Assembly (NCBI GenBank): GCA_963676515.1
Contig: OY781061.1
Coordinates: 434,001 to 498,000, forward strand
Source of the DNA: G963667145 sp963676515 [NCBI: Candidatus Cloacimonadota bacterium]
GTDB taxonomy: Bacteria; Cloacimonadota; Cloacimonadia; G963667145
Direction: 5' to 3'
Length of the DNA stretch: 64,000 nucleotides
Shown: positions 1 through 64,000 of the stretch, piece after piece
How the letters are laid out: each line of letters starts with the position of its first letter
How positions within the stretch are numbered: position 1 is the first letter of the stretch
Translations under genes and position numbers: made by a program
The notes under the pieces: generated by a model
Seen by the model: only the letters and a program-made list of their open reading frames with translations
Told to the model about the DNA's origin: nothing
Databases searched by the model: none

Positions 1-920
1 GCAAGAAAAATTTGGTGGAACACGGATTTCGCTTGCCTTGCTCTTTTGACAATCGCCCTTTGATGTTTACAGAGTTTGAGCAGAAAAACAAAAGAACGCT
101 TTTCGTGTCGGCGACGCCTGCTGATTACGAGTTGGAAAAAACTGACGGAGAGTTCACGGAGCAAGTGGTGCGACCCACAGGGCTACTCGACCCAGAAATC
201 GTCATCAGCCCGATAGGAAACCAAGTGGACGACTTATTGGAAAGGCTGAAAAAGGTTATCGCCAAGAATGATGTGGCTCTGGTGGCAACTCTCACCCAGA
301 AGATGAGCGAAGATTTGACCGATTACCTAAAAAACGCGGGCATAAAGGCTGCGTATATGCACAGCAAGACCAAAACCGCCGAACGAACCAATATCATCCG
401 CAGGCTGAGACTAAAGAAGATAGCCGTCATCGTGGGAGTCAACCTCTTACGAGAGGGGCTTGATATGCCCGAAGTTTCGCTAGTGGCTATCCTCGATGCC
501 GACAAGACAGGATTTCTACGCTCGAAGAGGGCTCTGATCCAGACCTCTGGTAGAGCTGCCAGAAACGCCAAAGGACTGGTAGTGTTTTATGCGGACAATA
601 TCAGCGACGCTATCGCCCAGACCATAGAAGAAACTCAAAGAAGAAGAGAAAAACAGATAGAGTACAACAAAAAGCACAACATCGTCCCCAAAACTATCGC
701 TAAGACGATGCAAGAGATACTGGACGCCACCAAGGTTGCTCAAGAGGTAGACGAGGCGAAGTCACCCACTATCAAAGAATATCTAGAGGTAAACTCTTGG
801 GAGTCAGCTCAAACGGTGCTCAAAAAAGAGATGTTGGCAGCAGCCAAGGCTTTGGATTTTGAAAAAGCCGCCGCTATCAAAGATAAACTATTGGAAATGG
901 GAATAGATCCGACAGAATAA
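1..920 (+). CDS. uvrB: UvrABC system protein B (UvrB), 5'-truncated by window edge
   Basis: This is the C-terminal part of the damage-verifying helicase subunit of nucleotide excision repair, which receives DNA from UvrA and recruits UvrC. The reading frame is open from the first bases, so the gene starts outside the window and about 305 codons are visible. Visible motifs are LVEHGFRLP...DNRP, the helicase motif V region VGVNLLREGLDMPEVSL, motif VI QTSGRAARN (most family members have QTIGRAARN), and a C-terminal UVR coiled-coil motif (about the last 40 residues, KALDFEKAAAIKDKLLEMG) that binds UvrC. It converges on the PcrA-like helicase with only 17 bases between the stops, so there is no room for a conventional terminator. 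No full uvrA or uvrC is seen in the window. Confidence 0.96.
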   Translation, partial: KKNLVEHGFRLPCSFDNRPLMFTEFEQKNKRTLFVSATPADYELEKTDGEFTEQVVRPTGLLDPEIVISPIGNQVDDLLERLKKVIAKNDVALVATLTQKMSEDLTDYLKNAGIKAAYMHSKTKTAERTNIIRRLRLKKIAVIVGVNLLREGLDMPEVSLVAILDADKTGFLRSKRALIQTSGRAARNAKGLVVFYADNISDAIAQTIEETQRRREKQIEYNKKHNIVPKTIAKTMQEILDATKVAQEVDEAKSPTIKEYLEVNSWESAQTVLKKEMLAAAKALDFEKAAAIKDKLLEMGIDPTE

Positions 921-937
921 GATGCAAGACAAGAGCC

Positions 938-3091
938 TTACATCCTCTCGACAAATGTTCCTACGATTTTTTTCAGCTCACCATTATTGAAAGAGATTGT
1001 CAATTTTGCATCTTTCCCCGAGCCACTGACTTCCAAAATCTGACCTTGCCCGAACTTCTTGTGGAAGACGACATCTTTGACCCGATAAAAAGCTTTTTTG
1101 CCCACGCTCACGATGCGAGGCGAACTTTTCCGCTCTTTCTCTTCGTACTTTTTGCCAAACACAAAAGATTGCTTTTTGAGGCTGCTTTTATATAACTTCT
1201 TATCAAATTCGTCCAAAAATCGGCTCTTGTCCGTAATCTCCGTCTTAAATCCGCTAGAAGCGAATTTCCGCCTTTCACGGCAATAAGTAAACAATAGGCT
1301 CTTCTTGGCTCTGGTGATAGCCACATAGAGCAGGCGTCTTTCTTCTTGCAAACCAGAAGGCTCTGCCATAGATAATTGGTGTGGCAAAATGCCCTCTTCG
1401 ACACCCAAGATGAAAACATTCTCAAACTCCAAACCTTTGGAGTTGTGGATAGTCATCATCTGTATCTTACCTTTCTCGTCTTGGTCGTCGTCCACAGAAG
1501 ATTGCAAACTAATGCTCTCCAAAAAATCGCTCAGAAGTGGATACACGCCTTGCATTTTATGGAAATTTTCGCAAAAAGTTTCTGTCATCAACAAAAATTC
1601 GTTGATGTTCTCACCCTTGGACATACTTGTGTCCGTCTCTTTCCTCTCGTAAAAATCTATCAACTTGATATCGGAGACTATCTCTTCCACCAAAGCCAAA
1701 GGAGAAATCACCTCAGAATCTTCTTTCCAGCCACGCATCTTGCTAGCTAACGCCAACATAGCTTGCCAAGAAGAAGCGGTAACTGGTGCTTGATCTTCTG
1801 CAGTTAGCTCCAAAAAAGTTTTGCCAGTTTCATGGAGATAGCCCATCATCTTATTCGTGCTCACAGAGCCAATGCCTCTGATAGGGACATTGATAATCCT
1901 CTGCAAGCTATAGAGGTCGCTAGGATTGTACAAAAATTTTAGGTAAGCGATAATATCTTTTATCTCCATCCGAGCAAAAAACTCCGTGCCGCCTCGGACC
2001 ACATAAGGAATTTTTTTCTCAATTAGCACATTTTCCAAAATCCTCGACTGCGAGTTGATCCGATACAAGATAGCGGTGTTTTGGTAGTCAGCAATTTTTT
2101 TTATCTCTTTGATGATAAACTTGGCTTCCATATACTCATCCGTCAGTGCTTTCATCGATGGGAGATTTCCCGTAAATCCTTCTTGGGCAAAAAGTTGCTT
2201 CTCGTGCCGTTGTGGATTATTTTTGATCAGGCAGTTCGCCAAATCCAAAATCTGCTGAGTGGAGCGATAGTTTTGCTCCAACTTGACAATCTTGACTGGT
2301 GCGAAATCTTTTTCAAAATTGAAAAGATTGGTGAAATCTGCACCTCTCCAAGAGTAAATGGATTGGTCATCGTCCCCCACCACACAGATGTTTTGCTCTG
2401 CACCCCAGAGTTTTTTGAGCATCTCGTACTGAGCAAAATTGGTGTCTTGGAACTCGTCCACCATAATGTAGCGAAACTTCCGACGATATTTATCTCTAAT
2501 CGATTTGTTCTCTTTGAGCAGTTGCACAGTCTTCATCAATAAATCGTCAAAATCTAGCGAATTGTTTTCTTCCAAAAAAGCTTGATACCTTTTGTATAAG
2601 CTCGCTGTAGTCCGAGTGTAAAGGGAATCTTCGTTGCATTTGGCGTATCCATCTGGAGAGACTAACTTGCTTTTATGATTGGAGATAGCAGACAGCATCT
2701 TGACATGAGAGAATTTCCGTGGATCTACGCCGAGTTTTTTCACGATGCTCTTGGCTATGCCTTTTTGATCTTTGCTATCGGCGATGGTAAAATTGCTTTG
2801 CACGCCTATCTTATCGCCATCTATCCGCAATATCCGAGCACATATAGAGTGAAATGTACCCACCCAAGACCAAGACAATTCACCATTGTCCTCTCGCAAC
2901 CTTTCTTTTAGCTCCGAAGCCGCCTTATTGGTAAAGGTAACAATCAAAATATTTTGTGGATCTACTCCGCTGGCGGCTATATTGCCAGCCCTAGCTGTGA
3001 TACACCTCGTCTTGCCACTGCCAGCTCCAGCTATCACCAATAGATTTTGCTCTATGGTGTTTACAATCTCTTTTTGCCTATCATTTAGCAT
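938..3091 (-). CDS. ATP-dependent DNA helicase, UvrD/PcrA family (SF1A)
   Basis: This is a 717-residue 3'-5' DNA helicase used in repair and replication-fork rescue. All SF1A motifs are present in order: Walker A AGAGSGKT near residue 24, DEFQDT (motif II) near 212, GDDDQSIYSWRG (III) near 238, LEQNYRST (IV) near 273, HNSKGLEFENVF (V) near 550 and ERRLLYVAITRAKK (VI) near 583. The last 45 residues (VFHKKFGQGQILEV...) form the Tudor-like tail of PcrA/UvrD that binds RNA polymerase, which favours PcrA/UvrD over Rep. The length fits PcrA. The ATG start has a GGGG Shine-Dalgarno about 8 bases upstream. It converges on uvrB, so two repair genes face each other. Confidence 0.95.
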   Translation of the reverse strand: MLNDRQKEIVNTIEQNLLVIAGAGSGKTRCITARAGNIAASGVDPQNILIVTFTNKAASELKERLREDNGELSWSWVGTFHSICARILRIDGDKIGVQSNFTIADSKDQKGIAKSIVKKLGVDPRKFSHVKMLSAISNHKSKLVSPDGYAKCNEDSLYTRTTASLYKRYQAFLEENNSLDFDDLLMKTVQLLKENKSIRDKYRRKFRYIMVDEFQDTNFAQYEMLKKLWGAEQNICVVGDDDQSIYSWRGADFTNLFNFEKDFAPVKIVKLEQNYRSTQQILDLANCLIKNNPQRHEKQLFAQEGFTGNLPSMKALTDEYMEAKFIIKEIKKIADYQNTAILYRINSQSRILENVLIEKKIPYVVRGGTEFFARMEIKDIIAYLKFLYNPSDLYSLQRIINVPIRGIGSVSTNKMMGYLHETGKTFLELTAEDQAPVTASSWQAMLALASKMRGWKEDSEVISPLALVEEIVSDIKLIDFYERKETDTSMSKGENINEFLLMTETFCENFHKMQGVYPLLSDFLESISLQSSVDDDQDEKGKIQMMTIHNSKGLEFENVFILGVEEGILPHQLSMAEPSGLQEERRLLYVAITRAKKSLLFTYCRERRKFASSGFKTEITDKSRFLDEFDKKLYKSSLKKQSFVFGKKYEEKERKSSPRIVSVGKKAFYRVKDVVFHKKFGQGQILEVSGSGKDAKLTISFNNGELKKIVGTFVERM

Positions 3092-3165
3092 TAAAAAAAC
3101 CCCTTGTTTCCAAAAAAAATACTACTCTAAGGAAAGGGAAAGAGTTAAACTGTCAAGCTTTGTTT

Positions 3166-4026
3166 CTAAAAGCGATACATTATCATCGAAGTTATGGAGT
3201 TTGTCGTTGCCTTTTGCGTAATGGGAGAGTTCAGGACATCTTCCAAGTAGTATTCTCTGCTAAAGCTCAGCATAAACATCCAATTTTGGTTAATTATCAA
3301 ATTGGTAGAGAGCGAATAAGAAAAGCTGTGTAGCCCACCATTTGCAGCAAAGATGGGTTTGCCTTCTTTGTCATAATAGCTGAAATACGCTTTGGCAAAG
3401 TTATCGTCCATCATCGACAAATTCAGTTGCCCTTTTAGCCCCAAAAAGCAAGGCTTGATCATTATCGGGAAGCCTGGCGTTTCCAGCACCAACTCCAAAA
3501 AATGAGCATCCAGAGATTCATCTTTGATAGGAGGATGAATCATCTTTACAGGAAAATAGGTGTAGTCGGCTCTTATGAAATAAGCTCCTACCCCCACATT
3601 ATAGTTCGCATTGTTTATTACGCCCGGCTTGTAGCCATCGCTGTCTTTGTCTCCATTGCGTTTGCTGCCAACAAACACAGCTATATATGTCTCTAGTGCT
3701 CCATCCAAGAAGTTATATCTGCTCTCTACACCTAAACCGCTGGTTCCTATTCCCCAACCTTCTTGCTCGTATTCAGCACTTATTATGGGAAAACAGGAGT
3801 AGTTGTTTCTATCTTCTCCTAAGCTACGCCCATAGGAAGCAAGGATTCCACCCACAAAATGCCAACCATATTCTTTCTTGCGCTTTTCCTTAATTTTTAC
3901 CACTTCTTTGTTCTTCCTGTCCACCACCATCATCGGAGGCTCAGGTTTTTTTGCCACATTTAAATCTTCGGCAGATAAATCTGCAAACAGAAAAAGCAAA
4001 CACGCTAAAATCAAATAGTTTCTCAT
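3166..4026 (-). CDS. MipA/OmpV-like outer membrane beta-barrel protein
   Basis: This is a 286-residue exported protein. A signal peptide (MRNYLILACLLFLFADLSA) is followed by a short charged linker (about 20 residues rich in K and E) and a region of alternating amphipathic strands such as GWHFVGGILASYGRSLGED and GWGIGTSGLGVESRYNF. It ends in YRF, the aromatic C-terminus recognised by the BAM machinery. The pattern resembles MipA/OmpV, but this is inferred from strand pattern and C-terminus, not from a strong motif. The start at 4026 is chosen over the longer frame because GGGAGAG lies just upstream and the signal peptide begins here. It starts 1 base after the RND pump stop, so the two are probably translationally coupled and it may act with the pump at the outer membrane. 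Confidence 0.6.
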   Translation of the reverse strand: MRNYLILACLLFLFADLSAEDLNVAKKPEPPMMVVDRKNKEVVKIKEKRKKEYGWHFVGGILASYGRSLGEDRNNYSCFPIISAEYEQEGWGIGTSGLGVESRYNFLDGALETYIAVFVGSKRNGDKDSDGYKPGVINNANYNVGVGAYFIRADYTYFPVKMIHPPIKDESLDAHFLELVLETPGFPIMIKPCFLGLKGQLNLSMMDDNFAKAYFSYYDKEGKPIFAANGGLHSFSYSLSTNLIINQNWMFMLSFSREYYLEDVLNSPITQKATTNSITSMIMYRF

Positions 4027-4027
4027 T

Positions 4028-7000
4028 TTACTCTCCCATCCTCTGCAGAGCTTCACTTAGGGTAATATGCTCCTGAAATCTGGTAATCTTTAGATATCCA
4101 AAAATAGAGTCCACGATGGAGTACATACAAGGCAAAACGAGCAGAGTAAGCAGAGTAGCAAAGGCTAAGCCAAAAGCCATCGTGACTGCGATAGGTTTCC
4201 AATCGGCACTGGCACTACTGGTAGAGAGTATCATCGGTAAGAAGCCAGCTATGGTGGTAAATGTAGTCAAGAAAATCGGTCTCAACCTTATCTTGCCCGC
4301 TTCTATCAGGGAGCTCCACCTATCATGCCCCTCTTCCCGCAGGCGATTGACAAAATCCACTAAGACCAGCGAGTCATTCACCACCACCCCCGCCAAACCA
4401 ACCACACCAATGAAAGTCGGCAATGAGAAGGGCAAATTGGTGATGACCAACCCTAATATCACTCCAATAAAGGCGAAAAGCAAAGACATCATCACCAAGA
4501 AAGGCTGCACATAGCTTTTGAACTGCCAAGCCAAAATGGTGTAGATAATGATAATCGCTACGATGAAAGCCAAAATCAAAGAGTCATAAGACTCTTTTTG
4601 CCTTTCTGCCATTCCTCCAAACTCCAGAGAATAACCCGGGAATTTACTGGAAAAGTCGGACAAAATACCTTTCTCTCCCGTCAATTTATTGCCAGTGAGT
4701 TTAGCCGTGACCTCAGAGGGCAATCTCTCTAATTTCTTGCCGTCTTTTTCGTACGATCCACAGCTAGCGTTAATCGTTACGATTCTGTCCCCATTGCGAT
4801 GTTTGATCTGTCCGATGCCCAAGTTGATCTTGAACTCGGCTAATGAGCGAAGAGGGATTAAATCTCCAGATGAGCTAAGAAGTTTGAAATCTTTCAACTT
4901 CTCCAAGTTGTCAATCTTGTCTGGATCTAAACGGAGCGTGATGTCACAGTCGTCCACCTCTTCACCGCGATAGGTGCTAATGTCGCGACCATTGACCGCT
5001 GTCCAAACGGCAGAAGATATGTCGCTTACCGTAAATCCATTCTCAGCCAGTTTGTTGTGATAAGGAAATATCTCTACCTGCTTTTTGGTAAAATCTAAGT
5101 CGTCTTTGGTATCTTCCACTCCGGGGATGCCTTCCAAGACAGTCTGGACATATTCGGAAATAGCAGCGAGTTTTTGCAAGTCGTCACCCACGATACGCAA
5201 GGAGACATCATCTCCTACAGGTGGTCCATCGGAACTTTCACCGAACTCTACGAACACCACCTCGGGGATGGTTTTCAGGTATTCCCTGATAGAGCCTTTT
5301 ATCTGGCTTTGCTCATATTGAGCATCGTCTGGATCTGGCAAATCTATGTTGATGGTAGCATAGTAGGTGCGAATAGTGGAGCGATGATTTTCCGTTATCA
5401 TGCCTACATAGCTCACCACCGAGAGGACATCTTCTTTTTGCGGCATATTTTTGAGGATATACTTCTCAATTTTGCCACTAATCTCTTCGGTGTCGTCCAA
5501 AGATGTGCCGATAGGGGTTTTGAATGTCAAAACCATCGTGGTAGATGGACTGCTGGGGAAAAACTGCGACTTTACAACTCCGCCCAACAAAAGCCAAAAG
5601 CTGATAATCAAAAGCAGAAAGACGCTTCCGATGACCTTAAAACGATGTCGGAGAAATTTTATTATTATCCGGTGATAAACTTCCACCATCTTGTCATGAA
5701 TTTTATGTGGTTTTTTGACCGTTATTTGCTTGCTAAAGTCAGCCAAGTGACTGGGTAAGATCATCAAGCACTCGATCAGGGAGCAGAAGAGGGCGATAGA
5801 TACCACAATCGGGAATGTACTCAAAAACTTGCCCATCATCCCTTTCATCATCAGCATCGGCAAAAAAGCAGCGGCTGTAGTAGCTACAGCTGCCATCACG
5901 GGATAAGTCACCTCATTGGCTCCATCTATAGCTGCTTGCTCTGGACTTTTGCCCATCTCCATATGGCGGTGGACATTCTCTATGACCACGATCGCATCGT
6001 CCACGATCATACCCAATACAAGGATTAAAGCAAACAAGGACAGGTTGTTCATCGATATGTCGGAAGTATACATTATGAAAAAACAAAGTAGAAAGGAGAA
6101 AGGTATTCCCAAGCCTGCAAACAAGGCGTTTTTCCAGCCTAAGAAAAGCAAAAGAGTGAAGAACACCAAGATGATACCCAAGGCTGTCGAAGTGCCCAAA
6201 GTTTTAATGTTAGCCTCCACATCTTTGGAGTCGTCGTTATTGATGGTAACCTCTACGCCTGGATTATTTTTTTCAAACTCACTGGTCAACTGGTGGATGT
6301 CTTTCATTACTGTGATGATGTTGCCGGTAGCTTTCTTAAACACTTGGAAAAAGACAGAGCTTTTGCCATCCAAACGGGTGACCACATCCAGATCATCGAA
6401 GCCATAATAAACATCGGCTATATCTCCCAGCCTGATAGACCTGCCACGGTCGTCTGTTTTGACTATTTGCTGTTTGATCTCGGCGACTGTGCGATACTCG
6501 CCCACCGTCCTGAGGGATCTCTCCGAGCTGCCGAAATCGACATCTCCTCCTGGGGAGTTTAGATTACGATAAGTGATGGCACTCGTAATACTGGCTAGAG
6601 ACAGACCGTAGGCAGAGAGTTTATCGGGGTCTACATCGATGAACACCTTATCTTCCCTATCTCCATATTGCTCCACTTTGGAAACATTGTTGACTTTCTT
6701 CAGTTTATCCTTCAAATCTTCTGCCAGAGAGTTGGTCGTCTTGTCCTGATAGGGCGAAGCCATCGAGACATTACAGATGTCGTTTACTTCACGCATCTTC
6801 AGGCGAATAACTATCGGATCGTTAGCATCTTCGGGTAAATCGGTAACTTTGTTAACAGCTTCGTTGATCTCATCCCAAGCATCATCGGTGTTTACATCGG
6901 TCTCAAAAGTAACCATACTCACCACATAACCTGTCTGAATAGTGGTAGTAACATAGTCAACCCCATCTACATCGATGATCTCATCTTCTAGTTTCTCGGC

Positions 7001-7189
7001 AACCAATGTCTCCATATCAGCTGGGGACACACCTGGGTAAGAGATAACAATATAAGCACGACCAAAGTCTACAGGTGGAGCATCCTCTTTGGGAATCACG
7101 ACCATCGCAAAAATCCCGATCACAAAAGCCAATATCATCAGCAAGTTTATCAAGACGGAGTTTCTTACAGAAAACTTAGCAATAGACAT
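4028..7189 (-). CDS. RND efflux transporter inner-membrane pump (HAE1/AcrB type)
   Basis: This 1053-residue proton-driven export pump would form a trimer in the inner membrane and connect to the adaptor and TolC-like channel encoded just upstream. TM1 is at residues 10-32, followed by the porter domain (VISYPGVSPADMETLVAEKLED) and helices TM2-6. The GMIVDDAIVVIENV stretch in TM4 keeps the paired aspartates needed for proton relay. A second porter domain and TM7-12 (GVVGLAGVVVNDSLVLVDFVN) follow. The length is typical. The conserved DD pair and lack of a metal-binding signature favour a drug or lipid-type substrate over CusA-like metal efflux, but the substrate cannot be read from sequence. 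Three bases separate it from the adaptor gene. Confidence 0.95.
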   Translation of the reverse strand: MSIAKFSVRNSVLINLLMILAFVIGIFAMVVIPKEDAPPVDFGRAYIVISYPGVSPADMETLVAEKLEDEIIDVDGVDYVTTTIQTGYVVSMVTFETDVNTDDAWDEINEAVNKVTDLPEDANDPIVIRLKMREVNDICNVSMASPYQDKTTNSLAEDLKDKLKKVNNVSKVEQYGDREDKVFIDVDPDKLSAYGLSLASITSAITYRNLNSPGGDVDFGSSERSLRTVGEYRTVAEIKQQIVKTDDRGRSIRLGDIADVYYGFDDLDVVTRLDGKSSVFFQVFKKATGNIITVMKDIHQLTSEFEKNNPGVEVTINNDDSKDVEANIKTLGTSTALGIILVFFTLLLFLGWKNALFAGLGIPFSFLLCFFIMYTSDISMNNLSLFALILVLGMIVDDAIVVIENVHRHMEMGKSPEQAAIDGANEVTYPVMAAVATTAAAFLPMLMMKGMMGKFLSTFPIVVSIALFCSLIECLMILPSHLADFSKQITVKKPHKIHDKMVEVYHRIIIKFLRHRFKVIGSVFLLLIISFWLLLGGVVKSQFFPSSPSTTMVLTFKTPIGTSLDDTEEISGKIEKYILKNMPQKEDVLSVVSYVGMITENHRSTIRTYYATINIDLPDPDDAQYEQSQIKGSIREYLKTIPEVVFVEFGESSDGPPVGDDVSLRIVGDDLQKLAAISEYVQTVLEGIPGVEDTKDDLDFTKKQVEIFPYHNKLAENGFTVSDISSAVWTAVNGRDISTYRGEEVDDCDITLRLDPDKIDNLEKLKDFKLLSSSGDLIPLRSLAEFKINLGIGQIKHRNGDRIVTINASCGSYEKDGKKLERLPSEVTAKLTGNKLTGEKGILSDFSSKFPGYSLEFGGMAERQKESYDSLILAFIVAIIIIYTILAWQFKSYVQPFLVMMSLLFAFIGVILGLVITNLPFSLPTFIGVVGLAGVVVNDSLVLVDFVNRLREEGHDRWSSLIEAGKIRLRPIFLTTFTTIAGFLPMILSTSSASADWKPIAVTMAFGLAFATLLTLLVLPCMYSIVDSIFGYLKITRFQEHITLSEALQRMGE

Positions 7190-7192
7190 TTT

Positions 7193-8308
7193 TTATACCC
7201 CTTTTACTTCACTGTCGGTTTGGATAGCAGAAGAGTTGTAATATTTGGGATCTACCTCTTGTCCTTCGTCTATCTCATCCACTCCATCTATTACGATAAA
7301 ATCGCCATCTTTGAGGCTAGACTCTACGATAACCAGATTTCCCACCATTTTGATAAATACTACCTTCACTTTAGAAACCGTGTTATCTTTATTCAAGCGA
7401 AAAACATAGTAATCGTCATACTCTTGCAAAAGAGCGTCATAACTAATAGCCTTCACATTCTCGAAAATCCCCACAGCCACTTGAGCGGTCACAGTCATTC
7501 CCGGCAAAAGGTTCTCACCACCATCTAATTCTATCTTCACAGGGTAAACTGCACTGTTGTAAGCTGGGGCTTTACCCACTCCTTCCACAGTTCCAGCCAA
7601 TAACATTTCATTCCCATCAGGGCTCAAATCCACTCTTTGCCCTTTTTCCATCTTCAAAACGCTAGACTCTCCTACACCCGTATTGAGACAAAGCTTATTA
7701 TAGTTCACCACTTTACACACAAATTCGTTTGCACTCAGACTTTGCCCCTCTTCCACTGGCAGATCTGTGATATAACCGCTCACGGGAGCTTTCATCTGAG
7801 CATAATCGTAAGCAATTTTTGCAGAGGCAAAAGTGGCTTGCGTACTCGCATAATTTGCCACCATCCCTTGATGCTCCACTTCAGATATTTGCTTTGTTTT
7901 ATACAGCTCCTTACTAGCTTTAAGGTTGTTAGCTGCCACTGCCAAAAGAGCTTTAGCTTGTTCATAGTGGGCTTTTTTCACACTCGCATCAATATCGCCA
8001 ATGCTCTGCCCTTTTTCCACCCAATCACCGAGACTTTTGTGCAGCTTCCGCAGCTGTCCAGAAACCCCTGCCACCATCTCTACCTGAGCACGACCTGTCA
8101 GAGTTCCACTCACTTGGACATAATCCGGAACATCTTGTCTTTTGAACTCTTGTGCCAAAACCGTAATCAAGGTTTTCTTTTTTGAGCCGTTCTCCGCAGA
8201 AGTTTCTTTATCCGCACTTTTTGATTTCATCAGTAAAGCTACTACAGCTAGCAAAACCAGCAACGACACAAGTGATATTATCCAAATTTTCTTTTTTGTA
8301 AAATTCAT
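7193..8308 (-). CDS. RND efflux periplasmic adaptor (membrane fusion protein, HlyD/AcrA type)
   Basis: This is a 371-residue periplasmic adaptor that bridges the RND pump and the outer membrane channel. It has an N-terminal signal anchor (residues 6-27, IWIISLVSLLVLLAVVALL). A split biotinyl-lipoyl domain follows (GVSGQLRKLHKSLGDWVEKGQ near 80-100 and APVSGYITDLPVEEGQSL near 175-195), with a helical hairpin between the halves (about 110-165). Beta-barrel and membrane-proximal domains lie at the C-terminus (GMTVTAQVAVG...). There is no lipobox, so it is anchored by the uncleaved helix or released after cleavage. It lies between tolC and the pump, the usual order. Confidence 0.93.
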   Translation of the reverse strand: MNFTKKKIWIISLVSLLVLLAVVALLMKSKSADKETSAENGSKKKTLITVLAQEFKRQDVPDYVQVSGTLTGRAQVEMVAGVSGQLRKLHKSLGDWVEKGQSIGDIDASVKKAHYEQAKALLAVAANNLKASKELYKTKQISEVEHQGMVANYASTQATFASAKIAYDYAQMKAPVSGYITDLPVEEGQSLSANEFVCKVVNYNKLCLNTGVGESSVLKMEKGQRVDLSPDGNEMLLAGTVEGVGKAPAYNSAVYPVKIELDGGENLLPGMTVTAQVAVGIFENVKAISYDALLQEYDDYYVFRLNKDNTVSKVKVVFIKMVGNLVIVESSLKDGDFIVIDGVDEIDEGQEVDPKYYNSSAIQTDSEVKGV

Positions 8309-8332
8309 CTTCTCCTACTCTCCATTTTTCTT

Positions 8333-9652
8333 TTAAAATAGTTCTAATAATTTATCGTCGTTTTCTATTACCAACAATCTTTTTAAATCAGACTTGGCAG
8401 TGAAAAAGCTATTTTTAGCAGACACCAGATTGAGCTGAGATGTTTGATAAGAACTCAAAGCATCCAAATAATCGGCGGTAGACAACAACCCATTATCATA
8501 GCGAGCTTTATTTTGCTCGAACATCCCTTCGCCAGCTTCCAGACCAAATCCAGCAGCTGCCACCTGCTTAGCAGAACTCACAAAAGTATAGACCGCAGCT
8601 TTTATCTGCAACTTTATCTGCATCTGCGTTGTATAATTTTCTGCTTCCACTTTTCGCAACGCATAGCGAGCCTCTTGGTAGTCGAAAAAATTATCCATAA
8701 AAGGCAAAAAAGAGAGCGGCATGGACACAGACAAACTCAAGGTATTCCCTCCCGATTGATATTCGGTGGTATACTCTTTGCTCTTGGAATAAGAGTAAGA
8801 AGCCGAAACCGAAGGCAGAGGACTCAAAGCAGCCATCAATTTGCCTTTCTGAGCTATTTCCTTAGTCTCTTGCAAACTTTTCAAGGAGAGATTTCTTTGC
8901 TCACCAAAATCTACCACCTTTTGCACCAAGCTACTCAGATTATTCACATCCAACTTTTGCACTTTAGCGAAAATCTCTTGATAATCTTGCATCTCTATCT
9001 CTTTTAGCTCTATGCCTTGCTCGTCAATATGCAAAAAATCACAAAACTCGTTTTTGCTCTGCAAGTAAATATTTTGCTTGGTCAAAAGAGCCACCTCTTT
9101 GCTTTTCACTTCCGATTCCATAGTCAGCACATCTATCTGCGAGCGAGAGCCCGTCTTCTTTTTGATAATCGTCTGTTGCAAAGATTCAGTGCTACTTTTT
9201 AGGTCGTTTTGTGCTATCTCCAGCTCCCTTTGTGCCAAAAGCAAAGCAAAATATTTCGTCTCCGCAGCTGCCAAAGTTACAAACTCCTGCTCCTGATAAG
9301 CCAATCTTTTCATCTCTTGCGTGTTAGAGCTAATCTTATACGAGAGCCACTTGGACCCTTGAGCAAAAATCGGTTGAGACAAAGTAACACCATAAGATTC
9401 GTTTTCTGCCTCTCCGCCTGTGATTACACTGCCCTCGTCGATTTTAGTCCAACTGTAGGAACCGCTAGCAGTACCAAAAAGATTCACAAAGCTGCCCCAC
9501 GAAGCGTAAACTGAAGATTTATAACCAGCTTCTGCCGCCTGTAAACTGCTACTGTTCTCTATTGCCAATTGTTTTGCTTTTTCCAAATCCAAAACTTTGG
9601 CAGAAAGACCTGCAAACCCTATTAATAAAATCGTTAATAAGAAACTTCTCAT
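8333..9652 (-). CDS. TolC-family outer membrane efflux channel
   Basis: This 439-residue outer membrane factor forms the trimeric exit duct of the tripartite pump. The signal peptide is residues 1-18 (MRSFLLTILLIGFAGLSA), then comes the TolC-type start of the mature protein (LDLEKAKQLAIENSSSLQAAEAGYKSS). Two long helical repeats are separated by beta hairpins (YSWTKIDEG... and ASYSYSKSKEY...), and the second repeat ends with the typical DNGLLSTADYLDALSSYQTSQLNLVSAKNS region. The start has a GGGG-containing Shine-Dalgarno 8-9 bases upstream. It is the first gene after a 71-base gap that follows the flavodoxin-ferredoxin gene. That gap is the only place in this block where an internal promoter would fit. 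Confidence 0.94.
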   Translation of the reverse strand: MRSFLLTILLIGFAGLSAKVLDLEKAKQLAIENSSSLQAAEAGYKSSVYASWGSFVNLFGTASGSYSWTKIDEGSVITGGEAENESYGVTLSQPIFAQGSKWLSYKISSNTQEMKRLAYQEQEFVTLAAAETKYFALLLAQRELEIAQNDLKSSTESLQQTIIKKKTGSRSQIDVLTMESEVKSKEVALLTKQNIYLQSKNEFCDFLHIDEQGIELKEIEMQDYQEIFAKVQKLDVNNLSSLVQKVVDFGEQRNLSLKSLQETKEIAQKGKLMAALSPLPSVSASYSYSKSKEYTTEYQSGGNTLSLSVSMPLSFLPFMDNFFDYQEARYALRKVEAENYTTQMQIKLQIKAAVYTFVSSAKQVAAAGFGLEAGEGMFEQNKARYDNGLLSTADYLDALSSYQTSQLNLVSAKNSFFTAKSDLKRLLVIENDDKLLELF

Positions 9653-9723
9653 TTTTTTTATACCCCTTTTTTTAGCTTTAAACTCTAAACTCTGACTGTA
9701 AAGCGTGCTGTTTCCCTTAGATT

Positions 9724-10479
9724 TTAAAGAACTATCTGCTTCCAGTCGATGGAACGATGATGATATCTGCCGTAACCTTTGGTCTTCTTATTTAGCTGTA
9801 TCGACCTCGTCGGACAGTAATTTATGCACGCCATACAGCTCTCACACTTGCGCAAATCCCACACAGGCACACCATCTCGCATCGTGATGCATCCAGAGGG
9901 GCACACCTGGCTACAAATGCCGCAACCACTGCATTTTTCGTCCACAAAGTACTTTTTGCCCAGATCACTAAATCTCGACCAAAGACAATAGATAGGCAAA
10001 GTCAACAACCGAAATAGCAACCACTCTCTTACTTTATTTTTGGCTCGGGACTCTATTTTTACCTTTATTTTTTGTAATCTCTTTTCCGCTTTACGCAAAG
10101 TCTTCTCTATCTTCTCATCGGAATCTACATCGCCCAGTGGCAAATAAGCAGAAGGCATATTTACCGCAAAGCTGGCATCCAGCCCGCGACCAGCGTAGCG
10201 ACACAAATCGGTGAAAGCACGACCAGGAGAGATAGCTCTGGTTTGCAAAGCGAAAAAGTAGTCAACCTGACTAAAATCATTCTCCTGCAAGAACTTTTGC
10301 ACCATCTTGGGCAATCCAAAAACATACAATGGAAACGCTATTCCCACTGCCCCTTTTAGTTTCAGAGTTTTCCCTAAGCTACTTTTGATGCTTTGTAGCT
10401 CCACACCATCTATATCTTTCACTATTTGCCTAGCAGCATACAGCGTGTTTCCCGTTCCAGAAAAATAAAAAATTTTCAT
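9724..10479 (-). CDS. Flavodoxin-ferredoxin fusion protein (EFR1-type)
   Basis: This 251-residue redox protein is predicted to be cytoplasmic. The N-terminal half is a flavodoxin fold with the FMN phosphate loop FSGTGNT at residues 6-12. The C-terminal half carries two [4Fe-4S] ferredoxin motifs, CSGCGICSQVCP (about 182-193) and CESCMACINYCP (about 211-222). An amphipathic, basic segment (about 120-175) lies between the domains. The family is known in anaerobes, but its electron partners are generally not established. The start codon shares one base with the tetR stop (TGATG), so the two are co-translated. This puts a low-potential electron carrier in the same unit as a drug-efflux regulator and pump. 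Confidence 0.88.
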   Translation of the reverse strand: MKIFYFSGTGNTLYAARQIVKDIDGVELQSIKSSLGKTLKLKGAVGIAFPLYVFGLPKMVQKFLQENDFSQVDYFFALQTRAISPGRAFTDLCRYAGRGLDASFAVNMPSAYLPLGDVDSDEKIEKTLRKAEKRLQKIKVKIESRAKNKVREWLLFRLLTLPIYCLWSRFSDLGKKYFVDEKCSGCGICSQVCPSGCITMRDGVPVWDLRKCESCMACINYCPTRSIQLNKKTKGYGRYHHRSIDWKQIVL

Positions 10480-11078
10480 CAGCGAACTACTCCTTTACAA
10501 ACTATTTTAATTTTTTTTTTCAGCTCTTGCTGAGCTTCCAAAATGCTTTTTTCACCTTTCACAAATTTGCTAAAACTCATAGAAAAGAGTGTATAAAAAA
10601 TCTCTGCCGCAATATCAGAACTATCTATTAAATTTGCTTTATGGTTCTGGATAATTTTATACGATAAATTTATACAAAGCTTGTCCACTCTGCTAAATAA
10701 CACCATCTTCTCTTTGGAAACGACACTTCCCAAAAAGTAGCTCTCCCATATTTTCCTTAGCTGCTCTTCGGAAAAAGGCAAACCAAAAAAAGAGGCAAGT
10801 AGCTCATAAATATCTTGGGCAAAGTCACAGCTACACGGTAAATCTTTGTCTTTTCTCTTTTCCAAAAACTCTATCAACATACCACTGAGGTAATCTACCA
10901 CCAAATCGTTTTTGCTCTCGTAGTAATTATACAGAGTACGCAGCGATATTTCCAGCTTGTCGGAGACATCTTTCATCGTAAATCCATCTAACCCGTGCAA
11001 AATCAAAAGTCTACCGAACTCCTGCAAAATCAGATTTTTTCTTTTAAACTTTTTCGTTTCTCTTAAATTTTTTTTCAT
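10479..11078 (-). CDS. TetR-family transcriptional regulator
   Basis: This is a 199-residue regulator. The N-terminal helix-turn-helix spans about residues 16-62, with the typical TetR pattern LILHGLDGFTMKDVSDKLEISLRTLYNYYESKNDLV. The remaining helices form the ligand-binding and dimer domain, which has no recognisable family signature. It heads the block tetR, flavodoxin-ferredoxin, tolC, adaptor, pump, and most probably represses that efflux operon; ligand and operator are unknown. It is divergent from the thioesterase gene across a 147-base gap (11079-11225) that must hold promoters for both directions. I could not identify a convincing palindromic operator there by eye. Confidence 0.92.
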   Translation of the reverse strand: MKKNLRETKKFKRKNLILQEFGRLLILHGLDGFTMKDVSDKLEISLRTLYNYYESKNDLVVDYLSGMLIEFLEKRKDKDLPCSCDFAQDIYELLASFFGLPFSEEQLRKIWESYFLGSVVSKEKMVLFSRVDKLCINLSYKIIQNHKANLIDSSDIAAEIFYTLFSMSFSKFVKGEKSILEAQQELKKKIKIVCKGVVR

Positions 11079-11225
11079 ACCTTACACTTTTTCATTCTGT
11101 GCAACTTTTTTACGCTTCTGATTTTGTCAATAATAAAGCAAATATTAGAGAAAAAAGTTGACCTAACCCCTTGAAATCTGTGGTTTGCTTGTGAAATTAC
11201 TAAAGAAAAAATTGCAGGAGTTTTT

Positions 11226-11645
11226 ATGGCTTTTAGCTACAAGCGACACATTTTTGGTTATGAGTGCGACATATATGGGCATCTGAACAACGCCAATTAT
11301 TTGCAAATATTAGAAGAAGCAAGGTCGATTGCTCTGGAGGAGATAAACTTTTCCTTGAAAAGACTGATAAAACTGAAGATAGCTATTTTTGTCATCGATA
11401 TCCACATCAAATATCTCAAGCAAGTGGATTTCGCCGAGAACATCACCGTAAAAAGCTACATCAAAAACCCCGGCAGAGTCAGATCTAGCTGGTATCAAGA
11501 AATTTACAGAGAGGATGGTCAACTGTGTGCCACCGCCGAGATTGAGGGAGCTTTTGCCAAAAATTCCAAAGCAACTCGATTGAACAAAAAACTCCACCAA
11601 GAGATGCTGACAAATCTGACAAGTGCAGAGATTATAAGCGATTAA
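11226..11645 (+). CDS. Acyl-CoA thioesterase, 4HBT/YbgC-like hotdog fold
   Basis: This is a 139-residue single hotdog-domain thioesterase. The motif [19 protein letters not shown] (about residues 18-36) is the characteristic active-site segment of 4-hydroxybenzoyl-CoA thioesterase-like enzymes: the Asp is the catalytic residue and GHLNNANY covers the substrate loop. It should hydrolyse an acyl-CoA or acyl-ACP, but the chain length is not readable. The Shine-Dalgarno GCAGGAG lies 5 bases before ATG. It is the first gene of a plus-strand unit with dapD (10-base gap), tatD and a metallopeptidase gene. Confidence 0.9.
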
Positions 11646-11655
11646 AGGAGCAAGC

Positions 11656-12462
11656 GTGAAAAAGATTATTGAAAGTTTATACGAAAAAAAAGAGTACTCT
11701 AACGAAGATTTGAAAATCTTCAAGGAGTTTATAGCGAAACTGAACAGCGGCGAGATAAGAGCTGCCCAGAAGCAAGGCGACACTTGGCGAGTAAACAGCT
11801 GGGTGAAGAAAGGCATTTTGCTTGGCTTTCGCTTGGGTGAGATTGTGGCTTTCCCCAAATACGGAGAGCACAAGTTTTGGGACAAGTCTACCTATCCAGA
11901 GCAGAGCTTCAGCATAGAGAGCAAGGTGCGTATCGTGCCGGGTGGCTCTTCTGTGAGAGATGGTGCTTATCTAGCACCCGGTGTGACGATGATGCCACCA
12001 GCGTATGTGAATGTGGGTGCTTTCGTGGACTCTGGCACTATGATAGATTCGCACGCATTGGTCGGCTCTTGTGCTCAGATAGGCAAGAATGTCCACCTCT
12101 CGGCTGCTGCCCAAATAGGAGGCGTGTTAGAGCCTATCGGTGCTAGTCCCGTCATCATCGAGGATGATGTGTTCGTAGGGGGCAACACTGGTATCTACGA
12201 GGGTGTGATTGTGCAGAAAAGAGCAATACTCGCCTCAGGAGTGATCATCACCAAGTCTACGCCCGTATATGATGCTATCGCAGACCGATTTTTGCCCAAG
12301 GGAAAAGACAAAGCTCCCATCATCCCCGAAAATGCCGTAGTGGTGGCTGGCTCTCGTCCATTGAAAAGTAACCCCAATTTTAGTGTTTACTGCCCGATTA
12401 TCATCAAGTATCGCGACAGCAAATCCGATGCCAGTGTGACTCTGGAGGAGGCTCTGCGGTGA
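11656..12462 (+). CDS. dapD: 2,3,4,5-tetrahydropyridine-2,6-dicarboxylate N-succinyltransferase
   Basis: DapD transfers succinyl from succinyl-CoA to tetrahydrodipicolinate in the lysine/meso-diaminopimelate pathway and so feeds peptidoglycan synthesis. The protein is 268 residues, the family length. An N-terminal helical domain (1-95) includes [26 protein letters not shown] left-handed beta helix of hexapeptide repeats follows ([53 protein letters not shown]). The usual GGNCG has Thr in place of Cys here. The start is GTG with AGGAG 5 bases upstream. The last bases overlap the tatD start (GTGA). No other dap genes are in the window. Confidence 0.96.
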
Positions 12463-13214
12463 ACATCTTTGAAACTCATATGCACCTAGATTTGGAAAAC
12501 TTCGACGAAGACAGAGAGCAAATCATCCAAAATGCCCAAAAACGGGGAATAAAGAAGATGCTCAATGTCGCAACCGACGCAGAGAGTAGCCAAGCTTCTA
12601 TAGATTTGGCAGAAAAATATCCGTGCGTTTACGCCACTGTGGGCGTGCATCCCCACGAAGCTCAAAGCCTCGATTTGGAGAAGCTAAAAGAGCTGGCAAC
12701 TCACAAAAAAGTGGTAGCTATCGGCGAGGTTGGCTTGGACTATTTCAAAAATTACAGCCCCCGCGATGCTCAAGAGTCTGCCTTTTGTGCACAGGTGGAG
12801 CTAGCAATGGAATTGGACAAACCGCTGATTATCCATTGCCGAGACGCCTACAAAGATTGCTATCGTATCTTGCGAGAATACAAGCCCAAAAAAGTGCTTT
12901 TCCATTGCTACAGCGGAAACTACAAATATGCTCAAACCCTTTTTGACCACGGCTGGCTCATTGCTTTGGGCGGAGCGATCACTTTTAACAAAGGTGCTCA
13001 AGACGAGCTAATCAGCAAAATGCCCGCAGACATGTTCGTAGTGGAGACGGATTGCCCTTTTTTGACTCCCAATCCCTTTCGTGGCAAACGCAACTCACCT
13101 CTTTACTTACCCTACATCATCCAGAAAATAGCTTCTATCAGGTGCGAAAGCGAAGAGAAAATCGCCAAACTTACTTACAAAAATGCTTGCAACTTCTTCC
13201 AAATCCGATGCTAA
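12459..13214 (+). CDS. TatD-family metal-dependent hydrolase (deoxyribonuclease)
   Basis: This is a 251-residue TIM-barrel hydrolase of the amidohydrolase superfamily. TatD/YcfH-type enzymes act as 3'-5' exonucleases in DNA repair and quality control. The metal-binding motifs are all present: THMHLD (7-12), GVHPHEA (about 64), GEVGLDY (about 92), IHCRDA (about 126), FHCYSG (about 150) and ETDCPFLTP (about 198). The first motif reads HMH where most have HAH or HCH. The start is GTG overlapping the dapD stop. The 3' end overlaps the next gene by 7 bases, consistent with one operon. Confidence 0.93.
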
Positions 13215-13858
13215 AAATCGAAATTAAGCGAGAGAAAAGAAGAAGCCTTACTCTGAAAGTTACCGCTCCCGAAAAAGTGCTGGTGAAAGCACCCACACAC
13301 TTACCAGAAGAGCAAATATTGCAGTTCGTGCACAGCAAAGAAAAGTGGATACAAGAGCGAAGTACCAAACTGAAAAAACAGATTTCTTTTTTCACACAGG
13401 ACAAAATTTTATACTTGGGGAAAATTTACCAACTCCAGACTGAGCTAGCGAGTCGAGCTGCTGTGTTGCAAAACGAGGAAGTGATAACAGTCCAACACTT
13501 GTCTCGCCAAAAGCCACGTGAGCAACTAGATCGCTGGTACAAGAACAAAGCTCGCACAGTTTTTGAGCAGATTTCCAAGCATTATTGCCAAAAGATGGCG
13601 GTGCAGTTCGACAAGTTGCGGCTTTCCTCCGCCAAGACGCGTTGGGGTTCGTGCTCATCGCTGGGCAACATCAACCTCAACTGGAATCTGATAAAAGCAC
13701 CCAAAGGCATCATCGCCTATGTCGTGGCACACGAGCTGACTCACCTGCATTACCCGCATCACGGCAAATCTTTTTGGCACGCCCTGGAGGAACATTTCCC
13801 CCGCTACAAAGAAGCCAAGCAGTGGCTAAACAAGAATGGTGGGTATTTGGTGGGATGA
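13208..13858 (+). CDS. YgjP-like (M48-related) metallopeptidase, DUF45
   Basis: This 216-residue protein matches the YgjP/UTP pyrophosphatase-associated metallopeptidase family. The zinc motif HELTHLHYPHHGKSFW (about residues 174-189) gives the HExxH plus the downstream His. It is preceded by the family segments KTRWGSCSSLGNINLNWNLI and PKGIIAYVVAHE. The N-terminus (IEIKREKRRSLTLKV) is the usual first strand. An ATG 156 bases further upstream is in frame but lies deep inside tatD and adds residues foreign to the family, so I use 13208. There is no good Shine-Dalgarno, and translation is probably coupled to tatD. The physiological substrate of the family is not established. Confidence 0.85.
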   Translation: MLKIEIKREKRRSLTLKVTAPEKVLVKAPTHLPEEQILQFVHSKEKWIQERSTKLKKQISFFTQDKILYLGKIYQLQTELASRAAVLQNEEVITVQHLSRQKPREQLDRWYKNKARTVFEQISKHYCQKMAVQFDKLRLSSAKTRWGSCSSLGNINLNWNLIKAPKGIIAYVVAHELTHLHYPHHGKSFWHALEEHFPRYKEAKQWLNKNGGYLVG

Positions 13859-13941
13859 GACTGAGAAGCAAAAAGTAGCGACTCCGTAGAAAAAATCACA
13901 TCGAGCCAAAAAGAACTTACCACTATCACTACCGCCCTTGG

Positions 13942-13961
13942 ATCCCCGCTTTCGCGAGGAT
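13942..13961. repeat. Intergenic palindrome, CCCGCTTTCGCG type
   Basis: The element is ATCCCCGC, a TTTC loop, then GCGAGGAT, an 8-bp stem with one mismatch. It resembles the palindrome at 60050-60074 (shared core CCCGCTT[T/C]CGCG). Both lie in gene-free stretches, which fits a small dispersed palindromic repeat family. Confidence 0.5.
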
Positions 13962-14005
13962 GAGGGAATCTGTGGTTTCTCTTACCAGAGTGGTTTTCAT
14001 TTCTC

Positions 14006-14043
14006 CTCCATCTTTTCGTTGAGCGTTCAAAGAAAAGATGGAG
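14006..14043. repeat. Perfect 12-bp stem hairpin
   Basis: CTCCATCTTTTC pairs perfectly with GAAAAGATGGAG. A further TTGA/TCAA pair in the 14-base loop leaves a GCGT tip. The region lies between convergent genes. No T-run follows on either strand, so a Rho-independent terminator of standard form is not supported. Confidence 0.6.
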
Positions 14044-14073
14044 TCCAGCTGAAGGCTAAAAAGCAGGTTACAA

Positions 14074-14102
14074 AAAAATAAATGTAACGAAAGAAAAAAT
14101 CA
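14074..14102. repeat. 29-base dispersed repeat, copy 1
   Basis: The segment (core GTAACGAAAGAAAAAATCA) matches 53365-53393 at 28 of 29 positions in the same orientation, differing only at 14083. Both copies sit in intergenic DNA beside strong inverted repeats. Confidence 0.7.
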
Positions 14103-14140
14103 TCTCTAAAGAGTAAAAAGTTACACTGTACTCATTCCCA

Positions 14141-14728
14141 TCACCGAAATAACATCGCTAAAGCTGTGTAAACTAAGAGCAAGCTCATAACAGCATTAAA
14201 AATTTTAGCCTGTTTTTCCTTCTTCAAAAAATTACGCAAGAAAGAGCCTAAAATTGCCCAAGAGAAAGTAGAAAGAAAAGCTACTGCCGAGAGTGCAATC
14301 ATGAAGATTAGCAGTAAATATTTGTTAGTGGTGTAGGGCACTACGAATGCAGAAGTAACTGTGAGAGCGTAAATTACAAACTTAGGGTTCATAAATTGCA
14401 AGGAAATTCCAGTCAAAAAAGAAAAACCTTCCTCTTGCTCTTTTTCTTCCAATTTGCCACTAAAGGATATTTTGTATGCCAAATAAAAGAGGTAAACAAC
14501 ACCCAAATAAGCTACAAATCTCTCTATCGATGGGAAAAAAGAAAAAACAAGGTCTACAAAGTAAACACAAAATGTGAGAATAATGAAAACGCCACTCATC
14601 ACTCCTAAAGTAAAAGGCATAACACCCCAAACCCCTTTTTGGCTACCAATAGTCGCCGAAATCAAATTATTTGGTCCTGGCGAAAAACAACACACTATAA
14701 CATAACTAAAAAAAGCACTCCAAATCAT
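14141..14728 (-). CDS. LysE/RhtB-family amino-acid exporter
   Basis: This is a 195-residue inner membrane exporter with six predicted transmembrane segments. The N-terminal signature CCFSPGPNNLISATIGSQKG (about residues 13-32) is the LysE-family SPGPN loop, and the second family segment SLQFMNPKFVIYALTV is near residue 110. Family members export amino acids such as lysine, homoserine, threonine or leucine, but the substrate cannot be assigned. It stands alone, convergent with the metallopeptidase and separated by 72 bases from the SLAC1-type transporter gene. Confidence 0.9.
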   Translation of the reverse strand: MIWSAFFSYVIVCCFSPGPNNLISATIGSQKGVWGVMPFTLGVMSGVFIILTFCVYFVDLVFSFFPSIERFVAYLGVVYLFYLAYKISFSGKLEEKEQEEGFSFLTGISLQFMNPKFVIYALTVTSAFVVPYTTNKYLLLIFMIALSAVAFLSTFSWAILGSFLRNFLKKEKQAKIFNAVMSLLLVYTALAMLFR

Positions 14729-14800
14729 CTTGCCCCCTAATGCTCAATCAACATCAAGCCAAAACGACACCTATCTGATGTCAACAAAGTTTTCAATATC

Positions 14801-15748
14801 TCACTCTGGGCAACAGAGAGATTTCTGTGTGATAGCTCGGATAGTGAGGACGAACAAAAGGACGATGAAAAAGCTCAAAAGACCGTAAAAAAACCAAAGT
14901 AAACCTTTCACGAAGACGAAATGAGTAGATTCGTAAAAGAGCAAAGTGGACAAAGTCAATGCTGCCAGAGGAAAAGAGTACGCCCACCAAGCTAGAGAGA
15001 ACTCAATTTTGGTAAATCTTTTGGCTTGCAGAAATACCAATCCAGCTAAAAATAAAGAGAAATAGTATAAAACTAAGCTGAAATTCTCCACCTGCCCAAC
15101 AAGCTTGGTATATGAGATGAAAGCTATCGACGGTGGTGCGAACAAAATAAACAACGATGGCAAGAGCTTACTGGCGATCGGCTTGTGAAAAAGAATGCGA
15201 TTGATGACAATGCTGAAAAGCACCAGCCACATAAATATTCCGATAGAGAAGAAAAACCAAGAGAGCTGAATATAGCCAAGTTGCACGCCCGCTATAGGTG
15301 CTATGACATTGCCTACCACGGGGATGAACCAAGCGGGATTCAGGTGATGATACTCCAAATCTTCGCGGTTTATCCATTGCGAGATGTTGTAAAAAGAAAA
15401 ATAAATCTGCAATATAGCTCCAATCCACCATAAGGCTCTTGCCACTTCCAGCTGTAATGGCAAAAAAATGATGCTAAAGATCAAGAAAACTTTGGGTATT
15501 ATGGGGAAAAAATTTACTCGGACAGGATGTGCGATATCTTCCTTGAAAGCCTGAGGATAAGCAATAATTTTCAGGGAATAGATTCCAAAAATTACCACAG
15601 CTAGTAGCACAGTAAACCACAAAAAGTACAAATACCAATCCCCAAGTGCGAAAAGATGGGAAATTTTTTGCGACGCCAGCGTAAATCCAGCAAAGCCAAG
15701 CACTATTGCAAAAAACGAGTTGTAAAAATACGACAATCTCTTATTCAT
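14801..15748 (-). CDS. SLAC1/TehA-family (TDT) anion channel or transporter
   Basis: This is a 315-residue membrane protein with ten predicted helices, the size and topology of the tellurite-resistance/dicarboxylate transporter family. Diagnostic segments are HHLNPAWFIPVVGNVIAPIAG (about 137-157), LPSLFILFAPPSIAFISYTKL (about 198-218) and FSLAWWAYSFPLAALTLS (about 253-270). Family proteins are anion channels (plant SLAC1, Haemophilus TehA) or sulfite and dicarboxylate exporters. No gating residue or substrate is inferred here. It is followed downstream by LysE and preceded, 14 bases away, by the CoA-binding protein gene, so it may be the tail of the redox-locus transcript. Confidence 0.85.
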   Translation of the reverse strand: MNKRLSYFYNSFFAIVLGFAGFTLASQKISHLFALGDWYLYFLWFTVLLAVVIFGIYSLKIIAYPQAFKEDIAHPVRVNFFPIIPKVFLIFSIIFLPLQLEVARALWWIGAILQIYFSFYNISQWINREDLEYHHLNPAWFIPVVGNVIAPIAGVQLGYIQLSWFFFSIGIFMWLVLFSIVINRILFHKPIASKLLPSLFILFAPPSIAFISYTKLVGQVENFSLVLYYFSLFLAGLVFLQAKRFTKIEFSLAWWAYSFPLAALTLSTLLFYESTHFVFVKGLLWFFYGLLSFFIVLLFVLTIRAITQKSLCCPE

Positions 15749-15762
15749 TTAAAATCCTTTGT

Positions 15763-16119
15763 TTAAAATCTACCCGTCTTCAGCAGCACCAAAGTGCAAG
15801 CCTGCACGGTTTGGATGCCACAATCTTGGAAATAAGCGATCAGCTCATCGTCCTGCGTCCCGGGGTTAAATATCATCCTTCGAGGCTTGAGGTCGGCTAC
15901 CTTCTCTTTCATCTTGCTCATGGCGATAGGATTGACATAGACGGTTATCGTGTCCACTCGTGGGCAATCTTCTAGGCTGTTGCACACTTTTTGCCCCTCT
16001 ATCTCGGAGAGCTTGGGATGGAAGAGCACAACCTCGTGTCCTTGCTCCCACAAGAGCTTCATCGCTTTGTATGAGTAGCGTTCCTCTTTTTGGGAAGCTC
16101 CTATTATCATTACGGTCAT
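15763..16119 (-). CDS. CoA-binding protein, YccU-like Rossmann domain
   Basis: This is a 118-residue single-domain protein. The N-terminal MTVMIIGASQKEERYSYKAM carries the nucleotide-binding loop of the CoA-binding family. PKLSEIEGQKVCNSLEDCP and the C-terminal PRRMIFNPGTQDDELIAYFQDCGI are the usual later segments. The role of these proteins is poorly known; they resemble the CoA-binding domain of succinyl-CoA synthetase alpha. An in-frame ATG at 16137 (with GAGAGG about 10 bases upstream) would add six residues and overlap the preceding gene. I use 16119 because the fold begins there. It follows the disulfide oxidoreductase gene by 5 bases. Confidence 0.82.
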   Translation of the reverse strand: MTVMIIGASQKEERYSYKAMKLLWEQGHEVVLFHPKLSEIEGQKVCNSLEDCPRVDTITVYVNPIAMSKMKEKVADLKPRRMIFNPGTQDDELIAYFQDCGIQTVQACTLVLLKTGRF

Positions 16120-16124
16120 CTTCG

Positions 16125-17531
16125 CTAAACCAGCCATTTTGCTAATCCTCTCACAAACTTGCCGCTCATCTTCCCCATCATCCATTGCTCGGCGACCATT
16201 TTGCTTATCATCGAAACAGTAGGGAAGCTGTGCTGCATCAGCAGGATGTGGTGCATTTTCTTGCCATACTGCATGATAGGTATCCACTCGTGGATTAGCT
16301 CGCTCGCCGACTCACCAACTACTGTAACACCGTAAATTTTGCCTGACTTGCTCACTAGCACCTTGATGAACCCCGACGGAGCACCATCTGCCACTAGTCT
16401 GCCATAGTCGGCAAATTCTTTCCTCACTACCTCAAATTTGAGCCCTCTCTCTCGGGCTTGCCTCTCGTCTAGTCCCACCTGAGCCACTTCTGGCTCTGTA
16501 AACACTGACCAAGGAACCAGATACTTCTTGCGTTGCAAAAAAGACAGCCTGAAAGGAGAGACTGCGTCCATCAACGCTAACATCCCCTGATGCATCGCCG
16601 CATGGGAGAACAAATTCAAGCCATTGCAATCACCCACAGCGTAGATGCCAGACTTGTTGGTCCTCAGGTGCTGGTTCACGGTAATGCCGCAACGGTCGTA
16701 CTTGATTTTGGCGTTGTTCAGATTCAGCTTCTCCAAGCTCGGCTTCCGCCCAGCTGCCACCATTATCTGCTCCGAGACGACCTGTCCCTGCTCCAGATGA
16801 GTGACTACCTTGCCAGCTACCTGCTCCACTTTGGTAATGTTTACGCCGTTGAAAACGGTAATCCCCTCAGAGATAAACTTTGCTTCTAGGAGTTCTGCTG
16901 CTTCCCTATCGCCCAGAGGCAATAGATGCTCGTCTTTGTGAACTATGGAGACTTTCGAGCCCATCCGAGCGAAAGCCTGAGCCAGCTCGCAACCGATAGC
17001 TCCTCCGCCCAAAATAGTCAAGCTCTGTGGATATTTGTCCAAGTCAAAAACATTCTCGTTGGTCAGCTTGGGCACATCTGCCAACCCTGGAATAGGGGGA
17101 ATCATGGGCGTAGTACCCGTGGCAATGAATATTTTCTTAGCTGTATAGGTTTTGCCATCCGCCTGCACCTCTTTGGGCGAAACGAACGAAGCGTTAGCTT
17201 TGATAATCGTAGCTTTCTCAAAAGTTTTCTGAATCTTTTTGCCACTAATTTGTGCCACTTTGTCTCTAACCACCTGCATCGAGTTGTTTTGTAAGATGTT
17301 TAGCTCCGCCTCTATGCCAAATTTCGCCAAATTTTTAGCTGAATGAAGAGAAGCTGCGGCTTTCAGAAGAGCTTTGGAAGGGATGCAACCGACATTCAAA
17401 CACTCTCCGCCGAGCTTGTTCTTTTCGAACACCAAAACATCCAAACCCATAGCCACACCCATAGCAGTCACCGCCATCCCCGCAGGACCCAAACCTATCA
17501 CCAGCAAATCATATTTCTTCTTTTTCATCAT
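16125..17531 (-). CDS. FAD-dependent pyridine nucleotide-disulfide oxidoreductase, dihydrolipoyl dehydrogenase-like
   Basis: This is a 468-residue class I flavoprotein disulfide reductase. It shows an FAD-binding GLGPAGMAV (12-20), redox disulfide GGECLNVGCIPSK (about 42-54), the NAD-binding GGGAIGCELAQAF (about 179-191) and a second FAD motif GIYAVGDCNG (about 306-315). In true dihydrolipoyl dehydrogenases the C-terminal dimer interface reads HxHPTxSE, with the second His and Glu as the catalytic pair. Here the aligned stretch is HSFPTVSM, so both are replaced (Phe and Met). It may therefore use a small thiol or another acceptor, as MerA-like relatives do. The stop overlaps or nearly abuts the CoA-binding protein start. 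The ArsR regulator lies just upstream with a 4-base overlap. Confidence 0.85.
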   Translation of the reverse strand: MMKKKKYDLLVIGLGPAGMAVTAMGVAMGLDVLVFEKNKLGGECLNVGCIPSKALLKAAASLHSAKNLAKFGIEAELNILQNNSMQVVRDKVAQISGKKIQKTFEKATIIKANASFVSPKEVQADGKTYTAKKIFIATGTTPMIPPIPGLADVPKLTNENVFDLDKYPQSLTILGGGAIGCELAQAFARMGSKVSIVHKDEHLLPLGDREAAELLEAKFISEGITVFNGVNITKVEQVAGKVVTHLEQGQVVSEQIMVAAGRKPSLEKLNLNNAKIKYDRCGITVNQHLRTNKSGIYAVGDCNGLNLFSHAAMHQGMLALMDAVSPFRLSFLQRKKYLVPWSVFTEPEVAQVGLDERQARERGLKFEVVRKEFADYGRLVADGAPSGFIKVLVSKSGKIYGVTVVGESASELIHEWIPIMQYGKKMHHILLMQHSFPTVSMISKMVAEQWMMGKMSGKFVRGLAKWLV

Positions 17532-17893
17532 TTATTCCCTTTTTCATTTTGGCAATTATAGAGATCCTGTGATTGAGGATAAACCCTCTCTGCCTCTTCT
17601 AGCAAAGCGACTGTCTCGGCATCCAGCTCCAAATTATCTAAGATTTTGCAGACATTGCAATTTTCACCACAATCCAAACAATTTGTGCTGTAATAGACAT
17701 GCTGATTTACTTTTTTGCTTTCGATCAAATCGATCTCTTTTAGGCACTTGAGATGTGCCGAGATGGTCGCCATAGAACATCCAATCAAGCCAGTAATCTG
17801 ATAGACACACAAACTTCGTTTGCGGAGCATCAGCACTATTTGCAATCGGGTTTTGTGAGCCAAAGCTTTGAATACAGAAAGAGACCTAACCAC
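17528..17893 (-). CDS. ArsR/SmtB-family regulator with a cysteine-rich C-terminal segment
   Basis: This 121-residue winged-helix repressor has a DNA-binding region (about residues 8-66) that includes ALAHKTRLQIVLML and TISAHLKCLKEIDLIESKK. Cysteines sit at the classic ArsR sensor helix (RSLCVYQITGLIGCS) and in a second cluster after the wing, NCLDCGENCNVC, giving four Cys spaced C-x2-C-x3-C-x2-C. That cluster could bind metal or a cluster, or sense thiol stress; which one is not determined. The start is GTG, 1 base after the thioredoxin stop, without a clear Shine-Dalgarno, so it is probably coupled. Placed between thioredoxin and a disulfide reductase gene, it likely controls this redox locus. 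Confidence 0.88.
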   Translation of the reverse strand: MVRSLSVFKALAHKTRLQIVLMLRKRSLCVYQITGLIGCSMATISAHLKCLKEIDLIESKKVNQHVYYSTNCLDCGENCNVCKILDNLELDAETVALLEEAERVYPQSQDLYNCQNEKGNK

Positions 17894-17894
17894 C

Positions 17895-18197
17895 TTATTT
17901 TACTGCGTTCAACTTGGCAATAATGCTATCTTTGGGTTGCACTCCCACGAACTGATCTACCTTTTTACCATCTTTGAGGATAAAAACTGCGGGTATGCTC
18001 ATTACATCGAACTCTTTGGCTAGCTCTGGGAAATCGTCCACATTCACTTTGCCGAAAGTTACGCCCTCTACCTCTTTCTCCAGCTCATCTATCACTGGCG
18101 AAAGCATCTTACACGGACCACACCACGGTGCCCAAAAATCCACCAAAACTACACCTTTTGCGGTTACTTCCTTGAAATTTTCATTACTCAAATTCAT
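17895..18197 (-). CDS. trxA: Thioredoxin
   Basis: This is a 100-residue cytoplasmic thioredoxin, a disulfide reductant for ribonucleotide reductase, peroxidases and repair enzymes. The active site WCGPC lies within DFWAPWCGPCKML (about 21-33), with the cis-proline loop SIPAVFILKDGK near residue 70. An in-frame ATG at 18260 would add 21 residues, but AAGGAG sits correctly before the ATG at 18197 and the family begins here. No dedicated thioredoxin reductase gene is adjacent. The two flavoprotein disulfide reductases flanking it are candidates for linked electron supply. Its promoter region carries the dyad described at 18229-18260. Confidence 0.96.
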   Translation of the reverse strand: MNLSNENFKEVTAKGVVLVDFWAPWCGPCKMLSPVIDELEKEVEGVTFGKVNVDDFPELAKEFDVMSIPAVFILKDGKKVDQFVGVQPKDSIIAKLNAVK

Positions 18198-18228
18198 CTT
18201 TTCTCCTTTTTTTGAAATGTTTGTCATT

Positions 18229-18260
18229 CTGTATTTCGCTAAACTCCAAAATACAGTCAA
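18229..18260 (-). promoter_or_regulatory. trxA promoter with 8-bp dyad, candidate ArsR operator
   Basis: On the plus strand CTGTATTT (18229-18236), 12 bases, then AAATACAG (18249-18256) form a perfect 8-bp inverted repeat. On the transcribed strand it directly follows TTGACT (18260-18255), a good -35 box, so the dyad covers the spacer and -10 region. The same arrangement occurs upstream of the NADH-oxidase-like gene. That the ArsR protein binds here is inference from proximity and from the 12-base-spaced dyads known for that family. Confidence 0.55.
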
Positions 18261-18294
18261 TAAAATTGTCCTCTTTTATAAAATATCCTTGTCT

Positions 18295-19644
18295 TTAAAC
18301 CTTAGATATCGCCATAGCTGTAGCTTTGATAAGAGGATAGCCCACTGGTGAATCGGTAAGAAGAGGATGCGTACCTATTTGAGAAGTCATCAGAGAGTAA
18401 ATTGTCATTCTATTTTGGATGATGAAACCCAGAACATTGGTTAATTCTCCACTGGAGATTCCTCCATAAACTGCTCCGCCCAAAACAAGACCAGATTTGC
18501 GACCTACCACCAATTTGACATATTGCTTGTTTACTCCTGGCAATGTCCCAGGATGCTTGTCCAAGCCCTCAAAATTACCAATCACATAATCTATGCCTTC
18601 CTCTTTAGCATTTCTCTCGGTAAGTCCTGCCACTCCAAACCCCTTATCGCCCAAAGCAGAAGCAAATATAGAAATAGTTCCGCTGAAAGTTTTGATGGAG
18701 CTAAGGCTAAATAGATTAAGACCAACAGTTCTACCTTCCGAGGCTGCGATGGAAGCTAGCATAGTCTTGACACTCTTACGAGTTACAAAATCTTTTTTGG
18801 CAGCACAATCACCCACAGCAAAAATATCTTTATCGGTAGTCCGCATATATTCGTCGACACTTATAAATCCATAATTATCTATCTCCAGATTGCATCTGTT
18901 TGCTAGGTCAATCTCTGGCAGATATCCGACGGACAAAACCACTGCATCTGCTTCTAACACCGTGCCATCGGACATCATCACACCTGAAGCTTTGCCATCT
19001 TTTTCTTCGATGCTCTTTACCACCTGATTCGTGATCAGTTTCACACCTCGCTCTTGCAGCAAAGCCTCCACCCTTTTGCCTATGTCCGCATCAAAAGCCA
19101 AGGGCAAAACGGTCTCCAATTTTTCCACCAAAGTCACATCTTTTCCTCTTTTGCGGAGCTCGTCAGACATCTCCACACCGATAAAACCAGCTCCGATCAC
19201 CACGATCTTTTGGCTGTTTTGCAGATAATCGTTCATCGTATCCAAATAATCTTTCTCTTTGGGAACTGTAAATACGCCCAGCAATGAAGCCCCTGGCAAC
19301 CATTTAGGCACAATTGGATTAGACCCTGTCGCTATAACCAGCTTGTCGTACTGCACCATTTCACCAGAAACCATCTTACATCTCTTTTCATCCCTATCGA
19401 TAGAAATAACGGTATCTACCATCATCTCAATACCTGCCGCATCAAATTTAGCTTTCACGGGCATAATGTTTTTGTCAGAAGAAGCCAGCGAACCAAACAC
19501 ATAGGGAATGCCACAAGGCACCAAAGTTTTCTCATTTTTAGTAATCACCAATATTTTTTTTTCTGGATAAACATTTTTACCCGTCAGAGCTGTAGCCAGA
19601 CCTCCTGCACTACTTCCAACAATCAACACATCCGTTTTTATCAT
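18295..19644 (-). CDS. CoA-disulfide reductase/NADH oxidase-type FAD-dependent oxidoreductase
   Basis: This is a 449-residue flavoprotein of the single-cysteine NADH oxidase, peroxidase and CoA-disulfide reductase group. It has an FAD-binding VGSSAGGLATAL (9-20), a redox cysteine in LVPCGIPYV (about 42-50, the equivalent of Cys42/43 in family enzymes), NAD-binding VIGAGFIGVEMSDEL (about 148-162), a second FAD motif DIFAVGDCA (about 277-285) and a C-terminal dimerisation domain. It would reduce oxygen, peroxide or a CoA/polysulfide disulfide with NAD(P)H. The C-terminal tyrosines that mark true CoA-disulfide reductases cannot be checked by eye. It has its own promoter, which shares an element with trxA. 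Confidence 0.88.
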   Translation of the reverse strand: MIKTDVLIVGSSAGGLATALTGKNVYPEKKILVITKNEKTLVPCGIPYVFGSLASSDKNIMPVKAKFDAAGIEMMVDTVISIDRDEKRCKMVSGEMVQYDKLVIATGSNPIVPKWLPGASLLGVFTVPKEKDYLDTMNDYLQNSQKIVVIGAGFIGVEMSDELRKRGKDVTLVEKLETVLPLAFDADIGKRVEALLQERGVKLITNQVVKSIEEKDGKASGVMMSDGTVLEADAVVLSVGYLPEIDLANRCNLEIDNYGFISVDEYMRTTDKDIFAVGDCAAKKDFVTRKSVKTMLASIAASEGRTVGLNLFSLSSIKTFSGTISIFASALGDKGFGVAGLTERNAKEEGIDYVIGNFEGLDKHPGTLPGVNKQYVKLVVGRKSGLVLGGAVYGGISSGELTNVLGFIIQNRMTIYSLMTSQIGTHPLLTDSPVGYPLIKATAMAISKV

Positions 19645-19975
19645 AACAATCTCCTTTATTTCGCTATTTCGCTAAATGACTAAATACTGTCAAGAGAAAT
19701 TCTTTTTCCCCAGTCAACACAAAAAAACAAAAGCCAGCGAACATCTACGACAAGGGGCTTCCAGAGTAGACATCCACCGACTTTTTTTAAAAAATCTTCA
19801 CTATTACACAAAAAAAACTCTCAACTTTTTTCCATAATCTTAATTACGCGGAAAAAGCTAAGAGCTTTAATATTCAAGCATCCCTACGACAGCATTATCT
19901 GTATCAGGTACAATGAGTATAATCTCAGCCTTCCCCCTATTTTCTAGGAAAAAGCACCTCAAAATATTTTTTAAA
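19645..19975. other. 331-base intergenic region upstream of the NADH-oxidase-like gene
   Basis: It contains the promoter/operator at 19664-19693 and a short AAAGCT/AGCTTT hairpin at 19854-19868. On the minus strand that hairpin is followed by TTTCC and could be a weak terminator of the WG-repeat gene. The remainder is AT-rich with no recognisable gene, RNA or repeat. Confidence 0.5.
19664..19693 (-). promoter_or_regulatory. NADH-oxidase-like gene promoter with shared dyad
   Basis: On the plus strand TATTTCGCTAAA (19665-19676), then AAATAC (19682-19687) and TGTCAA (19688-19693) repeat the trxA arrangement base for base in spacing. TTGACA on the transcribed strand is a consensus -35 box. The inverted repeat TATTT-N12-AAATA overlaps the spacer and -10. 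AGGAG lies just before the gene start. Shared control of two redox genes is inferred. Confidence 0.55.
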
Positions 19976-22132
19976 TCATTCCAAAATTTTACCTTTTTTA
20001 TCTATCCGCAAAGGCTGACCATTCAAGTTCACGAAAGAGACGCCGTCCACGAAATTCCGCACGCTGTTGTAAATCGTCGGGATTTTCACCTTGCCTTTCA
20101 TATCGATAAAGCCATATCTGCCATCTTCTTTGACGACCGCATACTCCTCTCTAAATCTGCCGATAGCTTCGTAAATATAAGGAGTCAAAAGTTTACCCTC
20201 AGTGTCCATCAATGCTACTTTGTCGCCTTTGGTCAAGAGCAAGAAACCATCTTCTCTGTCCACCACCGCTTGCAAAGAGGGTTTGATAATCTCTTTGCCT
20301 TTCTTGGTCATCACCCCAAACTTGTAAGCAAATTCCGTGCGTACTATATCTCCACTCATCCCTTGCACCGATTGATAATCTGTGCCAGTCCTCACTTTGC
20401 ACCTCTCTCCCAAAAAGCCATAACCACCGTTGATCATACACAAACTTATTCCGTTCACCACAGGATCTATGCGGTCATACTTAAAAGGGACGATGAGCTT
20501 TCCTCTATCGTTTAGCACCCCATATCTGTAGAGCTTCTTGGCTATCAAATACCCTTGGTCGTTGTATTTATCCAGATAAATATAATCCAGCGGGACATAG
20601 ATTTTGCCCTCTTTATTGACAGCTCCATATTGTGAGCCTAACTCCAGTTTCGCTCCGCCATACATAAAAGGGGTAATATTCTCGTATTTAGCATCCAAAA
20701 ACACCTCTCCAGCTTCGGAGACTAGACCGTAGCCGTTTTCAGTTTTGGTTCGCAAAAAGTTAGGGGCAATCTTGACCAGAGATAACTTGTTATACTGGGG
20801 TTTAACAACAGTGCGATAATCGTCTTTCGTCACAAAAATCAACCCCATTTTGCCCTCTTCCTGCACAAAATAAATATTATTAAAAAAACTTTTACTCAGC
20901 TTTTCATACTTAATGGGAATTATTTCTTTGCCATTGCGGATGTTGATAAAGCCATAATGTCTAGGATTTTTGTTGTCCGAGAGCATTACCAAATCTTCTT
21001 CGTAAAGTTTCGTGCCCACATAGTCGTAATCTTTTCCATCCAGATGCTCACCGCTCTTGACATCCAAAATCTGACTTTTGCCATCATCTACCACCACGCA
21101 CAAATCACTCAAACTATCGTTAAGAAATTTATAGCTAAAGAAAGTCGTTTCATTTTCACCAATGGGAAAAAATTTCTCATCTTTAGTTCCCCGGATATAG
21201 CCATTTTTCAGAACAGCAATTTCATCATAGATAGCCGGGACGATCAAAACGCCCTCACGATTAAGCACGCCATATTTTTCTTCTTTGCACACCTTGGCTA
21301 TCCTGCCTGTGAAATCATAGATAGTGTCATAATCTTCGGGAGCTACTACCACATTTCCAGCTGTATCGATTAGCCCCATTTTCCCGTTTCTTTTAACATA
21401 AAAAAAATCGTACTTGAGCTCCATAATCTCGTCGTAAACACCACTAGGAACGATGATTTTATTTGTGTACGGCACCAAGATACCCTCTTTGCCTTTGTAC
21501 AAGAAAGTGAAAAAATCTTCAGCAAGATTCTCTATCCTCTCGTATTTGATCGGCACTACTATATCGCCTGCAGGATTGACAAAACCATATCTTCCATTGA
21601 GGTAGACTTTACGCAGCCCTCGCGGAAAATACTTTTCTGAGGTAAGACGAGAACCTTTTGCGTTCAAGATACCAACCTCTTTGCCTTTCATATAAGTGAT
21701 GATGCCCTCTGATGGTCTTGTGAGCAAATCGTACATCAGCGGAATCACAGGAATGCCAATTTTATTGATGTAGCCGTACTTCCACTCGTTTCGCACCCTT
21801 GCCATGCCATTGCGGAAATCGTCCGCTTCCCGATAAACAAATTTCACGATTACAGAATTTTCCCTACTCATGTAACCCCAATATTTCTCACCGTTGACAT
21901 CCTTCCTGATTTTTATCAACTCTTCGGAAAATTCTCCCACTTGATGATATTTTGGACTGATAATAATATTGTTGTTTTCGTCTACGACTCCCCAGTTCTC
22001 GCCATCGCAAACCTTATACAGATCTTTTTCCATCGGAAATATAAATTTGTACTTACCTTGCACAGCCTGTGGCAATATCGCAAAAAGCGATGAGATTACC
22101 ATTAAGAAAAAAAGAAAAAAATATCTTCTCAT
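19976..22132 (-). CDS. Exported WG-repeat protein
   Basis: This is a 718-residue protein with a signal peptide (residues 1-26, MRRYFFLFFLMVISSLFAIL...). The rest is about 17 degenerate WG/KWG repeats of 35-40 residues, each with the pattern xYGxxxxxGxxxxxPxxYD: GRYGFVNPAGDIVVPIKY, EKYGVLNREGVLIVPAIYD, YRYGVLNDRGKLIVPFKYD and GRYGFIDMKGKVKIPTIY are examples. The repeats should form a beta-rich solenoid or propeller in the periplasm or on the surface. No catalytic domain is visible, and the function of the family is unknown. The start overlaps the aminotransferase stop (ATGA), so it is co-transcribed with a metabolic gene of no evident relation. Confidence 0.88.
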   Translation of the reverse strand: MRRYFFLFFLMVISSLFAILPQAVQGKYKFIFPMEKDLYKVCDGENWGVVDENNNIIISPKYHQVGEFSEELIKIRKDVNGEKYWGYMSRENSVIVKFVYREADDFRNGMARVRNEWKYGYINKIGIPVIPLMYDLLTRPSEGIITYMKGKEVGILNAKGSRLTSEKYFPRGLRKVYLNGRYGFVNPAGDIVVPIKYERIENLAEDFFTFLYKGKEGILVPYTNKIIVPSGVYDEIMELKYDFFYVKRNGKMGLIDTAGNVVVAPEDYDTIYDFTGRIAKVCKEEKYGVLNREGVLIVPAIYDEIAVLKNGYIRGTKDEKFFPIGENETTFFSYKFLNDSLSDLCVVVDDGKSQILDVKSGEHLDGKDYDYVGTKLYEEDLVMLSDNKNPRHYGFINIRNGKEIIPIKYEKLSKSFFNNIYFVQEEGKMGLIFVTKDDYRTVVKPQYNKLSLVKIAPNFLRTKTENGYGLVSEAGEVFLDAKYENITPFMYGGAKLELGSQYGAVNKEGKIYVPLDYIYLDKYNDQGYLIAKKLYRYGVLNDRGKLIVPFKYDRIDPVVNGISLCMINGGYGFLGERCKVRTGTDYQSVQGMSGDIVRTEFAYKFGVMTKKGKEIIKPSLQAVVDREDGFLLLTKGDKVALMDTEGKLLTPYIYEAIGRFREEYAVVKEDGRYGFIDMKGKVKIPTIYNSVRNFVDGVSFVNLNGQPLRIDKKGKILE

Positions 22133-23307
22133 TGCAAACTTTTTAAACCTTCCTTAAATCTTTTGATACCTTTCACAAGGTTTTCCATAGAGTTTGCATA
22201 AGAGAATCTAACACAACCCGGAGCACCGAAAGCCGAGCCAGGCACTATGGCGATATGATGATTTTCCAGCATATAATTGCAAAACTCCAAATCGTCTTTT
22301 ACTTTACCTCCCAAAAATGCCGAGATATCGGGGAAAGCATAAAAAGCTCCCCGAGGCATGGAGCATTTGACACCAGCGATAGAATTAAGCTCAGAGACCA
22401 TATATTTTCGCCTTACATCGAACTCCACCCTCATCTTTTCTACATCGTCTGTCTTCTCCGACAAAGCGGTGATAAAAGCTTTTTGGCTGATAGAGTTCAC
22501 ATTGGAGGAGACTTGCGACTGGATACTGCTCATCTTGGCGATAATCTCCACAGGACCTGCCGTGTAGCCCAATCGCCAGCCTGTCATCGCGAAAGCTTTG
22601 GATGCACCGTTGACAACGACTGTCATCTCTTTTATCGCCTTTGAGCATTCGGCTATGGAGACAAACTTGCCCTCATAAACCAGCTCTTCGTATATTTCAT
22701 CCGAGATTATCAAAATATTGTTCTTCACACAAAACTCGCCAATTGCATGCAGCTCTTGCTTGTCGTACACGCTTCCCGTGGGATTAGATGGAGAGTTGAT
22801 GATTATCGCCTTAATCTTGCCTTCACGAGCTACTAGCTTCTCTAGCTCGGTGATATCGATCTTGAAATCGTTCTCTTGTTTAGTCTCGAGATACACGGGA
22901 ATTCCTTGAGATAGCTCGATTTGGGCAGGATAAGTAACCCAATATGGAGCAGGCACTATCACCTTGTCCCCTGGGTCGCAAATGGTGAACATCAGGTAAA
23001 ATAAGCTAGCTTTGCCACCCGGAGAGACGATCACCTCTTGGGCAGAGTACTCCAAGTTGTTTTGCTCTTTTAGCTTCTTGGCAATAACTTTTCTCAGCTC
23101 TGGCATACCAGGAGCAGGTGTGTAGCGGGTAAAGTTGTCGTCGATTGCTTTTTTACCAGCTTCCTTGATATATGTGGGCGTATCGAAATCAGGCTCTCCA
23201 ACTCCGAAGTTGACCACATCTATCCCTTGCGAAACCATTTGCTTAGCTTTGGCTGCCACCGCCATTGTTGGCGAGGATTTGATTGCTATTGCTCTTTTAC
23301 TCAACAT
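22129..23307 (-). CDS. Class I aspartate aminotransferase (type Ib)
   Basis: This is a 392-residue PLP enzyme of fold type I, probably aspartate aminotransferase, linking glutamate, oxaloacetate and aspartate. Motifs are FGVGEPDFDTP (about 34-44), YTPAPGMPELR (about 62-72), INSPSNPTGSVYD (about 169-181), SDEIYEELVY (about 202-211) and the PLP lysine in GASKAFAMTGWRLGY (about 234-248). The FGVGEPDFDTP start is typical of the Ib subgroup, some members of which also act on prephenate. The WG-repeat gene follows with a 4-base overlap. Confidence 0.9.
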   Translation of the reverse strand: MLSKRAIAIKSSPTMAVAAKAKQMVSQGIDVVNFGVGEPDFDTPTYIKEAGKKAIDDNFTRYTPAPGMPELRKVIAKKLKEQNNLEYSAQEVIVSPGGKASLFYLMFTICDPGDKVIVPAPYWVTYPAQIELSQGIPVYLETKQENDFKIDITELEKLVAREGKIKAIIINSPSNPTGSVYDKQELHAIGEFCVKNNILIISDEIYEELVYEGKFVSIAECSKAIKEMTVVVNGASKAFAMTGWRLGYTAGPVEIIAKMSSIQSQVSSNVNSISQKAFITALSEKTDDVEKMRVEFDVRRKYMVSELNSIAGVKCSMPRGAFYAFPDISAFLGGKVKDDLEFCNYMLENHHIAIVPGSAFGAPGCVRFSYANSMENLVKGIKRFKEGLKSLQ

Positions 23308-23343
23308 TTCCCTTCTCCTTACATATATAATGATAATCTAAAC

Positions 23344-24603
23344 CTATACAATGCAATTACCTTCGAACCTGTGTGGCTTGTCAAACAGATAATCATTTTT
23401 TAATAAGAGTTTTTGGCACTCTCGCAAAGATGGCACAATTTTCATTTTTCTGTCCAATTGCTGCAAAGTTCCATAAAATTCTGGATTTACTTCGACAATA
23501 GGCAACTCTGCTTTGTAAGGCACTAGTTCAAAAAAATCCGACAAACTAAAAAAGTCTGAACGCATTAGCAAGAGGTCGCTCGTTTTTTTCACTGGCATAA
23601 ATCTAACTCTTGGCACGAGTAGCACTTTACTTTTGGCAAACACAGAAATGGCTGAGCCCATCGCTGTCTCCATCTGTAGCACCTTTTGCCCTTGCACAGT
23701 TTTGGGGTTCACTATCAGAGGCAAACGAAAATCGCCCTTAGCTTTTAGCGATTGCAAATTTACCCACAAACTGTTTGTGTTGAAATATTTGTGCTTTTCT
23801 ATGTTTTGGAAATCTGCCAAGTCGCCCTTTTTGGTCTGTGCCAATTCCCTCAAGGTCAGCTTGCCGTTTTGCTTTGCCAGATGTCCGCCTTTCCTATCCA
23901 TCGCTGTCCTAGAGCAGACCTCCATCAGAAAATCCAGACCGCTCTTGGCAAAATATTGCAAGATTTTCGCATCAAAACTTGCTCCCAGATTGTCGGAATT
24001 GGAGATAAAAGCGTAGTCGATTCCTTTGCTCAAAAGCTCGTCCAGCAAGCCACTGACCTGCAAAGCGGTGTAAATATCGCCATGTCCCGGAGGCGACCAG
24101 TTGAGTTTCTCATCGGCAAAATCGCAAAGGGATAAATCGTCTGCCCGCAGGCGAGGGTAGCTGTTTTGCATAAAGTCCAAGGGGATGTCCTGCTTAAGCC
24201 GTGAAGTGTATTTGCTCAGATGTCGTCGGCTGTCCTGCGCGGTGGCGTAGCTGTGCATAAAGGCAAGTGGCAGCTCCCCATCGACAGCTAGCACCTGCTC
24301 CACGATGATGTCCAGAAAATTGAGTCCGTCCTTCACCTCGATGAGGCTCTTGGCTCTTTTCAAGCCCATAGATGTGCCCAGACCTCCGTTCAGCTTGATT
24401 ATCACCGCTTGAGCTCTTACCTCTTTGGTGCTTGGCGATAGCTGATCATACTCGAGCAAATCCTGCTGTGCCAACGGTTCTATGTCCGTCTCGTCGATAT
24501 AGCTGCTCTCCCTCTTCAGTGCCTCTTGTCTGTAATAAATGAAATCGGTGATTACTTTCGTGGGCAAGCCAGCTTTTTTCATCTTCTCTGCTATCCTTTG
24601 CAA
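23344..24603 (-). CDS. UTP-glucose-1-phosphate uridylyltransferase, eukaryotic-type UDPGP family
   Basis: This is a 419-residue enzyme making UDP-glucose (or UDP-N-acetylhexosamine) from UTP and sugar 1-phosphate for envelope polysaccharides. The UDPGP signature KLNGGLGTSMGLKRAKSLIE (about 71-90) contains the nucleotide loop and lysine. SPPGHGDIYTAL (about 169-180) is the sugar-binding segment. YAFISNSDNLGA (about 196-207) holds the acidic residue. This family is unlike bacterial GalU and is scattered among bacteria. The start is TTG with AGGAG 5 bases upstream. An ATG seven codons further in has a much weaker site. Confidence 0.88.
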   Translation of the reverse strand: MQRIAEKMKKAGLPTKVITDFIYYRQEALKRESSYIDETDIEPLAQQDLLEYDQLSPSTKEVRAQAVIIKLNGGLGTSMGLKRAKSLIEVKDGLNFLDIIVEQVLAVDGELPLAFMHSYATAQDSRRHLSKYTSRLKQDIPLDFMQNSYPRLRADDLSLCDFADEKLNWSPPGHGDIYTALQVSGLLDELLSKGIDYAFISNSDNLGASFDAKILQYFAKSGLDFLMEVCSRTAMDRKGGHLAKQNGKLTLRELAQTKKGDLADFQNIEKHKYFNTNSLWVNLQSLKAKGDFRLPLIVNPKTVQGQKVLQMETAMGSAISVFAKSKVLLVPRVRFMPVKKTSDLLLMRSDFFSLSDFFELVPYKAELPIVEVNPEFYGTLQQLDRKMKIVPSLRECQKLLLKNDYLFDKPHRFEGNCIV

Positions 24604-24689
24604 ATCTTCTCCTCATTCGTATCGAATAAATCTTAAAAACTTTTGCCTCCAGTCATTCTTTGACGAAAATGTTGTCAACAGGATTTGTC

Positions 24690-24718
24690 TTGACATTTGC
24701 CACCCAAAAAAGTTTTTA
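24690..24718 (+). promoter_or_regulatory. Predicted promoter of the Cys/Met PLP enzyme operon
   Basis: TTGACA at 24690-24695 is a consensus -35 box, and TTTTTA at 24713-24718 a weak -10 at 17-base spacing. A minus-strand TTGACA overlaps the palindromic GTTGTCAAC at 24671-24679 and could serve the divergent UDPGP gene. No S-box, SAM or T-box element is recognisable. Confidence 0.35.
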
Positions 24719-24749
24719 AAACAAATTTTAATGAAAGGAATGTATAAAA

Positions 24750-25925
24750 GTGAAATTTGATACCAAAGCAATTCACCCAAAGAAAGAGGAAAAAACTTTT
24801 TGCAACGCCCTGAGCTCACCGATAGCGATGAGTTCAACTTTTACTTTCGACTCTATCGACGATGTTCAAAAGGTGATGAGTTTCCAGAGCGACGACTTCG
24901 TTTACACTCGTGGGAACAATCCCACTCTGCGAGAGCTGGAAAACAAACTAAGCCTGCTGGAAGATGGAGCTGGAGCGGTAGCTTTCGCCTCGGGCATGGC
25001 TGCTATCACCTCTGTGCTGCTCTCTTTTCTGTCTCCAGGCGACGAAGTGATAGCTCACCGCACGCTTTACGGTTCTGCCCACAGTGTAATTAGCAAACTT
25101 TTACCCAAATACAAAATAGTGCCCAAAATCAGAGATTTGACCGACCTTTCTCAGCTACAAAAAGCTATCACACCGAAAACCAAAGTCATCTACTTCGAGA
25201 CTCCAGCCAACCCAAATTTGGATGTGCTAGATATAAAAAAAATCTGCCAAATCTCCCAAGCTACGAAAATAGCGGTGGTAGTCGACAATACTTTTGCCAC
25301 TCCATATCTCACCAAGCCACTAAATCTGGGAGCAGCCGTCGTGGTGCATAGTGCCAGCAAGTACCTCTGCGGGCACGGAGACGCCATCGGCGGAATAGCA
25401 GTAGCAAAAGACGCCAACTATCTGGCTGATTTGAAGTTCAACTATATGTGCGAGCTAGGAGGCGTGTTGAGTCCGTTCAACGCCTTTTTAATCTTGCGAG
25501 GCATCAAAACTCTTGGCTTACGGATGGATAAGCACTGCTCCTCGGCACAAAAGGTTGCCGAATTTTTGCTAAAGCACCCCAAAGTAAAGAGCGTAAGCTA
25601 TCCGGGATTGCCCTGCTTTCCGCATCACAGCTTGGCAAAAGAGCAGATGAGTGACAAGTTCGGCGGAATAATAAGTTTTGAGACTAAAGGTGGACTAGCA
25701 GCTGCCAAAAAGCTAGCCGACAGCATTACGCTTTTCAAACTTGCCGTCTCTCTGGGAGATTGCGAATCCCTAATCGAAGTGCCAGCAGCAATGACCCATT
25801 TTTGCTATCCACAGGACAAACTAAGCGACTTCGGGCTGACACCCTCGATGGTCAGGCTCTCCATCGGACTGGAAGATCCTCGCGACCTTATCTCGGCACT
25901 AGAGCTCGCCCTTAGCAAAATCTAA
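24750..25925 (+). CDS. Cys/Met metabolism PLP-dependent enzyme (cystathionine gamma-synthase / methionine gamma-lyase family)
   Basis: This is a 391-residue fold-type I trans-sulfuration enzyme. Motifs are FVYTRGNNPTLRELE (about 50-64), FASGMAAI (about 80-87), VVDNTFATPYL (about 175-185) and the PLP lysine in HSASKYLCGHGDAIGG (about 197-212). The substrate-determining loop reads RTLYGSAHSVI, with Ser where methionine gamma-lyase has the reactive Cys, so I do not assign gamma-lyase. O-acylhomoserine sulfhydrylase, cystathionine synthase or lyase are all possible. The start is GTG with AAGGA about 9 bases upstream. The TagF-like gene begins 1 base after the stop. Confidence 0.85.
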   Translation: MKFDTKAIHPKKEEKTFCNALSSPIAMSSTFTFDSIDDVQKVMSFQSDDFVYTRGNNPTLRELENKLSLLEDGAGAVAFASGMAAITSVLLSFLSPGDEVIAHRTLYGSAHSVISKLLPKYKIVPKIRDLTDLSQLQKAITPKTKVIYFETPANPNLDVLDIKKICQISQATKIAVVVDNTFATPYLTKPLNLGAAVVVHSASKYLCGHGDAIGGIAVAKDANYLADLKFNYMCELGGVLSPFNAFLILRGIKTLGLRMDKHCSSAQKVAEFLLKHPKVKSVSYPGLPCFPHHSLAKEQMSDKFGGIISFETKGGLAAAKKLADSITLFKLAVSLGDCESLIEVPAAMTHFCYPQDKLSDFGLTPSMVRLSIGLEDPRDLISALELALSKI

Positions 25926-25926
25926 G

Positions 25927-26994
25927 ATGAAAAAATACAAAATTCTTTTCTACTTGGCTCAAGAGTACTATTGGATGAGCTTCGCTCCGCTTTGGGCAGA
26001 GATGGAAAAAGATGCACAATTTGAGCTCTATCTAAAAATAGGAAAAATTCAGAAAAGATTTTTGGGCGTATTCCTCTTATCGCAAACAAAAAAAATAGCC
26101 CAGAAGTTTACTGGCTTTCCTATTACAAAAAAGACAAGTGGCTTCGATGCCGTGATTTGCGGAGACACTCTCAAAAATCCCCAAGAGTACGGACAGGCAC
26201 TACTTTGCAACATCGAACACGCCGTGAGCATCAAAAGCCAGCGATACCGCAAACTTGCCGAGCAAGCAGGAAAAGTCCGCTACATTCGCTTTGTGGAAGG
26301 TCAATATCGCAAAAAAATCTTGGAAAAGTACCTCGCTCCCGCAGATATTTATGCTCTGGGATTGCCCAAGCTAGACCAACTTTTCGATGCTAGCTACTCT
26401 CGCCAAGAGGTGATAAAAAAGCTAAATCTTGATCCCACCAAGAGGATAGTCCTTTATGCTCCGTCGTATAAGCCAACCTCGATTTTCGAGCTGACTCCTT
26501 ACTTGGCGACTAGTCAATATTACAATGTAATCGTCAAGCTACATCCCTACTCTTGGGGTGGCAAATACGCCAAGCACAGACAGCATCGCTTTGTGGAAAA
26601 AATCTCCCGAAAGCACCCCAATCTCATCTTAATCCCAGAAGGCGACATGAACATTATGCCCTATATGGTGGCTGCTGACACGCTCATTACCGAAGGATCT
26701 AGCGTGATGAACGAGTTCTTGGCGATGGATAAAATCGGCATCATCTACAATATGCACGCCCAGCATTCCGACGGTGAGTCCGTGCTCCAAGAAGAGATCA
26801 GCTCTTGGCTATCTAGCTACCCACACATCGACTCTGGGGATCAGCTGGCAAAAGCTCTAAAGCTAGCTTGTTATCCAGACGCTGCTAGGAAAGAACAACT
26901 CAAGGAAGATAAGAGCTTCATTTACGACTATTGCGATGGCAAGGCGGCAGCCAGAGTGACTGCTCAAATCAAGAAATTACTGCTAGAAAAATGA
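25927..26994 (+). CDS. CDP-glycerol glycerophosphotransferase-like protein (TagB/TagF family)
   Basis: This is a 355-residue soluble or peripheral transferase with a GT-B fold. C-terminal motifs match the teichoic acid polymerase family: RIVLYAPSYKPTS (about 173-185), VIVKLHPYSWGG (about 201-212), the acceptor-loop LITEGSSVMNEFLAMDKIGI (about 257-276) and the ending YDYCDGKAAARV. The N-terminus lacks the membrane-binding polymerase extension, so it looks like a single-transfer or minimal form. In diderms such enzymes attach glycerol phosphate to capsule or other surface glycans. The gene overlaps the MobB-like gene by 4 bases and precedes an LTA-synthase-like gene, consistent with one phosphoglycerol-related pathway. 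Confidence 0.82.
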   Translation: MKKYKILFYLAQEYYWMSFAPLWAEMEKDAQFELYLKIGKIQKRFLGVFLLSQTKKIAQKFTGFPITKKTSGFDAVICGDTLKNPQEYGQALLCNIEHAVSIKSQRYRKLAEQAGKVRYIRFVEGQYRKKILEKYLAPADIYALGLPKLDQLFDASYSRQEVIKKLNLDPTKRIVLYAPSYKPTSIFELTPYLATSQYYNVIVKLHPYSWGGKYAKHRQHRFVEKISRKHPNLILIPEGDMNIMPYMVAADTLITEGSSVMNEFLAMDKIGIIYNMHAQHSDGESVLQEEISSWLSSYPHIDSGDQLAKALKLACYPDAARKEQLKEDKSFIYDYCDGKAAARVTAQIKKLLLEK

Positions 26995-27482
26995 AAATCG
27001 TCTCTATTCAAGGAAGCAAGACCTCGGGGAAAACCACAACCGCGGTGAAACTTATCAAATATTTGAAATCGCTAAACTATAAAGTTGCCTATCTGAAATT
27101 ATCACCTGCCATAAGTTTAGACAAGAAAAATTCCGATACTGGCAGAGCCAAACAAGCTGGTGCCAACTCCATCATTGCCCGCGATGCCAAACAAACCTTC
27201 GTCTGCTCTGACAATCGATTTTCATTAGCCAAGCTCCTCAGTGAGCTAGAAGACGACATCTTAATCGGAGAGAATCTCCTTGATGGTTACGATTGCCAAA
27301 TCTTTTGTGCAAAAGAGGAAAGCGAGCTAGACTCGGCAGATTTGACGAAAACCGACTGCATCTGCGGAATATACTCCAATTGCTACTTATCGTATGAAAA
27401 TATTACCGTGCTCAACGCCAATATCGAAATCGAAAAAATAGCTCAACTGCTAGTCAATCCCACAAAAAGCGAGGAAATATGA
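26991..27482 (+). CDS. MobB-like P-loop NTPase
   Basis: This is a 163-residue protein. It begins MKIVSIQGSKTSGKTTTAVKLIKYL, with a Walker A GSKTSGKT (residues 8-15). DSDTGRAKQAGA-like sequence follows (NSDTGRAKQAGANSII, about 47-62), the arrangement seen in MobB, which binds GTP in molybdenum cofactor nucleotidation. After residue 75 the similarity is weak. Its position, overlapping both neighbours by 4 bases between a TagF-like transferase and an LTA-synthase-like enzyme, does not suggest cofactor synthesis. It may be a kinase or NTPase recruited to that pathway. The start at 26991 (ATG overlapping the previous stop) is preferred over an earlier in-frame codon inside the TagF-like gene. Confidence 0.6.
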   Translation: MKIVSIQGSKTSGKTTTAVKLIKYLKSLNYKVAYLKLSPAISLDKKNSDTGRAKQAGANSIIARDAKQTFVCSDNRFSLAKLLSELEDDILIGENLLDGYDCQIFCAKEESELDSADLTKTDCICGIYSNCYLSYENITVLNANIEIEKIAQLLVNPTKSEEI

Positions 27483-29446
27483 GACCACTTATCCCTTACA
27501 ACTACAAGTTTTTCTGTAAATTTTTTATCTTAAACCTACTTTTCTTGGCACTCGCCAGAGGTTTGTTTTTATACAAATTTTCCCAAGAACTGATCAACCT
27601 GCCGTGGCAAGAGCTTCTGCAGGCTTTCCTGCTCGGAGCTCAAATGGACAGCAGTCTTTTGGCTTACTTGTTTGCTCCCTTTTTTCTGATAGGCATTTTG
27701 CCCTTTTTGGGAGTGGAATTTTCGCAAATATCTAGGTCTTTTTTCGGATACCTCCTGGCTCTGTGTTTCTTACTAGTCTTGGCTCTCACCCTGATAGACA
27801 TCGAGTTTTTCTCCGTTTACAACTCTCATCTGAATCTAGCCAGCATCGAGTATCTGGACGACGATTTGAGCGTGCTTTGGGATATGATCTGGTCCGACTA
27901 TCCTGTGGTCTGGTATGCTGGAGCTTTTGTGCTGGTGAGCGGTATTTACCTCTTTCTCTCTCATCTGATCATCAAATCCAAACCTCTCAAAACAAGGCTC
28001 ACAGTTTTTAACCTTGGCAAAAGATTTGTCCTTCTCTTGGTCTGCCTATCAAGTTTATTTTTGGCAGCTCGTGGGTCTCTGGGCAACGATCAAATCAACT
28101 GGGGCAAGGCTTTTTACTCCAAAAATAATCTCGCCAATCAGCTAGCTCTCAACCCAGTTTTCAATCTCTATCGCAATATTTACTACGCACAAAAAATAGA
28201 AAAAGAGAACTTTTACGAAAAAGTTCGCTACTTTGACTCCAACCAAAAGGCGATAGCCTACGCTCAAGAAAAGATAGCTCCGGGAAATTTTCTCAACAAA
28301 AGTTACCCTTTTTACAAGAAAGTGACCGCATATGGCGAACCAAAAAAGCTCAATGTCGTCTTGGTTATTTTGGAAGAATTTTCGGCAGAACTCACTGGAG
28401 CTACGGGTTACGACAAAGGGCTTACTCCGCACTTCGACGCTCTAGCCAAGCGAGGACTACTCTGCACACAATTTTTCTCCTGCGGACAAAGAACCAACAA
28501 AGGTCTATCGGCTACATTTTGCTCTTGGCCACCATTAGTAGGAAAGTCGATGATGGTCCAAACAGAAGGTCAGCAAAAAATTTCCACCTTGGCTTCTGTG
28601 CTCAAAGACAAGAATTATCAAACCTGGTTTTGCTACGGCGGCGATGTGCAGTACGATAATATGCAAGGATTTTTGATCAATAAGGGATTCGACAACTTTG
28701 TAAGTAGCAAAGATTTTGCGAGAAAAGATTACCTAAACAAATGGGGAGTAGCCGATGAGCTGGTCTTCAACAAGATGATCCAGATTGCCGATAGTGCTTA
28801 TTCTGACAAGAAGCCCTTTTTGCTAACGATGATGAGCCTGACCAACCATCCTCCCTACACCGTACCCGACTACCGCTACGGACAAGTGCTCGAAGGCGAT
28901 GACCTCAACGCCAACTACAACACTTTCAAATATGTAGACTGGTGCATCGGGCAGTTTATGGAGAAGATGAGCAAGAAACCGTATTTCAACAACACCCTTT
29001 TTGTTTTCGTTGGCGACCACTCCAAGACTTTCCACCGAGATTTACCGTTTGATTACCGCAAATCTTTTGTCCCTGCTCTCTTTTACGCTCCTAGGCACAT
29101 CACTCCCGACAGAATAGAACAAATCAGCAATCAAATGGACATCGCCCCTACTATCTTGGGTGTGCTAAATATGGACTACGAAGCCAGCTTTTGGGGTAAA
29201 GATTTACGAGAATATTCCCCTAGCGAAAATTATGCCTTTATCGTCCGCAACTCCAAATTCGGCTATCTGCAAGGCGACTACTATTTGACGGGAAATTTTG
29301 GTAGCAAAGGCAGCGAACTTTATAACTTATGGACAAATAAAAAAGTGGAAAATAAAGAAATACTAAAAGAACTTTTTTTGAAGAGAGTTTACGCTATAGA
29401 ACAAAGTGCCTACAACCTCTACAAAGAAAGGAGAATAACGCCCTAA
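27479..29446 (+). CDS. LTA synthase/phosphoglycerol transferase-like sulfatase-fold enzyme
   Basis: This is a 655-residue inner membrane protein with five transmembrane helices in the first 200 residues, then a large periplasmic alkaline-phosphatase/sulfatase domain. Catalytic features are the metal ligand in VILEEFSAE (about 298-306), the nucleophile region GQRTNKGLSATFCS (about 337-350, Thr as nucleophile), SLTNHPPY (about 458-465) and VGDHSKTFHR (about 521-530). The architecture matches LtaS and OpgB-type phosphoglycerol transferases, which take phosphoglycerol from phosphatidylglycerol. In a diderm the acceptor is more likely a periplasmic glucan or surface glycan than lipoteichoic acid. 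It starts within the MobB-like gene's stop (ATGA) and ends the plus-strand operon. Confidence 0.88.
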   Translation: MRPLIPYNYKFFCKFFILNLLFLALARGLFLYKFSQELINLPWQELLQAFLLGAQMDSSLLAYLFAPFFLIGILPFLGVEFSQISRSFFGYLLALCFLLVLALTLIDIEFFSVYNSHLNLASIEYLDDDLSVLWDMIWSDYPVVWYAGAFVLVSGIYLFLSHLIIKSKPLKTRLTVFNLGKRFVLLLVCLSSLFLAARGSLGNDQINWGKAFYSKNNLANQLALNPVFNLYRNIYYAQKIEKENFYEKVRYFDSNQKAIAYAQEKIAPGNFLNKSYPFYKKVTAYGEPKKLNVVLVILEEFSAELTGATGYDKGLTPHFDALAKRGLLCTQFFSCGQRTNKGLSATFCSWPPLVGKSMMVQTEGQQKISTLASVLKDKNYQTWFCYGGDVQYDNMQGFLINKGFDNFVSSKDFARKDYLNKWGVADELVFNKMIQIADSAYSDKKPFLLTMMSLTNHPPYTVPDYRYGQVLEGDDLNANYNTFKYVDWCIGQFMEKMSKKPYFNNTLFVFVGDHSKTFHRDLPFDYRKSFVPALFYAPRHITPDRIEQISNQMDIAPTILGVLNMDYEASFWGKDLREYSPSENYAFIVRNSKFGYLQGDYYLTGNFGSKGSELYNLWTNKKVENKEILKELFLKRVYAIEQSAYNLYKERRITP

Positions 29447-29458
29447 TAAGAAAGGGGT

Positions 29459-30181
29459 TCAAGCTTTGTAGATTCGCTCCAACTCCTGCAAGTCGCTCAT
29501 TGAGTTCACGCCTGTGATCTCCAGTGGATTTTGGCAGACGAAAGCACCCACTTTGTGTCCCGCAGATTTCAAGATAGCTATCGTATCGGTAAGGTAGTAC
29601 TCGCCCTGAGCGTTGCTCCTGTTCACCGATTGCAGTGCCTCGAACAAAAGCTGGGCATCGAAGCAATATATCCCACTGTTTACCTCATCTAGCTTCCTTA
29701 TCTCGTCCGAAGCATCCTTGTACTCCACAATGCTCTGCAAGTCTCCACTAGCATCGCGAACTATCCTGCCATAGCTAGCTGGATCGTCCATCTTGGCGGT
29801 CAATACCGTGCATTTATAGTCGTGCCTCTGGTGATGCTCTATCAGCATAGAAATCGTGGTCGGGCTCAGTATAGGCGTGTCTCCGCACAATACCACCACT
29901 GTCCCTCTGAAATCTGCCATGCTATCTTTGCAAATGTTCACCGCATCGCCTGTGCCTAGTTGCTGTTTTTGTTCCACAAAATCGACTGGCGAGGTCACCA
30001 CCGACTGCACTATCTCTTTTTTGTAACCAACGACTACGCAAATCTTATCGCTTCCAAAATTTTGGGCAACTTCGATCACTCTGCAAATCATCGGCTTGTC
30101 TAAAAAGTTTATCGCCACTTTGGGTAATGGGGAGTCCATCCGAGTCCCTTTGCCTGCCGCCAAAATAATCGTCGCTATCAT
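29459..30181 (-). CDS. GlmU-like sugar nucleotidyltransferase, pyrophosphorylase domain only
   Basis: This is a 240-residue nucleotidyltransferase with the N-terminal domain arrangement of GlmU: ILAAGKGTRMDSPLPKVA (6-23), EQKQQLGTGDAV (about 71-82, the uridine-binding QLGTGDA), LCGDTPIL (about 98-105), SYGRIVRD (about 139-146) and EVNSGIYCFD (about 164-173). It lacks the acetyltransferase left-handed beta helix, so it cannot be bifunctional GlmU. It should make UDP-GlcNAc or a related nucleotide sugar. The start overlaps the RseC-like gene stop (ATGA). It converges on the LTA-synthase-like gene with 12 bases between. Confidence 0.88.
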   Translation of the reverse strand: MIATIILAAGKGTRMDSPLPKVAINFLDKPMICRVIEVAQNFGSDKICVVVGYKKEIVQSVVTSPVDFVEQKQQLGTGDAVNICKDSMADFRGTVVVLCGDTPILSPTTISMLIEHHQRHDYKCTVLTAKMDDPASYGRIVRDASGDLQSIVEYKDASDEIRKLDEVNSGIYCFDAQLLFEALQSVNRSNAQGEYYLTDTIAILKSAGHKVGAFVCQNPLEITGVNSMSDLQELERIYKA

Positions 30182-30567
30182 CTTTTTATCTCCACTTTAA
30201 TTTTGGCATTTTTATCTATAAATCTGATAAGCAAGGCTCCCAAACCTAGTCCGAGAAAAGAAAAAATGGTTTGTCCAGATTCCACATCTAAAAACAAACC
30301 ACCTAAAAAATAAAAAAGTACCATCAACATAATCGGCAAAACGAAAACAACGAAAGAGGATAAAATCCTGTCGCTAGCTTTCACTTCTACATCTACTTTT
30401 TCGCCGATATCCAGCTCAAGCTCAGAGCGAACCTGCACCACCTTGTTTTGAACGCCACAAACACCTGCCAAAAGACAACCGTGGCAACCGCTGGTATTAC
30501 CTAACTCCAAGGTGTAAAAATCGCCTTGGCGAGATTTAACCACTCCGTATTCGTGATTATCTTCCAT
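30178..30567 (-). CDS. RseC/MucC-family SoxR-reducing-system protein
   Basis: This is a 129-residue protein with an N-terminal soluble part carrying cysteines in [13 protein letters not shown] (about residues 27-39, C-x2-C-x5-C). Two transmembrane helices follow (about 72-92 and 95-115), then a basic tail. The family is known as RseC (modulator of the sigma-E anti-sigma system and part of the SoxR-reducing complex with Rnf). Outside enterobacteria its role is less clear and probably concerns redox input at the membrane. It overlaps rfaE2 by 11 bases upstream and the nucleotidyltransferase by 4 bases downstream. Confidence 0.85.
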
Positions 30568-30976
30568 AAGCTTGCAATATTTTATCGATGATGTTTGTAG
30601 AAGAGAGCCCCTCTACAAACTTAAGACTCTTGACCTCTCCACCATAAGCTAGCACGAAATCGCTACCCACTATCTGCTCTGGAGTCCAATCTCCGCCTTT
30701 CGCCAAGACATCGGGCTTAATCTTCTCAATCACTTGCAAAGGCGTGTCTTCCGAGAAAATCACAACCTCGTCCACACAAGCCAAAGCCTCCAAGACAAAT
30801 TTTCGCTCGTTTTCTGGATTTATCGGACGATGAAAACCTTTCAGCCGTTTAACAGAAGCATCACTATTGAGACCCACTATCAAGCGATCACCCAAAGAAG
30901 CAGCCTCTTGCAAATACGCCACATGCCCAGCATGGAGCAAATCAAAGCAACCGTTGGTGAAAACGACCTTACTCAT
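30557..30976 (-). CDS. rfaE2: D-glycero-beta-D-manno-heptose 1-phosphate adenylyltransferase (RfaE domain II)
   Basis: This is a 139-residue stand-alone cytidylyltransferase-fold enzyme that converts heptose 1-phosphate and ATP to ADP-heptose for the LPS inner core. The motifs are [18 protein letters not shown] (4-21, with the HxGH nucleotide site), [17 protein letters not shown] (about 31-47), [13 protein letters not shown] and the C-terminal GLSSTNII. The kinase half of bifunctional HldE is absent, so a separate rfaE1 must be elsewhere. Within the window the phosphatase GmhB (61.6 kb) and a family-9 glycosyltransferase belong to the same pathway. Confidence 0.94.
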
Positions 30977-30988
30977 CTACTTATCAAT

Positions 30989-32170
30989 TCACGAAGTAAT
31001 AGAATCAGACTCTTTACTTTTCTCCATCTCTTGCTTCTCCTCGTCCCACATCTTTTGCACATCGTCGTCCAAAAGGTCATAAACAAACTCGTCGATAGGA
31101 GCTTCGTGCAAAGAGATATCTTTCTTTAGCGTCTCCAAATAGCTCATTACCAAAGACTCCTGCTTCTTCGCCATTAGCTGAGATTTAACCCTGTCGTATA
31201 TTTCTTCTAGAGGTGCCAGCTCTTTGTTGTTCGCTTTGATCTTTTCGTACTCAGATTTTACATCAGCATCGGCAATCTCTATGCCCGCAAACAGCTCTTT
31301 TTTTAAAAAGATATTTACCAGCAAAATTTTCTTTATCTCTTTTAGCTCGTCTAAATACTGTTTACTCTTTTCGATTCCCTCTTCTTTGGCTATTTGCTCT
31401 ATCTGAATATTTATTCCTAAATTTTCAGCAGATTTTTGGAAAAATTGCCCAACCTCTTTCTTGTCTTTCACTTGCTTTCTAATATCTTGCAAAGAGATAT
31501 CGCCCAAAGACACTTGCAAATCTTGTAAAGTCGCCACAGTCTCTCCGACTTTAGAAATCACAATTTTTTCATCCAAAGGCTTTTCATTATAAAAATCTTC
31601 AGAAATTTTTTGGATGTTTTCTTGCTCCAACTCCACTTTTTCCGCCAAAGGAGCGATGAATGATTGAAACTGCTCCTGAGCTTTTTGAGACACCAATTGC
31701 TGTTTGATTTTGGCTTTGACAGCCTCATACTCTGGCAAATTTTTCAGATCTTCCTCAGAAAGAGAAGATTTTATTTTGTCGTACTCTGCCCTTAGTTGCT
31801 CGTCCGTCAAATCTTCCTCTTTGGCGGTGAACTTCTTTGCAACAAAGAGTCTAATCAAAAGCTCTTGCTGTCCCAGATTAACTTTCTGCTCATAATCTTT
31901 GCTCTCTTGCACTCCAGCCTCTTTTGCCCTGAGAGCGATAATCTCGATAGACGCCAGCTGTGCTGAGGTGTTTTTGGTAAAGCTAAGCAAACCATCTTTG
32001 TTGCCTTGTAACTCTTTTCTATTTTGCTCTGGCATTTCATTGAAAAGCTTGGCAACTACGGAAGATTTAATCTCCACGCCCTCAGACGACGCCAACACAG
32101 TCTCTTTGGTATCGCAAGCAAACAAACTCAGCAAGCTCAAAAGCAAAAAAATTTTTATCATCATTTTCAT
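30989..32170 (-). CDS. SurA-N-like chaperone lipoprotein without PPIase domain
   Basis: This is a roughly 393-residue predicted lipoprotein: a short hydrophobic segment ends in LLSLFAC, a lipobox with Cys at about residue 19. The rest is helical and charged and looks duplicated. Each half has a helix with pattern RAKEAGVQESKDYEQKV or IAKEEGIEKSKQYLDEL, then a long helix, then DEQLRAEYDKIKSSLSEED or DADVKSEYEKIKANNKE. This is the SurA/PpiD N-terminal chaperone pattern, and no parvulin domain follows. It should assist outer membrane protein folding. The start at 32170 is chosen because AAGGAG ends only 0 bases before the ATG at 32176 but 6 bases before this one. Confidence 0.7.
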   Translation of the reverse strand: MKMMIKIFLLLSLLSLFACDTKETVLASSEGVEIKSSVVAKLFNEMPEQNRKELQGNKDGLLSFTKNTSAQLASIEIIALRAKEAGVQESKDYEQKVNLGQQELLIRLFVAKKFTAKEEDLTDEQLRAEYDKIKSSLSEEDLKNLPEYEAVKAKIKQQLVSQKAQEQFQSFIAPLAEKVELEQENIQKISEDFYNEKPLDEKIVISKVGETVATLQDLQVSLGDISLQDIRKQVKDKKEVGQFFQKSAENLGINIQIEQIAKEEGIEKSKQYLDELKEIKKILLVNIFLKKELFAGIEIADADVKSEYEKIKANNKELAPLEEIYDRVKSQLMAKKQESLVMSYLETLKKDISLHEAPIDEFVYDLLDDDVQKMWDEEKQEMEKSKESDSITS

Positions 32171-32278
32171 TTTCATCTCCTTAAAATTTACTTTTCTTTA
32201 AGTGTATTTTTTATTACATTTCTGGAAGCTTTAATTAGCTGTCAACTAAAAAAATGTGGTATAAATAGAAACAAGAAC

Positions 32279-33145
32279 TTAACTCTTGATAAGAAAGATA
32301 CAAACGAGAGTCAAAAGCAAGATAAAAATTTTGCGAAAATCTAATTTCTCTTTATATACAAGCACAGACAAGAGTATCGGGATAACAAATACATTGGAGT
32401 TTATACCCTGCACCAAAGACAATGGACCTAGTTTTACAGCTTGTAAAAAGCAAAAATATCCCGCAAAGTTTAAAACTCCAATAACAAGACCAAATATCAT
32501 CTCAACAGATCTAGCCCCACCGCCTGGCACAACCCAGCGATTTATCCAGAGCGTATTACCCCAAACCAAAAAGTAAGAGACACACATATAAGGGAAAATC
32601 GAAACCTCAGCAGCTGCAAATTTGCCAGTAAGCATCGAGATTGCCGTGCTAATAGCGGCGATAATCGCCAAAAGAACACCCAGTTTTTGCGTTTTCAGCG
32701 GGAACAACTTTTTCTTCTCTGCTTCGTCTTTAAGGTTGAAATTAATATAAAGCACCATCAAAAAGGAAAGCAATACTCCCAGCCATTGGCGGAACAAAAG
32801 CGTTTCGCCCAAGAAAAAAACCGCTATCAAAATAAGAAAGATGGAGTTGATTTTGGTCAATGGGAATATAATGCCCGCAGGTGCTTTTTTCAAAGAGGAA
32901 ATTTTGCAGATAATCCCCAATGTGAAAAAGGTAGAGTTCAAAAATGCGTAAAAGATTATAGCTTTAAAATGCAAAAACTCGCTACCAATAAGCAAAATCG
33001 CCAACAAAGATAAGCAAGCCACCGTAAGTGAGGAAAAGTGCAAGATTCGGGAGGATACGCAATTGTGATTGGCAGCTACCTTGTAAAAAAAATCGATAAA
33101 TCCGTAAATAAACAAGGTAAGCAAAGTGTAAATAAACCAGCTCAA
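32279..33145 (-). CDS. EamA/DMT-family membrane transporter
   Basis: This is a 288-residue protein with ten predicted transmembrane helices arranged as two EamA halves. The first covers residues 1-135 (ending GETLLFRQWLGVLLSFLMVLYIN) and the second 150-288 (ending YKEKLDFRKIFILLLTLVCIFLIKS). Drug/metabolite transporters export metabolites or, in surface-polysaccharide clusters, flip lipid-linked sugars such as undecaprenyl-phosphate-aminoarabinose. Its 3' neighbour is a lipoprotein, and its 5' neighbour is a glycosyltransferase overlapping by 4 bases. A role in moving an envelope precursor is therefore plausible but unproven. Confidence 0.82.
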   Translation of the reverse strand: MSWFIYTLLTLFIYGFIDFFYKVAANHNCVSSRILHFSSLTVACLSLLAILLIGSEFLHFKAIIFYAFLNSTFFTLGIICKISSLKKAPAGIIFPLTKINSIFLILIAVFFLGETLLFRQWLGVLLSFLMVLYINFNLKDEAEKKKLFPLKTQKLGVLLAIIAAISTAISMLTGKFAAAEVSIFPYMCVSYFLVWGNTLWINRWVVPGGGARSVEMIFGLVIGVLNFAGYFCFLQAVKLGPLSLVQGINSNVFVIPILLSVLVYKEKLDFRKIFILLLTLVCIFLIKS

Positions 33146-34218
33146 CTAATCTCGCCGCCTGATAATCTCCGATAAAGCTCGATATTTTTTTCGACCGTTT
33201 TTCTTATATCAAACTCTTCCACTGTTTTTTTTGCTTTTTCCCCATATTCAAGTCTTTTGTTTTTATTTTGAATAAGTTTTAAAATAGATTCTGACAATTT
33301 GCCAATATCTTTGTTTTCAAATAATATCCCATTAAAATTATGAGTTATTAATTCCAAGTTACTTTTTAAATTACTCGCTATTACTGGCTTTCCGGCAGCC
33401 ATTCCTTCTTTTATTGTACCACAAGAACCTTCACCACCTATAGAAGGGATTACCACAATGTCTGAATCAAAATAGTATTTTTCTATACTGTCTTTTTTGC
33501 CATAAAAAACTACATTTTTATCAATTTTTAGTTTTTTTGATAACTCTTTCATTTTCTCTATTAATTTCCCGTCTCCTACTAAATGAAGCACGACTTTATA
33601 AAAATTAAAATCTATTTTTGCAAAAGATTTTAACAAAATATCTATTCCCTTTTGTCCTGTAAAAGAACCTACAAATAAAAGATTTATAACCCCTTTATTT
33701 ACAAGAATATCTTGTGCTTTCCCCTTAAATAAATTTAAATTTACACAACTATGAATAGTAAATGTACTTTTTGTAAAGGTATCCAAATATTTTTTTATGT
33801 CATCGCTAACACATATATGAGCATCAAATTTATTATAAAAAAACATCTTTGAAATAAAAGAAACAGGATAAGACACTCTCCTCGTATGAACAAGTTTACA
33901 ATTTCCCCTTTTCAATATAACCCCCATAAACATCGCATTTGAGTCATGACAATGAATAATATCAGGCGTTTTTCTTTTTATAATATCTCTTAAAGCTCGT
34001 AATACTTTTATTGAATATTTTTTAGAATAAAAAAAAGGGATAACATCCCTTAAATTCTCTTTTACACAATTTTTATATAATAAGCCATCTTCATTACACA
34101 ATAAAATACTTTTTACATTTGCATTGTTTTTTAAACTTTTATGTAAGTAAAATACTTGTTTTTGCCCACCACGCCAAGACTTTCCAGTGTCTATATGCAA
34201 TACTTTAATTTTTCTCAT
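33142..34218 (-). CDS. Glycosyltransferase family 4
   Basis: This is a 358-residue GT-B retaining glycosyltransferase, cytoplasmic and peripheral. The N-terminal acceptor domain starts KVLHIDTGKSWRGGQKQVFYL, with the glycine-rich donor loop. The C-terminal donor domain includes LLFVGSFTGQKGIDILLKSF (about 192-211) and the sugar-nucleotide EGSCGTIKEGMAAGKPVIAS (about 268-287, with the E-x7-E pattern). The sugar specificity cannot be read. The AT content is high, as in the other genes of the cluster. Confidence 0.9.
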   Translation of the reverse strand: MRKIKVLHIDTGKSWRGGQKQVFYLHKSLKNNANVKSILLCNEDGLLYKNCVKENLRDVIPFFYSKKYSIKVLRALRDIIKRKTPDIIHCHDSNAMFMGVILKRGNCKLVHTRRVSYPVSFISKMFFYNKFDAHICVSDDIKKYLDTFTKSTFTIHSCVNLNLFKGKAQDILVNKGVINLLFVGSFTGQKGIDILLKSFAKIDFNFYKVVLHLVGDGKLIEKMKELSKKLKIDKNVVFYGKKDSIEKYYFDSDIVVIPSIGGEGSCGTIKEGMAAGKPVIASNLKSNLELITHNFNGILFENKDIGKLSESILKLIQNKNKRLEYGEKAKKTVEEFDIRKTVEKNIELYRRLSGGEIS

Positions 34219-34249
34219 TCTTTAAGTCCTATTTAAGTTTTGTCACTTT

Positions 34250-35254
34250 CTACAATTTAGCTAAAGAATTTAATTTTTGCAAACAATTTTGCAACTTTTC
34301 AAAAACTCTAGTTGGAGTTAGCTTTGATTTATCTTCATCTGTAATATGCCAATGATGTCGGAATAATCCTTGTAAACTCCAATTTACTGTTTTAGTGTAA
34401 TCCATAAATATCACCAGTGATGGACAGCCTACCGCTTGACTAAAATGATTAATTCCGCCATCGTTACAAATCAACATTTCAGCCTTTTCGAGCAAAGCTC
34501 CTGCTTGAGAAAAATTAGTAGGGGGTGCTAAAAAAACTTTCTCTTTTATAAATTGTTGGACTTTCTTTACCGTCTCCAGTTCCGAGGGTCCCCAAAGAAG
34601 CAAAGGCATATAATCTGTCTTACTGCTCACCAAATCACAGAGCTTAGCATATTTTTCTTGTGACCACATTTTTCTTTTCACTGGCGAACCTGGCGATAAG
34701 ACGATAAATTTCTTATTCACAAATCCATTTTCTGCCAACCATTTATTGATATAATCTCGATCTTCATCTTTTATCTTAAAAAAGAGATTAAATTTTTCTT
34801 CTTTTATGCCCAGAGGTTTTAGCAAATCAAACCGCATTGCCGCCGAATAGCGTTGCTCTCCCTCATAACCAAGCAAATTATAAACTTTTTTGTAGCGTGA
34901 AGTTGCATAGCCTAATCGGTACTTAGCCCCACTAAAAAATGTAATCTGCCCACCAGTCGTTCCTCTGGTTTGATCTATCACCAAGTCGTATTTTGCTTTG
35001 CGAACTCTCCAGAAAAGTTTAGCTCGCCGCCAAACATTTGCTAGCCCCTTTTTGTGGCGAAACAAAATCAACTCATCGATATTAGGATTGCCCTCCAACA
35101 TAATTTGACAAGGAATACGAGTAAGAAAATCTAGTTTCGCTAAAGGAAATTTCTCTTTCACGCTCGGCAAATAAGCACTATTAAGCAAAGTATCGCCAAA
35201 CCTAAAGGGTGCGATAATTAATATTGTTTTTATTTTCGCAGAATTAATTTTCAA
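34250..35254 (-). CDS. Glycosyltransferase family 9 (LPS heptosyltransferase-like)
   Basis: This 334-residue GT9 enzyme resembles WaaC/WaaF-type heptosyltransferases that add ADP-heptose to the LPS core. The N-terminal RFGDTLLNSAYLPSVKEKFP (about 19-38) is the GD-x-hydrophobic start of the family. KYDLVIDQTRGTTGGQITFF (about 90-109) lies in the acceptor domain, and VLSPGSPVKRKMWSQEKYAKL (about 185-205) begins the donor domain. LICNDGGINHFSQAVGCPSL (about 262-281) is the sugar-nucleotide site, with DGG-x-N-H. GMHB and RfaE2 in the window supply ADP-heptose, supporting that donor. Confidence 0.88.
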   Translation of the reverse strand: MKINSAKIKTILIIAPFRFGDTLLNSAYLPSVKEKFPLAKLDFLTRIPCQIMLEGNPNIDELILFRHKKGLANVWRRAKLFWRVRKAKYDLVIDQTRGTTGGQITFFSGAKYRLGYATSRYKKVYNLLGYEGEQRYSAAMRFDLLKPLGIKEEKFNLFFKIKDEDRDYINKWLAENGFVNKKFIVLSPGSPVKRKMWSQEKYAKLCDLVSSKTDYMPLLLWGPSELETVKKVQQFIKEKVFLAPPTNFSQAGALLEKAEMLICNDGGINHFSQAVGCPSLVIFMDYTKTVNWSLQGLFRHHWHITDEDKSKLTPTRVFEKLQNCLQKLNSLAKL

Positions 35255-35277
35255 CTTAAAACCTCTTCACTAATTTA

Positions 35278-36954
35278 TTAAAAGGTTGAATTAGAATTTT
35301 CCAAAACTTTTTTGTAAGAAAAATCAAAAATATAGCGTCCTTGTTTATATTGCTCCACATTGAATAACGAAGACATTTCACATAATCTTTCAGAATTTAT
35401 ACCACTTAACTGCAACAAATCATTAGATAAAGACATCGTAGAATAAGAAAAATTTAAATTTCGCTCCAAAATAGCCCACTTATCTCCCATTGTCTTAACA
35501 TAATCAGGAGAGCCCCAGATAAAAAAAGGAATTTCCACCATATTTTTGGTGGGACTTCCAGCATCACAACCTCTTATCTTTCGGCAATCATAAACCTCCT
35601 GCCCATGATCTGAAAAATAGCAAAAAACTGTCGGAAGCTTAGCATTTTTACAAATCTTCAAAACTTCGCAAACTACATAATCGTTATACAATAAACTATT
35701 GTCATAAGAATTTATTTGCTTTTTATATTTGGGCTCTAAGTTTTTTTTGCTCTCGGGTAAACTTTGGTTTGTAAAACAATCCCATTCTCTAGGATAACGC
35801 ATAGAACAAGTTAAATGCGAGCCTAAAAAATGTAAAAATATTGCCTTTCGACTGCTCGTGTCTTGCAAAGCTATATCTAAAAGTGGCAATAATTCTTCAT
35901 CAAAATGAACTGACGACCTTTCCCTATCTGCATAGTTTACATACTTTCTAATTGTCGCTCTTTCCGTTATTTGTTCCAATACATTCCCCGAAGTTGAAGC
36001 TGCTGTTTGATTTGAAAACCAAAAAGTTTTAAATCTACAATGGTTAAGAGCATCGACTACACTAACATAAGGTTCCGAGAATCTTTTTTGCGTAAACATT
36101 AGTCCATTTTTCAACGATGGAACTGTATGCGTAGCACTGCTTATTACATCATTAAATTTTAGTAAGTTTTTATCTTCCCCCAGTAAACTGTTCAATCTGG
36201 GGGTCGTCTTTCTAGGATAGCCATAGGAACTCATATGATTGCGATTAGCCGCTTCTCCTACTATAACTACTAAATTAATCTTATCAAAATCTATATTTAA
36301 CCGACCTAAGTCCTTTTTGATTTTTTCTTCTGAAGGAGGCACTACAACTCTCTCTTCTCCAAGATATTTATTAATTGACCAAATGTTAAGACACATATAG
36401 TGTGAATTATAAAATTTCACCCCTTTAGTCACAGAAACAAACAAAATTATTGCAGAAAAAAGAAGTAGAAAATACGGCAATAATTTAACTTTAGCAATTT
36501 TTAAAAAGTTTTTTTTTGCAAACTTGAAAACCAAAATAGGTATTAACACAGACATAAACCAAGTAAACAACAATTTGAAACTAAGAAAATCTTCCGTAAA
36601 TTCTCCAGCTTCTTTATTGGTAGTTTCAAAAATAGCCTGTATAGCCCAAAAAGAGATGAAATTTTTGTAAAGAATAATGTGCAGTACATTTATCAAACTA
36701 CTAATTACAGCAAAAGATAAAACAAGAGATATATATAGCTTAGCTAGCTTTTTGGGTAAAAACAAAACGGGAGAAAATAAAGAAAAATCTATGAGTAAAG
36801 CTCGGAGTGTATCTGACAAAACATAATCTCTAAAAGTTAAAAAATATAACAAAAATCCATTAAATAAAGAAATTACAATCAAAAAAGATGTAAAACAAAT
36901 ATACTTTTCAATTTTTATTTCGGGAAAGTTATACAACGAAAATCTAAATTTCAT
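35278..36954 (-). CDS. Phosphoethanolamine transferase, EptA-like sulfatase-fold enzyme
   Basis: This is a 558-residue inner membrane enzyme with five N-terminal helices (about residues 18-190) and a periplasmic alkaline-phosphatase fold. It has the EptA-type signature VVIVGEAANRNHMSSYGYP (about 228-246), a catalytic Thr in SSATHTVPSLKNGLMF (about 269-284), HFLGSHLTCSMRYP (about 372-385) and FSDHGQEVYDCRKI (about 450-463). It would transfer phosphoethanolamine from phosphatidylethanolamine to lipid A, core sugar or O-antigen. It lies between rfbA and the heptosyltransferase in the LPS cluster. It is a second sulfatase-fold enzyme next to the LtaS-like one at 27.5 kb. Confidence 0.87.
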   Translation of the reverse strand: MKFRFSLYNFPEIKIEKYICFTSFLIVISLFNGFLLYFLTFRDYVLSDTLRALLIDFSLFSPVLFLPKKLAKLYISLVLSFAVISSLINVLHIILYKNFISFWAIQAIFETTNKEAGEFTEDFLSFKLLFTWFMSVLIPILVFKFAKKNFLKIAKVKLLPYFLLLFSAIILFVSVTKGVKFYNSHYMCLNIWSINKYLGEERVVVPPSEEKIKKDLGRLNIDFDKINLVVIVGEAANRNHMSSYGYPRKTTPRLNSLLGEDKNLLKFNDVISSATHTVPSLKNGLMFTQKRFSEPYVSVVDALNHCRFKTFWFSNQTAASTSGNVLEQITERATIRKYVNYADRERSSVHFDEELLPLLDIALQDTSSRKAIFLHFLGSHLTCSMRYPREWDCFTNQSLPESKKNLEPKYKKQINSYDNSLLYNDYVVCEVLKICKNAKLPTVFCYFSDHGQEVYDCRKIRGCDAGSPTKNMVEIPFFIWGSPDYVKTMGDKWAILERNLNFSYSTMSLSNDLLQLSGINSERLCEMSSLFNVEQYKQGRYIFDFSYKKVLENSNSTF

Positions 36955-36970
36955 CTTAATTCCAATTTTA

Positions 36971-37867
36971 TTATTTATCTTTTGCCATAGCTTTAAGTTT
37001 AGCTAACTTCAAAAGATATTGTCCATAATTATTCTTACTCATCTGGTTGCCCTGCTTAGTCAACTTATCTCGATTGATAAACCCTTGGCGATAAGCAATC
37101 TCCTCCAAACAAGCCACCTTGAGCCCTTGGCGTTTTTCCAAAATTTCGATATAAGAGCCAGCTTCCAATAGGCTTTGATGAGTCCCTGTGTCCAGCCAAG
37201 CAAAACCTCTTCCCATCAGCTCCAGCTTCAAGTTTTTCTCTTGCAAATAAGCCTCGATCACCGAGGTAATCTCCAGCTCTCCTCTGACAGACGGTTGCAC
37301 CTTTTTAGCAATTTCACTGACTCCTCCAGGAAAAAAATACAAACCTACTATCGCGTAGTTGTTGGGAGGATTGCAAGGTTTCTCCTCAATGCTTTTCACA
37401 TTTAGATCTTGGTCAAAATCGGCAATCCCGTACCTTTCTGGATCTTCCACATAGTAACCAAAAATCGTGGCTTTCTGTTCTCTTTCCACATTGTTGCGAG
37501 CATTTTCCAAAAGGTCAATAATCCCATTACCATGAAAAATGTTGTCTCCTAAAATCAAGCAAACGGCATCATCACCGATAAACTTTTCACCCAAAATAAA
37601 AGCTTGTGCAAGCCCATCGGGGCTAGGCTGCTCCACATAAGAAAAATTAACGCCAAAATCTTCGCCATTACCGAGCATCTCTTCAAACTTGGGCAAATCT
37701 TGCGGTGTGGATATAATCAAAATATCTCTGATGCCCGCGAGCATCAAAATCGAGATGGGATAGTAAATCATAGGCTTATCATATATCGGCAACAATTGTT
37801 TGGAAATCGACTTGGTAAGAGGATAAAGCCTAGTACCACTGCCACCTGCTAATACGATACCTTTCAT
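36971..37867 (-). CDS. rfbA: Glucose-1-phosphate thymidylyltransferase
   Basis: RfbA makes dTDP-glucose from dTTP and glucose 1-phosphate, the first step of dTDP-deoxysugar synthesis. It has 298 residues, the family length. [18 protein letters not shown] (1-18) is the nucleotide loop, then come [16 protein letters not shown] (22-37), LGDNIFHG (about 107-114, catalytic Asp) and [18 protein letters not shown] (about 220-237). It overlaps rfbB by 4 bases. Confidence 0.97.
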
Positions 37868-38919
37868 TTTTGCTCTCCATACATTTTATCATAATACTCT
37901 TGATAATCTCCGCTAGTGATCCTCTGCAACCAAGATTCGTTGGCAAGATACCAATCGACTGTAATCTCCAAGCCTTCCTCAAACTGCAAGGACGGGAGCC
38001 ATCCCAGCTCATTTTTCAACTTGTTGGAGTCTATCGCATATCTCAAATCGTGCCCTGCTCTATCTGTAACATAAGTGATTAATTTTTCGCTCTCGCCTGA
38101 TTTTCTATCCAATTTTTTATCCATTATCTTGCAAAGCAGTTTGATAAGGTCAATATTCGTCCACTCATTAAATCCACCAATATTGAAGGTCTCTCCCGTT
38201 TTATCCGAGAAAAAAATCGTATCGATGGCTCTGGCGTGATCTATGACATACAGCCAATCTCGCACATTTTCGCCCTTACCATACACAGGCAAAGGTTTAT
38301 TATTGCGAATATTGTTAATAAATAATGGTAAAAGCTTTTCTGGAAATTGATTCGGGCCGTAGTTGTTAGAACAGTTGGAGATAATCGTCGGCAAACCATA
38401 AGTGTTAGCGTAAGCTCTGACAAAGTGGTCAGAAGAAGCTTTAGAAGCAGAATATGGTGATTTCGGATCGTAAGGAGTCTCTTCCACAAAAAATCCCGTC
38501 TTCCCCAAAGAGCCATAAACTTCGTCCGTGGAAATATGATAAAAAAGTTTCCCCACAAAATCCTTTTTCCAACTCTCTTTAGCCGATTGCAAAAGATTCA
38601 GTGTGCCCATCACATTTGTGTTGGCAAATTCAAAAGGATTGGTGATTGACCTGTCCACATGGGATTCCGCCGCCAAATGAATCACTCCATCAATATTGTA
38701 GTCAGAGAAAATTTTCCCAACCAGCTCTTTATCACAGATGTCGCCTTTTACAAAAATGTAGTTATCTTTACCTTCTACATCTTGCAAGTTTTCTAAATTT
38801 CCCGCATAAGTCAGCTTATCCAAGTTGATAATTTTCTTCTTGGGATACTTGTTTACTAACAATCTGACCAAATGGCTACCGATAAAACCAGCACCGCCAG
38901 TAACTAGAATGTTGTCCAT
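37864..38919 (-). CDS. rfbB: dTDP-glucose 4,6-dehydratase
   Basis: RfbB converts dTDP-glucose to dTDP-4-keto-6-deoxyglucose with bound NAD. It has 351 residues. [19 protein letters not shown] (3-21) is the Rossmann loop, and [14 protein letters not shown] (about 80-93) is a family segment. [13 protein letters not shown] (about 127-139) contributes the catalytic Thr/Asp/Glu, and [20 protein letters not shown] (about 154-173) has the YxxxK pair. The start follows the aminotransferase stop as TAATG. It feeds both the epimerase and the aminotransferase encoded upstream. Confidence 0.97.
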
Positions 38920-40037
38920 TAGGATTTTCTGTTGTATTCCAACAATAAATCACAAATTTTTATTATCTCTTCATCTTTTAAATAAAGATGCAAAGGCAAT
39001 GATAATAACCTTTGAGAATAAAATTCAGCATTTATGAGTTTAGTTCCTTTATAAGGCTCGTAGGTAGAATTCACTCTATAATGCACCCCTGGATAAACAC
39101 CGTTTTGTGCTAAAAAATCTATTATTTTTTCTCTGTCTTCCACCAAAATTTGAAAAAGATGCCGAGAAGTTTCCAAGCTCTCGTGTTCAATGACCTCAAA
39201 ACTCTCCGAAATTTTCCCTTTATACAAGTTAACAATTGCCCTTCTTCGCTCATTATCATCATCCAAATATTTAAGTCCAACTAAACCCAAAGCGGCAATA
39301 ACAGAGTTACCATGGTATTTGTACCCTATCTGGGTGACATTATAATCCCATTTATAACTACCCTGTTTACTCCTAGAAAATGTATCTTTATTTATACCAA
39401 GCCAAGAAAGTTCTCTAGCTTTTTTATCTAGCTTCTCCTCAGTAAAACAAATCATTCCACTATCAGCTGTAGGAAGATTTTTAACCGCTTGAAAAGAAAA
39501 CACAGAAACATCACAATCAAAGCCGACATGCTTTCCACTAATTCTACTGCCTGCCATATGTGCAGCGTCCAAAATTATCTTTAAATTGTTATCCTTCGCA
39601 ATTTTGATTACTTCCAAAAGATTCGCTGTGTTGCCTGCAACTCCAACAAAAACTATTGCCTTTGTTTTAGAAGTAATTTTTGCCCTTACAGAATCAGGGT
39701 TCAAATTCAATGATTTATCAACATCAGCAAAAATAGGTTTCAGATTTTCATATTTAATTGCATGATTTGTAGAAACAAAAGTTAATGCTGTGGAAATAAC
39801 CTCATCTCCATCATTCCAACCATTAACTTCTTTCAATATTTTTATTGCTAAGTGCAGACCTACTGTAGCGGAATTTAAAAAATGAGCATTATTCAAACCA
39901 GTATAATCTTTCCACTTATTTTCAAACTCAGTTGTTTTGAAACCCATCCCTGTCCAACCAATTTCTAAACATTCCTTAATCTCATTCAAACATTCATCAA
40001 CCCTATAAAAAGGTTTTAAAACCTGAATTTTATCCAT
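38919..40037 (-). CDS. DegT/DnrJ/EryC1/StrS-family sugar aminotransferase
   Basis: This is a 372-residue PLP-dependent sugar aminotransferase that transfers amino from glutamate to a nucleotide-linked keto sugar. The motifs are NSATVGLHLAIKIL (about 55-68), EVISTALTFVSTNHAI (about 78-93), IILDAAHMAGS (about 155-165) and the PLP lysine in FSFQAVKNLPTADSGMI (about 180-196). Later, GYKYHGNSVIAALGLVGLKY is the substrate loop. The gene sits between rfbC and rfbB where rfbD is often found, so its substrate is probably a dTDP-4-keto-6-deoxyhexose. Whether D- or L-configured is inferred below. Confidence 0.87.
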   Translation of the reverse strand: MDKIQVLKPFYRVDECLNEIKECLEIGWTGMGFKTTEFENKWKDYTGLNNAHFLNSATVGLHLAIKILKEVNGWNDGDEVISTALTFVSTNHAIKYENLKPIFADVDKSLNLNPDSVRAKITSKTKAIVFVGVAGNTANLLEVIKIAKDNNLKIILDAAHMAGSRISGKHVGFDCDVSVFSFQAVKNLPTADSGMICFTEEKLDKKARELSWLGINKDTFSRSKQGSYKWDYNVTQIGYKYHGNSVIAALGLVGLKYLDDDNERRRAIVNLYKGKISESFEVIEHESLETSRHLFQILVEDREKIIDFLAQNGVYPGVHYRVNSTYEPYKGTKLINAEFYSQRLLSLPLHLYLKDEEIIKICDLLLEYNRKS

Positions 40038-40038
40038 C

Positions 40039-40590
40039 TTACTTTCCTTCTTTCAAATATTCTTTCAAACTGGGATATTTACAATCTTTCTCAGATATAA
40101 GAGGCAATTTTATTCCGTATTTGTCTAGTCGCCAATCTATTGCTATGGTTGGATCATTCCAGATGATTCCAGCTTCAGCCTGTGGAGCATAATAGTTATC
40201 TACCTTGTACTGCACAATCACTTTCTCCGACAAAGCCAAAAAGCCGTGAGCAAAACCTTGCGGAATAAAAAACTGCTTCTTGTTTTCATCAGAAAGCTCC
40301 ACTGCCTCATATTTCCCAAAAGTTATAGATCCCTTCCGCAAATCTACCGCTACATCCAAAATTTTCCCTAAAACACATCTGACCAACTTACTCTGGGCAT
40401 AATGCTCTCTCTGAAAATGCAACCCTCTAAGAACTCCGAAGCTTGAGCAAGACTCGTTCTCCTGCACAAAATCGATTTTCCCCATTTTCTTTTCAAAATC
40501 GTCTTGGCGAAAACTCTCCATAAAATAGCCCCGAGGGTCGGAGAATATTCGTTTCTCTGACAAAATTAAGGGATTATTTAATAATTTCAT
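40039..40590 (-). CDS. rfbC: dTDP-4-dehydrorhamnose 3,5-epimerase
   Basis: RfbC epimerises C3 and C5 of dTDP-4-keto-6-deoxyglucose to the L-rhamno form. It is a 183-residue cupin. FVQENESCSSFGVLRGLHFQ (about 42-61) includes the catalytic His; FFIPQGFAHGFLAL (about 108-121) and QYKVDNYYAPQAEAGIIWNDP (about 129-149) carry the tyrosine and the closing segment. These are RmlC residues, not those of the related 3,4-ketoisomerase. No rfbD is in the window. The next gene, one base away, is the sugar aminotransferase. Confidence 0.95.
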   Translation of the reverse strand: MKLLNNPLILSEKRIFSDPRGYFMESFRQDDFEKKMGKIDFVQENESCSSFGVLRGLHFQREHYAQSKLVRCVLGKILDVAVDLRKGSITFGKYEAVELSDENKKQFFIPQGFAHGFLALSEKVIVQYKVDNYYAPQAEAGIIWNDPTIAIDWRLDKYGIKLPLISEKDCKYPSLKEYLKEGK

Positions 40591-41789
40591 ATTAAGTTCT
40601 TATTTATTTTTTTAGCATTAAAAGAAAAGAAAAGAAAGCTATAAAAAAAAGGGAAGAAATACGAGCCCATTCTTGATTCCAAAATCGTATCAAAAGTAAA
40701 ATGAATAAAAGCTATTAATATAAAATTTAAAAAAATAAAATTCTTATCTCTAATCGCTTTTAAAGTGGACAAGACAAAAGTTGATAAAATCAAAATAAAA
40801 CCTAGCAATCCTTTTTTAATAAAAATGTTAATAAATTCATTATGAGGAGCACTAAGAAAGTTTTTAAAATGGTTGCTAAGACCTGTCTCATTTTGCAATT
40901 TTTCTTTAAACTTTTTTGTTCCCTCTTTAGTCCCATATCCCAAAAATAAAGCTCTTGGGTTTTTAGGCATCTCTTTTATTACATTAAAGCCAGCATGCCA
41001 TAAAAAAATTCTTGCTGATTTGTCGTAATTACTTTTCAATCGTTCTGTTCTAGGGTTATTGTAAAAAAAGAACATCGTAATAAGAAGAGAAGAAAATATT
41101 GCAAACTTAATGATTCTCTGAGTATACTTAAAACTTACAAATATAGAATAGAAAAATAAAATCGCAATTGTGGATATAAATCCAGTTCTTGAAGAAGCTA
41201 AATAATTCGAAACCAAGAATGTCATTAAAAAAAGCATCAAAATACAGGTTATCTCTCTCCTGTTTTTTCTTAGTAATAAATAAATCGTCAAAGCTAGAGC
41301 TAAAGACATGTACATAGAAAACCATGTAGGATTTTCACCTGCAAATCTAATATAAAAAAAACTATTTGTGTCAAAAGCGTTAAAAATAGAAAATACACAT
41401 TTCAAAAAGCAACCTAAAACATAAGAGTAGATTATGTAGAGAACTTCGTTTCCAAAAAATTCTTTCCCAAGAAAAAAAATAATGGGAAAAATCAAAAAAC
41501 CTGCTCTTTTTTCAATCTGTTTTAACTCTATAAAAAAGTCGAAAAATAACAAACTCAACAAACTGTATGAAAAATAAACTATGCATAACCAAAAAATAGT
41601 TTTGTGTCTTCGATTCTCTTCAAGTCTGTTTTCCCAACTACAACCTAAAATCCAAATAAAAAAACAAAAAATAGTAATTTCAGGAATATTTTTGTGAAAG
41701 GGTAGTAAAAAAGTTATTAGCAAAACAAAAAACAAGTTTATGCTTTCAAAAATTTTCTTCTTATTTCTAAAATATTCTATTTTATCCAC
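40587..41789 (-). CDS. O-antigen ligase/polymerase-type membrane protein (WaaL/Wzy superfamily)
   Basis: This is a 400-residue protein with about eleven transmembrane helices. A large periplasmic loop near the C-terminus (about 255-315) ends in SAPHNEFINIFIKKGLLGFIL, the WaaL-family His and the glycines that begin the next helix. SSRTGFISTIAIL (about 201-213) provides the family Arg. Such proteins ligate O-antigen to lipid A core or polymerise it. Sequence alone does not separate the two. It overlaps both neighbours by 4-8 bases. Confidence 0.82.
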   Translation of the reverse strand: MDKIEYFRNKKKIFESINLFFVLLITFLLPFHKNIPEITIFCFFIWILGCSWENRLEENRRHKTIFWLCIVYFSYSLLSLLFFDFFIELKQIEKRAGFLIFPIIFFLGKEFFGNEVLYIIYSYVLGCFLKCVFSIFNAFDTNSFFYIRFAGENPTWFSMYMSLALALTIYLLLRKNRREITCILMLFLMTFLVSNYLASSRTGFISTIAILFFYSIFVSFKYTQRIIKFAIFSSLLITMFFFYNNPRTERLKSNYDKSARIFLWHAGFNVIKEMPKNPRALFLGYGTKEGTKKFKEKLQNETGLSNHFKNFLSAPHNEFINIFIKKGLLGFILILSTFVLSTLKAIRDKNFIFLNFILIAFIHFTFDTILESRMGSYFFPFFYSFLFFSFNAKKINKNLI

Positions 41790-42870
41790 TTATAACCTTC
41801 TTGTATAAAATTTCCAGATTATCAATCATCATTTCTTCTGAGAACTTTTTTTCTATGGTATACAAGGCCGCTTTTGAGATTTCTTTCCTTATATTTTCGT
41901 TTTTAAAGAGACATAAAATTTTTTCTGCCAATTTCTCCGGATTTTTTTCTTCTACTAAAATACCATTTACTTCATCTTCAATAAGCTCCGGTATTCCACC
42001 GATTCTAGAACTTATAGTCACACACCCCACAGAAAGATACTCAAAAAGAGTGTTTGGAATGGCCTCATTATAAGTATAAGTAAGAGCAATATCGTAAACA
42101 GCTGCTCTTAACAAAGGATTACTTGTAAAACCTGCAAAAATAACTTTTTCCCCTAGCCTTAGATTTTGAACTATTTTTTTCAAAGAAGAAAGTTCTTCTC
42201 CCACTCCCGTAATAACAAGAACCATCTCACGATAACTACTAGATAACAATCCAAAAGCTTTAATAACATCTGCAATTCCTTTTTCTTTATCGAGTCTAGA
42301 TGTTATGCCCAACACAAAATCATCTTTTGCAATCCCCAACTTTACTCTTTCATCTGCAATTTTACTTTGAGCAATTTTTTTTGTATTTCGCCCATGATAA
42401 ATAACGGAAAACTTATCTGAATCCATCCAATTAACTTTTTTCAAAGATTCTTTTTTGGTAAACTCAGAAATCGTCATTGTGTAATCTACAAAAAGATTAT
42501 GATGCAATCTGTATTTCAACGCTTTTTTGAAATCTCCCTGATTACCCACACGCCTAAGAAGAGGAATTTTGCATATCCTAGCTGCCAACCCCCCAGCAAC
42601 TATCTCCTTTTCTATGTTAGCAACAATCAAATCAATTCCGTTTTTTTTTATGAACTTCGCCAGCCAAAAAGAAGTAAATAAATTATACATAAATCCTAGT
42701 TTTCGAGAAATCAAATTTAAACGCTTATCTGATTTTTTGGTAAATTCACTTTGAGGATGTGAAATAATGAACACTTGGTGTCCTCGATTTTCTAGAGCCA
42801 AAGCCGTTTTTTGCATCCAAGTAATCACACCACCCCAACTTTTTTTAGAAGAAATATACAAAATATTCAT
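41782..42870 (-). CDS. Glycosyltransferase family 4
   Basis: This is a 362-residue GT-B enzyme. The N-terminus ILYISSKKSWGGVITWMQKTA has the acceptor-domain glycine loop. The donor domain begins FVLGITSRLDKEKGIADVI (about 189-207), and the nucleotide-sugar site is ALTYTYNEAIPNTLFEYLSV (about 263-282) with the E-x7-E pair. Another GT4 gene of similar type is at 33142. They are different enough to serve different sugars of the repeat unit. Confidence 0.9.
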   Translation of the reverse strand: MNILYISSKKSWGGVITWMQKTALALENRGHQVFIISHPQSEFTKKSDKRLNLISRKLGFMYNLFTSFWLAKFIKKNGIDLIVANIEKEIVAGGLAARICKIPLLRRVGNQGDFKKALKYRLHHNLFVDYTMTISEFTKKESLKKVNWMDSDKFSVIYHGRNTKKIAQSKIADERVKLGIAKDDFVLGITSRLDKEKGIADVIKAFGLLSSSYREMVLVITGVGEELSSLKKIVQNLRLGEKVIFAGFTSNPLLRAAVYDIALTYTYNEAIPNTLFEYLSVGCVTISSRIGGIPELIEDEVNGILVEEKNPEKLAEKILCLFKNENIRKEISKAALYTIEKKFSEEMMIDNLEILYKKVISG

Positions 42871-42871
42871 T

Positions 42872-43900
42872 TTATGAGATAAACTTCCTTTTTGCTTTTT
42901 TTAGAGGCAAAAACCCATAAAAAAAAGATTTAATGCGAAGAGAAAAAGAAATATCAAAACTTTTAGATAAAGAACTAAAAGAAAAACATCTCGCTCCGAA
43001 CATACCATACTGTTTACAAATACGCCAAAATCTATTTATAAGAACTAACTTAAAAGCTTTATTGTCATAAAAAAGAGTCTCCGCATTTTTTTTAACTAAA
43101 AATTTAATCCAACTCTCTGTAACTTTTAAATCTTCTTTTTTAAGACTTTTTTCTATACCAAATAAAATTGAATTTGCTCTATATTTAGGCTTAAACTGTA
43201 AAATATTAAGCTCTTTAAAAATATTTTTTGAATTAAATGCCCTAACCTTGTCAGAATAGAAAGAATTTCTAATATTACCTACTTGCCCCATATGGACTCT
43301 ATATTTAACTAAAACTTGAGGAATATTGTAAAACTTAGTCAAAGGAGAAAGTCTTGACCATAAGTCATAATCTTGAGATTTCTTATAATTGCCATTATAT
43401 TTAAGACCCGTTTTGTCAATTACTTCTTTTCTAATCATCACTGTAGAATGCCCAATTACACAATCAAATAACAAAGCAACTTTAATATTTTCTGAGAAAA
43501 TAGGCTTGTGCTTTATTTTATTAGATTTACCAAAATTTTTATACCAACTTCCACAAACACCTATGTCTTTATTATTTTTCATAAACTCATATTGGACTAA
43601 GAGCCTATTTGAAATAGAAATATCATCAGCATCCATTCTAGCAATGTAACTGCCTTTAGCCCGATCTAATCCAATATTTAACGAAGCACCAATACCCAAA
43701 TTTGCTTTATTTTTTATAAGAACAATTTTTTTATCTTTATAAGACAATACAATGTTAACACTTTCATCTGTGGAACAATCATCAATAATAATTAATTCAA
43801 ATTCTTGAAATGTCTGATTTAAAATGCTCTCAATAGCACTTTTTAAATATTTCTGCCCATTATAAACTGGCATTATAATCGATATTTTTGGACAAATCAT
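42872..43900 (-). CDS. Glycosyltransferase family 2
   Basis: This is a 342-residue inverting GT-A enzyme. ISIIMPVYNGQKYLKSAIES (7-26) begins the nucleotide-binding fold. LIIIDDCSTDES (about 36-47) and ARMDADDISISN (about 88-99, DxD-like metal motif) follow. YKKSQDYDLWSRL (about 168-180) matches the later ED-like motif of family members. The start codon overlaps the upstream gene stop (ATGA). Donor and acceptor are unknown. Confidence 0.92.
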   Translation of the reverse strand: MICPKISIIMPVYNGQKYLKSAIESILNQTFQEFELIIIDDCSTDESVNIVLSYKDKKIVLIKNKANLGIGASLNIGLDRAKGSYIARMDADDISISNRLLVQYEFMKNNKDIGVCGSWYKNFGKSNKIKHKPIFSENIKVALLFDCVIGHSTVMIRKEVIDKTGLKYNGNYKKSQDYDLWSRLSPLTKFYNIPQVLVKYRVHMGQVGNIRNSFYSDKVRAFNSKNIFKELNILQFKPKYRANSILFGIEKSLKKEDLKVTESWIKFLVKKNAETLFYDNKAFKLVLINRFWRICKQYGMFGARCFSFSSLSKSFDISFSLRIKSFFYGFLPLKKAKRKFIS

Positions 43901-45105
43901 AAAGTAAGCAAATTTTTTATAAATTTCTCTGCACTATGAAACGAAGTTAGATTCTTCAAAACCTCTTGCAAAGCTTTCAAAGCTCTTTTTTGAGCAATCT
44001 GGGGGTTTTTTAAAATATAATCAAACAATTCAATATACTCTTTAGAATCTTTTGCAGAAAAGAGAGCATCATCACTAAACTTTTTAGGTAAAAGCATAGG
44101 ATTATCAATTAACTGTGTTACACCGCAAGCAGCTAGCATATAAGTTCTCTCATTTAATTCATTGCTGCTCTCTAATTGATTGTCAACATGAAGATTCAAC
44201 CCTATTTTTGATCTCGCGTAGATAAATTTATCTCGCTTAAAATCGGTCTCTTTATTGGTAATAGACCAACCTGGTCCATCATAAAATCCATAAAATTTCT
44301 TAAATATTTCTGCCATATATTCATGGTATCTCGGTCTTTTTTTTCTATTTGTAGAAGCTAAAAAAACATAATCAAGATCTTTTTTTACATTTGGAAGAGG
44401 AAAATATTCCAAAATATTTGCACCAAATTCGACACTAAATATTTTGTAACCTTTTTCAAAATAACGCTCATAGCCTTTAGTGTTTTTCACATAATCTTCA
44501 TCCCAGTAACAGAAATAAAAATCAACATTGTTTTTTTTGGCAAATTCTAATCTCACTTCTATTGGTCTATTTGAATGTTCTCCTGCAGAAGCAGTTAAAC
44601 CAAGTTTTAAAGTATCAGTTTTTTTATATTTTTCAACCTCGCTCCAATTGATATCATCAAGGTAGCACTTATCATCACTCGTCATAAATATGTTTGGCTT
44701 AAACTTTTCTAAATAAAACCTTGTATCAGCATTCCAAGGCATTAATTCTGTTTTTACTCCTAAATGGTTTAAACCTACACTTAAATTCGTAAATAATGAT
44801 TTACCTGCAACAGAAACATTGTCACCAGGATAATGAATTAGAATTCTCAAATCTAGATTTTTATACTTGTCTTTAAACTCTGTTAAAACCTTTTTCCTTA
44901 ATTTGTACCCCTCAACAACAATTGTATCTTTAGAATTTAAAAATTCTTCTTCACTAAATTGTTTGTCAGTTAATTTTTCCGCCCATTTTATTATCTTATC
45001 GTGTTTAAATTTTGTTTCTGGATGCACCATTTTCTCAAATCTTCTAAGCCTTCTCTCAGACCTAGGCCTACCAATAAATAAGTTCGTAATTTGTTCTTTT
45101 ATCAC
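43897..45105 (-). CDS. CgeB-like glycosyltransferase family protein
   Basis: This is a 402-residue protein of the glycosyl transferase group similar to the CgeB family. The C-terminal segment LNLHVDNQLESSNELNERTYMLAACG (residues about 304-329) is the donor-site region: an N-x-R-x-[YF]-x2-[LA]-x-A-[AC]-G pattern. DYILKNPQIAQKRALKALQEV (about 360-380) is the typical repeat-like tail. The N-terminal 90 residues do not match anything I recognise. It overlaps its neighbours on both sides by 4 bases. Confidence 0.72.
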   Translation of the reverse strand: MIKEQITNLFIGRPRSERRLRRFEKMVHPETKFKHDKIIKWAEKLTDKQFSEEEFLNSKDTIVVEGYKLRKKVLTEFKDKYKNLDLRILIHYPGDNVSVAGKSLFTNLSVGLNHLGVKTELMPWNADTRFYLEKFKPNIFMTSDDKCYLDDINWSEVEKYKKTDTLKLGLTASAGEHSNRPIEVRLEFAKKNNVDFYFCYWDEDYVKNTKGYERYFEKGYKIFSVEFGANILEYFPLPNVKKDLDYVFLASTNRKKRPRYHEYMAEIFKKFYGFYDGPGWSITNKETDFKRDKFIYARSKIGLNLHVDNQLESSNELNERTYMLAACGVTQLIDNPMLLPKKFSDDALFSAKDSKEYIELFDYILKNPQIAQKRALKALQEVLKNLTSFHSAEKFIKNLLTL

Positions 45106-45941
45106 AATCTAACCCACCTTTCAGGAACTGGAGAATGATTTTCTCTTCCTTTTTTAATAAACCATCTTTTAGGAGCTATCACTATTTTATTCAGATTTTT
45201 GTTTAACCATGCAGCCCACCAACTAAAAGAAGAGTTTGCTAATATATTATGTTTACACAAAGACATCAGATACAGATCCTCATAATCTTTATTTTTTTCG
45301 ATAAAATAAACAGGAAAATTTATTTTCATATTTTCTTTTACCCAAGCAATGTCATTAGAAAAAATAACAAAAACAATATTCTTAAATTTAGAGGCAAGAA
45401 AATCAATGGATTTTTGATAGTACTCCAAAGGACATAAACCCAAATTGTTTAAAACAGATTCCGATAAATAATCTCCTCTTCTAAAATGAATAGAAACTGA
45501 ATTTTCAGACATTATTTTTTCTTTAAAATCAAATTCTTTCTCTGTAATCTCTTTATTAAAGGAAAAATCTTCTTTTAATAACGAAAAAATACTTCTAAAA
45601 TAATTTTCGTTTTGCCAATATCCTTTAACAAAAGAATTGTTCCTAACAGAGTTAAACAAAAAATCATCATAGTTATAATCTTTTTCTTCTACAACTCTGC
45701 GAGAAAAAACGAACTTATTAACAATCTTATTGATAAAACTTGTATTATTTAATCCTTTTAATAGAAAAAGCTCATATTTTGAAGGAAACACAGCTGAAAG
45801 ATTAAAGCAACTCAAGTTGAATTTATTCTCACTCTTGAGATATAGCTTTAACTCAGAATCCAAATTTTCTGATAAACTTTTTCCAAAAGCATACTGAAAC
45901 ATTTGATTTCCCAATCCACCATTTAGCTGAGAAATTATCAT
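45102..45941 (-). CDS. Alpha-1,2-fucosyltransferase-like glycosyltransferase (GT11)
   Basis: This is a 279-residue enzyme. It begins MIISQLNGGLGNQMFQYAFG, the GT11 N-terminal motif, followed by SIHFRRGDYL (about 145-154, HxRRGD) and the C-terminal FSWWAAWLN (about 247-255). Family enzymes transfer L-fucose from GDP-fucose. No gmd/fcl genes for GDP-fucose are in the window. A start seven codons upstream (45962) has no Shine-Dalgarno, whereas GGAG lies 8 bases before 45941, so I use the latter. It is the first gene of the AT-rich O-antigen block after a 156-base gap. Confidence 0.88.
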   Translation of the reverse strand: MIISQLNGGLGNQMFQYAFGKSLSENLDSELKLYLKSENKFNLSCFNLSAVFPSKYELFLLKGLNNTSFINKIVNKFVFSRRVVEEKDYNYDDFLFNSVRNNSFVKGYWQNENYFRSIFSLLKEDFSFNKEITEKEFDFKEKIMSENSVSIHFRRGDYLSESVLNNLGLCPLEYYQKSIDFLASKFKNIVFVIFSNDIAWVKENMKINFPVYFIEKNKDYEDLYLMSLCKHNILANSSFSWWAAWLNKNLNKIVIAPKRWFIKKGRENHSPVPERWVRL

Positions 45942-46097
45942 AATAAATTCTCCAAAAGCCATTTACATATTTTTATCTTGCTAATATTTAATACCTTTTC
46001 TATTTTAAATAAGGTTGTTTTATAATACAAATTCCCTTGAAAAATCGCTTGCCCTATAGTTTTACTTTTTTTTTGATTTCAACATCACTCTTCTCTC

Positions 46098-46475
46098 CTA
46101 CTCATACTCTACATACTCTTTTTCTTCTACCAAAAGAGATCCAAATTTTAAGTTGATTTCTTTCTTGATTTTTGCTCTGACATCGTTGCGAAAGTAGACA
46201 CTCCGGGCTATTTGGATGAACTTGTTATCAAATTCCCCTTTGGATTCTTTAATTCTGATAGAATCTTCAATATCCCAAAGTTCCAAATTAACAATTTTCA
46301 AATCTTGAAACTCTTTCGACGCTCTGGAGACCCCAGCCTTTTCCATCTCAGGACACAAAATATCGAACTCCTTCTTTACATTTTTCTTCTTAGTTTCGTC
46401 TTTGAATTTTTCTAACTTTATCGACAAAATGCTAACTTTATCGACAACCTCGCCTATTGAAACTTCTATCTTCAT
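46098..46475 (-). CDS. DUF6165-like small protein of polysaccharide loci
   Basis: This is a 125-residue, highly charged protein starting MKIEVSIGEVVDKVSILSIK, with a central Lys/Glu-rich helical region (residues 24-60). It has no signal peptide and no membrane helix. The opening matches the DUF6165 family, which often sits beside LPS or capsule genes. Its function is unknown. The gene follows the GspN-like gene with 19 bases between and has AAGGAT upstream of the ATG. Confidence 0.6.
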   Translation of the reverse strand: MKIEVSIGEVVDKVSILSIKLEKFKDETKKKNVKKEFDILCPEMEKAGVSRASKEFQDLKIVNLELWDIEDSIRIKESKGEFDNKFIQIARSVYFRNDVRAKIKKEINLKFGSLLVEEKEYVEYE

Positions 46476-46494
46476 CTGCTATATCCTTCTTTAG

Positions 46495-47385
46495 CTACTC
46501 TACCCTTTCCCGCATCTCTTCATCTATCTGTAGCATTTCTTCTTCTCCATCTATCTTTTGATAATCCAATCCATCGTCCGAATAGCCGACCTTAAAGTAG
46601 CAATCTTGACCAACGGCATCAGCTAAATACAGCCCCACGAAAAATCCGTTTTTTATTTTATCAAAAATGGTAGGTGCTAAACGCTTTCTGCCTCGCAGCT
46701 CCAGAAGATAACTTTTATCCTCTGCCTTTTTGATTTTGCCGAAAGTCTCTAAACTTAGCTCATCTCCTGCGATTTTAAAACTTTCCACTAATAATAAACC
46801 TTCTTCAAATCGAGATTGAAAGCTAACCTTGCCAAGAAGTAAAGATGCATCTTTGATATAAGAAACTGGTGCGGTAAAACCAAGATCAGAAATCAAGAAA
46901 TTACAACCACCGTCCACAATCTTCTTATCTTTAATTTTGATATCCAACTTGAGTTGCAACTCGCCTTTGAGCTTGTATTTGGCTATCAGAGGCACTTCCG
47001 CTAGACTCATCTGGTTTATATCTAGCTCTATCTTGTCTCCCGAATACCTACCGTCCAAATCTCCACCAGCGGCAAAAATCTTGTACTTAAACTTCTTGTA
47101 TTTGTTGAAAAGAGAGAAAAGACTCAAAGTAAACTTTGCTTTATCAAAAGAGAAAACAGGCTCTTGTTTATAAAAAACTGTTCCCTTGCTCAAAATAATC
47201 CACGACGGAAAAACATATTGCACCTCATCCACCTGCAGAGCCAAATCTTGGTCGTAGTAATTAACATAACTGCTAGCTTTTAAAGGGGTTATCTTGTCTT
47301 TGGTGTATTGATAAATAAAGAGGTATGCTACAACACACATCAAAACAGACAACGCCAGATTTCTATGTTTTTTCGACATCTTCAC
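46495..47385 (-). CDS. GspN-like membrane-anchored periplasmic protein
   Basis: This is a 296-residue protein with a single N-terminal anchor (residues 9-28, RNLALSVLMCVVAYLFIYQY). The rest is a beta-rich periplasmic domain made of repeating strand pairs such as IELDINQMSLAEVPLIAKYKL and GELQLKLDIKIKDKKIVDGGC. The pattern resembles GspN of type II secretion or AsmA-like lipid-transfer folds, but no other secretion gene is in the window. The start is GTG supported by GGGAG 6 bases upstream, in preference to an ATG two codons further on. It begins immediately after the gpsA stop. Confidence 0.5.
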   Translation of the reverse strand: MKMSKKHRNLALSVLMCVVAYLFIYQYTKDKITPLKASSYVNYYDQDLALQVDEVQYVFPSWIILSKGTVFYKQEPVFSFDKAKFTLSLFSLFNKYKKFKYKIFAAGGDLDGRYSGDKIELDINQMSLAEVPLIAKYKLKGELQLKLDIKIKDKKIVDGGCNFLISDLGFTAPVSYIKDASLLLGKVSFQSRFEEGLLLVESFKIAGDELSLETFGKIKKAEDKSYLLELRGRKRLAPTIFDKIKNGFFVGLYLADAVGQDCYFKVGYSDDGLDYQKIDGEEEMLQIDEEMRERVE

Positions 47386-48345
47386 TTAAAACTCCCTTTT
47401 CAAAGGTCTCAGAAACAGATTTTTTATCTGCTGCTCAGGATTTGCTTTGCTCTGTACGACATTGTTTACCACCTTGGTGATGGGCATATCCACCCCAAGT
47501 TCGCCCGCTATTTGCAAGATGGCACTACTTGTAGCCACACCTTCAGCTAACTTGTCAAACTCCTTACCTTCTACGACCATCTGCCCAAACTTTCGGTTGT
47601 TGCTATTTTCCGAGAAAAGTGTCGCCTCATAATCTCCCAGATGACACAGTCCATAGGCGGTAATCTCCTTGCCTCCCATAGCTGCGATGAGCCTTGCGAC
47701 TTCCCTGGCACCTCTAGCCATCAGAGCTCCTTTCAGAGCTTTCAGCCCCAGACCATCTAACATTCCCGCAGCTAGTCCCATCACATTCTTTGCCGCAGCA
47801 CCCACTTCGTTGCCGATCATATCCTCGCCGTAATAGAACCGGATCAAGGAGCTTTCCAGTAGCTTTACCAGCCTCTTGGTCAGTTCTCGCTTCTCGGAGC
47901 AGATTACCATACAGTTGGGCACCATCTTCACAAAACTTTGCACATGACCTGGTCCGACCCAAATAGCAAGCTCAATGTCTTGCTTTATCTGCTCACGCAT
48001 CACCTGAGTCAACCTCTTGCCCGTACCGTCTTCTAGACCTTTCATCGCCAAGATGAAACATTTCCCTTGCAAATCGTGTTCATTCAACTTGCTAGCGAAC
48101 TCTCTAAGCCTTTGGCTACTAATAGAGATTACTAATAAATCGGACTCCAAAGCTTTGGATAAGTCGCTTGTTACCGTGATTTCTTTGGGAAATTCCAAAT
48201 AGTCGTTAGCTCCTGTGGAAGAAAGTTTTTGGAAAATAGGATCTTGAGCAGGTCCCCAACTGGTCACTTCAAACTTCTTAATCGTATGCAGATACCAAGC
48301 GATAAGCCCTCCCCATCTACCACAACCCAACACAGAAACTTTCAC
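47386..48345 (-). CDS. gpsA: NAD(P)-dependent glycerol-3-phosphate dehydrogenase
   Basis: GpsA reduces dihydroxyacetone phosphate to sn-glycerol 3-phosphate for phospholipid synthesis. It has 319 residues. VSVLGCGRWGGLIAWYL (3-19) has the GxGxxG dinucleotide motif. AMKGLEDGTGKRL (about 99-111) and GNEVGAAAKNVMGLAAGMLDGL (about 182-203) hold the catalytic Lys and the substrate site. RGAREVARLIAAMGG (about 216-230) and the HLGDYEATLFSENSNNRKFG region close the active site. The start is GTG with AAGGAG 9 bases upstream. Confidence 0.95.
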   Translation of the reverse strand: MKVSVLGCGRWGGLIAWYLHTIKKFEVTSWGPAQDPIFQKLSSTGANDYLEFPKEITVTSDLSKALESDLLVISISSQRLREFASKLNEHDLQGKCFILAMKGLEDGTGKRLTQVMREQIKQDIELAIWVGPGHVQSFVKMVPNCMVICSEKRELTKRLVKLLESSLIRFYYGEDMIGNEVGAAAKNVMGLAAGMLDGLGLKALKGALMARGAREVARLIAAMGGKEITAYGLCHLGDYEATLFSENSNNRKFGQMVVEGKEFDKLAEGVATSSAILQIAGELGVDMPITKVVNNVVQSKANPEQQIKNLFLRPLKREF

Positions 48346-48519
48346 AATAGCAATCTCCTTATTTAATTTTCAACTTCAAAACAAAAAATTGGGAGCGACC
48401 TTGCTGTCAAGACTAAATAAAGATGAATACTCCTCAATAGTAACTTTCGTCCGCAATTACAAAATCTCATCCAATTTTAATTCCCATCTTTTCCCCCAAA
48501 GCGTTTGCGAAATATTAAC

Positions 48520-49248
48520 CTAATCTACCAAATAGTATCTAACCGTGGAAACAACACGCACTTTTTTGATGTATGAAGTCGAATTATCTCTATCTGCAAT
48601 CGTAAACAAACCTTGGCTCGCCGACTTAATTTTCCCAACTTTACTTTTTGAATCTTCGGCAAACTTCAAAGCTACTTCTCTTGCATTTTTTGTAGCCTCT
48701 TGGATCATCAAAGGTTTTAATTCGGAAAGTTTGCTATAAAAATATTTCGGTCGAGAATCGTAATCGTTCGTGTTTATCAAAACACCCAACTTAGCCAATT
48801 CTGGTAAAGTGGCAAAAATTTCCCGCACAGTTTCAATTTTACTAGTATAAATCACAACCATGCTCACACATAAATAACGATAAGAACTTTTTTCATCTCC
48901 TCCATAAAGATTCGCTTGTTTGTCTATCACATTGAAAGATGATTTTTGAAAATCTTCCAAACTAAGCCCTTTTTTTCGAAGAAAATCACAGACTACCTCT
49001 GTCTTTTTTCGCATATCCGCAGTAAGCTCTGGCACACTATTTGATACTCCTGTAATTTTGATTGGCCAGCTGACTATATCTGCACTCACAGTCCGCTCAG
49101 ACAAGCCTTTGACCACCACATTACGACCAGCCATCCCCAACTGCTTGACCACAAAAAAAGCTGAAAGCCCTACAACAAAAGCTGCTAAAATCAAAGCTAA
49201 GGGTAAATACAAATTTTTATATTTTTCTAAATTATCTGTTTTCTTCAT
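48520..49248 (-). CDS. SIMPL-domain (DUF541) protein
   Basis: This is a 242-residue protein with an N-terminal membrane anchor (residues 13-35, LYLPLALILAAFVVGLSAFFVV) and a periplasmic SIMPL domain (about 45-240). It starts VVVKGLSERTVSADIVSW, and a later segment is EATKNAREVALKFAEDSKSKVGKI (about 185-208). The homologues form oligomeric rings and are linked to stress tolerance, but the molecular activity is unknown. Its 5' end overlaps rpiB by 17 bases. 174 bases separate it from gpsA downstream. Confidence 0.85.
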   Translation of the reverse strand: MKKTDNLEKYKNLYLPLALILAAFVVGLSAFFVVKQLGMAGRNVVVKGLSERTVSADIVSWPIKITGVSNSVPELTADMRKKTEVVCDFLRKKGLSLEDFQKSSFNVIDKQANLYGGDEKSSYRYLCVSMVVIYTSKIETVREIFATLPELAKLGVLINTNDYDSRPKYFYSKLSELKPLMIQEATKNAREVALKFAEDSKSKVGKIKSASQGLFTIADRDNSTSYIKKVRVVSTVRYYLVD

Positions 49249-49675
49249 AACTCTTTATTTTCTCCAATCTCTTTTGGTGGCGACCACCTTCAAACTCGGT
49301 AGCAAGCCAAATATCTACGATTTTCTTCGCCAACTCTAGGCTTACAAATCTTCCTGGTAGCACCAAGATATTAGCGTTGTTATGCTGACGAGAAAGCTGA
49401 GCAAACTCTACGCAATGACAAAGTGCCGCTCTGACACCGTTGACTTTGTTGGCAACGATGCTCATCCCTATGCCAGAGCCACAGATTAAGATTCCACGCT
49501 TAAATTCCCCTTTGGATACTGCTGTAGCGGCTGCAAATCCATAATCTGGATAATCGATAGAGTCGCAACTCTCACAACCATAATCTTTTATCTCAAATCG
49601 AGCCGACAAATATTTTGTCAACTCTTGCTTCAACTCAAAACCCGCATGGTCGCTGGCGATAGGTAATTTATTCAT
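49232..49675 (-). CDS. rpiB: Ribose 5-phosphate isomerase B
   Basis: RpiB interconverts ribose 5-phosphate and ribulose 5-phosphate in the pentose phosphate pathway. It has 147 residues. IASDHAGFELKQEL (6-19) has the conserved Asp/His site, then DYPDYGFAAATAV (about 41-53) and LICGSGIGMSIVANKVNGVRAAL (about 63-85). This last region carries the phosphate loop and the Cys of GSGIGMS (Cys precedes it), followed by QHNNANILVLPGR. It overlaps the SIMPL gene. Confidence 0.95.
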   Translation of the reverse strand: MNKLPIASDHAGFELKQELTKYLSARFEIKDYGCESCDSIDYPDYGFAAATAVSKGEFKRGILICGSGIGMSIVANKVNGVRAALCHCVEFAQLSRQHNNANILVLPGRFVSLELAKKIVDIWLATEFEGGRHQKRLEKIKSYEENR

Positions 49676-49697
49676 TTATTCTCCTCAAATCCTTTCC

Positions 49698-50057
49698 TCA
49701 TACTAATATCTCCTTTTTCTCAAAGCAAGTGGTTTTGACATCTTCCAACAATTCTGCCAGCACTTTCTTCACATTAGGGCGAATATCTCCAGCCACGATG
49801 ATAAAGAGCAAGTCTTCGCCAGGCAAGAATTTGCCCTCTTTGGCTTCCACCTCTATATCAAATATCCCCACAGCTTGCAAATATTCCCTCCGCAACTCTT
49901 CTATGCGTGCATAATCGGGCTTCACTTGCAACGACTTCACCAACTTGCCATCTCTTGAGCGTCCTCTCACCATCCCGTTATGTACCAAGATCATCCCCAC
50001 ATTTTCCACAAATTTGAGGTTTTTTTTCATCTCAGCAATTTTTTTAGAAATGTCCAT
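49698..50057 (-). CDS. MoaE-like molybdenum cofactor biosynthesis protein
   Basis: This is a 119-residue protein related to MoaE, the large subunit of molybdopterin synthase: VGMILVHNGMVRGRSRDGKLVKSL (about 21-44) and PGEDLLFIIVAGDIRPNVKKVLAELLEDVK (about 80-109) correspond to family segments. It ends CFEKKEI where classical MoaE has a W-K-K-E type ending, so it belongs to a shorter divergent subgroup. The start at 50057 has GAGGAG close upstream. The longer GTG frame beginning at 50093 lacks a ribosome site. No moaD or moaA is nearby. The MobB-like gene at 27 kb is the only possible partner in the window. Confidence 0.7.
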   Translation of the reverse strand: MDISKKIAEMKKNLKFVENVGMILVHNGMVRGRSRDGKLVKSLQVKPDYARIEELRREYLQAVGIFDIEVEAKEGKFLPGEDLLFIIVAGDIRPNVKKVLAELLEDVKTTCFEKKEILV

Positions 50058-50229
50058 AATCTCCTCTATCTCCTTCTTGCCTAAAGTTCCCACTAGCGAA
50101 AGCGTATCGCCTTTTCTTGCCCATCAATAGACCTTTCCGCTTTAGTCAAGAGGTTTATTTGTCCAAAATGCAACATCAATCTCAAACTCTTTGCTTGACA
50201 ATCTCCAAATCTTTATAGGGCTTGATACA

Positions 50230-53200
50230 ATGATTTTAAAAAAAGAGTACCTCAGTCAGTCCAACTCTTGGCTTTTCCAAGACGCTGTTAAATTTGCAAA
50301 AAATAGCTTAAGTATAAAGACGAGAAAAATAGGCAAAGACAGCTACAAAATCTGTCTTTATCTACCTCCAAAAGCCGATGCTCCCAAATTCAAGGTAGCC
50401 ATAGATTACAATTTAGAAGATGATCGAGTCCTCTCTCATCACTGCTATTATTGCACCAAAGCCGACTGCTCACACTACTTTTCAGCGTTAGATTATTGCT
50501 ACAGACACCTTTCTCCAGAGGATTTGCTGGGTAATGACAACACAGCAGACATCGAGTACGAGATAAACATTTTTAATAAATTTGAAACACTCTTCAATCA
50601 GAAAACGATTTACATCGAAAATCTTTTGCTCCACAACACCCCTTTACGCATCTATTTAAAAGGTTTTCCTCCCTTAAATCCAGATGATCTGTACAAAGAT
50701 AGAGAGCTTTTTTCCGACCAAGATTTGACCTTGCTTAGATTTTTATCCAAAAACCGCACATTTACTAACAAAAAGCTGAAATATTTCATCATTCCTACAG
50801 ATAAAATCCCCACTCTTTTATTTATCCTCAAAACTTTTACGATCGGACAAATCAAGCTCAAAGAGACTAAAAAAAATCTCGTCTTCTCGCAGCAAAAACC
50901 AAGATTTAACATCAAAATATCATCAGAGCGAAAAATGTCTATCTGCACAGAATTCGACACCTACAACTATTTCGTCGGAGACACGCTTTACTTCTGCTCC
51001 GCCAACCACATATACTCTACCAATTTGCCTTTCAACAGGGCTAAAATCAAAAGTTTTTTGCAAGGGGAGTACTACCTCAACGATATTGAATTAATTTTTT
51101 TGCTACTTTTGGCAAAAGAGAAGATCGAAAAAGCAGGACACAACCTAGAGGTAAACTGCTCACTCCCAAGGTACATAAAAGCATCGCCAAATCTTCGCCT
51201 AGAATTTTCACATCCTCCTGGAAAAGTGACGATGAAGACTGCAATCGTCTTCGATGAACACCACCAACTTTCGGTTGATACACTCATCGACTCATTCAGC
51301 CTAAGCACGCAAAATTTTGACGATGGCGAAAAATGGTGCTATTTGCCCACAAAATTTGCCCAAGAAGTGAAAGATTATTTCCACAAAATAGGAAAACCAC
51401 TGGCTGAGTACACAGAGTTTACAGGCTACGAAGTGGAACTCATAAAAGATAAGATTTACCAAATCGTAGACCCTGCGTGGCAAATAGAGGTAAGTCGTGA
51501 TTTGCAAGAACTCCTGACGCAAAAGGTGGAGCTCCTGCCTGAGTTTGACATCCGAGCTTTGGAACAAAAAAATCTTTTGGGTTTAGATATAAACTTCAGC
51601 TTTGAGCGAATTAAAATTCCTTACCACATCTTGCGAAAGATGCAACGAGAAAATAAAAGAGATTACCAAATCAGCAACGACAAAAAAATTATCATCTCGG
51701 AAGAGTCTTTTGCCAAAGTAAGGCAAATCGAGGATATCCTCAAATCTTATCCTCACAAAGAAAAAGATCTCTGGACTCTGCCAAACTACAAGTTGATCCA
51801 GATAAAAGCTCTGGAAGACAGCAAAACCAAGATTGACAACCTCTATTTGAAACAGATGGTCTCGGATTTGCTCCATCGCCACCAAAAGAACATCACGCCT
51901 TCTCCTTTGCAGTCGTGGCTGCGAAGCTACCAGCAAGAGGGGTACAACTGGCTAAAGACACTGGAATCTTACCACCTCAACGGCATCTTGGCAGACGAGA
52001 TGGGTACGGGAAAGACACTGCAAGCTTTAGCTGTATTGGCGATGATGCCCAACGATAAAAACAGTCTGGTGATTTGTCCTAAGACTTTGATTTACAACTG
52101 GATAGCCGAAGCCAAGAAGTTCGGAATGGAGATTGAAGTTGTAGATTATCAAGGAAACAAAAATATTCGCAAAAAATTGTTAGAGGAAAAAAACAAGATT
52201 TTCGTAGCCTCCTACGCTGTTGCTCTAAAAGATTTTAAACTGCTCAAAGAACAAAAATTTTACTATCTAATCTTGGACGAAGCACAAAACATCAAGAACC
52301 CTCGCTCTTCGAGGTCGATGATGAGCAAAACTCTGCATGCCGAGCACAAGCTCGCTATCTCGGGTACGCCGATGGAAAACTCCCTGCAAGACTTGTGGTC
52401 TATTTTCGATTTCCTTCTGCCGGGTTACCTACCTAATCTGCTTTCCTTTTCCAAAGAGGCAGACTCCGAGGCTAAAGCCAAATACTTACAGAAAATCATC
52501 TCTCCTTTCGTCCTGCGACGGAAAAAGATAGACATTTTGCAAGAGCTGTCTCCCAAAGAAAGCCAGATTATCTATTGCAAGATGAGTAAGAGACAAAACG
52601 ATTTTTACTACTCTATGTGGGAACAAATCAGCAAGTCGATCTTGAACGACAAGAAAATCACCCCCATCCACATCCTCTCGGGACTCACCAAGCTGCGACA
52701 AATAGCCAACGGTATGAACCTGCTGGATAGCAACGAAACCGATGTGTCGGGTAAAATAGAAGTGGCTCTGGACTTAATAAAACTTTGCATAGAGAACGGC
52801 AAAAAGATCTTGGTGTTCGCCCAATTTTTGCAAAGTCTGAAAACTATCGAGCAGTATTTGCTAGAGCAAAAAATAGATTACAGCTATATGGACGGCTCTA
52901 CCAAAAACCGCCAAAAAGTCATCCGCGAGTTCAACGAAAACGACCAGAAGAAGGTGTTCCTGCTTAGTCTGAAAGTCGGAGGTCTGGGGCTAAACCTCAC
53001 CGCTGCCGACACGGTAATCTTGGTCGATCCGTGGTGGAATCCGATGGTGGAAAATCAAGCTATCGACCGCACACACCGCATCGGGCAGACCAAGAAAATC
53101 AATATCTACAAGCTGATTACCAAAAACAGCATCGAAGAGAAAATCTTGGAGCTCCAAAACCGCAAGAAAGAGCTGTTTGACAAAACTATCGAAGGCGTGG

Positions 53201-53253
53201 ACAACACGCTGAAGAAGCTAGATATGCAGGAGCTGAAAGAGTTGTTTAAGTAG
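50230..53253 (+). CDS. SNF2-family helicase with N-terminal SWIM-like zinc region
   Basis: This is a 1007-residue protein. Residues about 70-90 carry [21 protein letters not shown], a SWIM-like Cys/His cluster (C-x2-C, then C-x-H). About 200-560 is the bacterial SNF2-associated region. The C-terminal helicase shows [21 protein letters not shown] (about 590-610), [15 protein letters not shown] (about 674-688), [36 protein letters not shown], and the motif VI stretch [22 protein letters not shown]. Such proteins remodel protein-DNA complexes. The first ATG of the family fold is at 50230. A TTG 13 codons upstream is in frame but lacks a Shine-Dalgarno. It stands alone, with a 3' end that is partly duplicated downstream. 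Confidence 0.92.
   Translation: [1007 protein letters not shown]
53182..53216 (+). repeat. 35-base repeat, copy inside the SNF2 gene
   Basis: The 35 bases starting AAAACTATCGAAGGCGTGGA are identical to 53667-53701 in the same orientation. This is the original copy, within the last 25 codons of the SNF2 gene. Confidence 0.85.
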
Positions 53254-53364
53254 ACAACTCTCTAGCTAAGGAGACTTGTTACTTTTCCCTTTGTATGTCC
53301 AAAGCTAAATTTGTGTTCATTTTTCTTTTGTAACCAAATGTTTTACCTTTCTTTTTGTCTGAAC

Positions 53365-53393
53365 AAAAATAAAGGTAACGAAAGAAAAAATCA
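53365..53393. repeat. 29-base dispersed repeat, copy 2
   Basis: It matches 14074-14102 at 28 of 29 positions. It directly precedes the long inverted repeat. Confidence 0.7.
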
Positions 53394-53550
53394 AAATACC
53401 AAAGCGGTAAGCTAAATTCTAAACCTTCATCGCACGCTGAGAAGCCTCGTGCTATGAATCACTTCTTGTCTTTTATGTGTGATATAGCACTTCGCTTCTC
53501 AGCGTAGCTCAGGCGGTAAACGAATTTTACGCTTACCGCTTTAAGTATTT
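53394..53550. repeat. 157-base imperfect inverted repeat with nested stems
   Basis: Arms pair as follows: AAATAC (53394-53399) with GTATTT (53545-53550); AAAGCGGTAAGC (53401-53412) with GCTTACCGCTTT (53531-53542), perfect; ACGCTGAGAAGC (53434-53445) with GCTTCTCAGCGT (53494-53505), perfect; GTGCTAT (53449-53455) with ATAGCAC (53484-53490); ATCAC (53458-53462) with GTGAT (53479-53483). It could be a miniature mobile element or a structured RNA. No T-run follows. Confidence 0.75.
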
Positions 53551-53666
53551 ACTTAACCCAACCAATCCCAACGAAATTCTCTGGGACTAGTGCTAACACT
53601 TATCTGGTGCGAAATATTTGCTTCCGTTCGTCCCACACAGTTAGTTAGCCTAACTTAAAGTTTAAG

Positions 53667-53701
53667 AAAACTATCGAAGGCGTGGACAACACGCTGAAGA
53701 A
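53667..53701 (+). repeat. 35-base repeat, intergenic copy of the SNF2 3' end
   Basis: It is identical to 53182-53216. It is preceded by GTTTAAG, which also occurs at the SNF2 stop (53244-53250). It is followed two bases later by the insertion-sequence-like end, so it marks a rearrangement junction. Confidence 0.8.
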
Positions 53702-53703
53702 AC

Positions 53704-53828
53704 GGGACTGTAATAAAAATTGTGTAAATTTCTAAAATATGTATTTTGGCATAAAAAAGAAAAGGAGATTTACAATGTTTGATGATGCTGAATTCGACTC
53801 ATTAGTGCATAATCCCGTATTCTCTTAA
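53704..53828 (+). mobile_element. Probable insertion-sequence remnant with truncated reading frame
   Basis: GGGACTGTAATAAAAATTGT begins this stretch and looks like a terminal repeat of IS256-type elements (GG-x-CTGT...GTGTAA). It is followed by a leader and a strong Shine-Dalgarno (AAGGAG at 53762-53767) 7 bases before ATG at 53775. The frame from 53775 to 53828 encodes only 17 residues (MFDDAEFDSLVHNPVFS) before TAA. I read this as the left end of an element whose transposase has been lost. The IS family is suggested from memory of end sequences, not established. Confidence 0.3.
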
Positions 53829-53926
53829 ATTTATTCCTTAGTCTGGTCTAAAAACCTTTATCTCTATTTTATCGTTTTGAACTTCAATTTTCCTTTCTTT
53901 TTAATTTAATTTCTTTATCAAAAAAA

Positions 53927-55171
53927 TTACTCTCGATCCCTTCTTTGTAACTCACCGAAAACCTCAGCGAACGAGATGTTTTCTTTGGCGAGGTAACAAG
54001 TGAGGAAATAGAGCAAATCGCCCACTTCCCAGATTTTGTTTTCCCGCGAGCGGGCATCACAAACCTCTTCCGCCTCTTCCATTATTTTCTCTTTGAGCAA
54101 GTCGCCTTGAGCTAGTTTTGCGGTGTAAGACTCTGGACTAGGGTTGGCAAATCTGTCTTGGACGATACTGTAAAGAGCGTTGAGGTCGAAAGGTTTATCG
54201 CCAAAGCAAGAATAATTACCCAGATGGCACGCTACGCCTTGTTGCTCGGCTCTCACCAGCAAAGTGTCTCTATCACAATCGGTGCGGATGGATAGAAAAT
54301 TTTGCCAATTGCCGCTGGTTTCGCCTTTCGTCCAGAGAGCCTTACGACTGCGAGAGTAATAGGTAACTTTCTTTTCGGATAAGGTTGTATACAAAGATTC
54401 TTTATTGGAATACGCCAGCATCAACACATTTCCGCTAGCGTCCTGAGTGATAGTCGGGAGCAAATCGGCTTTGTCCCAAGCCAGCGACTCGACGAAGCAC
54501 CTGTGCAGGTCGATAGCCCCTGTGTAGAGTGCCATGCCCACTTGCACATCGTAACCTCGCTTACTCAGGGCGATGACCTGCTCGTCGTCCTTGATGCCGC
54601 CTGCTACAGTGAGTTGGTTGGTGGTCTGCAGCTTTTCGATGGCGTCCATGTCCATGCCGGTCATACAGCCTTCTGTCTCCACCATCGTGTATAAAAACCC
54701 GCCACAATAGCGTTCCAGCTCGTGTACTGTAGCAAAAACATCCAGCCCAGTGTCGTGCTTCCAGCCTTGCGTGGTAATCTTGCCTTTGTAAGCGTCGATA
54801 GCGATTATGATCCGTTGCTTGCCAAAATTATCCACCAGCTCTTGCAAAAAGGCGTGGTTTATCTCGTCCCCAGCAAAAGCAGTTGTGCCGATGATCAGCT
54901 TTTGTGCTCCATAAGAGAAAATCTTCTTCGCTTTTGCCAAAGACCGAATTCCACCACCCACTCGGCAGTCGGCTACGGTGCAAATCTGCCTGATGAGCTC
55001 CTCGTTATCGCCTGTGCCCATGGCAGAATCCAGATCTATCACCGCCACTTGCGAAATCTTGGCAAACTCCCGTGCAAGAGCGACAGGGTCGGATTTTTCC
55101 AACACCTTGTCTTTGCCGTTGCGGAGTTGGACAGCTTTGCCGTTCATCAAATCGATAGAAGATACTAACAT
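53927..55171 (-). CDS. HisA-HisI-HisE trifunctional fusion (histidine biosynthesis)
   Basis: This is a 414-residue protein with three enzyme domains in one chain. Residues 1-230 are a HisA-like TIM barrel: SSIDLMNGKAVQLRNGK with catalytic Asp7, DCRVGGGIRSL, and the second Asp in IIIAIDAYKGK. Residues about 232-320 are HisI (phosphoribosyl-AMP cyclohydrolase), with VLMLAYSNKESL, the metal motif DCDRDTLLV and zinc cysteines in GVACHLGNYSCF. Residues about 325-414 are HisE (pyrophosphohydrolase), with IMEEAEEVCDA and EVGDLLYFL. HisIE fusions are common, but fusion to HisA on the N-terminus is not usual. It would carry out pathway steps 2, 3 and 4. GAGG precedes the ATG. No other his genes are adjacent. 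Confidence 0.9.
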   Translation of the reverse strand: MLVSSIDLMNGKAVQLRNGKDKVLEKSDPVALAREFAKISQVAVIDLDSAMGTGDNEELIRQICTVADCRVGGGIRSLAKAKKIFSYGAQKLIIGTTAFAGDEINHAFLQELVDNFGKQRIIIAIDAYKGKITTQGWKHDTGLDVFATVHELERYCGGFLYTMVETEGCMTGMDMDAIEKLQTTNQLTVAGGIKDDEQVIALSKRGYDVQVGMALYTGAIDLHRCFVESLAWDKADLLPTITQDASGNVLMLAYSNKESLYTTLSEKKVTYYSRSRKALWTKGETSGNWQNFLSIRTDCDRDTLLVRAEQQGVACHLGNYSCFGDKPFDLNALYSIVQDRFANPSPESYTAKLAQGDLLKEKIMEEAEEVCDARSRENKIWEVGDLLYFLTCYLAKENISFAEVFGELQRRDRE

Positions 55172-55196
55172 AAAAACCTCATTTTGGATAAAAAAA

Positions 55197-55271
55197 TGGA
55201 GCGGGCAACGAGAGTCGAACTCGCGACCCTCAGCTTGGGAAGCTGATGCTCTACCACTGAGCTATGCCCGC
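55197..55271 (-). tRNA. tRNA-Gly (CCC)
   Basis: A 75-base gene including an encoded CCA end. It folds as a cloverleaf: acceptor GCGGGCA/TGCCCGC, D-arm GCTC...GAGC, anticodon stem TCAGC/GCTGA with loop TTCCCAA giving anticodon CCC, T-arm GCGAG-TTCGACT-CTCGT and discriminator U. It lies between atpA and hisA-IE on the same strand, and is followed by TTTTTT on the transcribed strand. Confidence 0.95.
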
Positions 55272-55304
55272 TCAAATAGAAAATTTAAATTAAAATAAAA
55301 CTGC

Positions 55305-56804
55305 CTAAAACTTAGCCACGACCTCTTTGCACAATTCGTGCATCTTTTCTTTGAGTGCATCACTAAATTTTTCGCTCGCCAAAGAATTTTTCAAGTCGGC
55401 GTATTTGTCTTCCAGAGTCTCGAAAAGTTTTTCCTCGACATCGGCAATCTTGCTCATCTCTATTTTATCCAAGTAGCCATTGTTTGCCATAAAGATAATC
55501 ATAATCTGCTTGGACACCACCAAAGGCTTGTACTGCCCTTGTTTGAGTATCTCGATGAGCCTCTCGCCTCTACACAGCTGAGCTTGAGTTGTCTTGTCCA
55601 AGTCCGAACCGAATTTAGAAAAAGCTTCCAACTCTGCGTATTGTGCCAAATCGAAACGAAGCTGACCGACAACTTTTTTCATACAATTTATCTGAGCACT
55701 ACCGCCCACTCTCGATACAGACAATCCAGCGTTAATGGCAGGACGACGACCAGAGTAAAAAAGTTTGGACGACAGGTAAATCTGTCCATCAGTAATAGAG
55801 ATAACATTAGTCGGGATGTAAGCAGAGATGTCCTCCGCCTGAGTCTCGATAATCGGCAAAGCAGTAAGACTGCCAGCACCCATCTCATCGCTCAGTTTAC
55901 TTGCCCTTTCCAAAAGGCGAGAATGCAAATAGAAAACATCCCCAGGAAAAGCTTCACGACCCGGCGGTCTACGCAAGAGCAAAGACAGCTCGCGATAAGC
56001 CACCGCATGCTTAGACAGGTCATCAAAGATGATCAGAGCGTGCTCACCCTTGTCACGATAGTATTCGGCGATAGACGCCCCCGCAAAAGGAGCGATATAT
56101 TGCAAAGCAGGAGACACAGCAGCTGTAGCACTGACTATCGTCGTGTAAGACATAGCACCGTGCGATTCCAGAGTCTTCACGATACCAGCCACCGTCGAGG
56201 CTTTCTGACCGATAGCCACATAGATGCACTTCACGCCCGTCTCTTTTTGGTTAATAATCGTATCCAAGCATATGGCGGTTTTACCTGTCTGCCTGTCACC
56301 GATGATAAGCTCTCTTTGCCCTCTACCGATAGGTATCATGGAGTCAATAGCTTTGAGACCCGTTTGCAGAGCCTCTTCCACAGGTTGCCTTTGAATTACA
56401 CCCAGAGCTTTCCTTTCTACGGGCAAAAATTTATCAGTCTTAATCTCACCCTTGCCATCCAGAGGACTACCCAGCGGATCTACGACTCTGCCTTGCATAG
56501 CCTCACCCACTGGCACCTGTAGCACCTTACCAGTTCTTTTTACAGTGTCACCCTCTTTTACGCTACTGCCATTACCGAAGAGGATACAACCTACATTGTC
56601 CTCCTCAAGGTTCAAAGCCATCCCGTAAACATCGTTCTCGAAGACAACCATCTCCGAGGCTAGCACACTGTGCAATCCGTACACACGAGCGATACCATCT
56701 CCCACCTCTACCACTTTCCCGGTCTCGGCGATATCCACATCAAAAGTAAAATCGTCTATCCTACTTTTTAAAATATTACTTACTTCATCAGGTTGTATTT
56801 TCAT
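55305..56804 (-). CDS. atpA: F1 ATP synthase subunit alpha
   Basis: AtpA is the regulatory nucleotide-binding subunit of the F1 head, alternating with beta. It has 499 residues. [18 protein letters not shown] (about 165-182) is the Walker A loop with the alpha-type [42 protein letters not shown] (about 261-294) covers Walker B and the DELSEED-facing region. SRVGGSAQ (about 365-372) is the alpha signature. It is the last atp gene visible: the usual following genes for gamma, beta and epsilon are absent, and tRNA-Gly comes next. AGGAG lies 7 bases before the ATG. Confidence 0.97.
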
Positions 56805-56814
56805 TCATTAACTC

Positions 56815-57342
56815 CTATTGAGCAGCTAGTCTGTCCAAACTGCTTTTCACCGAACAATCTATAGTAAACTTCTGCGTGTGAGCTACAAAGCCACCTACGA
56901 TACTCTCGTCCACCACCAAAGAAATCTTCGGCTTTTTCCCAATTTTCTTTGCAATCGCCTCTTCTATCTCTAGGAGCAAACTATCCGAATGCTCTCGAGA
57001 CAAAATCAGCTCAACATTTTCACAGTCTTGATAATCTAACACAGTCCTTTTCAGCTCTTGCAAAATATCTACCACAAGACCAAAACGGTGCTTCTTGACT
57101 AATAGCCACAAAAAATTATGCCAAACTTTTGCATCCGACATCTGTTCTGCTAACTCTTTAATAAACTTCTCTTTCTTGGAAAGTGCAAAAACAGAACTGT
57201 TCAAACTTTTGATAAGTTGCAAACGATTCTGAAAAAAAACAAGCAAACTTTCAATATCTTGCGAAAAATCAGCCAGTTTTTCTTTTGCAACCAAAGAAAA
57301 TAGAGCTTTGGAATATCGAGAAGCTATTATCTTGCTTTTCAC
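56815..57342 (-). CDS. atpH: F1 ATP synthase subunit delta
   Basis: AtpH connects the F1 alpha subunits to the peripheral stalk. It has 175 residues, helical in the N-terminal two-thirds (IIASRYSKALFSLVAKEKL at 4-22). The C-terminal delta/OSCP segment includes DESIVGGFVAHTQKFTIDCSVKSSLDRL (about 144-171). The start is GTG one base after the atpF stop. It ends 10 bases before atpA, in the usual F, H, A order. Confidence 0.92.
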   Translation of the reverse strand: MKSKIIASRYSKALFSLVAKEKLADFSQDIESLLVFFQNRLQLIKSLNSSVFALSKKEKFIKELAEQMSDAKVWHNFLWLLVKKHRFGLVVDILQELKRTVLDYQDCENVELILSREHSDSLLLEIEEAIAKKIGKKPKISLVVDESIVGGFVAHTQKFTIDCSVKSSLDRLAAQ

Positions 57343-57343
57343 C

Positions 57344-57820
57344 CTAGATTCCCTGCGAGATAATTTTTTTGATCAACTTGGTATCAGCATCTTTGTCCAA
57401 TCTCTGAGCGATAATTTTCTCTGAAACCTTGGCAACCAAAGCCACAACCTCATCACTAATGCCAGAAATTACACCATCTTTTTGCGAAAGAAGCTCTTTC
57501 TTGGTTTCTTGTAATATCTCTTTTTCTCGGGACTTAGCTTCATCCAATATCTGATTCGCTTGTCCTTCCGCCTTGTCGATAACCCTTTTCTTCTCTTCCC
57601 TAATCTCAAAATCAGCTTTTTTTAGCTCTTCTTTTTTTTGGGACACCAGATCTTGAGCCTCAACTCTTGCCACTTCGGTCTCTTTTAGTTCGCTGGCTAT
57701 TTTTTCCTGTCTCTTTTCCAAAAATTTTCTTACATTTTGAAAAATAAACTTATTCAAAAGCCACATCAAAACTATAAAGTTCAAGATAACCAAAATCAGC
57801 GAATAATCTATGCTTACCAT
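57344..57820 (-). CDS. atpF: F0 ATP synthase subunit b
   Basis: AtpF forms the peripheral stalk. It has 158 residues. One N-terminal membrane helix (about 7-24, LILVILNFIVLMWLLNKF) leads into FIFQNVRKFLEKRQEKIASEL, and a long charged coiled coil (about 30-140) follows, ending in an amphipathic helix. Only one b-type gene is seen, so the stalk is probably a b homodimer. GGAG precedes the ATG. Confidence 0.94.
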   Translation of the reverse strand: MVSIDYSLILVILNFIVLMWLLNKFIFQNVRKFLEKRQEKIASELKETEVARVEAQDLVSQKKEELKKADFEIREEKKRVIDKAEGQANQILDEAKSREKEILQETKKELLSQKDGVISGISDEVVALVAKVSEKIIAQRLDKDADTKLIKKIISQGI

Positions 57821-57863
57821 AAGATACGACTCCTTTTCAAATTTTCGTAATCAATCTAATTTT

Positions 57864-58106
57864 CTATACTGAAAACATCAAAAGAAGTGCGATAACCAAC
57901 GAATAAATACCCGTAGACTCCGATACAGCCTGACCTACAAGCATCGTCCTAGTAATAAGTCCAGCGTGCTCAGGGCTTCTGGCGATACCCTCACAAGCTT
58001 TACCACCTACAAATCCCTCTCCGACACCCGGTCCTATAGCACCAAGTCCCATACAAATACCAGCTCCTAACAATGAAGCAGCTTTTACGATCAATGTCAT
58101 ATCCAT
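57864..58106 (-). CDS. atpE: F0 ATP synthase subunit c with two-carboxylate ion site
   Basis: AtpE is the ion-binding ring subunit, an 80-residue two-helix hairpin (helix 1 about 6-41, helix 2 about 50-79). The loop IARSPE faces F1. Helix 2 has [20 protein letters not shown] with carboxylate E63 followed by S64 and Y68, the sodium-site pattern of Ilyobacter-type c subunits. Helix 1 has [13 protein letters not shown], with E30 where Ilyobacter has Gln. This pair of carboxylates is the arrangement described for Fusobacterium nucleatum. The ATG at 58106 has AGGAGG 7 bases upstream; a TTG at 58112 would be too close. A c-like triple fusion is encoded just upstream. Confidence 0.92.
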
Positions 58107-58173
58107 AATCAATCCTCCTAATTCTTAAAATTAAGAATTTTTATCTTTTTTATTACTTTTTACTTTTTTACAA

Positions 58174-58923
58174 CTACAACACAAACATCAGCAAGAAAGA
58201 GACTATCAAGGCGTAGATAGCCGTGGACTGAGTCACAGCTGAGCCGATAAACATCACCCGCATCACACCCATCTCTCCTTTGCTAACTTTGGCAATGCTC
58301 AGGTTGGACTTGCCAGCCAACTCACCGATACCGATACCCGAGCCGATACTACCTAAGCCGATACAGATTCCCGAAGCAACCAAAGCCACCGACTTCATTA
58401 CCACGACACCTATCGCCAGACCTTCTGGCTGCAAAGGTGTAGAGTAGAGGAGCATCAAGGAGATGAGCAAAGCGTAGATAGTCACCGACTGGCTCAGTGC
58501 CTGACCGATGAGCATGTTACCCAGAAGAGTCGCGTTTTTGTCTGGGACTCGCCCCATTGCGATGCAAGCCTGCCCTCCAGCGACACCTGCCCCATATCCC
58601 GAGCCTATCGCCCCTAGTCCGATAGCAAGACCAGCTCCCATAAGCGAAGCCACTCTGTACCATCCTCCAGCAGGGTTATCAAACCCACCGAAAAGAAGCA
58701 AAAGCCCTATCACCAGCGAGAGAATAGCTCCTGTGCCTGTAGCAGCTTGCCCAATGAGCATACTGCGAAATAGTTTATCGTTGATTCCGGGCTGCCTCTC
58801 CATAGATTCCACAGCACCACCAGCGATGTAACCAGAACCGATGCCTGTCGCCAAAGAGGCTGTACCTACAGCTATACCAGCTGAGATGTATGCCGAAACT
58901 TTAATTATACCTGGATCTATCAT
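58174..58923 (-). CDS. Fused triple-hairpin c-like subunit without ion-binding carboxylates
   Basis: This is a 249-residue membrane protein made of three c-type hairpins (about residues 7-82, 88-161 and 174-249), each aligning with AtpE without gaps. At the two carboxylate positions (AtpE E30 and E63) the repeats have Ser/Gly (GIGSGYIAGG and GQAATGTGAIL), Ala/Gln (GYGAGVAGG and GQALSQSVTIY) and Ile/Gln (GIGIGELAGK and GSAVTQSTAIY). The third has a Glu two residues from the helix-1 position. Loop charges (QP, GRVPD, AKVSK) are kept, so it may still contact the gamma/epsilon foot. It sits between atpB and atpE in the operon. It could be a non-binding ring member or an assembly factor. It is not V-type K, whose carboxylate is kept. 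Confidence 0.88.
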   Translation of the reverse strand: MIDPGIIKVSAYISAGIAVGTASLATGIGSGYIAGGAVESMERQPGINDKLFRSMLIGQAATGTGAILSLVIGLLLLFGGFDNPAGGWYRVASLMGAGLAIGLGAIGSGYGAGVAGGQACIAMGRVPDKNATLLGNMLIGQALSQSVTIYALLISLMLLYSTPLQPEGLAIGVVVMKSVALVASGICIGLGSIGSGIGIGELAGKSNLSIAKVSKGEMGVMRVMFIGSAVTQSTAIYALIVSFLLMFVL

Positions 58924-58928
58924 TTTTT

Positions 58929-59822
58929 TTAATCCTCCACGATGCCAGCACTAAGATAGGAAAGCGAGAGCATCGTAAAAACAAACGCTTGAATAATGCC
59001 GATAAAAATTCCGAAAAATGCCGACAAGCACATCGGAAAAGCTATGAACTTGGTGAGATTGGAGATAACCACACAGATGATAGCTCCGCCCAAAATATTA
59101 CCGAACAAACGAAAAGAGATGGAGACCAGTTTCGATGCTTCGCCCAGCACATTTAGCGGTGTCAAGAAAACCATCGGCTCGGCGTAACCTTTCACATATC
59201 CCCAACCACCTTTGACTTTGATCATCATAAAGTGCACCACCACATTGGCGATGACGCCCATAGCAAGTGGGACATTCAAGTTTCTGGTGGGCTCCGATAG
59301 TCCCGGCACTACACCCAAAAGATTACAAAGCAGTATGAAGAGAAAAATCGTCGCAATATAGGGCAAGAAGTTGAGCCTGTCTTTGCCTAGTGAGTCGCCA
59401 ACGAGTTCCTCGAAAAATTTGTAGATGTTTTCCCAGAGAAGTTGCCATTTACCAGGGATAAAGCTCGCCGTCCGAGCGACAAATAACGCTCCTGTCAGCA
59501 ACAAAATGTCCACCATTAATATCATAAACAGCAGTTTGGATGTTCCTAGTGGAGAGGCTGTAAATTTGGCAAAAAGTTGGTAAAGAGAGCTACTACCCAA
59601 GATTTCACCACTACCGCCATTATCTTGCAGATATTGGTCAGGCTGAAATTCAGTCAAAATCTGTTTCTGGATTGTGTTGTCATTAGGCGTATTCCAGAGT
59701 GCAAACTTCCCAGTCTGGGGGTTAGTTCCTATGTTTAAATCCGAACCCAAACCAACCAAAGAGACCACCACCTGCAAAATCACCATAAATCCAATAAAAA
59801 GAAATAGTTTGTTCTTTAGCAT
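58929..59822 (-). CDS. atpB: F0 ATP synthase subunit a
   Basis: AtpB provides the ion channels next to the c-ring. It has 297 residues. An uncleaved N-terminal helix (about 5-25) is followed by a long periplasmic segment (about 26-95), then five membrane helices. The key helix reads LNVLGEASKLVSISFRLFGNILGGA (about 223-247), with the essential Arg in FRLFGN. NLLGVVPGLSEPTRNLNVPLAM (about 161-182) is a family region. The periplasmic insertion (IGTNPQTGKFALWNTPNDN...) is longer than in many a subunits. It is the first atp gene here; no atpI is seen upstream. Confidence 0.94.
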   Translation of the reverse strand: MLKNKLFLFIGFMVILQVVVSLVGLGSDLNIGTNPQTGKFALWNTPNDNTIQKQILTEFQPDQYLQDNGGSGEILGSSSLYQLFAKFTASPLGTSKLLFMILMVDILLLTGALFVARTASFIPGKWQLLWENIYKFFEELVGDSLGKDRLNFLPYIATIFLFILLCNLLGVVPGLSEPTRNLNVPLAMGVIANVVVHFMMIKVKGGWGYVKGYAEPMVFLTPLNVLGEASKLVSISFRLFGNILGGAIICVVISNLTKFIAFPMCLSAFFGIFIGIIQAFVFTMLSLSYLSAGIVED

Positions 59823-60049
59823 TATCTTCCCTCTTTTTCTAATTCACTAAATCGATTTTACACTCATTATTTGTCAAACCTTTTTTCTATTTTTGATTTT
59901 TTATTTTCCCTAATAATATAGTCCAAATTTATCGTATTTTGGAGGACACATATTAAAAAGAAAAGTTCTTTTGGTAATAAAACTAATTTACAAGAAATAC
60001 AAGCCGTTCTGCCCCCTTTCCTACACCTTTCGTGCATTGTGTGGGAGAA

Positions 60050-60074
60050 TGGATTCCCGCTTCCGCGGAATCCA
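60050..60074. repeat. Intergenic palindrome related to 13942-13961
   Basis: TGGATTCC, CGC, TTCC, GC, GGAATCCA forms an 8-bp stem plus two more pairs with one bulged C. It shares the core CCCGCTT[T/C]CGCG with 13942-13961. Confidence 0.5.
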
Positions 60075-60086
60075 CGGGCGGGAATG

Positions 60087-60101
60087 GTGGGCTACGCCCA
60101 C
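60087..60101. repeat. Short perfect hairpin GTGGGC-TAC-GCCCAC
   Basis: A 6-bp GC-rich stem with a 3-base loop lies 12 bases beyond the palindrome at 60050-60074. No T-run follows. Confidence 0.45.
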
Positions 60102-60128
60102 AAAGAAATGAAAACTCTTAGGAATCTT

Positions 60129-60887
60129 TTACAGATTCAGATAAAATCTGTAAATTATCTCTCGCTCGTCCAACTCATCAAGAGGCACGGCATATTTTTC
60201 GCTCTTCTGGTATTCCATCGGGGTATAATTACGCCGAAACTGCAAATCGCCAAACGAAAGTAAAAGACCATCCTCCACCACCAACTCCTGCTCTTGCCAA
60301 GTACAGCGGAAAGAAAGGTTCTTGCTTTCCTTGATAAACTTTAGCCACGCAAAGTATTTTTGTAGCGGATTAAATTTTTCTTTTAGTTTTTCGGCTTCAT
60401 CAAACTGCAAATCATCTTCCAACTTTTCGATTTCTGCTTGGCAATCACTCCAAATCTGCTCATTGAGATAGTATTCCAAAATCTGCGGACATGCTCGCTC
60501 TTCCCCTAAAGTGGGCAAAGCGAAATTTTCGGAAAATCTGTCGGCGAAATCGGAGATAAAGAAAAGATTGCGAAAAGGACCCACGAACTGTTTGCCGCTG
60601 GCGAGTGTGTGACTTTCCGAAGCTAAGCAAGGCGAACTGGCAGGATCTAGCGACAGATAGCGATAATGCTCATACTGCTTGCTTTCTGATATTGGCAAAC
60701 TTTTGAAATAGATTAGAGATTCCAAAAGGGTCTCAAAACGCTTTTCCTCCACCTCTGTCAGCTTCTTTTGCAGTTCCTGATAAGTCGAAGAGGTTAAATA
60801 TTTTTCTTTGCTTTTAGACAAATTTTGGCAAATCGCTTTTAGAACTAACTTGCGTTGCTCTCCGTAAATCATCAATATTCCCGGCAT
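60129..60887 (-). CDS. Uncharacterised protein with UvrC-like middle segment
   Basis: This is a 252-residue protein that I do not recognise as a whole. Residues about 95-195 resemble the middle of UvrC/Cho: GKQFVGPFRNLFFISDFADRF (the GPF following a nuclease domain), CPQILEYYLNEQIW and a UVR-like helix pair LEDDLQFDEAEKLKEKFNPL. The GIY-YIG and RNase H-like domains of UvrC are absent. Similar fragments occur as accessory domains in DNA-repair exonucleases. Position 3 bases after nth supports a DNA-repair role. GGAG precedes the ATG by 8 bases. The start is reliable; the function is not. Confidence 0.55.
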   Translation of the reverse strand: MPGILMIYGEQRKLVLKAICQNLSKSKEKYLTSSTYQELQKKLTEVEEKRFETLLESLIYFKSLPISESKQYEHYRYLSLDPASSPCLASESHTLASGKQFVGPFRNLFFISDFADRFSENFALPTLGEERACPQILEYYLNEQIWSDCQAEIEKLEDDLQFDEAEKLKEKFNPLQKYFAWLKFIKESKNLSFRCTWQEQELVVEDGLLLSFGDLQFRRNYTPMEYQKSEKYAVPLDELDEREIIYRFYLNL

Positions 60888-60890
60888 CTT

Positions 60891-61547
60891 CTACACTCCT
60901 TTTCTTGGGCAAATCTCGCCCAGCGGACAAATCTTGCACTGCGTCTTTTTAGCTTTGCACAGAGTTTGTCCCAGAGCCACAAAGTAGCGGTTCGCATCGC
61001 TGATAAACTTCTTGGGCAAAATTTGGCTGAGCTCTTTTTCCGTTTGCTGGGGCGTTTGCCCCGAGGTAATGCCAAGCCGCGCACAGATGCGATGCACATG
61101 GATATCCACACAAACGAAAGGCAAGCCATACGCCCGCGACAAGTAGAGATTCGCTGTCTTCAGTCCAACTCCGGGCAAGCTCATCGTCTGCCGACGCTCG
61201 GTGGGTAATTGTCCTGCAAAATTTTCTTGAATGTGCTCGTGCCATTTGCTCAGGTGGAGAGCCTTTTGTTTGTAAAAACCCACGGGATAAATGAGCTTTT
61301 GGATCGCTCCTGCCGATAATCCTTGCAACTGTTCCAAATCTGTAATTCCCCAATTGGTCATCACCTTAGCCGTGGTGCGGTCGTTCGTGCGGGCAGAGAG
61401 CATCGCTGACACGAGGATTTGCAAGGGCGATGCCGCAGATATTGCCTCGAAGTGCTTCACTGGAGCGTCACAGCTACTATAATACTCCGCCAGAGCCGAA
61501 AAAAGCTTTTCCCAGTCAAAACTGCCTGAGAGCTTCTTATTTTGCAT
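60891..61547 (-). CDS. nth: Endonuclease III (base-excision DNA glycosylase/AP lyase)
   Basis: Nth removes oxidised pyrimidines and cleaves abasic sites. It has 218 residues. The HhH motif LPGVGLKTANLYLSRAYG (about 124-141) holds the catalytic Lys, and VDIHVHRICARLG (about 147-159) the catalytic Asp. A [4Fe-4S] cluster is formed by C-x6-C-x2-C-x5-C near the C-terminus (CKAKKTQCKICPLGEICP). The SARTNDR region (about 51-57) of the N-terminal helices is family-typical. It follows gmhB by 10 bases. Confidence 0.95.
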   Translation of the reverse strand: MQNKKLSGSFDWEKLFSALAEYYSSCDAPVKHFEAISAASPLQILVSAMLSARTNDRTTAKVMTNWGITDLEQLQGLSAGAIQKLIYPVGFYKQKALHLSKWHEHIQENFAGQLPTERRQTMSLPGVGLKTANLYLSRAYGLPFVCVDIHVHRICARLGITSGQTPQQTEKELSQILPKKFISDANRYFVALGQTLCKAKKTQCKICPLGEICPRKGV

Positions 61548-61557
61548 CTTGGCTAGC

Positions 61558-62124
61558 TTATTGCTTGCATAATCTTCGTAGCAATTCCGCTGCTGACAGC
61601 AAGTCGTCCACCACGAAATCGGGGCTGGCTAGATTCTGGCGAAAAGTTTCTTCACCTTTACCAGTTCGCACCAAAATTGTCTGCAGTCCACTATTTTTGC
61701 CGAAACCGATGTCCGACGGCTTGTCCCCTATCATAAAAGATGCTCTCGCTTTTATGGGGTACTTCTTTTGCAACTGCCGAAAGAGCAGATTGCCGGGCTT
61801 GCGACAATCGCAAACTTTGCTCAAGCCACTCACAATACCATCTGGGTGATGCGGACAGTGCAATATCTTTTCCACTTTCGCTCCACCTTCGCTTAACTGA
61901 GCGAGCATTTTGCTGTGTACGCCTTGCAAATCTTCTTCTGTGTAGTAGCCACGAGCTATGCCCGATTGATTGGTGACGATGAACACCAAAAATCCCAAAT
62001 CGTTAAAAATCTTTACCGCTGCGGCACTAAAAGGATAGAGCTCAAAATCGCTGGGTGAAGCGATATAACCTTTTTCGTCGGGGTTTAGTGTGCCATCTCT
62101 GTCCAAAAATACCGCCTTAATCAT
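61558..62124 (-). CDS. gmhB: D-glycero-beta-D-manno-heptose 1,7-bisphosphate 7-phosphatase
   Basis: GmhB is an HAD phosphatase in ADP-heptose synthesis for the LPS core. It has 188 residues. AVFLDRDGTLNPDEKGYI (4-21) has the nucleophile and acid/base aspartates, and VFIVTNQSGIARGYYTEEDL (about 46-65) is motif II. The zinc-binding loop CPHHPDGIV...VCDCRKPG (about 90-110) is the family marker, and MIGDKPSDIGFG (about 131-142) is motif IV. The ATG at 62124 overlaps the lptD stop by 8 bases and has GGAG about 9 bases upstream; an ATG six codons earlier is less well placed. RfaE2 (30.6 kb) is in the same pathway. Confidence 0.9.
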   Translation of the reverse strand: MIKAVFLDRDGTLNPDEKGYIASPSDFELYPFSAAAVKIFNDLGFLVFIVTNQSGIARGYYTEEDLQGVHSKMLAQLSEGGAKVEKILHCPHHPDGIVSGLSKVCDCRKPGNLLFRQLQKKYPIKARASFMIGDKPSDIGFGKNSGLQTILVRTGKGEETFRQNLASPDFVVDDLLSAAELLRRLCKQ

Positions 62125-64000
62125 CGTTGGAGTCTCCGTCATCTTCGTATTTCAGGTCGCTAGGCAATTTGACATTTAAAAAAGAGAACGAGTACTCCCA
62201 AAAAGATCCTTCTTGGGTGTAAGTAAAAGAGAAGTCCCAACAATGTAGGTGCTTCACTGCAGAAAAAGTTTGCTTGCCCATATCTTTCTCTTTCAGATCA
62301 ATACTATTGGAATATTTCAGCACCCAAGTCTTAGAAAGGTAAACCTGTGCTTGGCTGGTCAAATCCAGAGAATAGTCTTTCTCTTTGTGATAGCCTGTAC
62401 CTTTTTCTTGGCTGCCCACAAAGCTGTGAACATAGCTAACACTAGTGCCAATGCTGTTCTCTTGCTCGATGTAGTTGTGCCTTTTAGCGGGCTCTCCACC
62501 ATTGAAAAATTTGTTCAGCTCAAACATATTGTATTTGGCAGGCGAGTAATTGAAGTAACGCAACTTTTTCGTTTTGGAAAGTTTGAAACCAACGGAGTTA
62601 TCTAAAGGGACTTTGTATTCCCAAGCGGTAAGCTCGAAGTTCGTTGGATCTTGCGTAGCCGAAGCGGTATTAGAGTTACTAAGGCTGTAGGAAAGCCAAC
62701 TGGAAAGGTAACTCCAAGAGAGAATGTTATTGACCAAAGTGCTCACTGGCACTAGCTTCTGCCCATCTAGCTTGGCTGTCCAAGTAATATCGTCCCACTT
62801 TCCTTCGTCAGCTTCGTCGTTGTCATAGACGGTGTAAGCTGTGGTCGCTTTCAAAATACTGTTCAAAAGTAACTTATCGGTGCTTCCTGGCGGATTAAGT
62901 TTCAAGTCCCAAGTGTTGGTAAAGTTGATTTTGCCTTCTCTGGATTCTGTGGTCGCAGAGATTGCATAGGGACCCGAGGCTTCGTTCTCTATTTCTGGTA
63001 CATAATCAAAACTCGCTCCCAAACCGATGGTGTGCCTGATTCCTTTCAAAAAAAACTCACCAAAATTTTTGAAACCGACAATGCTACAGCTCAAATCGTT
63101 GGTAAGTTTATAATTGTAAGAAGATTTAAACTCGGAATAATTTATCTCGTCACTAGAGTAGGCGAAACTCATTGGCAAACTTTGACTAAAAGTAAGCCAG
63201 CCCCAAAACTTCCGCGAGAAACTAAGACCCAAGCTACCAATCGTTCCCGCTTCGTGTTCCACCACCACAGTGCCACTGCTGTCTTTAGCTGAACTCAGCA
63301 GTATCTTCGCCAAGTCGGAGGTGTTGTCTGTGATAGTGCCGTTGTGGATAGCTTTGGTGCTGAAAGAGTAACTGTAATCTTCCCACCACGGATTGTCGTC
63401 GGGTTGCACATCACCAAAAGCTTCCCAGATAGGTCTAGAGGTAAGCGAATAGCTCATATAGGGCAAGGTGATATCTTTGGTCTTGTCGCCCATATCTTGC
63501 ACATAGTCCCCAGCAATACTCAGTGTGCTACTCAAAAACGGCCAGCTGTAGGAAAAACTGGACTCAATCTCATCGTCGGTTCTGGTGTCTATGTCGTCTT
63601 CTTCTTCCACCAAAGCCAAGCTAGAATAATAGTTAGCTTCCACAGCTAATTTTGACCCATTGACAAAAGTTTGGTCGTGTTCGTAATGATACTCACCCTC
63701 GTATTCGGAAGATTGACCCGCATCGTCCAGCGTCTTAGACTGATTGATCTCCAAGCAACCTTCGTAAGAGTAGCGTTTTTTGTAATTAGAGATAAATTCA
63801 CCGTCGATGCCTGTATTTTCTCTGATGTTCATGCTCAAAATTCCATCCCAATAATCGCTAAAAAAAAGGTAGTAACCTATATTTTCCAGGAACTTACCGT
63901 CGTTAGAATTTCGACCAGGTGTGGGCATCAAAAAGCCGTTTTGCTTGCCGCGAGCAATAGAAAAAGAGTACGAAGGCAATGCAAATATAGGGAAATGATT
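62117..64000 (-). CDS. lptD: LPS-assembly protein LptD, C-terminal part (5'-truncated by window edge)
   Basis: LptD is the outer membrane barrel that inserts LPS into the outer leaflet with LptE. The frame is open through the end of the window and about 627 codons are visible; the N-terminal periplasmic domain lies outside. LPSYSFSIARGKQNGFLMPTP (starting at about 63979) is the family barrel start, followed by many alternating strands (YEGEYHYEHDQTFVNGSKLAVEANYYSSL and similar). The last strand, FWEYSFSFLNVKL, is followed by an acidic tail ending DDGDSNDD and not by an aromatic residue, so the BAM signal lies internal to the C-terminus. It overlaps gmhB. Confidence 0.85.
   Translation of the reverse strand, partial: NHFPIFALPSYSFSIARGKQNGFLMPTPGRNSNDGKFLENIGYYLFFSDYWDGILSMNIRENTGIDGEFISNYKKRYSYEGCLEINQSKTLDDAGQSSEYEGEYHYEHDQTFVNGSKLAVEANYYSSLALVEEEDDIDTRTDDEIESSFSYSWPFLSSTLSIAGDYVQDMGDKTKDITLPYMSYSLTSRPIWEAFGDVQPDDNPWWEDYSYSFSTKAIHNGTITDNTSDLAKILLSSAKDSSGTVVVEHEAGTIGSLGLSFSRKFWGWLTFSQSLPMSFAYSSDEINYSEFKSSYNYKLTNDLSCSIVGFKNFGEFFLKGIRHTIGLGASFDYVPEIENEASGPYAISATTESREGKINFTNTWDLKLNPPGSTDKLLLNSILKATTAYTVYDNDEADEGKWDDITWTAKLDGQKLVPVSTLVNNILSWSYLSSWLSYSLSNSNTASATQDPTNFELTAWEYKVPLDNSVGFKLSKTKKLRYFNYSPAKYNMFELNKFFNGGEPAKRHNYIEQENSIGTSVSYVHSFVGSQEKGTGYHKEKDYSLDLTSQAQVYLSKTWVLKYSNSIDLKEKDMGKQTFSAVKHLHCWDFSFTYTQEGSFWEYSFSFLNVKLPSDLKYEDDGDSNDD

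What the first reader, a model, noticed from the sequence alone, without database searches (positions are those of the whole stretch)
58174..58923. Triple-hairpin c-like ATP synthase protein that has lost both ion-binding carboxylates in every repeat
The protein aligns with the neighbouring AtpE gaplessly three times. The AtpE carboxylates E30 and E63 become Ser/Gly, Ala/Gln and Ile/Gln. Known mixed rings, such as Acetobacterium woodii c1 with c2/3, use fused hairpins that keep at least one carboxylate. Here none remains at the aligned positions, while GxGxG packing motifs and cytoplasmic loops are kept. If it enters the ring it would lower the ion to ATP ratio by a fixed step. If it does not, it may be an assembly or leak-control factor. 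Either way the operon encodes two non-equivalent c-type proteins.
Basis: partly seen in the sequence, partly recalled or inferred. Interest (0 to 1): 0.9.

Follow-up and report, generated by a model that had tools for sequence, protein, structure and literature searches.

The report
Ion-blind triple rotor piece, ATP synthase
In a branch of oxygen-avoiding bacteria the ATP-making motor comes with a second, triple-length rotor piece that has lost its ion-binding sites one by one, and in the genome read here it has none left, which would change how many ions are spent per ATP.

Summary
Window 58174-58923 (-) encodes three fused c-subunit hairpins between atpB and atpE; the AtpE carboxylates E30/E63 are S30/G63, A112/Q145 and I199/Q232. 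It is no freak: 70 of 124 Cloacimonadota genomes carry this gene or part of it, among them 69 of the 70 with a subunit a that is not N-type-like. The zero state is local: of 65 distinct proteins with all helix-2 sites readable, 8 keep three carboxylates, 24 two, 30 one, 3 none (window, L007, L025, apart on the tree). Relatives' genes are under purifying selection. Hairpin 3 keeps the face that completes a neighbour's Na+ site (V63, S66, T67, Y70) at 97% identity to AtpE even where its own Glu became Gln (rest of helix 2: 57%); hairpins 1 and 2 keep 10% and 2%. The best solved match is Acetobacterium woodii c1, a crystallised ring component with the same asymmetry, fused independently. Best reading: a rotor subunit forming an ion-silent sector, lowering ions per ATP. 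Ring membership is inferred, not shown. New variant of a known kind.

The parts
58174..58923 (-). c3: triple-hairpin c-type protein, 249 aa
   Evidence: AlphaFold2 mean pLDDT 93.2, all-helical with long helices paired as hairpins
58684..58923 (-). hairpin r1 (aa 1-80); site positions S30, G63
58438..58677 (-). hairpin r2 (aa 83-162); site positions A112, Q145
58177..58416 (-). hairpin r3 (aa 170-249); site positions I199, Q232; neighbour face V-S-T-Y kept; polar-loop Pro lost; extra E201
58228..58230 (-). codon CAG (Q232), where 56 of 65 readable hairpin-3 sequences (window counted) have Glu
57864..58106 (-). atpE, single-hairpin c with both carboxylates (E30, E63), the two-carboxylate Na+ motif
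   Evidence: motif as in F. nucleatum, passages of PMC3692424
58929..59822 (-). atpB (subunit a), Arg kept in SISFRLFGN
   Evidence: Arg in 55 of 55 rows that cover the column
57344..57820 (-). atpF (subunit b)
56815..57342 (-). atpH (delta)
55305..56804 (-). atpA (alpha)

Best explanation
The protein is an integral, structural part of the rotor ring. It sits among AtpE hairpins as three covalently linked hairpins. Hairpin 1 faces one AtpE, and hairpin 3 supplies the Val63-Ser66-Tyr70 face that completes the ion site of the next AtpE. Its own sites have been neutralised (Glu to Gln in hairpins 2 and 3, to Gly in hairpin 1), so that arc of the ring carries no ion. The ring keeps its size, but fewer ions pass per turn, so ions per ATP fall (three fewer per turn for each c3 here). 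Shown by sequence: fusion, gene order, site losses, selection in relatives, kept neighbour face, match to A. woodii c1. Inferred: presence in the ring, copy number, lower ion/ATP ratio, Na+ specificity.
For: Conserved gene: 70 of 124 Cloacimonadota genomes carry c3, its double-hairpin form or a piece of it, including 69 of the 70 with a subunit a that is not N-type-like. In 92 of 97 loci with a full c3 (many genomes counted twice) atpE follows on the same strand; 3 are cut by the contig end and 2 are exceptions. Purifying selection: dN/dS 0.013-0.083 in the 17 of 23 printed c3 pairs that have a finite estimate. Hairpin 3 keeps V63/S66/T67/Y70 as in AtpE: 222 of 224 letters where it has Glu, 35 of 36 where it has Gln; hairpin 1 has 27 of 264 and hairpin 2 5 of 264, while the rest of helix 2 is 57-67% identical in all. 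That is expected if hairpin n gives the partner face and hairpin n+1 the carboxylate face, as in E. hirae NtpK (Thr64 with Gln110/Glu139; PMC2359735 passages). The best PDB match by sequence and fold is A. woodii c1 in the 4BEM ring, 1 chain beside 9 of c2; its hairpin 1 reads AVAETSGIF and hairpin 2 AVAQTTGIY, the same asymmetry, although the fusions appear independent.
Against: No biochemistry. In Bacillus PS3 a single E56Q in a fused c10 ring abolishes synthesis and pumping (Mitome 2004, as told in PMC8809890 passages), so a three-hairpin gap would need adaptations not identified here; the Arg helix of AtpB shows no obvious change. A. woodii c1 leaves a gap of one hairpin only. Window hairpin 3 is the longest of 20 r3 branches in the hairpin tree and has lost the loop Pro, which could mean relaxed constraint. 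L007, also without carboxylates, evolves faster in c3 than its kin. No close relative of the window was found, so selection on its own copy rests on an intact frame at saturated synonymous distance. In two genomes (G107, G122) c3 stands beside atpB while atpE lies on another contig. The model is of a lone chain and does not show the ring.
Confidence: 0.7

Rival explanations
1. c3 is a ring-assembly or ring-size template that is not in the mature rotor.
For: The gene sits between atpB and atpE; a non-ion-binding protein would suit a scaffold; the ORF next upstream of the window's atpB, 60129-60887, has no Pfam match at E 0.01, so no atpI or atpZ was seen there.
Against: Of the 70 c3-bearing genomes 59 have an AtpI match (PF03899) and 62 an AtpZ match (PF09527); AtpI lies within 3 kb upstream of atpB in 57 genomes, so an assembly factor is not missing there. 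62 of 65 distinct c3 keep at least one site carboxylate, which a scaffold would not need.
Confidence: 0.1
2. c3 is a regulatory rotor part: rings that take it up are locked or slowed, so the level of c3 tunes how much active enzyme exists.
For: A single neutral site kills the PS3 ring (PMC8809890 passages); a three-hairpin gap would be expected to stall a normal stator.
Against: c3 stands next to atpB and atpE in nearly all loci and is constrained, also where it keeps three carboxylates. No sign of separate control: the c3-atpE gap is short (median 30 bases, starts chosen by script) and a stem there is not general (z below -2 in 9 of 58).
Confidence: 0.1
3. In the window's lineage c3 is simply decaying after it became dispensable.
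For: Total site loss, loss of the hairpin-3 loop Pro, long r3 branch. Frame breaks in c3 exist in two relatives' assemblies, L101 and L074, though assembly error is possible. L007, another zero-site form, has c3 dN 0.087-0.096 and dN/dS 0.073-0.083 in its three nearest pairs, against dN 0.013-0.040 and dN/dS 0.028-0.059 in the seven printed pairs among its close kin; its dS is higher too.
Against: Open frame of 249 codons at saturated synonymous distance, and the neighbour face of window hairpin 3 is letter-perfect (V, S, T, Y).
Confidence: 0.08

Closest known systems
Acetobacterium woodii / Clostridium aceticum subunit c1 (hybrid rotor of Na+ F1Fo ATP synthase, PDB 4BEM)
   Same: Fused c hairpins beside a single-hairpin c in an F-type operon; carboxylate lost by Glu to Gln in the last hairpin; in A. 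woodii Phe70 in the first and Tyr70 in the last hairpin; best sequence and fold match
   Different: Two hairpins with one carboxylate against three hairpins with none; independent fusion (A. woodii hairpins group with their own c2, SH-aLRT 99); the A. woodii hairpins lack a residue of helix 1 that the Cloacimonadota profile has (alignments)
V-type K subunit (E. hirae NtpK and Cloacimonadota V-type K)
   Same: Multi-hairpin c with fewer carboxylates than hairpins (PMC2359735 passages; three full Cloacimonadota V-type K and one cut short)
   Different: Belongs to V-type enzymes; keeps one carboxylate per two hairpins
Methanocaldococcus jannaschii triple-hairpin c/K (archaeal)
   Same: Three fused hairpins (PMC2359735 passages)
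   Different: Archaeal A/V-type enzyme; keeps carboxylates (two per protein, recalled)
Fusobacterium nucleatum two-carboxylate c ring
   Same: AtpE of the window and of 60 of 62 sets has the Glu32/Glu65 pair
   Different: Single-hairpin c ring; no fused partner is mentioned in the passages seen

Membership tests
ATP synthase subunit c (Pfam PF00137) | helical hairpin matching the family profile | tested here: met
   three stretches, E 1.6e-36; NCBIfam NF005521 125.4 bits over its cut-off 122
ATP synthase subunit c (Pfam PF00137) | ion-binding carboxylate in helix 2 | tested here: not met
   G63, Q145, Q232 in the window; at least one is kept in 62 of 65 distinct c3 (window counted)
fused c1 of hybrid F-type rotors (A. 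woodii type) | fused hairpins encoded next to a single-hairpin c in an F-type operon | tested here: met
fused c1 of hybrid F-type rotors (A. woodii type) | two hairpins, one carboxylate kept in the first | tested here: not met
   three hairpins, none kept
fused c1 of hybrid F-type rotors (A. woodii type) | common descent of the fusion with A. woodii c1 | tested here: not met
   A. woodii c1 hairpins cluster with A. woodii c2, SH-aLRT 99; only 83 columns and a quick search, most forks weak
fused c1 of hybrid F-type rotors (A. woodii type) | present in the assembled ring | not testable with these tools
   needs purified enzyme; indirect support
V/A-type ATPase K subunit | lies in a V/A-type operon | tested here: not met
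   atpB, atpE, atpF, atpH, atpA neighbours; V-type D found in 50 of 124 genomes and together with c3 in 3
AtpI/AtpZ assembly factors | match to PF03899 or PF09527 | tested here: not met
   only PF00137 matched at E 0.001

The most novel reading that the evidence does not exclude
A working F-type ATP synthase whose rotor has a built-in ion-silent sector of three adjacent hairpins (about 120-130 degrees between carboxylates in a 12- or 11-hairpin ring), so rotation must cross that arc on elastic or thermal energy; the phylum holds a natural series with gaps of 0, 1, 2 and 3 hairpins, i.e. a gearbox evolved by stepwise site changes, mostly Glu to Gln.
Probability: 0.5. Interest if true: 0.9.

Novelty: new variant of a known kind. 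Interest (0 to 1): 0.75.

Why it matters
How many ions a rotary ATPase spends per ATP, and whether every hairpin needs a carboxylate for torque, are old questions; in an engineered ring one neutral site was fatal (PMC8809890 passages). Here is a natural series of rotor subunits with 3, 2, 1 and 0 carboxylates in one fused chain, the zero state found in three separate lineages. It makes gap tolerance and coupling ratio testable by comparing near relatives such as L026 (one carboxylate) and L007 (none). It also suggests a second, independent origin of hybrid rotors in anaerobes.

Tried and rejected
Assembly or sequencing error as the cause of the missing sites: unlikely for the window, since six site positions differ and the frame is intact. 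V-type contamination: rejected by gene context. Rescue by a shifted alignment: the gapless register is clear, next best score 16 against 139-173; the only acid in a predicted membrane helix near a site, E201, is off-site. Control stem between c3 and atpE: not general. Six hairpin-2 sequences with Asp67 are not the six with Ile32/Glu65, as I first thought.

Literature: among the rows listed by seven searches (listings capped, one of them out of 784 papers) I saw no title or abstract start on a triple-hairpin or carboxylate-free c in an F-type enzyme or on the c ring of Cloacimonadota. Only passages were read of PMC3692424, PMC8809890, PMC8542988, PMC2359735, PMC7793690, PMC7911925 and PMC5662883. 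PMC8542988 calls the F-type enzyme of its Cloacimonadota Na+-dependent; the 12 of 19 passages shown do not mention its c composition. The hybrid-rotor survey of Brandt and Mueller 2015 and the 4BEM paper (Matthies 2014) were not read, only seen as references; I recall that the survey found twelve species with one F- and one V-type c gene, so absence from print is not claimed.

Dropped rows: the species tree left out L033, L072, L097 and L100 for too little sequence and ran in quick mode; the window is a long branch there and its place is unsure. Hairpin 3 of L074 could not be read (frame break) and is not in the 65. L032/L088 and L099-L104 gave no full c3. The hairpin tree used 20 of 66 c3. 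The structure job used 32 of the 34 loci plus the window (L032, L033 left out). Counts of changes on the tree cannot by themselves tell gain from loss; loss is inferred because AtpE and most hairpins 1 and 3 have Glu. That Thr67 belongs to the partner face is uncertain (it holds a water); without it the contrast stands.

Full report
WHAT IS THERE. On the minus strand the window holds atpB (59822-58929), c3 (58923-58174), atpE (58106-57864), atpF, atpH and atpA, then a tRNA-Gly and an ORF joining hisA-, hisI- and hisE-type domains. c3 is 249 aa and contains three c-subunit hairpins. AtpE aligns to each without gaps (30, 35 and 31 identities of 80; scores 139-173 against a shuffled maximum of 43). 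AtpE has two site carboxylates, E30 in helix 1 and E63 in helix 2 (32 and 65 in F. nucleatum numbering), the pair described for the Na+ ring of F. nucleatum (passages of PMC3692424). In c3 these positions are S30/G63, A112/Q145, I199/Q232.

HOW WIDESPREAD. A scan of the genome collection (84,980 species) for six exact peptides of c3 gave 34 loci, all with a three-hairpin protein (two cut by a contig end); 33 are titled Cloacimonadota, Cloacimonas or Tenebribacter and one Armatimonadetes (L023), whose genome is in the same phylum set of the genome search. Only close relatives can be found that way, so other phyla are not excluded. Of the 124 held genomes of that phylum 72 matched c3; two of these (G036, G054) proved to have a single-hairpin c in an N-type-like operon, leaving 70 with c3, its double-hairpin form or a piece of it. 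Subunit a (PF00119) was found in 72; without the same two 70, of which 69 have c3, while in the last (G097) the contig ends within atpB. V-type subunit D occurs in 50 of 124 and together with c3 in three (G006, G083, G107): the phylum is largely split into F-type-with-c3 and V-type members. Of 97 loci with a full c3 (many genomes twice) 92 have atpE next on the same strand and 3 end at c3; in two genomes, G107 and G122, c3 still follows atpB but atpE is on another contig.

THE SERIES OF LOSSES. Sixty-six distinct c3 were aligned; 65 have all three helix-2 sites readable: 8 with three Glu, 24 with two, 30 with one, 3 with none. Hairpin 2 is Gln in 58 of 66 and Glu in 8; hairpin 1 Glu 38, Gln 25, Gly 3; hairpin 3 Glu 56, Gln 9, unread 1. 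Hairpin 3 lacks the helix-1 carboxylate in all (Ile 62, Val 4). AtpE has Glu65 in 62 of 62 and Glu32 in 60 of 62. On a quick tree of AtpB, AtpE, AtpF, AtpH and AtpA (64 rows, c3 not used) the hairpin-3 site needs at least six changes, hairpin 1 four, hairpin 2 five and the zero state three (window, L007, L025). L007 and its sister L026 differ at the hairpin-3 site by CAA against GAA. One genome (G124) has a double-hairpin form with two Glu whose halves fall with hairpins 1 and 3: either the older form or a loss of hairpin 2.

SELECTION. Of 23 c3 pairs printed, 17 have a finite estimate, dN/dS 0.013-0.083; in the six others, among them all three window pairs, synonymous sites are saturated. L007, without carboxylates, has 0.073-0.083 and more replacements than its kin (0.028-0.059), so constraint is somewhat looser but strong. 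For the window constraint is inferred from the intact frame and the pattern below.

WHY I THINK IT IS IN THE RING. In c rings each Na+ site is shared: Glu65 and Gln/Glu32 from one hairpin, Ser66 from the neighbour (I. tartaricus); in the fused E. hirae K subunit the neighbour residue (Thr64) is in hairpin 1 and Glu139/Gln110 in hairpin 2 (passages of PMC2359735). Val63 and Tyr70 lie on the neighbour's side too (recalled). In a ring that holds AtpE and c3, hairpin 3 must therefore serve the next AtpE, whatever happened to its own Glu, while hairpins 1 and 2 serve only hairpins 2 and 3. This is what is seen: identity to the AtpE consensus at 63/66/67/70 is 222 of 224 letters for hairpin 3 with Glu, 35 of 36 for hairpin 3 with Gln (window: V, S, T, Y), 27 of 264 for hairpin 1 and 5 of 264 for hairpin 2; over the rest of helix 2 the figures are 819 of 1225, 113 of 198, 955 of 1452 and 856 of 1452. 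I see no other good reason for it than a mixed ring; a recent origin of hairpin 3 from AtpE would not explain why only this face stayed.

CLOSEST KNOWN. The best PDB match of c3 by sequence (E 2.3e-21; profile 9.5e-35) and by fold (Foldseek E 1.4e-7; VIA Z 17.8, 2.6 A over 164 residues) is chain J of 4BEM, A. woodii c1, one chain beside nine of c2. Its hairpin 1 reads AVAETSGIF, hairpin 2 AVAQTTGIY: Glu then Gln, Phe70 then Tyr70, as in c3 hairpins 1 and 3. PMC7911925 (passages) describes c1 of A. woodii and C. aceticum in the same terms and links it to a reduced Na+/ATP ratio; PMC7793690 and PMC5662883 (passages) give 10 Na+ sites and 3.3 Na+/ATP for A. woodii. A hairpin tree (86 rows, 83 columns, mostly weak forks) puts the A. 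woodii hairpins with A. woodii c2 (support 99), so the fusions appear independent. The Cloacimonadota protein differs by a third hairpin and by the range of three carboxylates to none.

MECHANISM AND COST. If one c3 replaces three AtpE in a ring of N hairpins, ions per turn are N-3 here (8 of 11, 2.7 per ATP, if N were 11 as in the other Na+ F-type rings named in PMC3692424, passage). N and the copy number are unknown. A low ratio suits an enzyme that mainly pumps ions at the cost of ATP, or synthesis at a low phosphorylation potential; inference. The hard point is the gap: in Bacillus PS3 one E56Q in c10 is fatal (Mitome 2004 as told in PMC8809890). A. woodii c1 has a gap of one; most Cloacimonadota c3 would have one or two, the window three. 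Nothing seen in AtpB's Arg helix explains tolerance.

RIVALS. Assembly factor: 59 and 62 of the 70 c3-bearing genomes have AtpI and AtpZ matches, some under the families' cut-offs, though none was seen next to the window's atpB. Regulatory brake: not excluded. Decay in the window's lineage: hairpin 3 is its fastest part and has lost the loop Pro, yet its neighbour face is intact.

VERDICT. Observation confirmed; interpretation partly supported and sharpened. A new variant of the hybrid-rotor kind; ring membership inferred at about 0.7.

Noticed in passing
58120-58139: A 20-base A+T-rich palindrome lies between c3 and atpE just before atpE's ribosome-binding site; a stem there is not general in relatives.
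   Followed up: partly
55197-55271: tRNA-Gly (CCC) follows atpA and is followed by the his ORF; tblastn with AtpA found no AtpD-like second match in the window, so the other F1 genes lie elsewhere.
   Followed up: partly
53927-55171: One 414-aa ORF joins hisA-, hisI- and hisE-type domains (Pfam His_biosynth, PRA-CH, PRA-PH).
   Followed up: no
19864-19971: TPP riboswitch on the minus strand, 63.3 bits.
   Followed up: no
L100/L108 (genome G124): A double-hairpin c protein with two helix-2 carboxylates stands in place of c3.
   Followed up: partly
L096/L103 (G107) and L097/L104 (G122): The operon is split: atpB-c3 on one contig, atpE on another; in G107 c3 is followed directly by atpA, in G122 by genes that are not ATP synthase-like.
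   Followed up: partly
L105 and L106 (genomes G036, G054): Two Cloacimonadota with a V-type enzyme carry in addition an F-type-like operon with a single c and no c3; gene layout looks N-type.
   Followed up: partly
L101 (G109) and L074 (G074): The c3 reading frame is broken in these two assemblies.
   Followed up: partly
L075, L081, L084, L089, L090, L094: Hairpin 2 has Ile32 and Glu65 where neighbours on the tree have Asn/Gln; possible regain of a carboxylate. A different six (L004, L062, L063, L066, L072, L087) have Gln65 with Asp67.
   Followed up: partly
58174-58923, residue E201: Acidic residue in helix 1 of hairpin 3, unique to the window among 66.
   Followed up: partly
60129-60887: ORF upstream of atpB with no Pfam match at E 0.01.
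   Followed up: no
L023: MAG titled Armatimonadetes lies in the Cloacimonadota set and tree; probably mislabelled.
   Followed up: partly
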